A stretch of DNA of 64,000 nucleotides from Buxus sempervirens (lineage: Eukaryota > Streptophyta > Magnoliopsida > Buxales > Buxaceae), in contig OX387193.1 of the NCBI GenBank assembly GCA_947561395.2, forward strand, positions 14,632,001 to 14,696,000, written 5' to 3'. The notes beneath the pieces are model-generated. The model was not told the origin of the DNA. It did not search any database and worked only from the letters and a program-made list of their open reading frames with translations. Positions 1 through 64,000 of the stretch are shown one piece after another (positions within the stretch are counted from its first letter, which is position 1; every line of letters begins with the position of its first letter). A program made the translations under genes and the position numbers.

Positions 1-2284
1 ATGGATTGAGAGTCAAATAATAGGTCAGTCATTAGTGGACTTAAATTTGCAGCAATGGAGTTTTGTAACTGTATGCTGGGGATCGCCTAGCTCTTTTAGA
101 GGTCAGCGCCCAGCAGGTTTTGGTCTTTAAAGAGTTTAGTTTTCAGTCCTATGTTAGAGTTTCTTGTAGGAATTAATTGTGAGAGTTAATGAGGTGTAAA
201 ATGGACTTAAATTGGAGTAGGCAAGAAGTGCTGTTACCTAGATGTGAGTGTAAGCTCCTGAGAGCCAACCAATGTTGACCCTAGCATGTTGGTACTGGTT
301 GCATAAATGGCATAGAAGTCAATAAACTGAATAGAGTTAGTGCTTAACTTTTCCACCACAGCCAAGTTCGGCTATAGCTCCAGCAGAAAATGTTGATTGT
401 ATAAAAGTGATGGAAGACTTATTGGCACTAGTTATATACAATCAATAGAGGTCAGCGCCTAGTCACACCTTACAGCCAAGTGTGTTTGTTTCATTACCAG
501 CAGATTTTGTTGACTAAATGGCAAAAGCATTCTCTAGGAGTTTCAATTTAGTGTTAACATTAGACTAAGGTGGAGTCTTTTGTTGTTGTGTTGCAATTAA
601 ATTCAAATGAATGCAAGGACATCATTTAGAGGATTAGAAAGGTGTAGGTAAAGGTCTGGAAGCAAAACCTTAGGTCAGACCTGTTCAACTTCCATCAGCC
701 GCAATGAGCATGTTAATGTGGTTTGAGCGCCCAGGTCTGCTAAGCATGGCTAGGGGGCGCCAACCCTCCTAGATGTTGGCGCCCAGCTTCTTTTAAACTT
801 TTGTAATGGTTTTTCAAAATCTAATTTGGGTTTCTCTTAAAGGATATGTTTAATAATTATTCATGGACCTTTGAGGAATAGGAGATACTAAAATGGGAGC
901 ATACTTGAGGTTCCAATTAATGGTTATGGGAACTTGTTTAAATAGGAATTATGTTTATTTAGAGAAGTGCATTTGTGCTAACATAAATTATAGTAATTTC
1001 AGTTGAAGAGCAGGTTATAATTGGAATTAAGTAGAGATGAGTTTTAAGGGAATGGAAGTGGATAATGATATGCTGAATTAGGATTATGAAAGGAGTCGGT
1101 GAATGTAAGGTTCAGGTTATGCATAGTCATGATTTAATGAAAGTTCAGAAGTTGGGATATTGAAATTCCTTTTGGTGGAGTACACATCAGAAGTCTCATA
1201 TATCTGTAATAGGTGAATTTCGCAAAACTTAAAAAGGGAAAATCAATGTGTGGGTTTTAGATGAATTAAAAATTGCTAAGAAAGGCATTGAGGTTTATGT
1301 AATGGAAGAGGATATAAGGGAATTTACTATAGAGGAAGCTACTGTTTTGAGCCTAAAATGAGTATTACAAGTTTGAACTTAGTAGTAGTATTCAACTCTA
1401 GTTTTTAACATCCAGAATTGTCGGTCTAGCCTAGAACAACACTTTTACAGAAATTGACTCATAAAGGGATTTTATGGAAGATAATAGAAAGGGCTGGTAA
1501 ACTAAATACAATGGTTAAATTTTACTTAAAGTAAAATGTGTATGAGTGGTTCTTAAGGTGCTGGTATTTGGAAATGCTTGAATAAATAATAGAGAAAGTT
1601 TTCAGCAAGTAAATCAGTTTAGAATTAGAAATTAATGGAAGAAACATGAATCTGGGGTGCTAAAGGAAGGCAATAATTGCTTAGGTTAAATAATAATGAA
1701 TTAAATACAAATTTCATCTAGAAAGTTACTATTTAGGCATAAACAACATAATACAAGACTGAATTCAATAATGGAGTTAAATTCTAGTTTTAGCACTCGG
1801 ATTTGCCGGGTTAACTAAAATTGACACATGGCTGAATTCTGATCTATAAGGGGATTTTTATGAAGTATTATTGGAAAATCTATGGTTTAGACTTATAGTG
1901 AGTAAAACAAATCTGAAATTGTTATTATGAGGTCGAAATCTGATTTTTAGTATACGAAACTACTTGCTTAAGTCTAGAGTAACATTTTTACTTAAATTTT
2001 GTCTATCAAAGGGAGCTTATGGAAATTATTAGAAGGAACTTGTAAATTTAGTATTTGAATAAAGTTGTGTCTATAAATTATGATCTTGTGAATACGGTGG
2101 AACCTTGATTATTATCATTGGATTTAAACCTCGGTTTAGACGAGATTGTTATGATTATGAAATCTTTACATTGAACCAGTCTTATGCGGATTTTACGGAA
2201 AAAGGATTTTAACAAGATTACGAATGATTGGTTTTTAGTTTGGAATTGGATTTTCTCCATGTACTTGGAGAGATGGTTTGTGAT

Positions 2285-2710
2285 GCCCATGTACTTGGAT
2301 GGATGTTATACCTCCGTGTACTCGGAGATGCCCCATGTACTTGGGATGTTGATGCCTCTATGTACTCAAAGATGCCTCGTGTACTCGGGATGATATGATT
2401 GAGATTGTGGTGAGTTGTGCTTGTTGGATTTCACGGTTGGTTTTGGTTTTAGAGTCTAGTGGGCATAGCTCTATATGGATCCATGTTAGGAGCTAGTTAG
2501 TGAAAAGGATTGTTCTTTGCTAGTTGTAATACTTTGTTCACGCACGCGTTTCCACTGTGTACTCAGTGAGGCCTGATCGTGTACTCGGCTGGCTGCGGCT
2601 ATCCCTCATTTTATCGTGTACTCGGACTGTGACTGGATCAGTACATGCCAACCCATCACTGTACTGGGTGGGTTCTCCCGCAATAAGACGATGATCGTGT
2701 ACTCGGCATA
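2285..2710 (+). repeat. Array of GTGTACTCGG-like words in the LTR
   Basis: About ten copies of a word close to GTGTACTCGG are spread over this stretch, at irregular spacing of roughly 20-150 bases. LTR A has a comparable cluster in the same relative place (about 46480-46595), built on AAACCCTGAGTAGGCC. The role is unknown. Confidence 0.6.
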
Positions 2711-2991
2711 TCGCACCTAAGCCGGGAGGTGGCATAGTGGACATTGGCATTACTCTAGTTAAAAGGCAGTCTTATTTCATGAGTCCTGCTGTGACTTATG
2801 AACTACTGATTTGATGTTATAGATTGTTGCTTATGTTGGATTATTCCTGTTATCTTGTACTGATCGATGGTTACTGTTGGATTACTTGGATTATTCATAA
2901 CTGATTTGTTATCACTACCGTTGCATGATTTAAAACTGTATCATATTTTAGAACTGTCAAATTGTATTTGAGCATGCATGTGCTGCTTACT

Positions 2992-3035
2992 GGGATATTC
3001 GTATCTCATTCTTTTCCGTTTTGTTTTGTTTTCAG
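2992..3035 (+). promoter_or_regulatory. Stem-loop followed by 3' splice-acceptor-like site
   Basis: GGGATA-TTCG-TATCTC (2992-3007) can fold into a six-pair stem with a TTCG loop, one pair being G-T. A T-rich tract ending in CAG at 3035 follows. The same arrangement occurs in LTRs A and B. Confidence 0.5.
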
Positions 3036-3256
3036 ACTCTAGTAAGGACGGCATCAGCGGGTATAGGCTTGGTTAATGTGAGTTAGCCTTGATTATGGTA
3101 TTTTATATGGAAGCTTGGGTTATAGTGCACTCTGATTTTATAGTTATTGTTTAACTCATGTTTTTCCTTCACTCTGATTTGCTATCCTGGGTTATATAAT
3201 AACCTTCGGAGATAAGTTACGGTTTTACCTACGTAACTTGGATCCGGGGCGTTACA

Positions 3257-3976
3257 CAGATCCCAGAGAAGACTCAGGAAATGGGGGCTGACTGAGGTGG
3301 TATCCTCCAAGCAGAAGCATAACCCCATCATCAAAAGGAAAAGGAAGCGGAAGGCCACTGGGAAGCTGGAATGCTCCGCTGCCACAGTACTATATCCCCT
3401 CTCCAGGAAGGTCTCCCTCAACCAGGTCCGAGAAATGCAAGTAATCCTACTCCTGTCCCATGCCTCCACTGGCATCTCCCCATAACCTAAAAGCTCGGCA
3501 ATCTCCAAATCGGCCGGCCTATCCAACTTAGTGATGACATCTCTAGTCATCCTAATCCCGGTGATGAGAGAGAAGTCAGAAGGACGAATCCCAAGCTCCA
3601 CATCAGGCAAATGGAAGCTTAGGGTCTCAGGAAAAAACCGCTCCATCATGGCCGCAATCAGAGGTCGATCCTGACAAATGCCGGTGATGGTGATGAAAGG
3701 GCCGAACCCAAAACGGCCCATCTCTCGACGCAAAGGAGTCGAACATGCAGCCACTGTCTCCGCAAAAAGGGCCCAGCTCCTGCAAAAATGAGAAGACGAG
3801 TAGACAAGGGGAATGTCAGCCCTAACGCCCGCTGAATGGTGCGTCCTCAAATCATGGAGAAGAGGGGTCTCTCGGATCTGCTCAGCTATCCCAGCCGGAA
3901 TGGCAATGCAAGTCGCCCGGGCCTCTGCCCTACCTCTGCAGCGAGCTCCCCTGCGACCTCGAACCTCGACAGCAGG
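3257..3976 (-). pseudogene. Plant-mobile-domain-like protein fragment
   Basis: A reading frame stays open on the minus strand from 3976 to the LTR junction at 3257. It starts with an Arg/Gly-rich stretch (RGRRGARCRGRA) and passes through ETPLLHDLRTHHSAG, GRFGFGPFITITG, MMERFFPETLSFHLPDVELG, RPSDFSLITGIRMT and FLSLLWDL. From memory, a Phe-Gly-Phe core, an 'ERF...tFHLp' motif, 'DFsLITGl' and a final 'FLsLLwDL' fit the aminotransferase-like plant mobile domain family, whose members are often found in or near transposons. I see no ATG at the start of the open region (a TAG lies just upstream at 3977-3979), so this is probably an internal exon. The C-terminal side is cut by the LTR ending at 3256. 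DUF1985-like proteins are the main alternative. Confidence 0.5.
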
Positions 3977-4352
3977 CTAGAAATTCAAACAGGATGGGGT
4001 CAAGTTAAGTGTTACAAGGGACTTTTCCCCAATGGAATTTTCAAGAAACCCAAAGCTACATGTCAAGACCATGCCCAGTCTGAAGAGGCTGGTTTTGTGA
4101 AGAAGGAGACAAATGCAAGAAGGCTTCCACGGATCCCCAGCAGAAGCCCCCATAAGTGTAATCAATTTGCACCTGACGTGAAGGAGCGAGCTGTGCAAGA
4201 AGAAAAAGACGGTAGAGGCTCCCGCAAACCCCCAGTGGAGTTACCCCAAATTGGGAAGCCCTGCCTCACCAAAAGGAAAAAGGGGGGATCAACAGAAGCA
4301 CCCATCCCCAGCTAAGAAAGCCATCCAAAAGAAATGCTAGGCAAATTGGCCC
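3977..4352. other. Unassigned 376-bp stretch, perhaps intron of the neighbouring fragment
   Basis: It lies between the mobile-domain-like exon (minus strand) and the Tat-type LTR at 4353. A plus-strand frame across it has no recognisable motif and overlaps the better-supported minus-strand exon. I see nothing else in it. Confidence 0.3.
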
Positions 4353-4399
4353 TGTAAGCACCTCATTTTTGCGCTCCCCAAAAAACCAGAATTGCAAAC

Positions 4400-4985
4400 C
4401 CTGGACAGAAAGTCAAACCCTAAGGGGTGAAAAGTTGACTTTTTGATCAAGTGAAAATTGGCCACCTTGCTCTATATCATTGGATAGAGAATCTCGACAC
4501 GGTTCCAACGCAACTGAGTTTGCAGGAATCGGGGTCCGGATGAAGGTTCTGCGGGCGGTCAAACTTGGGCGAAGCCAAAAGTTGACTTTCTGCTAAAATC
4601 TGATCCAGAGGCCTGGCTTTATATCATTGGATAGAGAATCTCGACATGATTCCAACGCAACTGAGTTTGCAGGAATCGGAGTCCGGATGAGGGTTCTGCG
4701 GGCGGTCAAACTTGGGCGGAGCCAAAAGTTGACTTTCTGGTAAAATCCGATCCAGATACCTTGCTCTATATCATTGGATAGAGAATTTCGACATGATTCC
4801 AACGCAACTGAGTTTGCAGGAATCGGAGTCCGGATGAAGGTTCTGCGGGCGGTCAAACTTGGGCGAAGCCAAAAGTTGACTTTCTGTAAAATCCGATCCA
4901 GAGGCCTACCCCTAGGTCATGGGATAGAGGGCTCCGATACAATTCTAACGCAACTGAGTTTGCCCGGATCGGAGCCCGGATGAAG
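4400..4985 (+). repeat. Four 147-bp direct repeats in LTR D
   Basis: The word GGATAGAG recurs at 4482, 4629, 4776 and 4922, a period of 146-147 bases. Each unit carries CAACTGAGTTTGC, ATCGGAGTCCGGATGA-like and AAAAGTTGACTTTCTG words. Two or three copies of the same unit occur in the other D LTRs (28680-28960; 39400-39910, minus), so copy number varies within the family. Confidence 0.85.
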
Positions 4986-5296
4986 AAAATATGAGCTGAC
5001 AAAATTCCCGAGTAGCAAAACCGGCAATCTGCGCGCGTGGCAAAGAGCTGCACACGTGGCGAGTTGCGCAGGAAAATATCTCAGGGATCAAATCCGTAAA
5101 TATCCAAATATACGAAATATCCCAGGACTAAATCTGTAAAAATCCGAGAATATCGGATTGAATTGAAAATTACCAGGGACTAAATCTTAATTTCCGGATT
5201 TTTTAGACAAACGAGCGGCCGCATTTAATGATTTTTCATCATGCGGTCGCTCGAGTGGACATGGCAAGCGAGTGAGCGCCCCCCTTTTTTTTTCCC

Positions 5297-5305
5297 TTAT
5301 ATAAG
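5297..5305 (+). promoter_or_regulatory. TATA box of LTR D copy 1
   Basis: TTATATAAG lies about 940 bases into the LTR, upstream of the leader and the donor-like site near 5673. The setting matches the TATA boxes of the other Tat-type LTRs. Confidence 0.5.
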
Positions 5306-6209
5306 CCGCCCGACTTTTTCGTGCAAAGGGGTTCGAAAAATTTTGGTTGGATGATTTTTGAGGTTGGGATTTTTTTTTTAGGGATCGAAGAGTTTTTGGG
5401 TTGGGAGACTCTCGGGTTGGGGATTTTTCAGTGAAGGTTTTTATTCTGGTTGGCTTTTGGTTTTCGAAAACTTCCCCTCCCGTGGCTTGACTTCCCTCCC
5501 TAGATCCCCAAGCACCCGACCTTGCCTTCTTACCCCTTCTTTTCTCCTTTTTCTTCATCCTTCTACCAAAGACCGGAGGAGCTACTTGCGGTGGCTGTTG
5601 GAGAGGAAGCTCGCAGCGGCGTTTCGCTTCGAGGAGGTCACACACTTCCACGAAAGAGCTCAGAACTTTCAGGTATTGTTCCCCTCTAGCTCCTATACCA
5701 CATATATGAAAACTGGTTCTCTTGCATGACTTTTCTTGTGCAAGTATGGTATCCACCACGTTTGCTTCCACAAGGGATGTCCCAGGCTACGGTTCTGGGC
5801 AATATGGGATTTGGCGTAAAAGGTAGTGTGTTCCCAGTCAAGTGAGTCTTTTGTATCCCTGTAAACCCCCCCTCTCTTTCCTTTCCCTGACGGTTACCTG
5901 ACATGCTCGAAGGTCCGGTCTAGTCCAGGCGTAGGTAAGAATTTTGTGTTTTTTTTCTTGCCCATGCAATCTCAGTCTTTTATGGTCACTATTTAATTTT
6001 TGCTAAACATGCCAACATGCTCCCCAACCCCCTGCCTGTGTGCTTGCTAACATGCTCCATCATCCTCATTACCCCTGTGAAGTCATCGGGCTTGGTTTTA
6101 TGTATCATCAGGCTCGGTTTTGCTTAAAAAGAGATTGGGTGTTGTGTGGTGAAGTAGTTTAGTTAATTTAAATACAAGTTTAAGTGCCTTCTGGGGAGTG
6201 GTCAAAGCC

Positions 6210-6840
6210 CAGGGAAGTGTTCTGGGCATATTATTCGTGATGTATTTTGATTGCATGGTTGTATTGTGAGTTTTCTGGTTTTCTGGAATATCATGAGTCC
6301 TAGCATGAAATTGAATTACAACTTGAAATAAAATGTGTTTAGATTAAATCCAAAACTAGTTAGGAAGTGTTCTGGGCATATTAGGAGACTAGTGGAACAA
6401 TAACAGGCCAAAAAAGATTGGCCAGAGATGGACATGTCGAAATAATAGAGAGTTGAAAATCGCAGTGAGTATTCGCTGACTTGGCGCTCACTTGTGCTCA
6501 CTTAGGAAGTAGGCGCCCTTTTGATTTCACTACCCGCCGAGCTGGCGCCCACTTGGCGCTCAGCTCGCGCTCACTTAAAACCATGACCGATTCTCGCGCG
6601 AAGCTGGCGCCCATCTCGCGCCCACTTGGCGCTCAGCACGCGCTCACTTAAAACCATGCGCGATTCTCGCGCGAAGCTGGAGCCCATCTCGCGCCAACTT
6701 CCCGCCCAGCTCGCACTCACTTAGTATCGAGTGAGCGCCCAGTCCAAATTTTGCCTGGTTCTTAGCCGCCTACTGGCGCTCACCTGGTGCTCACTTCAGG
6801 AAGTGAGAGCACACCCCGTTTTACGAGCTGAAATTGATTC
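6210..6840 (+). mobile_element. Fragment related to Tekay LTR A inside the Tat-type LTR
   Basis: The stretch resembles 45370-45860 of LTR A: TTTTCTGGTTTTCTGG, then GTGTTTAGATTAA, AAGTGTTCTGGGCATATTA, and a CpG-rich block (6475-6800) of GCGCTCAC, GCGCCCA and CGCGCGAAGC words. The word AAGTGTTCTGGGCATATTA occurs twice (about 6216 and 6365), so the left edge looks rearranged. Fossil. Confidence 0.55.
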
Positions 6841-7574
6841 TTGACTGAACCAAGGGGGATTTTGATGTCTTGGGGTTTATACCATTTAACCAATCTTGAG
6901 CTAGTTTTTCTTTCTGACAGAGTGTCAATCTTGTGTATTTTTTGTGATTATTACTGGATGTGAGTGCCACTTCCGAACCGAACCGGATAAACCAATAGGG
7001 TTTCCGGGTCACCCGGATAAACCAATAGGGTTTCCGGGTCACCCGGAAACCCGACATGGGACTTGGACCCAGGTCCAACTTGAATTCCAGTGGGCCTTCC
7101 AACGGGGCCCACCCAGGCCAATAAACATGTATGCATGCAACTTAATCAAGATAAGCAAAATTAACTGATTAAACCGGGCGGGCCAAACCTAAGGTGGTCC
7201 ACCCGAACCAGACTTGTGAAATTGATGCATGAAATGTATGGTTTGGCCGAGACCAAGGGCAAGGGCCTACCGGGCCCGCCAAAGCCCACCAACCGAACCA
7301 AGGAAGGGTGCAAACCCTAACTTCTGGTAACTTGGGCTTTCAAGCCTAAATTTGGACTACGGGCCCCAAGCCCAGTGTTTAACTCACTTTGGCAAAATTA
7401 AAAAGATAAATCCAATAAAACTACTCGGCCACCAGGTGGGCCCACCTAAGGGGCCCACAAACTAGTCCGGCCCACTTGTGCATGAAAAACACTTAATCTT
7501 CAATATCTGAACCTAAAGTAAAATCAATGCACTAACCAAAGCCCAAAGGGCCTCCTAGGATAGGCTGAGGCCCA

Positions 7575-8094
7575 CAAGAGCATTTCCTCCTTCCTCCTTT
7601 CCTGCCATTCCCTAAAAGGAAAACTGTCCTCAAAAGGCCCAAATCAGAAGTCTGAAATCACCTAAAAGCTTTAATGGAACAAACAAGAGAAAGAAAAAAT
7701 TGTTGAGTGCTTTGCAACAACGTCGAAACAGGTTGGTGAGCTCAAGTCCAACCCCTTCTTTCAAAAAACTCAAGATAAATACCAAGGAGTTGCTTCAGAA
7801 AACCCGAGACTTAAGGGTAAGCAAGCTCGAAAGCAAGAAAGTGGAAGCCATTGGGTGTTTCCCTTTCATTGAAAAAAATCCAAAGCAAGAAAGTGGAAGC
7901 CATTGGGTGTTTCCCTTTCGCTGAAAAAATCCAAAGCCAGGAGATGGAAGCCATTTCATGTTTCCCTCTCATTGAGAAAAAGATCTGAAAAAGTTTAAGC
8001 TCACCAATCATGTCGACAGAAATGCTGGGCGCAAAAACGAGGTTCTTCTTTTTCCTTGCCGTTCATCCCCAAGGTGACTCCGGCAAAGAAGGAC
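7575..8094. other. Unassigned stretch with a small exon-like frame
   Basis: It lies between two Tat-type LTRs. A plus-strand frame reads LLSALQQRRNRLVSSS and on to KELLQKTRDLR before a donor-like AG/GTAAGC near 7815. It is rich in Lys, Arg and Gln and I do not recognise it. A 52-bp tandem repeat follows. It may be a fragment of a captured gene or internal sequence of a Tat-type element. Confidence 0.25.
7831..7985 (+). repeat. 52-bp tandem repeat, three copies
   Basis: Units start at 7831, 7883 and 7934, each with AGTGGAAGCCATTGGGTG-like and TTTCCCTTTC words. The third copy is the most diverged. Confidence 0.8.
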
Positions 8095-9793
8095 TGCTAT
8101 TAGCACCTCATTTTTGCACCCCCAGAATTGCTGAAAATGAAAACCTATTTGAAGGGCCAAACCCTGAAGGGGCAAAGTTAAAATGTCTTAATGGAACTAA
8201 TTAAGATAAATGGGAAATAATAAAAATTGGGGAAGTCTAATTCATCCGAGTGGGCGACTGAGTTGCCTCAGTAGTCAACTCAACCAAAAAATGGGAAGCG
8301 GCGCGTGAAAAGCAACCGTACTTACAGTACAGTTGCATGGCACGTCAGACTGTGCCTAACCAATTTGTCCCCTAATCATTACTGAAAAGACAGGGACAAA
8401 ACCGTATATACCTTGCGGTTTTGACCAAAACCGCACGGTATGTGCGGTTACTGTTCAATTTTGGCAGAACCGCACTGAGTATGTGGTTTTCTCTCTGTTT
8501 TCTATAAATAGGCAAATCTGAACACTTTCAGGGGGTTGGCGATTCCTGGCTGATCTCCACTGCTTCTCCCCCATTGTCTCTAATCCGAAAATCTCCCTTT
8601 TGCCCTACCTTGCTCACCCAAACTCAAAACACTCTTCTTTTGACCCTCCTACCCCTCTCCACTCTCTTCTTCCCACTCAAGAACTTGGAGAAGAAGGGGA
8701 AGAGTTGCTATTGGTGACCAAAGGAGGAGCTCCAGCCATTTTGTGTGCTTCAAAAGGGGTTCGAATACACCTCTCAAGGGTGTGTAAACCCTAAGGTAAT
8801 GTTTCCTACAATCGTTTGTTCGATATAAATCAAAAGGAGTTTCTTTCAAGCATGATTAAGGTGTTACCCATCTTTGGCATGTTTTTCTTTTCTCCTTTAT
8901 CATGATAATCTCTCTTTCCTTTACCTATGTCCATCATTTTGGCATGATAAAACTCCCATGGTAAGGGGAGCATGCTTTCGGTTTCAAGGAAGGGATTATT
9001 CGACTTCAAACATGGTTTAATGACCCCTTAGTATGTAATTTTGTTATTGGTTGTCCCATTCGAATGGGGGAGGGTGTTCCCTCTTGCTTGCTCATTTAAT
9101 GTACCCCATATAAACCCCCCTCTCTTCCCTTCTTGATGTCTTAATTTTATATTCAATAAGTTGTTGTTTTGGCATGCTTAGTGATTATGAAGTATGCATC
9201 CTTGGAATATTAACATGCTCCCCTTTCCCCTTTTATATGCTGTTTTTCCATGCTGGGTGTATCATGAAAGTGCAGGGTATGTGACAAATTCTATTGTGGC
9301 CTTCCTGATGCATACTTTACCTAATACCCCCCTTTTGTTATCATGAGCTTAAGTAGTTGTTGGGAGGAGACAGCAGGTCTCCTCTCCCTTTCCTTGCTTC
9401 ATGGCCTTTCACTACGATGGGTATTCGAACTATGGCTCAAGTTTAGAGCATATCTTGTTTATTGTTTCACACTATTAGTATGCTGGATATACTGTAAAAT
9501 GTGCATGCTGGCATAGAAGCAAGGTGAGTTTAGAACCAAGTTGACTCCAACCAGGGAAGCCAATGGAACTCGTCACTCGACAGGGCGGACCGAGGTGTCT
9601 ACGGACTTCCCCGAACTGTAACTAAGCCATTTCTTAGAATCTCAAGCCGCAGACCAAAATAGATATCCTTAGGGCATCCGGGTGTCTGCCTGCACCCCAT
9701 CAGGCAGTGGCGACTCCAAATTACCTTTTTACCCATTCGGAGGCACGTACTTTATCTGTGCACCTCGCGGTGCGGCGTTAAGACGTGTGCACA
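8095..9793 (+). mobile_element. 5' LTR of Tat/Ogre-type element T1
   Basis: The LTR starts near TGCTATTAGCACCTCATTTTTGC and ends GTGTGCACA, followed by a repeat-rich leader and a Tat-type gag from 10657. Inside are a short palindromic patch (8410-8490), a TATA box (8503), a donor-like site (8796) and, near the 3' end, CAGGCAGTGGCGACTCC, which also appears in the other D-type LTRs of the window. The 5' terminus is set by comparison and may be off by a few bases. The far end of T1 is not in the window because element B interrupts it. Fossil. Confidence 0.7.
8503..8510 (+). promoter_or_regulatory. TATA box of the T1 LTR
   Basis: TATAAATA lies immediately downstream of the palindromic patch of CCGCAC/GTGCGG-type words. 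The same TATAAATA box occurs in other Tat-type LTRs here (24348, 29360, and on the minus strand at 28535 and 60197). Confidence 0.65.
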
Positions 9794-10605
9794 GTACCAA
9801 TCAACTCAAAACTTTGTGGGACACTTGGAAGCCCTAGAATATTCCAAAAAACCTTTGGTTGGTCTTTTTTGTACCAATCAATTGAATTTTTGTGGGACAC
9901 TAGGAAGCCCTAGAATATTCCAAAAAACCTTTGGTTGGTCTTTTTCGTACCAATCAATTGAATTTTTATGGGACACTTGGAAGCCCTAGAATATTCCATA
10001 AAACCTTTGGTTGGTCTTTTTCGTACCAATCAACTCAAAACTTTGTGGGACACTTGGAAACCCTAGAATATTCTAAAAAACCTTTGGTTGGTCTTTTTTG
10101 TACCAATCAATTGAATCTTTGTGGGACACTTGGAAGCCCTAGAATATTCCAAAAAACCTTTTGGTTGGTCTTTTTCGTACCAATCAATTGAAATTTTTGG
10201 GACCTTTGGAAGCCCTAGAATATTCCAAAAAACCTTTGGTTGGTGTTTTTTGTACCAATCAATTGAATTTTTGTGGGACCTTGGAAGCCCTAAAATATTC
10301 CAAAAAAACCTTTTGTTGGTCTTTTCGTACCAATCAATTGAATTTTGGTGAGACCTTTGGAAGCCCTAGAATATTTCATAAAACCTTTGGTTGGTCTTTT
10401 TCGTACCAATCAATCCGAAATCTTGTGGGACCTTTGGAAGCCCTAAAATATTCTAGCAATCCTAAAAGAAAAAAATAGAAAAATATATAGAAAAAAAGTA
10501 AAATAAATCCGGACTTGTGTTTACCTAACTCACTTATCTACATTTATAGGTGTGTGACAAGGATTAAATTGGAGCTGACATGTTTCTTTGTTTTTCCTTC
10601 TCTAG
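8796..10605 (+). other. Predicted leader intron of T1
   Basis: A donor-like CTAAG/GTAATG lies about 290 bases after the TATA box. A pyrimidine-rich tract with TCTAG ends at 10605, 51 bases before the gag ATG at 10657. Splicing would remove the LTR end and the whole 76-bp repeat array from the gag messenger. The donor is kept in other D-type LTRs. Inferred only; no RNA evidence is available to me. Confidence 0.35.
9794..10458 (+). repeat. 76-bp tandem repeat, nine copies, in the T1 leader
   Basis: Units begin with GTACCAATCAA at 9794, 9871, 9947, 10023, 10100, 10177, 10252, 10327 and 10403. Each holds GGAAGCCCTAGAATATTCC and CCTTTGGTTGGTC. The period is 75-77, so frames drift between units and the short frames across it are not genes. 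Confidence 0.95.
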
Positions 10606-10656
10606 GTACACATACTTGCAACCATTGCTCTCGTAACCAAATCAAAAGCCCGCACC

Positions 10657-10822
10657 ATGAATCCTGAAGAGAATCAGGCCACCGTCCCCGTTCAGGATTT
10701 TGCTCAATTACAAGAGCAAGTGGCCGGACTGGCCAAAATGCTAGGAGATTTACTGGCGGCTTAGGCCCAACAAGCCCAAGCCAAAAACCAAGCCTCTACT
10801 TCCTATCAAGCACTGCCACCTT
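10657..10822 (+). pseudogene. Tat-type gag, first fragment (element T1)
   Basis: The ATG sits in a good context (GCACCATGA) and the frame begins MNPEENQATVPVQDFAQ, then a Gln/Ala-rich stretch. Short, polar N-termini of this kind precede the Gag domain in Tat/Ogre elements. The gene is split by the Tekay-type LTR starting at 10823. Fossil, broken. Confidence 0.6.
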
Positions 10823-11067
10823 TGTAAAACCCCGAATTTTCCTTAAATAATAAAATAAATTAGTAAATAATATCTTTGGGAACTTTAATTGATAGAAATA
10901 TTTTATTAATGTAGGGGATGATATAATTAGTGGAGATCTAGAGTTGGACGCAGATCCAACCGTCCGATCATGAGATATCGAGGTATGATTCATATTTTAA
11001 GTTGATGTGTTCTGATTGGGCAGTGTGTATAGGAAAGTTTATAAGTGAGATACATGGGATCATAGAG

Positions 11068-11075
11068 TATATATA
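11068..11075 (+). promoter_or_regulatory. TATA box of LTR B copy 1
   Basis: TATATATA lies about 250 bases into the LTR, followed by a purine-rich leader and the donor at 11291. Equivalent boxes lie at 13969, 35510 and 55612 in the other B LTRs. Confidence 0.6.
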
Positions 11076-12700
11076 CCAATTAAATAACCTAATTCTATAC
11101 GCTGGGAATACCAATTGTATTCTTGCTCGTATTGAACAGCCGCAAGCGACAGTCACTCGGTCGAGAACAACTAAGGAAGAAGAGGAAGAAGGGAGGATGC
11201 CTAGTTTGTGTTCTTCATCGTCCAGGGAGTATCTCACGTCTGTGAGTATTGCTGCTTAGAGAGAGAAGGAGAAACAACGCACCAATAGAGGTAGGTGACA
11301 CCGTTTGATCGATTGTTTGTATTTATGTTCGTTTAATCTCCAAGGCATGTTTTTATGTGATATATTGATGTATTTAGTTTGATAACAATGTTATATGTAT
11401 GTTAGAATGATATTGGACGAGAAAAAACATGTTTTGAAACGTTTCTGTTAGTTTTTGGAGGACCGCCAACCTCGACTGTGCTCGGCGCTCTTAGGCGCTA
11501 GTTAAAATTTTTAGACCGCTGAAGATCGCGAGACGACTTATCATCGGCGATCGAAATTTCACTACTGCCAACCTTTGACCGCCGGGGCGATCCTAGGTGC
11601 TCTGTGCAGAAATTGCAGATTTTTGTAATTTCGAACCTGATTCAATTCCAAACCATTTTTAGACAATTTTAATCATTAATTAAGATGTTTTAAGACCAAA
11701 ATAAATTATTCAATTTCCTGTTTTATAGAAAAATAAATTAGGAAGATATTTAGGACATTAGTTGCCAAACTTTGAACGTAATTGAGAAATCTAGTTTTTG
11801 GAAAACTTGACTTTTATTTAATTACCAAAACATCTTTTAAACCACACTATAATTCAGAGAATTACAGAAAGAGAATTCAGATCATAAATTCAGAACTCAG
11901 TTAACCCAAGTATTGAAGTAAATGTCAAATTTAACCTTTATATGCCGCTAGGCATCAACCCTTATAGAAATATTATATATTAGGGAATTTTGGAGTCTAG
12001 TGGGCATAGCTGGTTATGGATCCATAGTTGTTGCTAGATAGCTGAGGGATATGTCATTTGGGTTGAGTTTCTCCCTTGTGCGACGCGCTTCCTTTGCAAG
12101 TTAGTTTGCCTAGGAAGGTCCTATGTTTGGAGGGACACCCTGGTGAGCCGCTAGTGATTCCCTGTACATGTGGATAAGCGACCATTTCCATGCATTGATT
12201 CTGGTGCTGCATGCTGGTGGTACATGCCAACTCTGATGGGTACGTGTGCAATAAGTCAGTGACTACGTCTCTTGTTTAAGCTGCGCTGCATGGGACTTGA
12301 GTATCATTAGTAGCATTGCTCCTAAGACGCACGGTGGTATAGCGGTTGGTCGAGAGTCATCTCAAAAGGTTTATCTATCTTTGTGAGTCCTACAATGACA
12401 CGAAAATCATAAACACTTGATATTATTATTGTATACATGCTGGAGGCATGTGATTGAGATATTGGTCGGATGTGACTGTTTAGTGTACCCTAGCATAGTA
12501 TGGATTATGTTATTGATTCTAATATTGGATTCCTGTCATGGAACTTGCTGAAATTCATATTCTGAGCTGTTTAACTATACTATTTTGTATTCATGATTAA
12601 TACGAATGATTATACGAGCCTGCTTAGTCGATATTGCTTAATCGTGTTTGAATTGTTATTTTCTTATATGAACTGTTTAAACATGCATGTGTTACCTATT

Positions 12701-12741
12701 GGGATATTCGTATCCCACCCTACTTTTATTTCATTTTTCAG
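12701..12741 (+). promoter_or_regulatory. Stem-loop with compensating change plus 3' splice acceptor
   Basis: GGGATA-TTCG-TATCCC forms a perfect six-pair stem. LTR A has GAGATA-TTCG-TATCTC in the same place, so both sides of one pair differ and pairing is kept. TTTTATTTCATTTTTCAG follows, ending at 12741. Confidence 0.6.
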
Positions 12742-12830
12742 TTGATACGCGAGAAGGGGATCATAGTGATTTCCAAGGAGAGGTAGCTGAGTATTCATCG
12801 GAGGATTACTTTTACCCGGATATTGTCTGA
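12741..12830 (+). other. Short conserved frame after the LTR acceptor (family B)
   Basis: Read from the acceptor G as first codon base, the frame gives VDTREGDHSD and ends SSEDYFYPDIV. LTR A has a frame in the same phase starting DTRGEA and ending REEDYYYLP. The acidic/Tyr end is kept in all B copies seen (EDYFY or EDFYY). It could be the last coding exon of a small LTR-encoded protein or an RNA-level constraint. Confidence 0.4.
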
Positions 12831-13099
12831 GGTGGAGGATTGATATAGACTTAGTTATTTTTTATTAGATTATTATTCATTTGGTTTGATGTACTAGAGA
12901 GATGAGAGATTAGTAACCTTTTATTTTACCAGAATTTGATATTAATGTTGATGATTAACTATATTGGTTCTTGAGGATTTTAGACTACACTTCCGCACAT
13001 ACTTGTTCCGCACTCTGATAGTATAATAAATTGAATGGAGTATTTAATTCTCTTGTCTGGTATATTCTTGATGTATATTTAATATGGGCCAATAACACC

Positions 13100-13782
13100 T
13101 GGCTGCCCTATGAGCCATCTGAAACTCTATTGTGGGGCTTTATGCAAATTTGGCTGAGATGACGGCATTCTAATTCAGTTGTTCCAAAGCGTTTGACTGG
13201 ATTTGATCTGAGGTGGTTTTCTACACTTGACCATGGGAAAATCAGAAGATGGAAGGATTTGCCTGACCCCTTTTTGGCCCAATATAAGTTCAATTCTGAG
13301 ATCTTGCCAGATAGGTACGATGTGACGAGGATAAGCAAAAACTAAAGACAAACCTGTGAGGCAATACGCCAAAAGGTGGAGGGAGATTGCCTCCCAGGTC
13401 AGGCCACCAATGTTGGAGCCTGAAATGATCTCAACATTCATAAGTACACTGGGGCAGCCATTTTACAATCATTTGGTGGGTCAGACTACCACCAACTTTG
13501 CAGCCCTAGTACAAGTGGCCGACCGGATTGAGGATGGAGTCAGATCAGGAAAGATAATTGATTACTTTGCTATGGCTGGTCAGTTAGATTCCTCAAACTC
13601 TTTTGCACAGAAGAAGGGGAATGGGACGAAAAAGAATGGGAACAAGAAAGAAGGAGAAGTGAACCTGGTACAAGCTCCTCCTCCCAGAAAACCGCTCCAC
13701 ATCAATGTTCCTGCACCCCAATAGACCCAGCAGCCATAAGCCACCCATCAAATTCCGCTCAACGTCAATTTCTCTCCATCCA
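13100..13782 (+). pseudogene. Tat-type gag, second fragment (element T1)
   Basis: It reads through LTGFDLRWFSTLDHGKIRRW, then QYAKRWREIASQVRPPMLEP, FISTLGQPFYNHLVG and a Lys-rich end (KKGNGTKKNGNKKEGE). The 'Y..RWR.iAsQV.PPm.e.Em...F..TL...fy.hlvG' pattern is typical of the Gag domain of Tat/Ogre-type plant elements. It is cut at 13783 by element B. Fossil with a few breaks. Confidence 0.8.
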
Positions 13783-13968
13783 TGTAAAACCCCGAATTTT
13801 CCTTAAATAATAAATAAATTAATAAATAATATGTTTGGGAATTTTAATTGATGGAAATATTTTATAAATGTAGGGGATGATATAATTAGTGGAGATCCAG
13901 AGTTGGACGCCGATCCAACCGTCCGATCATGAGATCTAATGCATGTGAGCTACGTGGGATCAAGAGAA

Positions 13969-13977
13969 TATATATAA
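13969..13977 (+). promoter_or_regulatory. TATA box of the left LTR of element B
   Basis: TATATATAA, in the same place relative to the LTR start as the boxes of the other B LTRs. Confidence 0.55.
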
Positions 13978-15556
13978 TGGTTTATACCCTAATCGTATAC
14001 GTTTTGAAATACCCTTCTTATTCTACAGCCGCAAGCAACAGTCGCACGACCAAGAGCGACTATGATTGACAGAAGAAGAAAGGAAGAAAAGAAGAAGAAA
14101 GGAGAGGGTTTTCTTCATCCCAAGAGTAGAGTTTTACGTTAGTAATCATTGCTGTTCAAGAGGAGAAGGAGAAACCAAGCGAATAGAGGTAGGTGACACC
14201 GTTTGATCGATTGATTTGTATTTATGTGTGTTTAATCTTCAAACCATGTTTTTATGATGTAGATATATGTATTAAGCATGATATAATCGTTATAAGTATT
14301 GTGGAATTGCTTAGAATAGGAAAAATCACATTTTGAAACTGTTTCTGTTCATTTTTGGGGGACTGCCGACCTTGACTGTGTTCGGCGATCCTCGGCGCTA
14401 GTTAAAAATTTGAGACCACCGAAGATCGCGTGAAGACTTATCGTCGGCGATCTAATTTGCACTACCGCTGACCTTAGACCGCTGGGGCGATCCTAGGCGC
14501 TCTGTGTAGACATTTCAGAATTTTGTAATTTCGAACCTGATTCAATTCCAAACTATTTTTAGTAAATTTTAATGATTAATTAAGATGTTTTAAGACCAAA
14601 ATAAATTAGGAAGATTTTTAGGACACTAGTTGCCAAACATTGTTTAAAACTGTGAAATCTAGTTTTTGGAACACTTGACTATTATTTAAATTCCAGAACA
14701 TCTCTAAATTACACTATAAACCAGATAATTACATAAAGAGAATTCATAACTCATTTAAACCCAAAATATTGAAGTAATTGATAGATTTAACCTTTATATG
14801 CCACTAGGCACCAACCCTTATAGAAATATTATACTTTAGGGAATTTTTGGAGTCTAGTGGGCATAGCTGGTTATGGATCCATAGTTGTAGCTAGATAGCT
14901 GAGGGATATACCATTTGGGTTGAGTTTCTCGCTTGTGTGACGCGCTTCCTTTGCAAGTTAGTTTGTTCGGGAAGGTCCTATGTCTGGAGGGACACCTCGG
15001 TGAGCCGCTGGTGATTCCCTATACATGTGGATAAGTGACCATCTCCATGCATTGATTCTGGTGCTGCATGCTGGTGATACATGCCAACTCTAATGGATAC
15101 GTGTGCAATAAGTCAGTGACTACGGCTCTTGTCTAAGCTGTGCTGCATGGGACTTGAGTATCATTAGTAGCATTGCTCCTAATACGCACGATGGTATAGT
15201 GATTGGTCGAGAGTCATCTCAAAAGGTTTATCTATCTTTGTGAGTCCTACAATGACACTGAAATCAAAAACACTTATTATTATTGTATACATGCTGGAGG
15301 CATGTGATTGAGATATTGGTCGGATGTGATTGTTTAGTGCATCCTAGTAACGTGTGGATTTTGTTATTGATATTGATATTGGATTCCTATAATATATAAT
15401 ATGCTGAAATTCATCTTTAGAACTGTTTATCATACTGTTTTGTATTCAGGAATGATACGGATGATTATACTAGCCTGCTTAGTCGAGATTACTTAATCGT
15501 GCATGAACTGTTATTTTACTTATATTAACTGTTTAAACATGCATGTGTTACCTACT

Positions 15557-15598
15557 GGGATATTCTTATCTCACCCTACTTTTATTTCATCTTTTCAG
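15557..15598 (+). promoter_or_regulatory. Stem-loop and 3' splice acceptor, left LTR of B
   Basis: GGGATATTCTTATCTC (15557-15572) is a slightly weaker stem than in the other copies. It is followed by a T-rich tract and CAG ending at 15598. Confidence 0.45.
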
Positions 15599-16059
15599 CT
15601 GATATGCGATAGGGGGATCATAGTAGTGATTTCTAGGGAGAGCTAGCTGATTATTCGCCGGAGGATTTCTATTATCCGGATATTGTCTGAGGTGGAGGAT
15701 TGATATAGACTTAGTTATTTTGATTAGACTATTATTCATTTGGTTTGATGTACTAGAGAGATGAGAGATTAGTGCCCTTTTATTTTTACCAGACTTAACA
15801 TTAATGTTGATGGTTAACTATATTGGTTCTTGAGGATTTTAGGCTACACTTCCGCACATACTTGTTCCGCACTCTGATAGTTAATTAATTAAATGGATTC
15901 TTATTTCTTTAGTCTGGTATATTTCTTGATGATGTATTTGATATGGGCCAGTAACACCTCGGATTTGGTTGATGAACTGAATTCGGGTTGCTATAGTAGC
16001 GAACCGGGTTCGGGTCTGGTGCCGGTTTGCACTGACCCGGGTTCGGGGCGTTACAGAGA

Positions 16060-16071
16060 TGGTATCAAAGC
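16060..16071 (+). other. Primer-binding site of element B
   Basis: TGGTATCAAAGC begins four bases after the LTR end. It is close to TGGTATCAGAGC, the usual complement of the 3' end of initiator Met-tRNA in plant Ty3/gypsy chromoviruses. Confidence 0.85.
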
Positions 16072-16178
16072 AATGGTCCTAATCTTAGATAGCCAGCTTT
16101 AGGGGAATGGGATTGTGAGTAAGCTAGGTAGAACCCCTAGAATTAATGGATTCTAACAAGTGAATTTGTATTTTACAA

Positions 16179-16863
16179 ATGGCTGGTAGAGCGAGACGTG
16201 CTAGAGCTGATCCTATTGAGAGAGCTGATGTTGAGGAGGAGCAGCAGGATGTTCCATTACCTCCACCACCTCCAGGGGTGATGTGTGGGCTGTTGTTAGT
16301 AGCTTGGCAGAGCTTCTTGCCAAGGAAAGGGAGGAGAGACTGAGCCAGCATGACAATGGAGGAAATGGTGGCAATGGTCACGGGGATGTGCCTATACATG
16401 AGAGAGCGATACAGACAGCCAAGGATCTAGAGCAGTTCTGGAAGTTGGATCCACCTATCTTCAGTAGACGTCCAGATCCAATGGAGGCTGAGAGATGGCT
16501 GATGAGAGTGGAGTGGATTTTTGAGGCCATGGGATGTCTGATGGACCGGAGAGTGCGATTGGCAGCATTCTTATTTGAGGGCGAGGCAGTTCATTGGTGG
16601 ACAGCCAAGAAGAGGCAGGACCCTCAGGCTACATACATGACTTGGGATAGATTCCGAGAGGTCTTCTACGACCAGTACTTTTCTGAGGAGGTTCGGTTCA
16701 AGAAGGAGCGGGAATTTGTGGAGATTACCCAGGGGAGCCAGACAGTGGCCCAGTATGAGGCTAGATTTGCAACCTTATCTCGATTTCCACCCCACATGAC
16801 ATAGGATGAGAGGAGGCTGACTTCACATTTTGAGCGGGGTCTGAAGCCTGAAATTAAGAGTAT
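16179..16863 (+). pseudogene. gag: Gag of element B, first fragment
   Basis: It starts MAGRARRARADPIER, parallel to [13 protein letters not shown] of element A, which supports this ATG. It continues with QFWKLDPPIFSRRPDPMEAE, WLMRVEWIFEAMGC, RVRLAAFLFEGEAVHWW and FYDQYFSEEVRFKKEREF, which is the standard chromovirus Gag domain. It is interrupted by the solo LTR at 16864. Fossil, broken. Confidence 0.85.
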
Positions 16864-17187
16864 TGTAACGCCCCGGATCCGTGTTGTTCATTAAAGATAT
16901 AACACGTCTCACGGAGGTTAGGCAAGGATCGTTAATCAATTTATGATCGCTGGATAATCATACATCTATAACCTGACAGAGTGCACATTTCCATTTATGC
17001 AAAATTGTAACATTTAAACTAAACTGGAATCATATGGTTCATCCCCAATTTACTTTAATACATCTCAATTAATTCAAAGTTCTCAAATTCGGAACAGATA
17101 ACCTACAAGTCTAAGGAAGGTAATAGTAGTCTTCCTCCCTATATGCCTCAGCAGGATCTACCCCAGTAATCGCCTCACCACGAGTAT

Positions 17188-17228
17188 CTGAAAAACAGAA
17201 CAACAACAGAGTGAGATACGAATATCTC
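17188..17228 (-). promoter_or_regulatory. Stem-loop and acceptor of solo LTR A
   Basis: Read on the minus strand, GAGATA-TTCG-TATCTC (17228-17213) is followed by a pyrimidine tract and CAG ending at 17188. The donor is CAG/GTGAGTAG with the intron starting at 18757, so the predicted intron is 1570 bases, against 1571 in both LTRs of element A. Confidence 0.55.
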
Positions 17229-18179
17229 AGCGAGTAGCACATGCATGCAGAAATAGTTGAATCACATTTTAAAACTATGCATCGACAACACTACAATACG
17301 TTTAAACAACCAACATAAATTTCCCAAGTTCAAATCAAACAAATCACATCTCAGTTAAGTACAATAACACATCGATTGGTCAATGTCATGACTATCGTTT
17401 AGTTGATAAATTAAACATGCCAAGTAGACACTCCACACCTCCATGTACACAGTTCCGGCCTACTCAGGGTTTCGGATACTCTGAAATGACGGCCTACTCA
17501 GGGTTTCGTCATCCAATGCAGGCCTACTCCCCGGGTTTCTGCATTGACAACCAGGCCTACTCAGGGTTTCTGGCTGCTCTACACCGGTCGTGGCAACACA
17601 CAAGGCCATGCAATTCCAAAAACCAACAATAACATCACATTACTAAGCTTAAACATCTGGATCCAGGACAAGCTAGACCAAAACAGTAAAACATCGTATA
17701 ATCTCAATACCAATATCAAAGAAAAACCATTCATTTCATATCATGTAAAACTCATCACAATTCATCACCTGTCCCTCTGGACCAAGCAGTACCTCAAGTA
17801 CATTCAGTAATTTCTCATTTCCGTAACACAATTCATATGGAAGTAACACTCAATGCATTCATACCAAGGAAATCCTTTCAATACATTTAAAGTTTCCAAC
17901 AAGCGAAACCAGAAATACAATAACTTCTCAGTCAAAACAGTGTATAGAACAAGGAAAAGCAATTGGTAACTCTTACTAGTTTGGTGTCCGGCACAATACT
18001 CATAAGTAACCTAAACTCAACTTAAAAACTCTTAAGATGTTCACTAATTTTTCCTCTAATAATTTCATAGGCAAAATGGTTTCCCAGGTTCCTAACCAAG
18101 TGAGTAGTGAAGTGGTTTAACCCCTAAGTAATACAAATACTCTTGGTCAAATCAGAAATTCCATTTTAGTAAGCAAAAT

Positions 18180-18450
18180 AGGTCTGCCGCTCACTTACTG
18201 AGGTGGGCGCGAGGTGAGCGCCGGTCGGCGGTGAAGAAAAAGGGTAAAATCGACCTGCCGCTCACCCGACGCTAGGTGAGCGTGAGATGAGCGCGAGATG
18301 GGCGTGAGGTGGGCGCGAGATTCGCGCGAGATGGGCGCATCGTTTTCTACTTCGCGCGAGATGAGCGCCAGCCGGGCGCGAGCTCGGCAGTAGGTCGTTG
18401 TTAACGGGGCGCCTACCTCTGAGGTGAGCGCCGGTGAGCGCGAGGTGAGC
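18180..18450 (-). repeat. CpG-rich word array of solo LTR A
   Basis: A dense block of GTGAGCG, GGGCGCGAG and GCGCGAGATG words in an otherwise A/T-rich LTR. It matches 45591-45865 in element A. Confidence 0.75.
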
Positions 18451-19350
18451 GGATACCCCCTGTGGTTTTCATTTCTCTGTTATTTTGAGATCTACATGAC
18501 TGGCCGGTTTGTGAACCTCTGTAATGGTTCTACTACACTCCTAATACTCCCAGAAAACTTCCCAACCATATTTGGAATTAATCTAAACACTTTCATTTTC
18601 AAATATAAATTAAATCCGGAGACTCTGTTCATGTAACTTCCCGAAAACCAGAAAACCCAGAAAACTCACACTATCACTTTATATATAACCCATGCATCAG
18701 AATAATCTCGAGAGAAACGGAAAACACAAATCCCAGTTGTAAATCAGTGCTACTCACCTGAGTGCGCTTATTCCCGAATGGTAAAACCTCGGCCGATCAC
18801 TTCTCCGGCCATGCACGCGAATGAAAAATCTACCAAAACTAATCTTCTCGAGCAGAGAGAAATAACCCAATGAACTTCAGCTCCAAAACCCTTCTTTTAG
18901 CCCTTGCGATTCTTGTTCTTCACGAACAGAAACCCTAGTCGCCTCTCCAGCCGAAATCGCGAGTTCTCCTGATGTCCAGACTTAACGAAAATGTTTCCCA
19001 AATTATGATAAGCGTATTCTCATAACCCAACCCTACTTTCCATTTTAGTACACTTACTTGATACATACGCGCTCGAATACTATCCCATTTCCTTGATCCT
19101 ATGCATGCTCGCCCACCGAAGATACTACATGTTCAGCATCTATTCGCGTTAATAATCACATAACTATACTTTAATACTAACAATGATTATATTACGATTT
19201 TTCGAAAAAATGGCTATATAACGCCTGTACATACGAGTATGGGCTAAGCCCTCAAACCACAAAATAACCTGATAAACACAGTTTATACATCAGAATAAAT
19301 AACTAAATAAATAAATAAATAACTCACAAAATTCAGGGTCTTACAAGTAT

Positions 19351-19725
19351 GCTGACGGTACTCTTATGCACAGAACTGAAGGACGTGGTACGTAGAGCCA
19401 CTAGGGCTGAGAGCAACATAGAGGCTAGAGTGAGCCAGAGCAAAGCTAGGCCACCTATGAGGCCAGCAGACCAGAGAGGTTTCCTTAGTGGAAACAAAAG
19501 GCCCAAAGACTGGACTAGGGCAGAGCCTTCAGGATGTCAGTATAGGCTAGCTCAGAGGGGATGTGCCAGTTGTGGCAGGTATCATGTACCTGGTCCATGT
19601 GTTGCAACACGAGGCACTTGTTACAGATGCGGAAAGGTGGGTCATAGGATCACTGACTGTCGTTTCTCTCCGAGCTATCAGTAATTAGCAGTGCCACGAC
19701 CAGCATTACCACAGTCAGAAACTGC
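19351..19725 (+). pseudogene. gag: Gag nucleocapsid fragment of element B
   Basis: Gag resumes directly after the AGTAT duplication with LTVLLCTELKDVVRRATRAE. A CCHC zinc knuckle CYRCGKVGHRITDC lies at 19619-19660, preceded by a Cys/His-containing CASCGRYHVPGPC. The knuckle binds the element's RNA in the particle. It is interrupted by solo LTR E at 19726. Confidence 0.9.
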
Positions 19726-22695
19726 TGTAAAACCCCGAATTTCCACCTAATAAATAAATAAATAATAAATAAAAGAAAATATGAGTTAAGTGAAGATTTA
19801 GAGGTAAGTAATTCAAATAGGTCATAAATTGTAAATAAGGAAAGAATTTTAATGAAATTAGCCTAAAAGAGTAAAAAGGGTATTTTGGTAATTTTCAGAA
19901 AAGGGTAATTAATAACTATATTATTAAATAATAACTAGAATTGGAAAATAGAAGAAAATAAATTATTTTGACAAGTTAGAAATTAAAAGAAATTAATAAA
20001 AGCCTAAAAGTGGGAAAAAGGGTAATTAGGAGATTTCACGTCTTAATTTGGAGAAAATAAGGTTTTAGGTGATAATACTGTTTAATTAAATATTTTGCAC
20101 GAAAATAGGTTATAATTAGGAGTTTAGATAATAAGAAACTTAATTAGGATTGTTAAGTAGAAAAATAGAAGGTTGAGAAAAAGTTGGAATTAAATTAGAA
20201 GGATTTAGGCTTTAACTAGACCATGGTTGGGTTAGCCCAAATTAAATTAGCCAATTAGGGTTGGTTTAGGATTTCTAAAGCCTAGTATAAATAGGAAACT
20301 AAGGTTAGACAGGAGGAAAATTTCGTGGGTTTATTATTGAGAGAAAAGAGGGAGAGAAAGGAAGAGGGTGGCTAATGGAGGTGTCTGTCCAACCATCATC
20401 AAACCATGATCGGGAAAGATCCGTACGGTGGATCGCCTTAAACTTTAGAGATTTTGGTCTTCACTGATCGAACTACATTGTGTACGGTGGAGATTTGAAT
20501 TGGGAGAGTCTAGCTTGGTAGGTTTGGGAGCAAAAGCAAGGTCCAGAATTAGAAGTTTCAATGGAAGAAGGATTTAGCGTATAAGGCAAGTAGTAACCCT
20601 TGGAAAACGTGAGGAACTGCATGATTTCGTTTTCTATGATTTAATATTGATTGAACGGATTAGTCGAAATAGTATTTACATGGAATCAAATTGGTTATAT
20701 GTTGATTGGTATTCTTGAAGGAATTGTTGAAATAAAGAAGAAAACTTGGTTTAATCATGAAAATAATTATAGGATGGTATTTAATTAAAAAGAACTAATC
20801 TAAAAGGCTTTAGGAATGTTTTAGAATGTTATTAGATTAATTTAGACCAAAGAAACATATGGAAAAGGCATAAAAATCCGAACTTTAGAAATCTGGAAAT
20901 TTCTGTTTAATTTTTGCATGAATGCCTAGGATCGCCCAGCCTTGTAGAGGTAGGTGTTCTAAGCAGAATTTGTAGATTTTGGTGATTTTTGGAATCCGAA
21001 TAAATCTCTAATAATTTTTCTAGTATCTTAACTATTCTAACATCTTTATGAAGGCCTAATTGAGGTATAGAAAATATAAAAATTAAATTTAATAAACATC
21101 CAAATATTTAATGTCGTAATGGTAAAATAGTGTATAAAAAGGCCTAAACAATGGAGAATAATGTTAGAAATAATATACCTGGTATTTATAGCTTATAAAC
21201 ATCTCCTAAACTTTATTTTAGGTCTGTAGGACATGCTGGAGAATAAAAATACAGAAAACCTAAATAGAAACTATCTTAGGTGCTAAGATAGGAAATTGGA
21301 TTCTAATAAAGGGATTAATAAGGAAAAACTCTAAGTAAGATTCGATTTACTTTATTTGAGTTTTCAATATGAATGTTGGCTACTGGAATTGCATAAACTC
21401 TGAATTTTATCGAACATATGATACATGGGTTTTAGTTTGAATATATTTGGGAAAATGCATATGTTATCTTGAAAAAGGCTTTAATGGAATTCGTAAGGAT
21501 TGAATCATGGATTTCACATGGAATGGAATACTTTGGTATGGATTGGTATGTGGTATGATGTTGTTCTCTTTAATTTTATGGTTGGGTGATACGGCTTCTG
21601 TGGTAGAGTTGATACTATCTTTTACGGCAGAGATGGATAATCCTCTGTGTAGAGATGTGTAATCCTTTACGGGTAAAAGTGTGTATGCCTCCTACATTAG
21701 CGTGTCCTCCCGTATGTGGTTTTATCGTAGTTTGTGTCAGTGGGCTTAGCTGTATATGGATCCATAGTTTTGGCTGGTTAGCTAAGTGGTATTTAGTTTG
21801 GGTTGAGTTACTCCTATATGCGAGAGCGCTTCCCTTGCAAGTTAGTTTGCTCTGGGAAGGTCCTATGTCTGGAGGGACACCTCGGTGAGCCGCTGGTGAT
21901 TCCCTGTACATGGGGATAAGCGACCACACTCCATGTATTGATTCTGGTGCTACATGCTGGTGGTACATCCAACTCTGCAGAGTTCGTGTGCAATAAGTCG
22001 GTGACTACGGCTCTTGCCTAAGCTGCGTTGCATGGGGCTTGAGTATCATTAAGTAGCACTGCCCCTAAGTCGCACGGTGGTATAATAGTTAGTTGAGTGT
22101 CATCTCAAATACTTATCATCTTTGTGAGTCCTGCAATGGCACGTGTTTTATCGCTTTTGTCGGTTTTACCTCGTTAACATCAAGTTACTGGTATTTATAC
22201 ATGATCATCCGTTTCATCGCCTTATTTGTAATTGCCATGAATAACTTGGATTTCTCGTCTTATCGTTGATTAATCGAATACCTCATGACTATTGCTTACA
22301 TTGGACTATTTCAAATGGCATGCACCTGCTACTTGCTGAGATGTAAATCTTACTCTGTTTTCCCCTATTTTTCAGGTTGCTTGGAGAGATCGCGAAGATG
22401 GGGTTTTAATTTGATGGGTAGAATTGTAATTGGTACCAATGTCACATGTTGATTAAATAAACCTTATTGTAAACTGAATGGATATTATTGAATAAAGAAT
22501 TGTTTTTATTGGCCACCATAACTCTGATATATTTAGTTAAAGTTTTAAAATTATTGTGAATCTTGGTTTGTATTTGACCCCAGCTTCGTGGTAACACCTC
22601 GAGTTTGGTTGTTGAACCGGACTTGGGTTGTTACAATAGCGAACCGGGTTCGAGTTGGGTGTCGGTTTGCACTGACCTGGGTTCGGGGCGTTACA
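19726..22695 (+). mobile_element. Solo LTR E (Tekay-type), inserted in element B
   Basis: 2970 bases, TGTAAAACCCCGAATTTCC to GGGGCGTTACA, with a perfect 5-bp duplication ACTGC (19721-19725 and 22696-22700). The last 100 bases are close to LTR B (CGAACCGGGTTCG, GGTTTGCACTGACC) while the rest is diverged. It shares the GTGGGCTTAGCTGTATATGG region (about 21738) and a T-rich CAG (22375). The possible donor is weaker (AAG/GCAAGT, 20586) and the stem-loop is imperfect. Confidence 0.93.
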
Positions 22696-22700
22696 ACTGC

Positions 22701-23932
22701 GCCTGTTTTCCCACAGAGGCCACAGTTTTAGCAGACAGCTCAAAGAGCAGCAGTTGGGCAGAAGCCCCAGGGCAGGGGACCAGTTCAGAGAGGAGGCCAG
22801 AGGCAGGCAGTACCTACTCAGTAGCTGCAGCCAACGAGGGTATATGCAGTGGAGGCACATGAGGAGCATGAGCCTGAGTGTGTGGAGGATATCGAGGTTG
22901 ACCATCAAGCACCTGAGCTGATTGGAGGTATTTTTTTCATTTGTGGTAGATCAGAATGTGTTCTGTTTGATTCTGGTGCTTCCCATTCATTTATATCGCC
23001 TGCTTGTGCACGACGGAGGGGTTTGTCACCCACTGAATTGGATATTGCATTGTTTGTACACACACCTTTGGGAGAGTCTATAGAGTCGAATATATCTATA
23101 GAGACTGCATGATTAGATTGGGTAAACTGGAGTTATCTGGCAATTTGATTGCCTTAGATATTGGACGATTTGACGTAATATTGGGGATGGATTGGTTATG
23201 TAGACACCATGTGACTTTGGATTGCTATGCGGGGACAGTGATAGTTAGAGGGCTAGATCAAACCACTCATTGTTTCAATTGTGAGGGGTTGAAGTCATGG
23301 ATTGGTCTGGTTGCATCCGTGATAGCATAGGAGCTTAGGAGTGACACCCTTGTCATCTCCGATGTACCGGTAGTTCAGGAGTTTGCGGATGTGTTTCCAA
23401 AGGATTTACCTGGATTACCACCTGCTAGAGGAGTAGAGTTCAGGATCCAGTTGATGCCTGGTACGGCACCAGTTTCGAAGCCACCCTATCGGCTTGTGAA
23501 ACTAGAACAAGAGGAATTGAAGAAGCAGCTAGATGAGCTTCAAAAGAAGGGATTCATCAGACCGAGTGTGTCACCATGGGGTGCACCAGTTCTGTTTGTG
23601 CAGAAGAAGGATTGTAGTTTGAGGATGTGTATTGATTATAGGCAACTGAATCAAATGACAGTGAAGAACAAGTATCCGTTGCCTAGGATTGATGACCTGT
23701 TTGACCAGCTAGGAAGTGCATCTTGGTTCTCCAAGATAGACTTGAGGTCGAGATACCATTAGTTGAGAGTGGCAAAGGAGGACATAGAGAAGACAGCTTT
23801 CCGTACACGCTATGGGCATTATGAGTTCTTGGTTATGCCTTTTGGGCTGACCAATGCCCCAGCTGTTTTCATGGGCCTCATGAACAGGATTTTTCATGCA
23901 TACTTGGACAATTTTGTAGTGGTGTTGTATTG
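22701..23932 (+). pseudogene. pol: Protease and reverse transcriptase fragment of element B
   Basis: After the ACTGC duplication come a Gln-rich linker, the aspartic protease core (DSGASHSF at 22969), DVILGMDWL, and reverse transcriptase motifs: [89 protein letters not shown]. The order and spacing match element A. It meets a Tat-type region near 23933. Fossil with several breaks. Confidence 0.9.
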
Positions 23933-23939
23933 GACTAAT

Positions 23940-25745
23940 TGTAGACACCCCAAATTGCATTACAGAATGAGAAAGTAATAAAAACATGTAATTAGAGATT
24001 AAAACAGGTCAAAAATGCATAAAAACTGACAAAACAGGCTTTGCCCGTATTGGATTCACGGGCCGGTCGCGACCGAGGTTGCTCTACGGTCAAGGGCGCC
24101 CGTATTGAAAATACGGTCACCGTTGGACCTTAATTCTTTTACGGTCACTAAAGACTCGTGCGAGTTTTATCCTTCTCTCGATTTCCGAGCTTTATCTTTA
24201 GTCCAATATATCTTTAAATGAGCGAATTACGTATTTTATTCACTGAAGCCACCTTGGTTGGCTATGGATGGGCATTATCTCTGTATTTCACTCTATCTTA
24301 AGGACCAGGATATATCCTTCTGGACCAGCCTTGCCCCTGTGCTTGCCTATAAATAGAGGTGAGATTCTCAAGCTAAGGGCCACGAAATTTTGAAGAATCA
24401 AGAGCTCCAAGAGAAGAAGAGGAACCCCTGCTGCTTTGCTTGCTCAATCCAGGTAAGTCCCTTTTCCCTTTTATTTTCTGTCTTCAATTCTAGATGTAAT
24501 AGGATCATCTCCATTGCTGTAGAATAAGGCCATCTTTTTATTCTGTATTCCTAAACTTGTCTCCAAGTACCTCAAGAGTCTCTCTAGCCGTAAAACGTGA
24601 AGAGAGAGCTAAGGGAAAAGTGAACAGGTGGATCCCTAGAATAGAACCCCATATCTGTTTTCTCCTTTTTTCTAGAATAAAGCCTGTGATTGTATTTGTA
24701 TAACCAAACCTATCTCCAAGTACCTCAAGAATCCTCTCTAGCCGTAAAACGTGAAGAGAGAGCTAGGGGAAAAGAGAACAGGTGGATCCGTAGGGTAGAC
24801 CCCCATGTGCTCTAAACTGTGAGATGTGGCTATTTTAAATATCTTGATCATGTTTTAATGCTTTTTATGATATATCTGAATGAATACATGAATCCATGAT
24901 GTTTATAGCATGAGATCCCCACTTTTTTATAAAATTTGGATTTTCCACACTTTTGCACCTACAGCACTGTTTTCGTGATTTTTGTGAGATTAGGTTAGGA
25001 TCTTGGATTTATCATGATCAATATGGTAGATCTGAATCCAGAAGCCTGAAAATAAATTCTAGGGTTTCATGATATGGTTTTTAAATCGTTTTTCATTATT
25101 GAGAGAAGACCCTACGGTCTAAGTTCTCCCCTTTTGATGTTCTTCATCAACATGGGTATTTTTGGGTTTTATTTCTTGATTTAATGTGAAATTTGGCTTT
25201 ATCTATATCCTGGACTATTCAAGTTCAATTTTGAAATATTTTACAAAAATCATATTTTTCTAGATTTCTAGAATTTGACTTGAAGCCAGATTTTTGGATT
25301 TTTCACTTTAAATTGATTTTATTTGATTTTATCTCAATTTTATTTTGATCATGAAACCCTAGGAATGGTATGATCATATTTGAAAGTTCTGGATCAATCA
25401 GACTATTCATATGAAAAAATCATACAATTTTGTATTTTTTGTGATTTTTCATGATTTTTATAGCAAGCTTTTTCCTTTATTTTAATATGAATAATACCTG
25501 GCAACCACTTTGTGTGGATGAATAGGGGTGCCTAACACCTTCCCCTGTTCATAACCTAATCCCCTTACCCATCTCTGGTTGTTTTTTTAGGAGGGTTATT
25601 TTTACCCTAAAATTTGCCTTTTGTGCTTATTTAATATTTTGGTGTCCATTCACACTTAAATTGAATGGTGGTGACTCTTTGTTTATTTAATCCCATGTAA
25701 TGATTGAGGAAGTCATTAGATATTGATTTTTTCCCATGTCTCACA
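23940..25745 (+). mobile_element. LTR F (Tat-type), plus strand
   Basis: 1806 bases, TGTAGACACCCCAAATTGC to CCCATGTCTCACA. The flanks CTAAT (23935-23939) and CTAAC (25746-25750) look like a target duplication with one change, so it is probably a solo LTR. It has a palindromic patch with CCCGTATT/AATACGG-type words (24045-24150), a TATA box (24348), a donor CCAG/GTAAGT (24453), repeated leader words with CTCTAGCCGTAAAACGTGAAG, and GGTGGTGACTC near the 3' end. Confidence 0.75.
24348..24356 (+). promoter_or_regulatory. TATA box of LTR F
   Basis: TATAAATAG, about 200 bases after the palindromic patch and about 105 bases before the donor. The minus-strand F copies keep the same box. Confidence 0.7.
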
Positions 25746-26631
25746 CTAACTGATCTATTTTAGGTACCCTAGGGCAACAAGGGAAGAGAACCTGATTTCT
25801 GAAAGCCGAATCTATTTTAGATGCCCACAGGCAACTAGGAGAGAGAACCCTAATGGATCTAAAGACTGATCTATTTTGGCCGTCCTAAAACGACCGGGGA
25901 AGAGAACCTTAATGACCGAATCTATTTTAGCTACTCGCAGGTAACTGGGAGAGAGAACCCTATATTTTTTTTTGAAAGTTTATTTTTCTGAAAGCTAATC
26001 TATTTTAGTCGCTTAGAAGCGACTGGGAAAGAGAACCCGGTTTAACTGGTCTATTTTAGCCGCTTTCGACCAACTGGGAAAGAGAACCCTAATAAATCTT
26101 GAAGATTGATCTATTTTGGCTGTCCTAAGACGACCGGGGGAGAGAACCCTGACAACCGAGTCTATTTTAGCTACCTGGAGGCAACAAAGGAAGAGAACCT
26201 GATTTCTGAAAGTTGATTTATTTTAGATACCCGCAGGTACCTGAGAAAGAACCCTAATGAATTTTGAAGACTGATCTATTTTGGCTATCCTAATACGACG
26301 GGGGATGAGAACCCTGACAACCGAGTCTATTTTTGCTGCCCGAAGGCAACAAGGGAAGAGAACTTGATTTCTGAAAGCTAATTTTTTCTGAAAGCTGATC
26401 TATTTTAGTCGCTTAGGAGCGACTGGGAAAGAGAACCCGGTTTAACTGGTCTATTTTAGCCGCTTTCAAGCAACTGGGAAAGAGAACCCTAATAAATCTT
26501 GAAGATTGATCTATTTTGGCTATCCTAAGACAACTGGGGGAGAGAACCCTGACAACAGAGTCTATTTTAGCTGCCCGGAGGCAACAAGGGAAGAGAACCT
26601 GATTTCTGAAAGTTGATCTATTTTAGATACC
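25746..26631. repeat. Tandem repeat region of a Tat-type element (first part)
   Basis: About fourteen units of 55-75 bases alternate CTATTTTAGCTGCCC-like words with AGAGAACCCTAAT-like words. The units fall into a few types that recur in order, so this is a higher-order array. The array is split by LTR F (26632-31486) and continues at 31487. Confidence 0.85.
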
Positions 26632-28534
26632 TGTGAGACATGGGAAAAATCACCGGGATGATTTCCCCTCCGTCTGCACACGGGCTCAATGCAAAATTGG
26701 GAGAGTCGCCACCATTCAGAATTTTGGGGTGCGAATGGACACCAAAAGATTCAATCAATAAGCAAAAATAGCTAAAAGACAAATTCTAGGGTAAAAATAA
26801 CCCTACTTGAAAATCAAATCCAGAGATGGGTAAGGGGATTAGATTATGAACGGGGGAAGGTGTTAGGCACCCCCATTCACCCACACAAGGTGGTTGCCAA
26901 GTGTTTGTTCATGCAAAAAAGATAAGAAAGCTTGCTAAAAATCATTAAAAACATTGGAAAAGAATTAAGCCAATGTGTGATATTTTCACATGAGGAATCC
27001 AAATGGATTCTAGATCCTCTTTTATGTCAATATCACTTCTGGAATATAAAAAAAAAGGAAATCCAAAGCAAAAGTTGCACAAAACCAAGTTGAGTTAAAT
27101 CCGGAAAATTCGGTGAAAAGTAATGCCATTTGTCTTGAAATCATTCAAAACCAATTTTAAATTGAATCAAACCAAATCCATTTGAAAGATCATGGTAAAT
27201 AAGAGACTCATGCAAAATTTCAAGTAAATCCGGTTGAAATCCTAGGAGTTATGCTCCTTTAAAGTTGCTGCTGGGGAAAATCAAAAGTGATAAGCATGCA
27301 AGTTTGGAAAATCACCTAGAAAACTCCACTCCATAAAAATCCACGAAATTTGGTGTGATTGAAGTCTGTATGGCTATATTTTGAACGAAACTAGCCTCAT
27401 ACAAAAATTCATTCGGATGTGCCTTGGGTGGTCTCTCTAACAGGCCCCGAAGATCACAGATTTACCCAGAAAAGTACTGATGAGCAGCTCTGGGTAAATC
27501 TGTTACCAATAATACAAATGGAGTCAACAAATTATGAAACCAACTGTATTTGAAAATAGACTCATATAGGAGTGCCCAGAAACAAAAATCACTCGAATCG
27601 GACTTAAAACGAACACATGGCGCTCCGTCGAAGTGACAAGTTTCGTATTTAAACCTGAACTGTCCAATCAACTTCGACAGAGAGGTGTCAAAAATACACT
27701 CAATAGAAATTAATGAAATTTGGTAGGCATAAACTAGACAACCTCGCCTTTCCCATGGTTCTAGAATCACTCCAAAATTCATCCGGACGATGAAGTTATG
27801 AGTGTCTGAAGTTGGGGTATAGTTGCTGTCAAGTTAGGCCTTACTTGAACAAAACCAACTCAAAACTGTGATAAAGTGTGTGTGATTCGTGCAAGATGAA
27901 TCCAAATCTTTTAAAAACCTTTTTAAAAACATTCCAGAATTGATTGAGGCCATTTATTTCAAATTTATCACAATAAATGTAATAAACCCAAAATATGAGC
28001 CTATCCCGCCAAAACGGGTGCAATGTATGTGCAAGTGTGAAGAATCATACAAGAATAATATAGCAACCTAGCATGCATTCATCTTCATCAAAATAAGATT
28101 CTAAAACAACCTAGGGTTCAGTTCCATTATCGTTTCCCTTAGTTCTCTCTCCCCGTTAAACACGGTTCTTCAAGATAATCTTGGGGTACTTTGAATATGA
28201 AACGGGTTTCAATCATTCAAAAGGCTTATGCAAGATAGGTTCTAGCACTTGGATCAATCCCTAGTCTCGTTTCTCCTAGATCCCGCCTTCACGTTTTACG
28301 GCTAGGGGGAGTCTTGAGATACTTTGAGCCAGGGAAGGGTTTTCATATACATAGAAGGCCTTATTCTACAGAAAGGTAGAAGAAGAGATCTAGATCTAGG
28401 AATGTAAATACAAAAAATAAAGAAGTGGTTTGAGGCTTACCTGGGGTTCTGGAAGCAATCCGGCAGCGGTTCCCTTCTTCACTCAGAGCTCTTGGATCTC
28501 CAACTTATTGGCCATTTGCTTGAGGAGGAGCCTC

Positions 28535-28543
28535 CTATTTATA
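28535..28543 (-). promoter_or_regulatory. TATA box of minus-strand LTR F
   Basis: TATAAATAG read on the minus strand, with the donor CCAG/GTAAGC about 95 bases downstream (28440). Confidence 0.65.
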
Positions 28544-29154
28544 GGAAAAGGCTAGGCTTAGGGTTGGTGTGATGGTAGACACAAAATAATGTCTATAGCC
28601 CATGTAGACACCTGATTTTTGCACCCCAAAAAATGCAGAAAATGAAAATTTTAATTAAAAAGTCAAACCCTGAGGGGGCTGAAATTTGACTTTTTGATCA
28701 AAAGAGAATTGGCCATCAAACTTCATCTCATTGAAAAGAGCATTTCGACACGGTTCCAACACAATTGAGTTTGCTGGAATCGGGGTCCGGATGAGGAAGT
28801 TATGACCCGGTCAAACTTTTGGGGAAAAGTTGACTTTCTGCTCGACTCTAATTCAGCTGCCAAACTTGATCCCAGTGGATAGGTGATTTCGAGCCGGTTC
28901 CAACAACACTAAGTTTGCTGAAATCGGACACCGAATGAAGAAGTTATGCGCAGTTGAACTTTCAAGAAAATTGCCCATGTGGCAAAACAGCAGCAAAAAG
29001 GTAGAATAAATTATTAAAATAAATAAAATAATTGTTTAATAATATTTTAATAAATATCTGAAGATATTTTAATATAATAATCATTAAAATCGAATAAAAT
29101 CCGTTTAAAAATCAAATTTAATAAAGTGTTTCAAATCCAGCATTTAAAAAACGT

Positions 29155-29345
29155 GCTGACCTGTATTTGAAGTACGGGCGAGGCATGCCCGTATTTCAAA
29201 TACGGGCGAGCTTCTAGAAGGGGACGCGTGTCGCTGTATGGCGGGACACGCGTCCCGTACGGCCGATTTTGCGAGATTTGGAAATGTGCGTTTTTCGCCC
29301 GTATTTGAATTACGGGCAAGGCACGCCCGTACTTGAAGTACGGGC
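29155..29345 (+). repeat. Interrupted palindromes upstream of the TATA box of LTR D
   Basis: CCCGTATTTCAAATACGGG, CCCGTATTTGAATTACGGG and CCCGTACTTGAAGTACGGG are three near-perfect palindromes of 19 bases, with a related CTGTATTTGAAGTACGGG at the left end. The TATA box lies 15 bases after the last one. Confidence 0.85.
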
Positions 29346-29359
29346 ACGAAAATTTTGCC

Positions 29360-29368
29360 TATAAATAG
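29360..29368 (+). promoter_or_regulatory. TATA box of solo LTR D
   Basis: TATAAATAG directly after the palindrome array; the donor-like site follows at 29741. Confidence 0.7.
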
Positions 29369-31242
29369 AGAGGCCACCCCCCTCATTTCAAAAAGCCTTC
29401 CTCTTGGCCCTCACCCTCTCCCTCTTGTCCTAACCACGGCCAACCCCTGCCCAGATGCTGCCACCCCAGTTCCAAATACCAGAATACCCAAAATACCCCT
29501 GAAATGCTGCCAAACCTTTTCCCTTTCATCTGTTAAACATAGAAAACCCAAAGAACCCCTTTCAAATCCCAATTCAAGAAATCCATAGGAGCGCGGAAGC
29601 GCTGCCAAATTCTACCCACCATCTCTACCTTTTTCACCCAAAGAGAGGAGGTCCTTTTCAAACCTATTTTGGGGAGATCAACGGGAGTGCGGGAGCGCTG
29701 CCAAAATTCTCGGAGATCCACAACACACAAAAACTGACAGGTATTGATACTGTAAGTATTTTAATCATTTTAAATAAATTGATTTTAACATCCTTTCAAG
29801 TCTCTTCATTTCTGTACTTATTTTTCAGTCTTTTATATTATCTCTAACCCGTTTACTGTGTTTGGCACGTCATGAGAGACCCCATATAAGAAGGATATCT
29901 CCCTACGGAAAAGGAAGAGAGTGGGATTACAAAACAAGATAATATAATATGCAAATTAACATGGTCTGATTAATTGGTATCATCTGAAAATGTAAGAGGG
30001 GTTTGTCCTCTTTGAATTATCCAATGTAACCCTATCCCATTTCCTCCTTCCCTTCTTCTAAATGCTGCATGGAATGTGGGAAAGTGACCCCATCAAATGG
30101 AAAAAGAGGCACTTCATCTCATTACCAAACATCAAGGGAGAAGGGGATTTGAATACAAATCAAGGCATTTGCATAATAAGAATTGTGCGAGAACCTTGGC
30201 AGAAGTCGCCGGAGCCCCCAGGAGACCAACCAAGTTGATCCCCAGCAAAATCGGCACAAAACAGCAAAATTGGGCACAAACCGTATACTCAGAACGGGCA
30301 AGGAGTGACCGTAGCTAATCTACGGTCTGAACTGAACCATATTAAATTTACGGTTCTGGCCAGACCGTGAATTAAATACGGTCATTTGATAAAGATAATT
30401 TAAAAATCAATTTCTTCGGCCCGGGTGGACCCAAATCCAACCCGAATCGGTCGGAACCGACCCTTAAGATATTTTGGGCCATTTTAAGCCCATTTGTGGA
30501 CCGTGGACCTAAATAGGCCCACCAAGACCCCCCTCTGGGCCTACTCATGAGGCCCATATTTGACTGGCCCGAACCGGGCCCGTTTTCAACAAACGGGCCC
30601 CAGGCCATTTGATCTCTGGCTCATGGGCCCATTCCAAGCCCACTAAGCCCAAACAAATTGTAAATAAATAAAATTTAAATAAATAACCAAATGGGTTACA
30701 CAATAACCCAACTGGGCCCCAGGCCCAACCATGGCAGCCCACGGGTCTTCCAACGGGATCCGGGTCCGACCCACTTCATCTAAATAAATAAGAAAGATAA
30801 AATCAAAATAAAAGGGACCCACACCTTCAGAGGGCCCCGCCAGACCTAATAAGGCAGCATGCTGGTCTAGGAAGGGTGAGATTGACTCAAAAACCAGAGA
30901 GACCCGAGGGACCCGTCAAACCGACGGGGCGGACCAGGGTGTCTTTAAGACTTTCCCGAACCGTAACCTAGGACTTAGCTAGATCTCTAATAAGCCGCAG
31001 ACCAGACTTAGACCCGGTTAGGGCAAAACCGTGTCTGCCTGCACTCTCAGGCAGGGGTGACTCCGAATGTCCCGAGGCACGCACAAAAAGTGCGCCTGGT
31101 GTACGATCTAGGCCAGGTTTTGGTGCGCACAGCCCACCAACCTTAACCCTAAGGCTATTTCCGATATTTCCCCTCATTTAATGAGGGACATGATGGTAAA
31201 AGTGAAATCTCTCGGAAAACCCTAATTTTGAGCAAAACTTAT

Positions 31243-31385
31243 GTATCCGGCATATCAGGTCGGATACAAAAGGGCCTTAATGTATCCGGTATATAATGCC
31301 GGATACGCTAAAGCTTTCTTGTATCCGGTATTTTCCATCGGATACAAAGAGAGGTACTTGTATCCGGCCTGAGTTGTCGGATACA
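31243..31385 (-). repeat. Four tandem interrupted palindromes in LTR F
   Basis: Four units of 24-25 bases open with GTATCCGG and close with CGGATAC: near 31243, 31282, 31321 and 31360. Each could form a hairpin with a stem of six to eight pairs. Relative to the LTR they lie upstream of the TATA box. Confidence 0.85.
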
Positions 31386-31486
31386 AGTAAAAACTTATTT
31401 TCTTCAAATTTTGTGCTGGCTTTCAAGGAGATAATGATTTTTGGTGATTATTGATCATTTTGACAGTGCAATTTGGGGTGTCTACA

Positions 31487-31735
31487 ACACCCGCAGGTAC
31501 CTAATAAAGAACCCTAATGAATTTCGAAGACTGATCTATTTTGGCTGTCCTAAGACGACCGGGGAAGAGAACCCTAGTGATCGAATCTATTTTAGCCACC
31601 CGTAGGTAGCTGGGAAAGAGAACCCTATTTTTTGAAAACTGATCTGTTTTAGCCATTTGGCAAGAGAAGAGAACTTGGGCTAAGCTGATCTATTTTAGTT
31701 GCTTAGGCAAGAAAAGAGAACCTTCAATTTAAAGG
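31487..31735. repeat. Tandem repeat region of a Tat-type element (second part)
   Basis: It continues the array of 25746-26631 (CTATTTTGGCTGTCC, AGAGAACCC words) on the far side of solo LTR F. Confidence 0.85.
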
Positions 31736-31828
31736 GTTTTGTTTTGAGCTTAAACTCACAGGGTTGGACCATGCGGGGTCTCCGCAGGGGGTGAGCTGAA
31801 AAGCAACACCCAGGGTTGCCTTAACCAA

Positions 31829-32158
31829 ATCCGGACTCAATCGTCGATGGTTTCGGCAATACAAAGATTCGGCTAGTAGTACCCTGACGTTCCGCAGCCA
31901 ATATCTGATTCAACCACCAGCAGCTTTGGTGTCACTAACAAGGGTAGGCTATGCCAGGACGCTCCTCCACCAATATTCGACTCATCCGTCAGTGGTTTCG
32001 GTGCCCTAAGATTTCATCTAGTAGTACCCGGACGCTCCACAGCCAATATCCAATTCAACCACCGGCGGCTTTGGTGTCACTAATAGGGGTAGGATATGCC
32101 AGGACGCTCCTCCACCGATATCCGACTCATCCGTCGGCGGTTTCGGTGCCCTAAGATT
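31829..32158. repeat. 145-bp tandem repeat, about 2.3 copies
   Basis: GGTTTCGG recurs at 31849, 31994 and 32139. Units carry CCAGGACGCTCCTCCACC and GGCTTTGGTGTCACTAA-like words. The flanking 32159-32500 has no recognised gene and is probably internal sequence of the same element. Confidence 0.8.
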
Positions 32159-32500
32159 GGACTGACTGATCTTGGGAAGATACAGACGGGTGTGATCTGA
32201 GCTCAAAGTCTTGGGTGTTTTAAACACTTGCTGGGTTTCACGATCTCAATAAGAGAGATGCAATTAAATGAGATTGGGTGGTCGTGGCGACCAGGAGTAT
32301 TGCAATTAATGAAAAGAGATGGTTTGTCGGAGACCGAGTTGCCCTATTTTGGAGGGAATTAATTCTTTTATTTCAAATTCTTGTCTTGTTAAGTTTGAAC
32401 AACATTTCATAACGAAAAGAAAGTTCATGCTTAATCAAAAGAGCCATCATGGCACATAGTACATCATCATGCTTTAATCAAGATACAACAAAGCCAAAGT

Positions 32501-33281
32501 CTAGCTAGGTTGGTCATCATCATAGTGGGAGGACACGTCTTGCCTCCTCAAAGCTCGTAGAAGCTTGTTCTGCAGACGTCGGTCCTCCTCAGCACGCTTG
32601 CGCACTAATTGCATTTCATGTTGCAAGGCCATATTGGCTTGCCTACTCTCCTGTTCTAAATCCACATAAGCTGAATGGATACGGGAGTGGGTCTCCTACA
32701 GTTCGGCGACCCTGTCCCTATATGTGTTAGGGGGTGGAACTGGAATGTCACTTGACGCGACAAGCTGAAGAGGGGGAGGGCCGTCGTGGCAGAATTCCCA
32801 AGCTATCCATTGCTCGTAGTCTCAAAAGTGGGATTGGGTGAAAATGTCCTCCTAGTACACGCACACCGTCTTCCATTCTATCAACAGTTGTTTCCTCAGC
32901 TCCTTGGTGAGCAGGCCAATCAGATTGCCAATATCGTCCTTGATCGGGATTCCCTACAGCTTCCCAAACTGTCTCAGAACCCGAATTAGATAGTACGGCA
33001 TAGCGTGGGTAAGGCCTATCAAGGCAAGGCACTCTCTTTTCTTGAAAGCCAAGATGGGGGTGTAGGTGAAGTTGAATGTACCCCACCATCGGATGTCTGT
33101 TTCTCCCTTCAGATGGAGAAAGTGGTTGAACCAGTCCTCACGAACAGGTAGGTCTGGTTTGATCTCTCTTCGGGCTAGCCATATGATGTTATCATAGGCT
33201 ACCCCATAATGTGCACTGACGGGTGATGACACCATCAGGTGGTCTTGCAACCAAATGTGGAGAAGGGGAGCGCACCCTTAA
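32501..33281 (-). pseudogene. ORF1-type protein fragment of a Tat/Ogre-type element
   Basis: Minus-strand reading contains YDNIIWLARREIKPDLPVRE, DWFNHFLHLKG, WWGTFNFTYTPILAFKKREC, LALIGLTHAMPYYLIRVLRQ and an acidic/basic C-terminal coiled-coil-like stretch (ALQHEMQLVRKRAEEDRRLQ) ending HYDDDQPS. Proteins of this sort are encoded ahead of gag in Tat/Ogre elements (from memory, a domain catalogued as DUF7745). The N-terminal side is cut by the D-type LTR at 33282. Function unknown. Fossil with several breaks. Confidence 0.6.
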
Positions 33282-34166
33282 TGTGCGCACCCGATTTCGG
33301 TTGCAGGACGAGGCGCATGCAAATTGATGCGTGCCTCAGGATTTGTTTGGAGTCTCCACTGCCTGATGGGATGCAGGCAGACACCTGGGTGCCTAAGTTC
33401 TTCTACTAAGGCTTGGTCTGCGGCTTGAGATTCTAAGAAGGTTCTCGGTTGCAGTCTGGGGAAGTCCGTAGACACCCCAGTCCACCCCGTCAAGTGACGG
33501 GTCCCATAGGTTTCCCTGGTTTGAGTCAACTCTGGTCTCTCACTCACCCGATTCCTATTCCAGCATTCGATTTAGTTAAGTCTGGCGGGACCGCCAAAGT
33601 GGTGTGGGTCCCTTTACTTGATTTTATCTTCTTTAGCTTAAAGTGAGATGAGTCTGCATGGGCGGGCCCTGTTGGAAGGCCCGCGGATTCCTTTGTGGGC
33701 CAAGTGTGGCCCACATGTTCCTTGGTGGGCCAAGTGTGGCCCTTTGGTTCAATTTGACTTGATTTTTATTTTGAAGTTCAAGTTGGATTGTTAAGTGATT
33801 TCCATGCCAAAGTGGGCCGGATTGGTTTGCGGGCCCCTTATGTGGGCCCACATGGTGGCCAAATAATTTTATTAGATTTATCTTTTTAATTTGCCAAAGT
33901 GAGTTGGACACTGGGCTTGAGGCCCGTAGTCCAAATCTGGGCCCGTAAGCCCAAGTTACCAAAAGTTAGGGTTTGCACCCTTCCTTGGTTCGGTTGGTGG
34001 GCTTTGGCGGGCTCGGTAGGCCCTTGCCCTTGGTCTCAGCCAAACCACGCATTTCATGCATCAATTTCACAAGTCTGGTTCGGGCGGACTGTTTTAGGTT
34101 TGGCCCCCCCCGGTTTAATCAATTAATTTTACTTATCTTGATTAAGTTGCATGCATACATTTCATT
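33282..34166 (-). mobile_element. LTR D fragment, minus strand
   Basis: On the plus strand it starts TGTGCGCACCCGATTTCGG, the reversed 3' terminus of the D family, identical in type to the start of the solo LTR at 36697. It follows that LTR through the GGGCCC-rich part up to AAGTTGCATGCATACATTT, then meets element B integrase. Only the last third of an LTR is present. Confidence 0.8.
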
Positions 34167-35240
34167 GTGACATGTAACCATGGACTTTTTGTCTGGATTG
34201 CCTTTGACAGCAAAGAAGGAGGATGCTATTTGGGTTACTATTGATAGACTAACTAAGTCAGCACATTTCTTACCTATGAGCACTACACAGCAGTTGAAGT
34301 CTTTAGCTGAATTGTATGTCAGAGAGATAGTGAGACTTCATGGAGTGCCAGTATCCCTAGTGTCTGACAGAGATGCACGATTCACGTCACACTTTTGGTA
34401 TGCATTTCAGGCAACATGGGCACGAAGCTTAGTTTCACTACCAGCTATCATCCTCAAACAGAATGACAGTCTGAGCATATCATTCAGACATTAGAAGATA
34501 TGCTGAGGTGTTGTGTTATGGATTGGGGAGGCAGTTGGAATCAGCACCTGCCATTGGTGGAGTTTGCCTATAATAATAGATATCAGGCGAGTATTCAGAT
34601 GGCACCATTTGAGGCACTATATGGCAGAGCGTGTAGATCCCAAGTGTGCTGGGTGGAAGTTGGAGAAAGACAACTTATTGGGCCGCAAATTGTACAGGAG
34701 AATATTGAAAAGATAAATTAGATTATGCAGAATATGCTTACAGCCCAGAGTCGTCAAAAGAACTATGAAAACACTAGAAGGAGGGATTTGCATTTCGAGA
34801 TTGGTGATTCGGTATTTCTGAAGATATCTCCATCTCGTGGGATTAAGAGATTTGGCAAGAAAGGGAAGTTGACTCTGAGATATATAGGTCCATTTGAGAT
34901 TGTGGATACAGTGGGACTGGTGGCATACAAATTGGCATTGCTTGCACAGCTGGAAGGAGTTCATGACGTATTCCATGTTTCTATGTTGAGGAAGTACGTG
35001 CATGACCCTACTCACATCATCCAGCATGAGCCACTGGTAGTGCAAGGGGACTTGACATATGAAGAACATCTGGTTGAGATCTTGGACAGACGAGAGCAAG
35101 TCCTACGTACTAAAGTAATTCCACTAGTGAAAGTGCTTTGGCAAAATCACACAGTTGAGGAGGCCACTTGGGAGTTGGAGTCAGAAATGCAGAGGAAGTA
35201 TCCACATCTATTTCCAAAGTTGCAAGGTAAATTTCGATGA
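34167..35240 (+). pseudogene. pol: Integrase and chromodomain-like tail of element B
   Basis: Integrase core motifs are seen in order: MDFLSGLPLTAKKEDAIWVT with IDRLTKSAHFLP, LVSDRDARFTSHFW, then [20 protein letters not shown], the KKYGK-like [37 protein letters not shown], and a tail [20 protein letters not shown]. This closing tail is the reduced chromodomain of Tekay/Del-type elements, thought to guide integration to heterochromatin. It runs directly into the polypurine tract. Fossil, a few breaks. Confidence 0.9.
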
Positions 35241-35254
35241 CGAAATATTTTTTT

Positions 35255-35266
35255 AGGAGGGGAGGA
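35255..35266 (+). other. Polypurine tract of element B
   Basis: AGGAGGGGAGGA immediately precedes the TG of the right LTR, the normal priming site for second-strand DNA. Element A has the identical 12 bases at 52037-52048. Confidence 0.93.
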
Positions 35267-35710
35267 TGTAAGACCCCAAATTTTCCTAAATATAAAAGTA
35301 AATTAATAATTAATATTATTGAGGGTTTTAATTGATAGAAATATTTTATTAATGTAGGTGATATCATAATTAGTGGAGATCCAGAGTTGGGCACAGATCC
35401 GACCGTCTGATCGTAAGATATCAAGGTATGATTAATATTTTATTTCTGAGGAGATATGATTGGGCGTGTGTGTGGATTCTAATGCATGTGAGATGCGTGG
35501 GATTGATGATATATATAAATAAGTTAGAATACCTAATAGCATACGAGTGGAATACCTAAAGCCGTATTTTGCTTGTATTCATCAGCCGCAAAAGAGAAAG
35601 AGAGAGAGAGACCATGAGCGAACAAACGACTGAAGAAGAAGAAGAGAAGAAGAAGAAGGAGGAAGGGAGGATGTTGGTCTTGTGATCTTCATCGTCTAGA
35701 GAGTGTCTTG
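35267..35710 (+). repeat. Right LTR of element B, first part
   Basis: TGTAAGACCCCAAATTTTCC begins right after the polypurine tract and follows LTR B (AGTGGAGATCCAGAGTTGG word, TATA box TATATATAAA at 35510, purine-rich leader). It stops at GTGTCTTGC, where a large block begins; the LTR resumes at 60618. Confidence 0.9.
35702..35710. other. 9-bp direct repeat, left copy
   Basis: GTGTCTTGC is repeated exactly at 60618-60626. The right copy carries on in LTR B (GTGTCTTGCATTTGTAAAC aligns with GAGTATCTCACGTCTGTGAG of LTR B copy 1), so the nine bases are duplicated around an insertion. Nine bases is the usual duplication of Mutator-like elements. Confidence 0.75.
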
Positions 35711-36093
35711 CCGACCAATTTCTTCTGTCGCTAAAGGTGTAACGAATGGTATAACAAATTTTGACGACGCGACACGCGTCCTAATGGTTTAAAAATCGAA
35801 ATAACACTGACAGAAACGGCGAACAACCAAAACTAACACGACGTTCCGTCGTTAGCGTTGTTCGTTGACGTTTGTTTCATTCGATTAAAAAAATTGCGCC
35901 CAATTCAAAAATTTCAAAACCCCTCTTTTTCAAAACCCCTCTCATTTCTTCGTCCTCCTCAACCTAAACCCCTTCAACCGATCTTCTTCCCCTTTCGTTC
36001 CTCTTCCTCCTCCTCCTCAACCTAAACCCCTTTCATTCTTCTTACAAAAGAACATTCGTAACACCATTAGCGACAGAGGAAATCGGTTGCCAT
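35711..36093. mobile_element. Short terminal-inverted-repeat element (MITE-like or Mutator-like end)
   Basis: The left end contains AATTTCTTCTGTCGCTAAAG, running on to GGTGTAACGAATG. The reverse complement of the right end contains GATTTCCTCTGTCGCTAATG, running on to GTGTTACGAATG. Together they form an inverted repeat of about 32 bases with about five mismatches. The interior has C/T-rich strings (TTTCAAAACCCCTC repeated). The 9-bp duplication abuts the left end, but the right end leads into the S20 fragment, so the unit may be one end of a larger element. Confidence 0.5.
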
Positions 36094-36301
36094 CTCCATT
36101 TCTTCTTGTACTCGGTCGAAATCTACCACTTTTAGGTCTCTCAGTTTTTCTACAAATCTATCATGGAAAGCCTTCATTAATGGTATAAAAAAAGCTCTGC
36201 GAACACCTCAGCTTTTTCTCTCTCCTTATCTCTTTTTCCCTTGCAATTTGGGTTCAGAGCAAGAATCCCTCTTTGCCTATATATGATTATGGGATTTTGA
36301 A

Positions 36302-36493
36302 ATGTGGGATTCGCCTCTTGCAGGGAGTTTACCAATGAGAGCAATCGAGAGGCCCATACACCGGCGTTCTGTTGTTTGCGAAGTGGCTCCAAATAAAAAG
36401 GCTGATTCAGCTACAAAGAGAGCTTGGCAAGATGACAAAAGGAGCATCTACAACAAAGCCCGGAAATCTGAAGTTAGAACCTGCATGAAGAAG
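36302..36493 (+). pseudogene. RPS20: Plastid ribosomal protein S20 gene fragment, exon (forward copy)
   Basis: The frame contains RRSVVCEVAPNKKADSATKR and AWQDDKRSIYNKARKSEVRT, closing CMKK at a canonical donor AAG/GTATCC. This matches the nuclear-encoded precursor of bS20c: the end of the transit peptide (VVCE), then the Lys/Arg-rich helix that binds 16S rRNA in the plastid small subunit. In the Arabidopsis protein, as I recall it, the same segment reads APKKKVDSAAKRARQ and ends RTRMKK. An acceptor-like CTTGCAG at about 36323 suggests the real exon starts inside this stretch. The Thr in SATKR and the Cys in RTCMKK look derived compared with the inverted copy. Only the N-terminal half is here plus a piece of the next exon, so it cannot make S20. 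Confidence 0.85.
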
Positions 36494-36696
36494 GTATCCC
36501 TCTTCTTTTTTTCCTTTCAATTTGGTGTTTGATTTGATGATTTCTCTCTTCCACATACCCCTTCGACTGATGTGAAATCAGTTCTGTTTTCCTCAATTAT
36601 TTATTGAACGTGGTATAGATTTTGTCAAGTTTCTGGGTTTCCTTTTCATTTTATGGTTTGCACGGTGGTGTTCACTAATATACGTATTAGTGCAGT

Positions 36697-39600
36697 TGTG
36701 CGCACCCGATTTCGGTCGCACGACGAGGCGCACGCAAAACGATGCGTGCCTCGGGATTTTTTGGAGTTGCCACTGCTTGATGGGGTGCAGGCAGACACCT
36801 GGGTGCCTAAGTTCTTCTACTAAGGCTTGGTCTACGGCTTGAGATTCTAAGTATGTTCTCGGTTGCGGTCTGGGAAAGTCCATGGACACCCCAGTCCACC
36901 CCGTCAAGTGACGGGTCCCATAGGTTTCCCTGGTTTTGAGTCAACTCAGTTGGTTTCTCACTCACCCGATTCCTATTCCAGCATGTAATTTGATTAAGTC
37001 TGGCGGGACCGCCAAAGTGCTGTGGGTCCCTTTACTTGATTTTATCTCCTTAATTAAAGTGATGTGGGTCTGATTGGGCGGGCCCCGTTGGAGGGCCCGC
37101 GGATTCCTGGGTGGGCTCGGTTGAGCCCACGTGTCTCCTTGGTGGGCCTCAGTCTAAACCTGAGAGGCCCTTTGGGCTTTGGTTCAAGTGAATTGATTTT
37201 ATTTAAATTCCAGTTTGATTATTTAAGTGATTTCTATGCACAAGTGGGCCGGGACTGTTTGTGGGCCCTTGAGTGGGCCTCACCCTGGTTGCCAAGTGTT
37301 TTGAGTTATTCTTGATTAACCTTTGCCAAAATGGGCCAAGCCTTGGGCTTGGGGCCCTTTACCTGGGCTCGGGCTTGAAAGCCCAAGACTTCTTGAGTTA
37401 GGGTTTTGAAACCTTAACCTTGGTTAATGGGCTTGGTGGGCCCGATAGGCCCTGCCCTTTGCCTCGGCCAAACCATATCTAAGTCTAGATCAACATGCTT
37501 CAAAATTGGGCTTGGGTGGGCCTCCAATGGTGTGGCCCACTCAAATGGATTGATTTTATCTTTATTTAACAAAAGGAGTTTGTCGGGCTTGGTGGGCCCC
37601 GTTGGAAGGCCCACCTGGAATCAATTTGGACCGGGTGTCCAAGGCCCATCTTGGGTTTCCGGGTGACCCGGAAACCCTACTGGTTCGCCTGGATTTGATC
37701 AAACAAACCAAAAATCACACAAGATCAACAAAAATGGCAAAAAAAGAATTCTGGCAGTGTAGCCGGTTACACATAAGTCTCTGTGTATCCGGCATCTTTA
37801 GCCGGCTACACATGGGCTTCAGTTGATCCGGCCTGAGTTGCCGGATCAACCCCCAGAAGCCCTTTTTTCGATTTTTGCATTGGGGTTGGGTTTTTAGGCT
37901 TTCTAGGATGTTCCAGTGATCATGTGGGCTCCTGTGTGAGCCCACAGTGGTTCAGGTGGGAGGAAGACCTCCCTTTGGTCACCTTTTTTGGGGTTTTAGT
38001 GGTTCAAGCAAGGGGGAGGAGGCTCAAGGTGTTGCCTCCTCCCATTTTTGGGACACTCCCAGTGGCGGAGTAGGGACCTATGTGTCCCTGTTTCGTTCTT
38101 ATAATTTCATATGACAGCAAACTGCTGAGATAAAGGGAAGACAATAAGCTAAACTCAATCTACATGCTCTTGAACCGTGGAGAACATGCATGCCTTTTGG
38201 TGTGTTGTGAGCATAAAAAATGAAAGGCACGTGTGCGTGCCCATGCATGCCATGAGATGGCTAATGGCTCAAACATATATAATGATCTAGCATAGCACTT
38301 GTGGGTGTGTGAAGGTGGGCGCGCATGCATGCTTTTGAGACTACGAAAGCATATTAAAATCAACTCCACATGGGAACTAAAGAATCAAGGAAAGAAGAGA
38401 TGAGAGGGGGGCTTATGACGGGATACATGAGAGGCAAACGTGGGGGAACATGCTCCCCCGTGCGAACGAGACAAGTTGGTAACAGTATGATGTTCTAAAA
38501 ACCGTAGCAAAACATGCTTGAAAGGAACCATCTCCCTCCCTTAAAACCGTACGGATGGTCCTCCTCTTACCATGGAGGTTAAGCTACTTCATGTGGCCAC
38601 AAATGGAGAAGGAGGGGAGCAAAACACGGCAAGAACATACTTTGAACATCACACACACACTGGTTAGTTTAAAAACCCTCAAACTTGCTCATTTTAAACT
38701 ATGTTGAACAAAAGGTTACAGTGAACATTACCTTGGGTTCTGAACCCTTGTGGAGTGGGTGTGAAGTCTCCCTGGGGCAAGCTAAGGTGCTGGAGCACCT
38801 TCTTTGGCCACCAACAGCAAGTCCCCCTCCTTGGTTTTGGTGAAAGATGAAGAGGAAGACAAGAAAAGGAGAAGAGATTGGCCTTAGGGTGATGTTTTAG
38901 GGTTTGGGGGAGCCAAAGGGGGGCAAGAAGAGATGGAGGAGACTGGGAGAGAGAATGGAGAAGCTTAGGAGAGATGGGAGACCTAAAAAAATGAGCCGTC
39001 CTCCCCTTTTGCTAGGGTTTTTTTTTTATAAGCAATGACCAAAAGTTAATTTATTTCTTGCTTTATCACCAAAACTTTACCCACTTTTCATTTGTGCCTT
39101 TTTTTAAATATAAGCAATGATTATGAATCATTGCTTCAAGACTTAGCCTCCAAGTTTACTTGGAGGCTAAGTCTTGCTTGGGGAAGGCTTGGACGAATTC
39201 TCCACAAGGAAAATTTATCCAACCACATGTTTTTTTTATTTTCTTTTTTATTTTCTTTTTTTTCTTTATGTACTTTTATTATTATTATATTAGGATTTTT
39301 TTTGTTTCAAACTTTGGATGCACATGCATCTTTTAACTTTTAGCAAAAATATTATTTTTTTATTCAAAACTTTTCATTTTGCTGCTCTTTCTTCACTATT
39401 TGCCACGTGTGCAGATTTTCAGAAACTTCAACTGCCCACAACTCACTAATCTGATATCCGATTTTAGCAAACTTAGTGGCGTTGGAATCAGTGCGAGATT
39501 CCCAATCCACTGAATTTCAGTTTAGCAGCAAATTTGAGTTTTTTAGCAGAAGTGCCGGGCCGCGTTCGGGAGCCGGTTTTGCTCATATTTCCTTATCCGG

Positions 39601-39930
39601 GACTTTGATTCCAGCAAACTCAGTTGCGTTGGAATTGTGTCGAGATGCTCTTTCTGCTGGTATCAAATGAGGTAGCTGATCTGGGGTTTAGCAGAAAGTC
39701 AATTTCTGCTTTTCTCAGATTTGACCAGCCCATAACTTCTTCATCTGGACTCCGATTTGAGCAAACTCTGTTCCATTAGAATCGTATCGGAATCCTCTTT
39801 CCAATGGTAGGAAGCATGGCAACTGATTTGCACCAGATAAAAAGTCAACTTTTTGACTTTCTCAAGTTTGACTTTTCAATTAGAATTTCATTTTCTGCAT
39901 TTTGGGAGGTGCAAAAATGAGGTTCTTACA
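36697..39930 (-). mobile_element. Solo LTR D (Tat-type), inserted in the S20 intron
   Basis: 3234 bases, TGTGCGCACCC to GAGGTTCTTACA on the plus strand, with a perfect duplication GCAGT (36692-36696 and 39931-39935). The inverted S20 copy (near 57912-57922) lacks the LTR and reads straight through, giving a clean empty site. The LTR keeps a TATA box (39023-39030), a donor (38731), inverted-repeat words with GTATCCGG/CCGGATC (37755-37850) and a GGGCCC-rich U5. It is the longest D LTR in the window. Confidence 0.97.
39023..39030 (-). promoter_or_regulatory. TATA box of minus-strand solo LTR D
   Basis: TATAAAAA read on the minus strand, about 290 bases before the donor CCAAG/GTAATG. Confidence 0.5.
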
Positions 39931-40089
39931 GCAGTTTTTCTGGCTTAGATTAGAAGTTTGCTTAAAGGTGCAAATAGATAACCAGAAGTTAGTAAATTGT
40001 TGCCAGTTATTTGATGCTATGCTTTCTTGAAATGGTTTATTACTGATCGTTTAGATACTTCTCTTTTCATAATTGACTGAGAAGCTTGA

Positions 40090-40092
40090 TGT

Positions 40093-40167
<75 letters not shown>
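40090..40167. repeat. (GT)n(GA)n microsatellite in the S20 intron
   Basis: About 14 GT units are followed by about 25 GA units. The inverted copy has a much shorter CT tract (57713-57737), and solo LTR B has inserted beside it. Confidence 0.97.
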
Positions 40168-40171
<4 letters not shown>

Positions 40172-41334
40172 TATTTGAGAATAGGATACTTATGAAATCC
40201 AAGATTGGAGCAGTTGACTGAATTGTGAAGTTGTCTGATTACAGTTTTAAAGTAGCATTTGTGTTGATAATGTGGGTTGGTTCATTGGAATGAAAAAGGG
40301 CAAGAAAGAATATTAAGTAAAAAATGCAAATAAATAGATTAACTTCATCAACAGAGGATTCCTCTTTCTCTCCCATTGAGTTTTTGGGAGAAAAAAACTT
40401 ATGGCTAAGAAGAAGCAGAAAACAGGGCATAAAATAATTTCATTGACAATTTTTTATGGTGGAATCCTTCTTCGTTCTTTCCCAGAACATGAGGCTTATC
40501 AAGTTGATGTGTAAGCTAGAGTTTTGGAAAATTAGAACAGAATTCTTGGTATAAATGAATAATAATATGTGTATATAAATGTTTTGTGCATACCATTATA
40601 ATTGAAAATTATTCAAACTGGGTTTGGAAACATTTAGCTGATGAAATTCCGTGGTGACACCTGAACTTGTAATTGTATTTAAAACCTACGACAAAGTAAA
40701 TCTGTTGGTACTTAAAATCCTTTAAAAACAAATCTTGCAAAGATAGTGTTCATTTGAAGAAACCTGGATAAAATAAGGTGGTTGTGGCTTTATGAACATT
40801 AAGGTGGAAAGTGATTTGGAATATTGCTGGTTCTGGGCAACAATTCGTGCAGTTATTAGTTGTAGGAACCTTGAACATGATTGAACATTATTTTGTTTAG
40901 TGAATTAAAATGGAGATTAAAATCATTGCAGATTGTTGGTTTTTTAGTATCGGTGCAATGGTTTTACAAAATATTTTGTTGATAATACAGTCTAGTCTCC
41001 CATGCAAGGATTGAGTATTAAAAATAAATGTTGTAGATGTAAAGCATGATGGAAGGGGCTTTACTCGCCTAATACCATGCCTGAGCCATAATGCAATTAG
41101 TTGAAAGATAATTAAAAGCAATTCAGGGGGGAAGTAAACAGTAGGGCAAAGGCCATTCAAACGTCAATCTTCATCATTGCTGTGTTCTGGGGACCATCTT
41201 ATTCTCAGCATTTGACTGAAAATGTTAATATGTAGGTTCTTATAGATCTGTCTAGAATAGTAAGTGTAAGAAAGCAAAGTTTTAAAGTTATTCATAGCCT
41301 TTATTCTTCAATTAACGTAATTCATATAATTTAG

Positions 41335-41391
41335 GTTGTGGAATCATTGGATGTCCTCAAGAAGAAAAGGGATACACAAGCTGAAGAAATT
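41335..41391 (+). pseudogene. RPS20: S20 gene fragment, following exon, truncated
   Basis: After the acceptor TTTAG the frame reads VVESLDVLKKKRDTQAEEI, which continues the forward exon in phase (KK then V). It matches the S20 helix that reads VLEALEGLKKKTDAQADEI in Arabidopsis, from memory. It then runs into TTTTCAAAACCCCTC, the C/T-rich sequence also found inside the terminal-inverted-repeat unit at 35711-36093. The rest of S20, including the RRKSRLARRKKA-type C-terminal region, is missing. Confidence 0.85.
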
Positions 41392-41478
41392 TTCAAAACC
41401 CCTCTTTTTCAAAACCCCTTTCATTCTTCCTCCTCCTCAACATTCGTAAGATGAATGGCGATAGAGGAAATCGATCGC
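41391..41478. mobile_element. Second, partial copy of the terminal-inverted-repeat sequence
   Basis: TTTCAAAACCCCTCTTTTTC and CATTCGTAAGATGAATGGCG, running on to GATAGAGGAAATCG, parallel the right half of 35711-36093 (CATTCGTAACACCATTAGCG, then ACAGAGGAAATCG). The forward S20 fragment therefore lies between two copies of the same element end. Confidence 0.55.
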
Positions 41479-42849
41479 TCGCTAAGTACTGTAGATTCTC
41501 TCACTAGCTCTGAAGCAACCCTGCAAGCTAGACTTTGATACGAGGTGATGGAAGCCCTAGCGGGTTCGTTTAGGGTTTGTAGATACGAATCAGAGAAGGA
41601 ATCTTTAGGGTTCTCTCGGTTGTGTATTATTGGTTAATTCCCTCTGTTTGCAATGATTTAGTAACGCTTGCTACTGATATTACGAATTTTCGAGCTTTTT
41701 CGTTAGGAGTTACTGTGTTTTTATTGTAAATTTTTTTATTTTTATGGTGTTCATGCCTGCCAGTCATATGTTTATACTTCATACACACTTCACAACATAT
41801 ATTTTTGCAATTATTTTTTATACCGAATTTATACCATTCTTCAGAAATTATAAGTTAGGAAAAGAAGGACATTGGGCTGTGACTATTTATTTTATCTTTT
41901 CCTCTTCTTCTTTTTTTTTTAATTTCTATGCAGGTCATTTGCTTCTTGCCTATGGATATAGAGGGAAGAACTTCCAAGAGAATGAATTCCACAGCTGCAT
42001 CAGCATCCTTGGAGTGTTCAATAGCAATAGCTTATAGTATTGTATTATCATTCTAAACGGTCTCTTCCTTTTTATGGAGCTCACGTAAACATGAATTTTG
42101 TATTTTAGTTCACAATGAGCATTGGTGGGATTACTTTTTTTGCCTTGGAACTTGGAAGCTTGTTTTTTCAGTTTATTACTTTCAAAAGTCGATATCTCAC
42201 TGTTTTTCTCCTAATGATGATATTCTTCAGATTCAGAGGCGTCGTGTTCTCGAGGATGATGAGTTACACCTTTGAAGGACAAATAGATTGTTTCAGATGT
42301 ATATTTCTAGTGTGCTGGTCCATGATTTTAGTCCTAAATATGTTGACCTGTGTTAACATGATATTGCTGCTAAAAATTATTGTATTTTTTCTTTCTTTTT
42401 TTGTGCATTAAACAGTTTATGTTTGTTAACGAGTATGAGAATTTGTTCCTTCCATGGAAAATTTCTACCCTACTGTTCAGGTCATTTTCTCTCTTTAATT
42501 TTCTCAAACGCTATCGTTCGCTCAACAAAACGAAACCCCCAGATTTGGGTAGTTGCGTCTAAAACACCAAAAGAACATCAAAAGCATAAAAAACGTCTGG
42601 AAGAAGAAAATAATAGACTATTAAAAGCTTTTCGAAGGGATTTAAAACAAAACAATCCTTAAAAGAAGCACGAATCACGGATTCAAGACATAAAACCCTA
42701 CAAAACACACGAAAGCGAAAATGTCTGAAAAAACCTTTACCAGAAAAGATGGTGAACACTTAACTCATGCATTGGAAGGTCTTAAGGATACTTATATATG
42801 TTAGAAGGAAGTCTAGAAGGAATGGGAATTATGTTAGGAAGCAGTGTAG
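41479..42849. other. Low-copy-looking stretch with possible gene scraps
   Basis: 41540-41640 resembles a plant 5' leader (GAAGCCCTAG, TTTAGGGTTT, CTTTAGGGTTC). Two acceptor-like sites (TATGCAG near 41934 and TTCTTCAG near 42230) precede short frames (HLLLAYGYRGKNFQENEF; IQRRRVLEDDELHL). I do not recognise them and they do not connect into a gene. They could be further captured exons. Confidence 0.25.
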
Positions 42850-43555
42850 AAGTAATTAGAATTACGTTAGACAAGTTCGCAATTGTTATAAGCGAACTAA
42901 CGAATTATGTAGAAGTAACGCAATTATGTAAGGCCAGTTCGTAATTGTTATAAGGGAACTAATAGATTTAACGTTTGAATAACATCGAACGCGACGAATT
43001 ACATAAGGCCAGTTCACAATTGTTATAAGGGAACTAACGGATTTAATGTTCGAACAGCAACGAACGTGGAGAATTACGTAAGGCCAGTTAGAAATTGTTA
43101 TAAGGGAACTATCGGATTTAACGTTTGAACAACGTCGAGCGGGGAGAATTACAATTGTTATAAGGGAACTAACGGATTTAACGTTCGAACAGCGTCGAAC
43201 GCGGAGAATTACGTAAGGCTAGTTCGCAATTGTTATAAGGGAATTATCGGATTTAACGTTCGAACAATGTCGAACGCGGAGAATTACGTAAGGCCAGTTT
43301 GCAATTGTTATAAGGGAACTGTCGGATTTAACGTTCGAACAGAGTCGAACACAGAGAATTACAATTGTTATAAGGGAACTAATGGATTTAACGTTCGAAC
43401 AACGTCGAACGCGGAGAATTACGTAAGGCTAGTTCGCAATTGTTATAAGGGAACTATCGAATTTAACGTTCGAACAGCGTTGAACGCGGAGAATTACATA
43501 AGGCCAGTTCGCAATTGTTATAAGGGAACTAAGGGAATTAAAGTCGAACGGTGCC
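42850..43555. repeat. 75-bp tandem repeat array
   Basis: About nine or ten units carry GTAAGGCCAGTTCGCAATTG, TTATAAGGGAACTAACGG and ATTTAACGTTCGAACAGCG. Most are 75 bases and a few are about 51 because one segment is skipped. CGAACG and TTCGAAC words make it rich in CpG for this window. Because 75 is divisible by three, some frames stay open by period alone. Confidence 0.93.
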
Positions 43556-44682
43556 TCTAACGCTGTAAAATGATAACCATAAAATCTTCATTTCCACCTC
43601 GATTGGGGTGTCGTTTGGACCATAGCTTCTCTAACTTATATTTAACCAACTTAGACACTTTAAATACTCGGGTTTGAACAAATGTTGGTGTTGGTTACTT
43701 TTTTAACTTTCATCTTGAAGTTTTGCTTATAGGCCATCATCCATCCAATCTTTCTTTCATCCTACTTTTGCACATCTGACTATACTCTATTCTTTAATTT
43801 ACACTTACGCTTATAAACTAGTTCAAAATACAAGATGTACAATTCGATATATATTCATGCTTCCAATTTTATGTGCCATGGGCATACTCTGAAGCTTTGG
43901 GACCAACTGTTTCACATCATAAGTTCTTGGCCAAGTATCAGGTTCTATTAGAAACAAGAATCCACAGCAAGTCTCTGCACCTGATACTAACAATAAGCAT
44001 TTATCTGAAACAAGATATATATTTATGGAAAGCCCAAAAGTTGCCAGAAAACATGGAGATGGCACTATGGTTTGTGGAAGTGCAAGGTGCAAAAGGGATT
44101 ATCATGGTTAATGCATGGAATATTCCATGCGTGACTTGAACAAGTACATTAATTACAATTATCGAACCAAAGTAACAGATATATACAATCCTTCCATCAT
44201 CAAACATTTTCAAAAACCTATATCCACATGCCAAAAAAACCTACATCCACATCCAAAAAATATACATCCACATCCAAAAAAAAGAGACATCATATCCAAA
44301 AAATATACATCCACCACTGCCACTAGGGCCAATAACATGACTACAAACAGCCCTTGGACCGGGAGTGTGTGTGAGGAGGACCCCTTCTACCATCCGCTGC
44401 ACGTGGACCTAGCGCTTCTTTAGGAGCTACATGTCACTCCCCTTCTTGATCATCGTCAGCCTGACTGAGGAAAAAGTTTACCAACTCCTTGCCAGCAATC
44501 AACATTTAAAGCATCTGTATGAAAGTTCATATCTGGAGGAATCTCAACTACAAATATCAACTAGGATGCCATTAAAACTAATACAGAGCCTATGCAAAGA
44601 GTTAAGGTTATTACTGGTAGAAGTACCAATTACATCATCTTGGATTATATTGTTTTTGGTGAGTTGATTTTTATTGGGCCTA
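43556..44682. other. No recognised gene; short A/C-rich minisatellite at 44210-44315
   Basis: A/T-rich sequence without a convincing frame. ACATCCACATCCAAAAAA is repeated about four times near 44240-44310. Before the insertion of element A it joined directly to 54544. Confidence 0.5.
44678..44682. other. Target-site duplication of element A, left
   Basis: GCCTA, repeated exactly at 54539-54543 on the other side of the element. Confidence 0.95.
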
Positions 44683-45590
44683 TGTAAGACCCTGAATTTT
44701 GTGAGTATTTATTTATTTATTTAGTTATTTATTCTGATGTATAAACTGTGTTTATCAGGTTATTTTGTGGTTTGAGGGCTTAGCCCATACTCGTATGTAC
44801 AGGCGTTATATAGCCATTTTTCCGAAAAATCGTAGTATTATCATTGGTATTATTAAAGTATAGTTATGTGATTATTAACGCGAATAGATGCTGAACATGT
44901 AGTATCTTCGGTGGGCGAGCATGCATAGGATCAAGGGGTTAAAAGGGTGGATCCACCGGCGTATACATCTCGCAAGGTAAGTGTTAAATGAGCAAATAAG
45001 GGAAAGTAGGGTTTTTAGTTTTAAACGAAATACGCGTATACTTACGGAAAGATTTTCGTTAAGTCTGGACATCAGGAGAACTCGCGATTTCGGCTGGAGT
45101 GGCGACTAGGGCTTTTGTTCGTGAAGAACCATAAATCGCAAGTGCTGGAAGAAGGAGTTCGGAGCTGAAGTTCATTGGGTTATTTCTATGTGCTCGAGAA
45201 GATTAGTTTCGGTAGATTTTTCATTCGCGTGCGTGGCCGGAGAAGTGATCGGCCGAGGTTTTACCATTCGGGAATAAGCACACTCAGGTGAGTAGCACTG
45301 ATTTACAACTGGGATTTGTGTTTTCTGTTTCTCTCGAGATTATTCTGATGCATGGTTTATATATCAACTGATAGTATGAGTTTTTCTGGTTTTCTGGTTT
45401 TCGGGAAGTTACATGAACAGAGTCTCCGGATTTAATTTTATAATTGAAAATGAAAGTGTTTAGATTAATTCCAAATATGGTTGGGAAGTCTTCTGGGAGT
45501 ATTAGGAGTGTATTGGAGTAGTTACAGACCTTCACAAACCGGCCAGTCATGTAGATCTCAAAATAACAGAGAAATGAAAACCACAGGGGG

Positions 45591-45865
45591 TATCCGCTCA
45601 CCTCGCGCTCACCGGCGCTCACCTCAGAGGTAGGCGCCCCGTTAATAACGACCTACCGCCGAGCTCGCGCCCACCTCACGCTCATCTCGCGCGAAGTAGA
45701 AAACGAGGCGCCCATCTCACGCGAATCTCGCGCCCACCTCACGCCCATCTCGCGCTCATCTCGCGCTCACCTAGCGTCGGGTGAGCGGCAGGTCGATTTT
45801 ACCCATTTTCTTCACCGCCGACCGGCGCTCACCTCGCGCCCACCTCAATAGGTGAGCGGCAGACC
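45591..45865 (+). repeat. CpG-rich word array in the left LTR
   Basis: Repeated TCGCGCTCAC, CGCGCCCACC and TCGCGCGAA words at irregular spacing inside the predicted LTR intron. The block is present in every A-type LTR and stands out from the A/T-rich surroundings. Confidence 0.8.
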
Positions 45866-46816
45866 TATTTTGCTTACCGAAATGGAATTTCTGATTTGAC
45901 CAAGAGTATTTGCATTACTTAGGGGTTAAACCACTTCACTATTCACTTGGTTAGGAACCTGGGAAACCATTTTGCCTATGAAATTAATAGAGGAAAAATT
46001 TGTGAACATCTTATGAGTTTTAAGTTGAGTTTAGGTTACTTATGAGTATTGTGCCGGACACCAAACTAGTAAGAGTTACCAGTTACTTTTCCTTGTTCTA
46101 TACACTGTTTTGATTGAGAAGTTCTTGTATTTCTGGTTTCACTTGTTGGAAACTCTATACGTATTGAAAGGTTTTCTTTGGTATGAATGGATTGAGTTTT
46201 ACTTTCATATGACTTGTGTTACGGAAATGAGAAAATACTGAATGTACTTGAGGTACTGCTTGGTCCAGAGGGACAGGTGATGAATTGTGATGAGTTCTTA
46301 CATGATGTGGAATGAATGGTTTTGTTTTGATATTGAAATTGAGATTATACGATGTTTACTGTTTTGGTCTAGCTTGTCCTGGATCCAGATGTTTAAGCTT
46401 GGTAATGTGATGTTATTGTTGGTTGTTGGAATTGCATGGCCTTGTGTGTTACCACGACCGGTGTAGAGCAGCCAGAAACCCTGAGTAGGCCTGGTTGTCA
46501 ATGCAGAAACCCGGGGAGTAGGCCTGCATTGGATGACGAAACCCTGAGTAGGCCGTCATTTCAGAGTATCCGAAACCCTGAGTAGGCCGGAACTGTGTAC
46601 ATGGAGGTGTGGAGTGTCTACTTGGCATGTTTAATTTATCAACTAAACGATAGTCATGACATTGACCAATCGATGTGTTATTGTACTTAACTGAGATGTG
46701 ATTTGTTTGATTTGAACTTGGGAAATTGATGTTGGTTGTTTAAACGTATTGTAGTGTTGTCGATGCATAGTTTTAAAATGTGATTCAACTATTTCTGCAT
46801 GCATGTGCTACTCGCT

Positions 46817-46858
46817 GAGATATTCGTATCTCACTCTGTTGTTGTTCTATTTTTTCAG
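46817..46858 (+). promoter_or_regulatory. Stem-loop and 3' splice acceptor, left LTR of A
   Basis: GAGATA-TTCG-TATCTC (46817-46832) is a perfect six-pair stem with a TTCG loop. A T-rich tract ending TTTTTTCAG at 46858 follows. With the donor at 45288 the predicted intron is 1571 bases. Confidence 0.6.
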
Positions 46859-46935
46859 ATACTCGTGGTGAGGCGATTACTGGGGTAGATCCTGCTGAGG
46901 CATATAGGGAGGAAGACTACTATTACCTTCCTTAG
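46858..46935 (+). other. Short conserved frame after the LTR acceptor (family A)
   Basis: With the acceptor G as first codon base the frame reads DTRGEAITGVDP and ends YREEDYYYLP before a stop. The more distant copy at 62134 reads DLRGEAPTGVDP and ends YREEDYYYNP, with several third-position changes that leave the EEDYYY part unchanged. Family B ends EDYFYPDIV in the same phase. Coding selection is possible but unproven. Confidence 0.45.
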
Positions 46936-47184
46936 ACTTGTAGGTTATCTGTTCCGAATTTGAGAACTTGAATTAATTGAGATGTATTAAAGTAATTGGG
47001 GATGAACCATATGATTTCAGTTCAGTTTAAATGTTACAATTTTGCATAAATGGAAATGTGCACTCTGTCAGGTTATAGATGTATGATTATCCAGCGATCA
47101 TAAATTGATTAACGATCCTTGCCTAACCTCCGTGAGACGTGTTATATCTTTAATGAACAACACGGATCCGGGGCGTTACAGAGA

Positions 47185-47197
47185 TGGTATCAGAGAC
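47185..47197 (+). other. Primer-binding site of element A
   Basis: TGGTATCAGAGAC starts four bases after the LTR and matches the TGGTATCAGAGC complement of initiator Met-tRNA, with one change near the end. Confidence 0.9.
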
Positions 47198-47334
47198 TTA
47201 AACTGGAAAAATTTGAGGTTTAGGTAGTATGACCATAGAAAACCCTGGGGAAATGTTGTGCGTACGTTAGATAGAACCATGAGGATTAGAAGAGAGTTCT
47301 TAACTAATGTGGTATTTTGTGCTTACAGGTATAC

Positions 47335-50300
47335 ATGGCCGGTAGAGGCAGACGTGCGAGGACTGTGGATTGTCCAGAGAGGGATGTACCAAAGGAGCAG
47401 CCACCTGCACCACCACGGGGAGCCCCACCCCCAGTAGAGGACATTTGGGCTGCGGTTGGCTCGCTTGCCCACCTCCTTGCGATGGAGAGGGAGGAAAGGA
47501 TGAGTCAGACTGGGAATGGTAATGGCCAGCAAAATGGTCATGGAGCTGCGGTGGATCAGCAGCGGGTGAGAGAGGAGTTGTCCTTGAGGGACATTGATCA
47601 GTTCAGAAAGCTGACTGCCCTGCCGTTTTATGGAGTTCCAGATCCGTTGGAGGCAGAGAGCTGGGTAGCTAGAGTGGAGCGCATGTTTGATACGATGGAC
47701 TGTCCAGAGGACCGGAGGGTGAGATTGGCTACCTTCACCCTAGAGGGCGAGGCACAGCATTGGTGGCAGTCATTACGGAGGCAGGCGGTAGATGGGATCC
47801 AGATGACTTGGGACCAGTTTAGGCGGGTCTTTTATGAGCAGTATTTTTCTGCAGAGGTGAGGTTGCAGAAGGAGAGAGAGTTCATGGATATCTCTCAGGG
47901 ATCCTTGACCGTAGCACAGTACGAGGCTCGGTTTGCGGTTCTTTCTCGATTTGCTCACCATATAGTGCATGATGAGCAGAGGCGCACCCAGCATTTCGAG
48001 AGAGGACTGAGGGCAGACATTAGGCGCATGGTCTAGGTGTTGATGTGCACCAGATACTCAGATTTAGTGGGGAGAGCTCTGCGAGTTGAGAGAGAGATTA
48101 GAAATTCAGGGACTGAGCAGAGCAGAGTTAGAGCACAGCCGAGCGGCACAGAGACACGGAGGGTCCCGGATAGGGACAAGAGACCGAGGTTCGACTATGG
48201 ACAGAGAGATAGGAGAGGCTCAGGAGGTTGTTTCAGTTGCTGCCGATTTCACATCCCAGGTCCATGCGTGTCACCTCCAGGCGCGTGTTTTAGATGTGGC
48301 CAGCATGGGCATCGGGTTGCTGACTGTCCCCACCCGAACACTTACCAGTTACTCAAGCCAGCCCTTACTGCACCTATGGACACCCGACCGGCCGAGGCTT
48401 CGAGATTTCAGTACTCTAGACCCGTGCCAGCACTTCCAGCACCGCCGAGATTTCCGGGTCAGAGCAGTGGGGGATACCAGAGGCAGCAGTTACCGCAGAG
48501 GCAGCAGGCACCTCAGAGACGGCAGGCACCACCCCCACGCCCCCAGCAGACTAGAGTATATGCAGTAGCAGCTCAGGAGGATGAGTCTGAGGGAGGGCAT
48601 GTCGAGGAGGCTCGTGAGGAGGAGCCAGAGGCGCCACAGTTGGTTGGAGGTATTCTTTTCATTCATGGTAGATCAGCCGTATGCTTATTCGATTCGGGTG
48701 CTTCTAGATCTTTCATTACTCCTTTATGTGCATGCCGTATTGGTTTGGTTCCTTCCACACTCGAGTCCGAGCTAATTGTACACACACCATTGGGGGAAAC
48801 CACTAGAGTACAGACCGTATTTAGGGATTGCATGATCAGATTGAGTTCTTTGGAGTTGCCAGGGGACTTGGTAGAACTGGAATTCGGGGAATTTGATGTG
48901 ATCTTAGGCATCGATTGGATTTTTCGGCATCATGTGAGCATAGATTGCTATAGGGGTACCATTATGGTATGTCAGCCAGACCAGCCAGTGCACTGTTTCC
49001 GATGTGAAGGGTTGAGAACACGGATCAGTTTAGTAGCATCCATTGAGGTTGAGGAGGCAGAGTCTACGACACTTAGTCTTACTAGTGTGCCTATAGTAGC
49101 AGAGTTTGATGACATATTCCCAGACAATCTACCGGGATTACCGCCACCTAGAGAGGTTGAGTTCAGTATACGACTCTTACCTGGTACGGCACCTGTATCC
49201 AAACCACCATACAGGATGTCACAACCTGAAAACCATGAGATGAAGAAACAGTTGGATGAACTGGAAGCAAAGGGCTTTATTAGGCCCAGTGTGTCACCAT
49301 GGGGTGCACCAGTCCTGTTTGTCCAGAAGAAGGACGGGACGATGAGGATGTGTATAGATTACCGCCAGTTGAATCAAGTCACCATCAAGAATAAGTATCC
49401 ATTGCCTCGGATTGATGACTTGTTCGACCAGTTGAGGGGAGCGTCTTGGTTTTCTAAGATCGACCTGAGATCTGGATACCACCAGTTGAGAGTAGCCCCA
49501 GAGGATGTAGAGAAGACGGCTTTCTGTACTCGATATGGGCACTACGAGTTTCGGGTTATGCCTTTTGGACTGACTAATGCCCCAGCTGTTTTCATGAACC
49601 TGATGAATCGGGTGTTTCACACACACTTGGACAGCTTTGTGGTTGTGTTCATTGATGATATCCTAGTGTATTCTCGAAGTAGAGAGGATCATGTAAGCCA
49701 CCTCCGAACTGTATTGCAGACATTGAGAGAGCACAGATTGTATGCCAAGTTCAGCAAGTGTCAATTCTGGTTGAGAGAGGTGAGTTTCTTGGGGCACGTG
49801 ATTTCTGGAAATGGTATAGCAGTGGATCCCACTAAAGTGCAGGCTGTTGCAGAATGGCCTAGACCTTCATCTGTGACAGAGATTCGGAGCTTCTTGGGGA
49901 TGGCTGGATATTACAGGAGATTCATAGAGAATTTCTCACGAGTAGCCGCACCTCTATCCAATCTCACTAAAAAGGCAGTGAAGTTTGAATGGAGTGAGAA
50001 GTGTGAGAACAGTTTTCAGGAGTTGAAAGGTAAACTGTCTTCAGCTCCAGTCTTGATTGTGCCATCAGTGAGTGAGGGATTTTCGATCTATTGTGATGCT
50101 TCTCGAGTAGGGTTGGGCTGTGTTCTGATGCAGCAGAGACATGTGGTAGCCTATGCTTCAAGGTTGCTACGCACTCATGAGAAGAATTACCCTACGCACG
50201 ATCTAGAGTTGGCAGCGATCATGTTTGCACTTAAGTTGTGGAGGCACTATTTGATGGGAGCCAAATTCGAGATATTCTCAGATCACAAGAGCTTAAGATA

Positions 50301-52008
50301 TATATTTTCCCAGAGAGAGTTGAATATGAGGCAAAGGAGATGGATGGATATTCTAAAAGATTATGATTTCACACTACATTATCACCCGGGCAAGGCTAAT
50401 GTGGTAGCAGATGCACTGAGTCGTAGAGTTGTTTCTCAAGATGAGGTAGCCACACTAGCTGCTTTCATGGCTAGTCAGTGCACTCTTATAGATACTGTTG
50501 TAGAATGGCCTGGGGAGTTCAGCACTCATGGGCATGGATTGATCATGGCACGAGTTCAAGCAGAGCCAGAGTTGATTCAGAGCATTCGGGAAGGTCAGTT
50601 GGTAGATCCCGATTTATTACGCATCAAGGAGTTAGTAGAGAAGGGTGATGAGGCCACGAAAGATTTTGATGTTCGGGATGGATTGGTGAGATTTCAAGGG
50701 CGGACTTGTGTTCCAAATAATGCTGAAGTCAAGGGATTGATCCTAGACGAGAGTCACAGGTCCAAATATGCAATTCACCCTGGGAGCACCAAGATGTACA
50801 AGAACCTAAGATCAGTATATTGGTGGTCAGGAATGAAGAAAGACATTGCGGAGTATGTAGCCAAGTGCCTCACTTGTCAACAGGTAAAGGCAGAGCATAG
50901 GAGACCTCCAGGTTTGATGCGACCTTTGCCGGTTCCTGAGTGGAAATGGGAACATATATCGATGGATTTTGTGAGTGGGCTACCGCCTACAGCTAAGAAT
51001 CACAACGGCGTATGGGTGATTGTGGATAGACTAACCAGATCAGCTCACTTTTTGCCTTACCAGACCACGCAGACTTTGGCATCATTGGTAGAGCTGTATA
51101 CTCGAGAGATAGTCCGGTTGCATGGGGTTCCAGTGTCCATTGTATCGGATAGGGATTCTCGGTTTACCTCGCATTTTTGGCAGTGTTTCCAGGAGGCCAT
51201 GGGAACTAAGTTAAGCTTCAGTACTAGTTTCCACCCACAGACCGACGGCCAGTCTGAGAGAACTATTCAGACTCTGGAGGACATGTTGAGATGTTGTGTC
51301 CTGGATTGGGGTGGCAATTGGAGTAAGTATTTACACTTAGCCGAATTCGCTTACAATAATAGCTATCAGGCTAGTATACAGATGGCACCCTATGAAGCAC
51401 TTTATGGCAGGATTTGTAGATCTCCTGTGTGTTGGGTGGAGGTAGGAGAGAAACAGTACTTTGGGCCTGAGATTATACAAGATAGTATGGAAAAGGTGAA
51501 ATTGATTAGACAGCGGTTGTTGACTGCGCAGAGTCGTCAGAAAAGTTATTTAGACACCCGACGACGTGAGCTGAAATTTGAAGTGGGAGACCAAGTGTTC
51601 TTGAAGATATCGCCTTCCAAAGGAATCCTGAGATTCGGGAAGAAAGGGAAGTTGTCTCCACGCTTTATTGGGCCGTTTGAGATTGTGAAGGTGATTAACC
51701 CGGTAGCTTATAAGCTAGCTTTGCCAAACAATTTAGCAGGAGTCCATGATGTATTCCACGTATCCATGTTGCGGCAGTACATAGCGGATCCTAGTCACGT
51801 GATAAATCCTGAACCTTTAGTGATCCGAGAAGATCTGACATACGAAGAGAGGCCAGTTCAGATTCTAGATCGTCGTGAGCAGATTCTTCGCACCAAGCTT
51901 GTTCCCTTAGTGAAAGTGCTATGGCAGAATCATACTGTGGAAGAATGCACTTGGGAAGGTGAGGAAGAGATGAAGAAGAAGTATCCGGAATTGTTTGTTC
52001 CTTCTTGA
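47335..52008 (+). CDS. gag-pol: gag-pol coding region of element A (about one break)
   Basis: The start at [15 protein letters not shown] is chosen because element B begins MAGRARRARADP. Domains in order: Gag ([50 protein letters not shown]); CCHC knuckle [14 protein letters not shown] (48286-48327); aspartic protease DSGASRSF (48691); reverse transcriptase (about 49130-49900) with [32 protein letters not shown] and the active-site FIDD (48-base region ending 49659); RNase H (about 50080-50440; [26 protein letters not shown]); integrase with an HHCC zinc part (HPGSTK, CLTCQQ, about 50775-50880) and D,D,E motifs ([30 protein letters not shown], about 50960-51270); and a chromodomain-like tail ending [20 protein letters not shown]. 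It encodes particle proteins and the enzymes for reverse transcription and integration. The tail, long LTRs and family motifs point to the Tekay/Del clade. Confidence 0.95.
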
Positions 52009-52036
52009 GGTAAATTTCGAGGACGAAATTTCTTGT

Positions 52037-52048
52037 AGGAGGGGAGGA
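52037..52048 (+). other. Polypurine tract of element A
   Basis: AGGAGGGGAGGA directly before the right LTR. It is preceded by the AATTTCGAGGACGAAATTTC word that is usual before the right LTR in this clade. Confidence 0.95.
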
Positions 52049-52949
52049 TGTAAGACCCTGAATTTTGTGAGTATTTATTTAGTTATTTATTCTGATGTAT
52101 AAACTGTGTTTATCAGGTTATTTTGTGGTTTGAGGGCTTAGCCCATACTCGTATGTACAGGCGTTATATAGCCATTTTTCCGAAAAATCGTAGTATTATC
52201 ATTGGTATTATTAAAGTATAGTTATGTGATTATTAACGCGAATAGATGCTGAACATGTAGTATCTTCGGTGGGCGAGCATGCATAGGATCAAGGGGTTAA
52301 AAGGGTTGATCCACCGGCGTATACATCTCGCAAGGTAAGTGTTAAATGAGCAAATAAGGGAAAGTAGGGTTTTTAGTTTTAAACGAAATATGCGTATACT
52401 TACGGAAAGATTTTCGTTAAGTCTGGACATCAGGAGAACTCGCGATTTCGGCTGGAGTGGCGACTAGGGCTTCTGTTCGTGAAGAACCATAAATCGCAAG
52501 TACTGGAAGAAGGAGTTCGGAGCTGAAGTTCATTGGGTTATTTCTCTGTGCTCGAGAAGATTAGTTTCGGTAGATTTTTCATTCGCGTGCGTGGCCGGAG
52601 AAGTGATCGGCCGAGGTTTTACCATTCGGGAATAAGCACACTCAGGTGAGTAGCACTGATTTACAACTGGGATTTGTGTTTTCTGTTTCTCTCGAGATTA
52701 TTCTGATGCATGGTTTATATATCAACTGATAGTATGAGTTTTTCTGGTTTTCTGGTTTTCGGGAAGTTACATGAACAGAGTCTCCGGATTTAATTTTATA
52801 ATTGAAAATGAAAGTGTTTAGATTAATTCCAAATATGGTTGGGAAGTCTTCTGGGAGTATTAGGAGTGTATTGGAGTAGTTACAGACCTTCACAAACCGG
52901 CCAGTCATGTAGATCTCAAAATAACAGAGAAATGAAAACCACAGCGGGT

Positions 52950-53220
52950 ATCCGCTCACCTCGCGCTCACCGGCGCTCACCTCAGAGGTAGGCGCCCCGT
53001 TAATAACGACCTACCGCCGAGCTCGCGCCCACCTCACGCTCATCTCGCGCGAAGTAGAAAACGAGGCGCCCATCTCGCGCGAATCTCGCGCCCACCTCAC
53101 GCCCATCTCGCGCTCATCTCGCGCTCACCTAGCGTCGGGTGAGCGGCAGGTCGATTTTACCCATTTTCTTCACCGCCGACCGGCGCTCACCTCGCGCCCA
53201 CCTCAATAGGTGAGCGGCAG
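52950..53220 (+). repeat. CpG-rich word array in the right LTR
   Basis: Same block as 45591-45865, with two of the few base differences between the LTRs falling at or near it. Confidence 0.8.
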
Positions 53221-54174
53221 ACCTATTTTGCTTACCGAAATGGAATTTCTGATTTGACCAAGAGTATTTGCATTACTTAGGGGTTAAACCACTTCACTAT
53301 TCACTTGGTTAGGAACCTGGGAAACCATTTTGCCTATGAAATTAATAGAGGAAAAATTTGTGAACATCTTATGAGTTTTAAGTTGAGTTTAGGTTACTTA
53401 TGAGTATTGTGCCGGACACCAAACTAGTAAGAGTTACCAGTTACTTTTCCTTGTTCTATACACTGTTTTGATTGAGAAGTTCTTGTATTTCTGGTTTCAC
53501 TTGTTGGAAACTCTATACGTATTGAAAGGTTTTCTTTGGTATGAATGGATTGAGTTTTACTTTCATATGACTTGTGTTACGGAAATGAGAAAATACTGAA
53601 TGTACTTGAGGTACTGCTTGGTCCAGAGGGACAGGTGATGAATTGTGATGAGTTCTTACATGATGTGGAATGAATGGTTTTGTTTTGATATTGAAATTGA
53701 GATTATACGATGTTTACTGTTTTGGTCTAGCTTGTCCTGGATCCAGATGTTTAAGCTTGGTAATGTGATGTTATTGTTGGTTGTTGGAATTGCATGGCCT
53801 TGTGTGTTACCACGACCGGTGTAGAGCAGCCAGAAACCCTGAGTAGGCCTGGTTGTCAATGCAGAAACCCGGGGAGTAGGCCTGCATTGGATGACGAAAC
53901 CCTGAGTAGGCCGTCATTTCAGAGTATCCGAAACCCTGAGTAGGCCGGAACTGTGTACATGGAGGTGTGGAGTGTCTACTTGGCATGTTTAATTTATCAA
54001 CTAAACGATAGTCATGACATTGACCAATCGATGTGTTATTGTACTTAACTGAGATGTGATTTGTTTGATTTGAACTTGGGAAATTGATGTTGGTTGTTTA
54101 AACGTATTGTAGTGTTGTCGATGCATAGTTTTAAAATGTGATTCAACTATTTCTGCATGCATGTGCTACTCGCT

Positions 54175-54216
54175 GAGATATTCGTATCTCACTCTGTTGT
54201 TGTTCTATTTTTTCAG
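54175..54216 (+). promoter_or_regulatory. Stem-loop and 3' splice acceptor, right LTR of A
   Basis: Identical to the left-LTR copy. In the right LTR it would act on transcripts that start in this LTR and run into flanking DNA. Confidence 0.55.
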
Positions 54217-54538
54217 ATACTCGTGGTGAGGCGATTACTGGGGTAGATCCTGCTGAGGCATATAGGGAGGAAGACTACTATTACCTTCCTTAGACTTGTA
54301 GGTTATCTGTTCCGAATTTGAGAACTTGAATTAATTGAGATGTATTAAAGTAATTGGGGATGAACCATATGATTTCAGTTCAGTTTAAATGTTACAATTT
54401 TGCATAAATGGAAATGTGCACTCTGTCAGGTTATAGATGTATGATTATCCAGCGATCATAAATTGATTAACGATCCTTGCCTAACCTCCGTGAGACGTGT
54501 TATATCTTTAATGAACAACACGGATCCGGGGCGTTACA

Positions 54539-54543
54539 GCCTA
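54539..54543. other. Target-site duplication of element A, right
   Basis: GCCTA, matching 44678-44682. Confidence 0.95.
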
Positions 54544-55611
54544 ATTCACACATTAAACTCCATGTAACAAGTCAGACAGACCACTACTAGATTGGTTTCC
54601 ACCAATTAGATCTTTAATATCTTTTCTTATAACAAGTATGTGAATATATACTAAGGAAGTGCTTGCTATTCTATTTTCCACTTAAGGACTAACTAATTGC
54701 ATAAGCCTTTCTACTTTTGACTTGTCTTCTCACACAGTTCCTTCAACTTTTGCTCATCAAGATCAATTTTGCTTCACCAATTTCAAACAATTGATATCTA
54801 AACTGAATAGTGTCCCCGTAAACATTTAAAGGAAAAGATAATAAAAAAAATAGCCCCATAATCCAGTTTATCTCCGCCAAAGCAAGGTCTCGAGATGGGT
54901 ACACTAGCATCAGCTAAATGTTTCCAGACCTAGTTTGAATAATTTTCAATTATAATGGTATGCACAAAACATTTATATACACATATTATTATTCATTTAT
55001 ACCAAGAATTCTGTTCTAAATTTCCAAAACTCTAGCTTACACATCAACTTGATAAGCCTCGTGTTTTGGGAAAGAACAAAGAAGGATTCCACCATAAAAA
55101 TTGTCACTGAACATATTTTATGCCCTATTTTCTGCTTCTTCTTAGCCATAAGTTTTTTTCTCCCAAAAACTCAATGGGAGAGAAAAGAGGAACCCTCTGT
55201 TGATGAAGTTAATCTATTTATTTACATTTTTTACTTAATATTCTTTCTTGCCCTTTTTCATTCCAATGAACCAACCCACATTGTCAACACAAATGCTACT
55301 TTAAAACTGTAATCAGACAACTTCACAACTCAGTCAACTGCTCCAATTTTTGATTTCATAAGTATCATATTCTAAAATATTCAGTCTGTAAAACCCTGAA
55401 TTTTCCTTAAATAATAAAATAAATTAATAAATAATATTCTTGAGAGTTATAATTGATGGAAATATTTTATTATTGTAGGCGATGATCTAATTAGTGGAGA
55501 TCCAGAGTTGGACGCAGATTTGACCGTCCGATCATGAGATATCGAGGTATGTGTTCTGATTGGGCAGAGTGTATAGGAGAGTTTACATGTGAGATACATG
55601 GGATCAAGAAG

Positions 55612-55619
55612 TATATATA
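55612..55619 (+). promoter_or_regulatory. TATA box of solo LTR B
   Basis: TATATATA at the family position, upstream of the purine-rich leader. Confidence 0.55.
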
Positions 55620-57215
55620 TCAATTAAATGACCTAAATCCTACACGTTTTGTATTTTCGCTCGTATTGAATAGCCGCAAGCAACAAACAAGACCAAGCCG
55701 AGAAGAGAAGAAGAAGAAGAAGAAGAGAGGAAGACCAGGGTTCTTCTTGCTCTGAGATTTGTTTTGCAACCGTAGAGAGGTTGGAGTGTTGCTGTTCAGA
55801 AGAGAAGAAGAGGAACGCACGTTCAAAAGGTAGGTGACATTGTTTTCGTTCGTTTTTGGTATTTACGTTCGTTTAATCGCAAAAGCATGTTTTTATATGA
55901 TCTATTGATGTATTTAGTTTAGTATCAATGTTATATGTATGATAGAATGAGATTGAACGAGAAAAATCACGATTTAAAACTGTTTCTATTCGTTTTTGTA
56001 TGACTGTCGACCTCGACTGTACTCGGCGATCCTCGGCGCTAGTTATAAAACTTAGACCGCCGAAGACTGTTGGAAGACGTATCGTCGACGTCCTGATTTG
56101 AACTACCGCCGACCACAGACCGCTGGGGCGATCCTAGGCGCTCTGTTAAAATTTTGCAAATTTTCGTAATTTCAAACCCTGATTCAATTCCAAACTATTT
56201 TTAGACAATTTTAATGATTAATTAAGATGTTTTAAGACCAAAATAAATTATCTAATTCCCTATTTTAAAGAAAAATAAATTAGGAAGATATTTAGGACAT
56301 TAGTGGCCAAACTTTGAAAGTAATTGAGAAATCTAATTTTTGGAAAACCTAACTATTATTTGATTATCAAAACAACTCTAAATGACACTATAAACCAAAA
56401 AACTTTATAAAGAGAATTCAGAACTCAGATGACCGAATATTGAAGTAATTGACAGATTTAACCTTTATATGCCGCTAGGCACCAACCCTTATAGAAATAT
56501 TATATTTTAGGGAATTTTGGAGTCTAGTGGGCATAGCTGGTTATGGATCCATAGTTGTTGCTAGATAGCTGAGGGATATGTCATTTGGGTTGAGTTTCTC
56601 CCTTGTGCGACACGCTTCCTTTGCAAGTTAGTTTGTTTGGGAAGGTCCTATGTCTGGAGGGACACCCCGGTGAGCCGCTGGTGATTCCCTGTACATGTGG
56701 ATAAGCAACCAGCTCCATGTATTGATTTTTGTGCGGCATGCTGGTGGTACATGCCAACTCTGATGGGTACGTGTGCAATAAGTTAGTGACTACGGCTCTT
56801 GTCTAAGCTGCGCTGTATGGGACTTGAGTATCATTAGTAGCATTGCTTCTAAGCCGCATGGTGGTATAGCGATTGGTTGAGAATCATCTCAAAAGGTTTA
56901 TCTATCTTTGTGAGTCCTACAATGACACTGAAATCACAAACACTTGTTATTATTATTGTATACATGCTGGATGCATGTGATTGAGATATTGATCGGATGT
57001 GACTGTTTAGTGCATCCTAGCAAAGTACGAATTATGTCATTGATTTTGATATTGGATTCTTATAATAGAACTTGCTGAAATTCATCTCTATAACTGTTTT
57101 GTATTCATAAATGATACGAATGATTACACGAGCTTGATTAGTCGATATTGCTTAATCTTGCATGGACTGCTACTTTACTCATATTAACTATTTAATCATG
57201 CATGTGTTACCTACT

Positions 57216-57256
57216 AGGATATTCATATCTCACCCTACTTTTATTTCATTTTTCAG
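57216..57256 (+). promoter_or_regulatory. Stem-loop region and 3' splice acceptor of solo LTR B
   Basis: AGGATATTCATATCTC (57216-57231) keeps most of the stem, then a T-rich tract with CAG ending at 57256. The short frame after it again ends EDYFYPD. Confidence 0.45.
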
Positions 57257-58109
57257 CTGATACGTGAGAGGGGGATCATAGTGATTTCCAGGGAGTGGTA
57301 GCTGAGTATACACCGGAGGATTACTTTTATCCGGATCTTGTTTGAGGTGGAGGATTGTTTAGACTTGGTCATATTTGATAGACTATGATTCATTTGGATT
57401 TGATGTACTAGAGAGATGAGAGAGATAGTAACCATTTTATTTCACCAGACTTTGATATTAATGATTGATGATTAACTTCAATGTTTATATGAGGATTTTA
57501 GACTACACTTCTGCACATGTTTCCGCACTCTGATAGTTACTTAATTGAATGGATTATTTAAATTCTTTAGTCTGGTATATTCTTGATGATTATTTGATAT
57601 GGGCCAGTGACACCTCGGATTTGGTTGTTGAACTGAATTCGGGTTGTCACAGTAGCGAACCTGGTTCGGGTCGGGTGCCGGTTTGCACTGACCCGGGTTT
57701 GAGGTGTTACACAGTCTCTCTCTCTCTCACTCTCTCTCACAAACACACACATCAATCTTCTCAGTCAATTATGAAAAGAGAAGTATCTAAACGATCAGTA
57801 ATAAACCATTTCAAGAAAGCATAGCATCAAATAACTGGCAACAATTTACTAACTTCTGGTTATCTATTTGCACCTTTAATCAAACTTCTAATCTAAGCCA
57901 GAAAAACTGTACTAATACGTATATTAGTGAACACCACCATGCAAGCCAAAAAATGAAAAGGAAACCCAGAAACTTGACAAAATCTATACCACGTTCAATA
58001 AACAATTGAGGAAAACAGAACTGATTTCACATGAGTCGAAGGGGTATGTGGAAGAAAGAAATCATCAAATCAAACACCAAATTGAAAGGAAAAAAAAGAA
58101 AAGGGATAC

Positions 58110-58301
58110 CTTCTTCATGCGGGTTCTAACTTCAGATTTCTAGGCTTTGTTGTAGATGCTCCTTTTCTCATCTTGCCAAGCTCTCTTTGCAGCTGAATCG
58201 GCCTTTTTATTTGGAGCCACTTCGCAAACAACAGAACGCCAGTGTATGGGCCTCTCGATTGCTCTCATTGGTAAACTCCTTGCAAGAGGCGAATCCCACA
58301 T
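58110..58301 (-). pseudogene. RPS20: Plastid ribosomal protein S20 gene fragment (inverted copy)
   Basis: The minus strand reads WRSVVCEVAPNKKADSAAKR then AWQDEKRSIYNKA, a TAG codon, and KSEVRTRMKK at the donor AAG/GTATCC. The forward copy has CGG (Arg) at the TAG position. In SAAKR and RTRMKK this copy is closer to ordinary S20 than the forward one, so each has decayed on its own after the duplication. No following S20 exon is seen for this copy. Confidence 0.85.
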
Positions 58302-60196
58302 TTCAAAATCCCATAATCATATATACGCAAAGAGGGATTCTTGACCTGAACCCAAATTGCAAGGGAAAAAGAGATAAGGAGAGAGAAAAATCTGTGGTGT
58401 TCGCAGAGCTTTTTTTTTACCATTAATGAAGGCATTCCATGATAGATTTGCAGAGAAACTGAGAGACCTAAAAGTGGCAGATTTCGACCGAGTACAAGAA
58501 GAAATGGAGATGGCAACCAGATCCTCTTTTATGTCAGTATCACTTCAGGAATATCACCAATAGATGGAAATCAAAGCAAAAATTGCACAAAACCAAGTTG
58601 AGTCAAATCCGGAAAATTCGGTAAAAGATAGAGCCATTTGTCTTGAAATCATTAAAATCTAGTTTAAATTGAATTAAACCAAATCCATTTGAAAGATTAT
58701 GATAAATAGAAGACTCATACAAATTTTCAATCAATTCCGATTAAAATCCTAGGAGTTATTCTCCTTTGAAATCTGCTGCTGGAGATAGTTAAAAGTGATA
58801 AGTGGGCAACTTTAGAAATTCATTTAGACAAATCGGCTCCATATAAATCCATGAAATTTGGTGTGAATGAAGTATGTATGGCCATCTTTCAAATGAAACT
58901 AGCCTCATACAAAAATTCATTCGGATGTGCCTTGGGTGGTCTCCCGAACAGGCCACGAAGATCACAGATTTACCCAGAAAAGTACTGTTGAGCAGTTCTG
59001 AGTAAATCTGTTACCAACGACACAAATGGAGTCAAAAAATTATGAAACCAACTAGATTTGAAATTAGACTTCCAAAGGAAAACTCAGAAACAAGAATCAT
59101 TCGAATTGGACTTAAAACGAACACATGGTGCTCAGTCGAAATGACAGGTTCTACAATCTGGCCTGAATTGACCTATCAACTTCGACTGAGAGGTGTCAAA
59201 AATTAACTTGATAAAAATTAACGGAACTTTGCTGACATAAACTAGACAGCCTCACCTTTCCCATGGCTCTAGAATCACTCCAAAATTCATCCGGACGATG
59301 AAGTAATGAGTATCCGAAGTTGGGGTACAGCTGCTGTCAAGTTAAACCTATTTAAAGAAAGTCAACTCAAAACAGTGATAAGGTGTGTGGAATCTGTGCA
59401 AGATAAATCAAAATCATTTTAAAAAGATATTGAAGAACCTCTAGGAAGAAATGGGGCACAAGTTTGGCTCACCATTCTCTCCGATTGGAAAGAATATGCC
59501 AAAAACCCCAAAAGTGAGCAAAAATGCCCAAAACCGAGAGGTTAGACCTAGAGGTCTTCAAGATTTGAAATAAACTTGATTGAAATCGATAACGAGCATC
59601 CCAGAATTGCTTGGGGCTATTTATTTTAAATCTACCACAATGATGGCAATAGATCCAAAATACGAGCCAAATCCGACAAAAAAAGTGCTATGTGTGTATG
59701 TGTAAAAATTCATTCTTTAACAATATAACAACATATAGCATGCATTCATATCAATCAAATGGGGTTCTAAAACAACCTAAGGTTCCGTTCCATTCTCGTT
59801 TCCCTTAGTTCTCTCTCCCCGTTTAACGGTTCTTCGAGATAATCTTGGGGTACTTTGAGTATGAAACAGTTCTCATAGATTCAAAAGGCTTTTCAACAAG
59901 GTTCTAGCATTAAGGATCAATCCTCAGTCTCGTTTCCCCTAGATCCCGCCTTCACATTTTACGGCTAGGGGGAGTCTTGAGGTACTTTAAGTAGAGGAAG
60001 GGTTTACATACACATAGAGTAGGCCTTATTCTACAGAAGGGTAGAAGAGAAGAACTAACTCTAGAATGTAAAGACAGAAAAATAAAGAGGGGTTTAGGCT
60101 TACCTGGATTCTGGAATCAGTGCGGCAGCGGTTCCCTTCTTCACTCGGAGCTCTTCAATCTCCAACTTATTGGCCGTTTGCTTGAGGAGGAGCCTC

Positions 60197-60205
60197 CTAT
60201 TTATA
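60197..60205 (-). promoter_or_regulatory. TATA box of the LTR F fragment
   Basis: TATAAATAG on the minus strand, about 95 bases before the donor at 60103. Confidence 0.6.
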
Positions 60206-60370
60206 GGCAAAGGCTAGGGTTAGGGTTTGCATGATGGTAGACACAAAATAATGTCTAGAGCCCACCAACCTTAACCCTAAGGCTATTTCTGAGATTTCCA
60301 CTCCTTTAATGAAGGATATGATGGTAAAAAGTGAAAACTCTCGGAAAACCCTAATTTTGAGCAAAAATCT

Positions 60371-60515
60371 TTTATCCGACATATCTGGTCGGATACACGA
60401 ACATATATATGTATCCAACATATGTCGTCGGATACATTAATGCCTACTTATATCCGACAACTTCTATTGGATATGAAAGGATCTGCTTGTATCCGACCTG
60501 AGTTGTCGGATACAA
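60371..60515 (-). repeat. Four tandem interrupted palindromes in the LTR F fragment
   Basis: Same place and number as 31243-31385. Units open (G/A/T)TATCC and close GGATA(C/T). In one unit the outer pair is A-T (ATATCC...GGATAT) where the other copy has G-C (GTATCC...GGATAC), so pairing is kept. Confidence 0.8.
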
Positions 60516-60617
60516 GAAAAAATGCTTATTTCTCAAATTTTGTGCTGGTTTCAAAGGAAAGAATGATTTTTGCCAATTATTCATCATTTTTATTGTGCAA
60601 TTTGGGGTGTCTACAGT

Positions 60618-61806
60618 GTCTTGCATTTGTAAACATTGTTGGTTAGAGGAAGAGGAGGAGGAAAAATCGAACAGAGGTAGGCAGCACTGTTTTATTGAGT
60701 GTTTTGTGTTCTCGTACATGTTTAATCTCTATTGCATTTTTTGTGTTGTATATAAATGTATTTAGCTTGATATCAATCTTATAATTATGTTAGAATCATC
60801 TTGGACATGAAAAATCAGATTTTGAAACACTGTATGTTTGTTTTTGGGAGACCGCCGAGCTTATTGTGCTCAGCGATCCTCGGCACTCCCAGGCGCTCGT
60901 TGAAATATGTTGACCTCCCAAGACCACTTACTGACTTATCTTCGGCGCTCTATTTTGAACTACCGCTTACCTTAGACCGCCTAAGATATCCTGAGCGCTC
61001 TAACCAAAAAATGCAATTTTTTGTATTTTTAACCCCTGATTCAATTCTGAACCATTTTTAACAAATTTTAACCAATGTTTAAGATTTTTTAAGACCAAAA
61101 TAAATTACCAATTACCTGTTCTACAAAAGAATAAAAATAGGGAGGTATTTAGGGCAATTAGTTGCCAAGCTTTGTAAATAACAAGAAAACCTAAGTTTGG
61201 AAGAACTAAACTTGTAAATTTGAGATAATTAACTAAGAGACATGTAAATTTATATTGATAACTAGAATATGATATACAGGATTTTCAAATCAGATTTTGA
61301 ACCCAGTTAGCCCGATAATGAAAAAAATTACAAATTTAACCATTATATGCCACTAGGCACTATTACATTCAGAAATATTAGTGCTTAGGGATTTTGGTGT
61401 ATAGTGGGCATAGCTGGTTATGGATCCATAGTTTTGGCTAGATAGCTAAGGGATATTTCATTTGGGTTGAGTTACTCCTTTGTGCGAATGTGCTTCCTTT
61501 GCAAATTGGTTTGCTCTAGAGGGTCTTATGTCTGGAGGGACACCCCGGTGCTCCGCTGGTGATTCCCTATACATGTGGATAAGCGACCATCTCCATGTAT
61601 TGATTTCGATGCTGCATGTTGCTGTTACATGCCAACTCTGCGGGGTTCGTACGCAATGAGTCTATGACTACAACTCCTATCTAAGGTGATGTTCACGGGT
61701 CTGAATATCATTAGTAGTGTCGCCCATAAGTCGCACGGTTGTATAGCATATGGTTGAGAGTCATCTCAAAGGTGTATCTTTCTTTATGAGTTCTACAATG
61801 ATATTG
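60618..61806 (+). repeat. Right LTR of element B, second part
   Basis: It begins with the second GTGTCTTGC and continues LTR B: leader, donor AG/GTAGGC (60677), the CGGCGCT/GGCGATCC patch (60850-61000), the GTGGGCATAGCTGGTTATGG word (about 61408) and the GGAGGGACACCCCGG region. It is interrupted at 61807 by a minus-strand A-like LTR; the remainder is beyond the window. Confidence 0.88.
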
Positions 61807-62133
61807 TGTAACGCCCCGGATCCGTGTTGTTCATTAAAGATATAACATGTCTCACAGAGGGTTAGGTAAGGATCTCAATAACAGTGATCACTGGATAATC
61901 GCACGATTTATACCATATCAGAGTGCACAATTAAAATTCTCATCTAAGAAGTCTGTAGAATCTTCAATTAACATCAAATGGTTCCAATTTACGACCTTAT
62001 TACATTTCCCACAAAATCAGTTGAAACAGAGTTTAAAACTAAAATAACCTACTAGTCTAAGGATTGTAGTAATAATCCTCCTCCCTATAGATGTCAATCG
62101 GATCTACCCCAGTAGGCGCCTCACCACGAAGAT

Positions 62134-62176
62134 CTGAAAAACAAAGCAACAACGAGGGATGAGATACGAATATCTC
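62134..62176 (-). promoter_or_regulatory. Stem-loop and 3' splice acceptor of the A-like LTR
   Basis: Minus strand: GAGATA-TTCG-TATCTC, then a T-rich tract and CAG ending at 62134. The short frame after it ends REEDYYYNP. Confidence 0.55.
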
Positions 62177-63059
62177 AGCGAGTGACACATGCATGCAAAA
62201 ATACTTAAACACAGTTATAAACATGCTTCGATAAATAACAAACAATTTAAACAACAGATTTTCGATAACACCACAAAAAGGTCAATGTCATGCATATTGT
62301 TACATTGATTAATATACACACCAAGTAGACACTCCACAACTCCATGTACACAGTTCCGGCCTACTCAGGGTATCGGACACTCTAAAATGACGGCCTACTC
62401 AGGATATCGTTATCCAATGCCGGCCTACTCCGGGTATCGGCACTGACAACCAGACCTACTCAGTGTATCTGGCTGCTCTACACTGGTTATGGCAACACAC
62501 AAGGCCATGCAATTATACCAATAAACAAATACCATCACATTACTAAGCTTAACAAGGATCCAAAGGAAGCTAAACCCAAAACCATTAAATAACCATAAAA
62601 ACTCCGCATTCAGTAAACCCTCATTGATTTCCAACCTGTGTATCCCAATACACTCATCACAAGTTGTTCCAACCAGAACATCAACTCACACAATTCAAAG
62701 GTTCCCAACCTCACAACAACACTCTTATGTAATCAAGTTTCTCTTACTCACACAAAACCATTCAATACTTTTCAGGCATTGGATATTGAACGAAACCGAT
62801 TTATACAATTTCAAAAACAGAAAACAGATGAAGTATATACCAAACATGGCTCAATTATGTATAGGATCATAAATAGAAACATCCTACCTAGCTTCCTTCA
62901 ACTCTCCTTTCGACTAGTTCGTACTAATGTTCAGAAGGTGATTCAGTAGTCTCAAATTTTGGTTTGACTAATATAGTATTTTCTAACATCCTAACTAGTC
63001 AACAAGTAAGTACTTAAGACCCTCAAACAGTCCTCTGTATCTTATTTTTATTAAATCTC

Positions 63060-63345
63060 AACTTTCGGCAAAAGATCGGGCTTGCGCTGACCTCTACCGC
63101 TAGGTGCGAGGTCGGCGGTAAGTCACTTCTTATCAAATACATGTCGCGCTCATTTCAAAGTTACTACGCGCGAGTTGAGCGTGCGATAGGCGCGAGACTC
63201 GCGCGACATAGGCGCGAAGAAAATGAAACAGCGCGAGCTAGGCACGCGTTGAGCGCGGGCTCGGCGGTAACTCAAATTTTCATTTCGCCGACCAGGGTTA
63301 GTTGGCGCTGGGTCAGCGCTACTCGGCGAATACCCCCCTGTTTCA
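63060..63345 (-). repeat. CpG-rich word array of the A-like LTR
   Basis: GCGCGAG, GGCGCGA and TCGGCG words, diverged in order from LTR A but with the same composition and position. Confidence 0.7.
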
Positions 63346-64000
63346 TCGACTCTTCTTTAGTTCAAGATCTACACGACTGGCCGAACTTTTTCCCTCTGTA
63401 ACAATTTTCCTAGTTTCCGAACATTCCCAGAACAAATTTAAATCACTTTTGAAATTAATCTAAACACATTTTTATTTATCTCATTCAATCCTAAAGAAAC
63501 CCACACTCGAACTATCTCCTTCCAGAAAACTCATGACTATCTCATTCCAAAAAACATATGCATTCAGATTAAACTTACGAATAATACGAAAACCCAGTTT
63601 TAAAACGATGCCACTCACCTTATACGCTTCCAAGTCTTGGCAACAGCAACCCCTCGTAGAGCAAACCCCAACCAACAGTCGTTCGTCTGGTTGCTATAGT
63701 CGCCCAGATGCTCTTTTGATCACAAGAGGAAAACCTTTCTAAACTCCTTGATCACAAACACACCAAACGGCATGAACACACCAAACGGCAAGAACTCCCC
63801 CAGTTCTTCTTCTCTCCCAAAGAAAACCTAGGACAGATCGCTGCAGCCGCAATCGCCAATCGCTCGCTCTCAGTACGAGTATACACGTATTAAAAAAACC
63901 CAAACGTAATTTTCCTAAAGTATATATATATACCTTCCATAAGTAATTTTCCGCTCGATGAACATTGGAAAACCTCTGATCTGGTGTGTGCTCGCCCACC

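Follow-up and report, generated by a model that had tools for sequence, protein, structure and literature searches.

Introns are generally absent from plant LTR retrotransposons, with Ogre and EVADE given as exceptions in the excerpted account of PMC12786077. In Ogre, a Ty3/gypsy element of the Tat lineage, the intron sits between gag-pro and RT (PMC6317226) and is spliced from part of the transcripts (PMC6317226, PMC12786077). Functional introns lead to subgenomic RNAs in the Ty1/copia element EVADE and in the nematode Ty3/gypsy element Cer1 (PMC12786077, PMC10309623), the latter producing a five-exon mRNA for an accessory protein (PMC10309623). In the long leader of Diaspora, a Ty3/gypsy element of soybean, splice sites have been predicted, with two acceptors on either side of the gag-pol start codon; the description of this element, as excerpted, states that no intron upstream of gag had been reported by 2005 (PMC1142308). 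In CRM group A, pol continues into the 3' LTR, according to the available part of PMC3059260. How one retroelement RNA can serve as messenger and genome is an old question (PMC3735527). The Ty1/copia element BARE1 keeps separate RNA pools for translation and replication, which differ by capping and polyadenylation, with splicing leading to a Gag-only RNA, as far as the excerpt of that report describes them (PMC3735527).

We analysed a window of 64,000 nucleotides of Buxus sempervirens DNA (C19:14632001-14696000) and extended the searches to the 676.5-Mb host genome. The window harbors element A, like Ogre a plant Ty3/gypsy element, with candidate splice sites in its LTRs, ahead of gag and past the end of pol, whereas the Ogre intron is inside the coding region; the Ogre-type arrangement is thus absent here. 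The likeness to Diaspora concerns the splice sites predicted in the leader and around the gag-pol start; a last exon encoded by the LTR, which we propose here, is not described in the excerpted Diaspora report (PMC1142308). BARE1 likewise involves splicing in the separation of translation and replication RNAs, but in element A splicing would act by removing the replication signals. The CRM group A frame runs directly into the LTR, whereas here splicing would be needed to enter the LTR, and the predicted tail differs from that of CRM, as excerpted, in both position and letters: pol of element A stops at 52008, before the LTR, and the copies with an open pol end (CAAG, see below) run to scattered stops. 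With EVADE and Cer1 the resemblance would be in functional introns, and in contrast to the five-exon Cer1 mRNA a first and a last exon are proposed here in each LTR. The open-access PMC literature yielded no intron within an LTR of the clade that the initial annotation named Tekay, which does not imply absence from print.

Element A and the LTR copies of the window

The LTRs left A and right A belong to one insertion, element A, with the 5-bp duplication GCCTA on either side. These two LTRs, the GCCTA pair, a primer-binding-site-like TGGTATCAGAG and a polypurine-tract-like GGAGGGGAGG before the 3' LTR identify an intact LTR retrotransposon; TGGTATCAGAG is a putative tRNA-matching primer-binding site. 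Pfam matches to Retrotrans_gag (70.3 bits), Ty3_capsid (34.8 bits), RVT_1 (136.3 bits) and RT_RNaseH_2 (47.1 bits) place element A in Ty3/gypsy. Chromo (PF00385), the chromodomain model that would mark a chromovirus at the integrase C-terminus, scored 23.8 bits, slightly below its cut-off of 25.1, and the adjoining SH3_Tf2-1 scored 92.9 bits. The TAG closing gag (48034-48036) is in frame with the downstream pol frame.

Candidate splice sites occur in element A in the order D1 (donor in the LTR), A2 (acceptor immediately before gag), D2 (donor at the pol end) and A1 (acceptor in the LTR), as detailed in Table 1. The initial annotation had listed seven D1 and A1 pairs in LTR copies of the window; all seven were recovered where it had placed them, 1,410-1,571 nt apart, which confirms the observation, and numerous LTRs of several families elsewhere in the host genome have these sites too. 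It had closed the feature at 46935, which is the last base of the conserved frame after A1, the acceptor itself ending at 46858. The D1-A1 interval of LTR A contains GC-rich CTCGCGCTCACCT-like repeats (45590-45860) and multiple copies of AACCCTGAGTAGGCC (46470-46590). Within the left B element, the gag region contains the solo LTR A (16864-19344) in opposite orientation.

Table 1. Coordinates within the window of element A, its candidate splice sites and the other LTR copies
Feature	Position	Strand	Remark
Target site duplication, left of element A	44678..44682		GCCTA
5' LTR, element A	44683..47180	+	2,498 nt
Candidate exon 1 (5' UTR)	45020..45287	+	Start guessed from promoter-like sequence
D1 donor, 5' LTR copy	45288..45293	+	CAG/GTGAGT
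Inverted repeat upstream of A1	46817..46834	+	GAGATATTCGTATCTC, with overlapping branch-point-like CTCAC (46830-46834)
A1 acceptor, 5' LTR copy	46857..46858	+	TTTTTTCAG/
Frame after A1, 5' LTR	46861..46935	+	24 codons, TRGEAITGVDPAEAYREEDYYYLP, stop included
Primer-binding-site-like sequence	47185..47199	+	TGGTATCAGAG..., within the D1-A2 interval
A2 acceptor	47327..47328	+	TGCTTACAG/GTATACATG, immediately before gag
gag (Retrotrans_gag)	47335..48036	+	Terminal TAG in frame with pol
pol	48037..52008	+	Terminal TGA 52006-52008
D2 donor, pol end	52010..52015	+	GAG/GTAAAT, then inverted repeat AAATTTCG-AGGA-CGAAATTT and purine-rich tract
3' LTR, element A	52049..54538	+	2,490 nt
D1 donor, 3' LTR copy	52646..52651	+	
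A1 acceptor, 3' LTR copy	54215..54216	+	Proposed last-exon start
Frame after A1, 3' LTR	54219..54293	+	Peptide identical to that of the 5' LTR
Target site duplication, right of element A	54539..54543		GCCTA
Solo LTR A, D1-A1 interval	17188..18757	-	
A-like LTR, D1-A1 interval	62134..63618	-	
LTR B copy 1, D1-A1 interval	11291..12741	+	
Left LTR B, D1-A1 interval	14189..15598	+	
Solo LTR B, D1-A1 interval	55830..57256	+	
Left B element, A2 site	16177..16178	+	CAA in place of CAG
Family-B pol end, D2 donor	35227..35232	+	CAAG/GTAAAT, frame open in phase 1

Conservation of the donor and acceptor sites

The letters of D1 depend on the family: CAG/GTGAGT in A, AAG/GTGAGT in A-like, and GAG/GTAGGT or AAG/GTAGGT in B. 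Under an approximate donor matrix, six D1 sites ranked among the best 0.009-0.02% of positions in the window, right A being left without a separate score since its letters are identical to those of left A. Genome samples were drawn by motif or similarity, and L001, L002 and L061 in them are the window's own copies. The donor GT was kept in 30/30 family-A rows (two of them window copies), a sample favouring the best matches because the query spanned the donor, and in all 17 A-like rows, which came from 20 loci found with an acceptor-side query and include the window's own. The donor block AGGTRRGTRRCAYYGTT has 3,908 exact occurrences genome-wide, and its reversed control has 3. The candidate D1 was the top-scoring donor of its own 601-nt stretch in each of ten other LTRs (tied in L198); shuffled versions of these stretches matched the candidate's score in 1-28 of 100. 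When D1 was sought by motif in ten other families, a strict pattern found it in four and a looser one in seven, three being ambiguous.

A column table of eight family representatives showed invariant AG/GT, +5G and CA at +9/+10, whereas exon columns averaged about 44%, a table that is partly circular because five of the eight rows were located by a pattern fixing G/GT, +5G and +10A, with the -2 A left free. The comparison of splice sites with their neighbours that the initial annotation had suggested thus came out in favour of conserved sites, with that circularity attached. Conservation of the CA at +9/+10 exceeds the needs of a donor.

At A1, 98 of 100 acceptor rows drawn from the genome retain the AG. 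The motif preceding the acceptor occurs, with up to 2 mismatches, at 7,872 places versus 0 for the reversed control, and among 40 loci chosen solely by this motif a YAG stood 22-32 nt past it in 37 and a CAA in 3. A branch-point-like CTCAY preceded A1 in 94 of the 100 rows, its A lying 19-29 nt (median 25) ahead of the AG, and the interval between them was AG-free in 93; this tract varies in letters and length while remaining T-rich and AG-free. Most copies also carry the inverted repeat GAGATA-TTCG-TATCTC (46817-46832) upstream of A1, directly preceded by CATGCATG; in B copy 1 (12690-12750) it reads GGGATA...TATCCC, altered on both sides. The A1 hairpin appears in the predicted fold, yet its stability was not above that of shuffles. 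Lost acceptors are mostly changes of CAG to CAA (L156, L158, L165, L182, L203, L209 and window positions 16177-16178), which resembles decay after insertion.

Immediately before gag, family B has GATTCTAACAAGTGAATTTGTATTTTGCAG/ATG at A2 in 10/12 other copies, the remaining two carrying CAA, as does the window's copy. In family A, TTAACTAATGTGGTATTTTGTGCTTACAG/GTATACATG was found in all eight other copies, one with GTG replacing ATG. The same A2 site is present in L223, which was located purely by its distance from D2. In both families, whose letters differ here, A2 is accompanied by a branch-point-like and a T-rich sequence of its own. The unspliced leader of element A, with an assumed start at about 45020, contains 55 ATGs; joining D1 to A2 would drop 54 of them, and joining D1 to A1 alone would leave 14 between A1 and gag. 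Exon 1 itself has a single ATG in the element A copy and none in 24 of 30 family-A copies, for 5.58 expected from base composition.

D2 (AG/GTAAAT) lies 39 nt ahead of the 3' LTR and is followed by an inverted repeat and a purine tract. Its motif was found, with up to 3 mismatches, at 2,110 places versus 36 for the control. Among 40 pol ends, 20 obtained as exact matches to the D2 motif and 20 with a family-B similarity query that had no fixed motif, D2 was present in all (CAAG/ in 26, TGAG/ in 13, TAAG/ in 1, each before GTAAA), and TTGCAAGGT occurred in 20/20 of the family-B query ends. The inverted repeat (52012-52031) is conserved beyond what the donor requires, and is not kept for coding because families in which pol terminates ahead of it have it too; the predicted stability of the D2 hairpin was not above shuffles. 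A donor in the pol chromodomain, AAG/GTGAGG (51959), was rejected as a partner of A1, its GT being missing in other families.

The pol end and the frame after A1

All families of the window contain a short frame starting two bases past A1. It reads TRGEAITGVDPAEAYREEDYYYLP in A, LRGEAPTGVDPIDIYREEDYYYNP in A-like and DTREGDHSDFQGEVAEYSSEDYFYPDIV in B copy 1, each followed by a stop, and PGEDDIRGVEPVADYPEYRGEDYFVE with its stop in another family of the genome; stops interrupt it in two B copies. The frame, its phase and a tail ending ED-Y-F/Y recur across three groups. The tail pattern was matched by 76 of 98 exon copies; of the other 22, sorted by hand, ten came from one family and six from a second, five were decayed and one (L146) narrowly missed the pattern. 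A different, shorter frame (TYGEPIIAGSENLVM and variants, then a stop) follows the same acceptor in a family represented by L143, L147, L159, L163, L167, L169, L170, L173, L174 and L177.

Changes at the three codon positions were counted on trees of intact, dereplicated frames of set lengths, giving 12/14/21, 5/4/13 and 8/18/25 for 7, 3 and 7 representatives. Pooled over the three groups, 59 of 120 changes fell on third positions (p = 2.4e-4), as did 38/73 in groups B and C (p = 7.4e-4). The first group alone (12/14/21), which consists of families with a stop before D2, was not significant (p = 0.07). As a coding test, the absence of stop codons from the tails was not significant in any group (0.15, 0.28 and 0.15).

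In the 26 CAAG pol ends, the frame arrives at D2 in phase 1, as the frame following A1 requires. With the intron kept, these copies would meet their next stop at scattered distances, the shortest 4 codons and the longest more than 28; some unspliced pol frames end at a TAG ahead of the LTR, and several CAAG copies have additional stops farther upstream in pol. The last codon before D2 is open in 26/40 pol ends and a stop in 14/40, the latter being 14 of the 20 motif-sampled ends (13 TGA, 1 TAA) and 0 of the 20 family-B query ends; element A also has the stop. In families with a stop before D2, the tail would therefore need readthrough, or would be untranslated or a relic. Tracing 12 elements from D2 to A1 revealed A1 and an intact tail in four (two CAAG, two stop type), and the other eight comprised two without the AG, one with a truncated family-C-like tail and five in which A1 was absent from the stretch fetched.

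Other routes to translation of the tail were considered and rejected: exon 1 as its coding partner has in-frame stops and no steady ATG, and translation from a retained intron is at odds with the T-run before A1, which varies in length within family A.

A candidate three-exon gag-pol gene

These observations led us to propose, with a probability of about 0.6, that gag-pol is a gene of three exons for which the LTR supplies both the donor closing exon 1 (D1) and the acceptor opening exon 3 (A1), a model built from sequence comparison. Transcription would begin in the 5' LTR, and exon 1 would be a short leader ending at D1. Joining D1 to A2 would take out all of the 5' LTR downstream of D1, together with the primer-binding site and nearly all upstream AUGs. 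Exon 2 would comprise gag-pol and end at D2, whose joining to A1 of the 3' LTR would excise both U3 and the polypurine tract. Where the pol end is open, exon 3 would then give a short acidic and aromatic C-terminal tail ending ED-Y-F/Y, followed by the 3' UTR. The apparent LTR intron would arise because D1 and A1 share one duplicated sequence, and splicing between the two sites of a single LTR would be expected chiefly in solo LTRs. The full set of sites, in order, was also recognized in another element (L101), pieced together from short reads of one copy: A2 in L223, D2 in L101, D1 of the 3' LTR in L193, and A1 with an intact tail in L181.

Under this three-exon organisation the spliced RNA would be the mRNA and the unspliced RNA the genome. 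Since the introns hold the primer-binding site, the polypurine tract and U3, a spliced RNA could not be reverse-transcribed into a full element and, devoid of both replication signals, would be translatable only. This fits the lack of spliced copies: a genome-wide search for spliced pol-exon 3 copies with the family-B junction gave one match, with 3 mismatches, and one for the control, and the intronless family-A LTR junction had no match at 0 or 1 mismatch among the 1,325 places found genome-wide with up to 3 mismatches. The three-exon model predicts that such copies are missing, but they would also be missing if no splicing occurred, and we do not count the result as support.

The initial annotation had read the D1-A1 pair as an intron of about 1.5 kb lying wholly within the LTR, which would act as a leader intron and yield spliced transcripts from solo LTRs. 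Two strong and conserved sites about 1.5 kb apart speak for it, as does the occurrence of A1 in families that have no coding tail, and such splicing could coexist with the three-exon model. As the main use of the sites we nevertheless consider it unlikely, since it leaves the 14 AUGs before gag in element A and explains neither the tail frame nor A2 and D2; moreover, the D1-A1 RNA would keep the primer-binding site and could yield intronless LTRs, of which family A provided none at 0 or 1 mismatch. The LTR-intron interpretation is probably half right: a conserved donor and acceptor do lie in one LTR, but the partners that appear better supported, A2 and D2, are outside the same LTR copy. Similarly, a solo LTR possesses D1 and A1 and could splice, as had been suggested, while the main pairing would be elsewhere.

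Two further readings question the splicing or the coding part of the three-exon model. If D1, A1 and D2 were promoter, RNA-structure or reverse-transcription elements that merely resemble splice sites, this would account for conservation past the splice consensus, in the CA at +9/+10 of D1, in the inverted repeat after D2, and in CATGCATG and GAGATATTCGTATCTC before A1. We regard this as quite improbable, given that D1 varies by family yet remains the best donor of its stretch in 10/10 LTRs, that the tract between CTCAY and A1 changes its letters and length yet stays T-rich and AG-free, and that A2 has branch-point-like and T-rich sequences of its own in two families with differing letters. 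Alternatively, the exon after A1 could be noncoding, its frame being inherited by chance and translation in the open-pol families simply ending somewhere in the intron or the LTR. Consistent with a noncoding exon are the 14/20 motif-sampled pol ends that have a stop before D2, the families devoid of a tail, the non-significant stop-absence test and the unspliced frames ending at TAG before the LTR. The codon-position bias (p = 2.4e-4), the recurrence of frame, phase and ED-Y-F/Y ending in three groups, and the scatter of the unspliced stops argue against it, making it rather doubtful.

More tentatively, and at somewhat less than even odds, the three-exon organisation may be lineage-wide, with introns that hold exactly the replication signals and with splicing as the switch between messenger and genome; only the spliced RNA would then give a Pol tail beyond the chromodomain, perhaps for choosing or holding the integration site. 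If this is true, introns bearing the replication signals would answer the messenger and genome question by splicing alone. It would also explain why motifs close to the 3' LTR, and others deep inside LTRs, are conserved, and would mean that the annotation of pol falls short in some families. The D1, D2 and pre-A1 motifs lie at thousands of places in the host genome, and each solo LTR would offer a ready exon pair for splicing into, or within, transcripts of the host.
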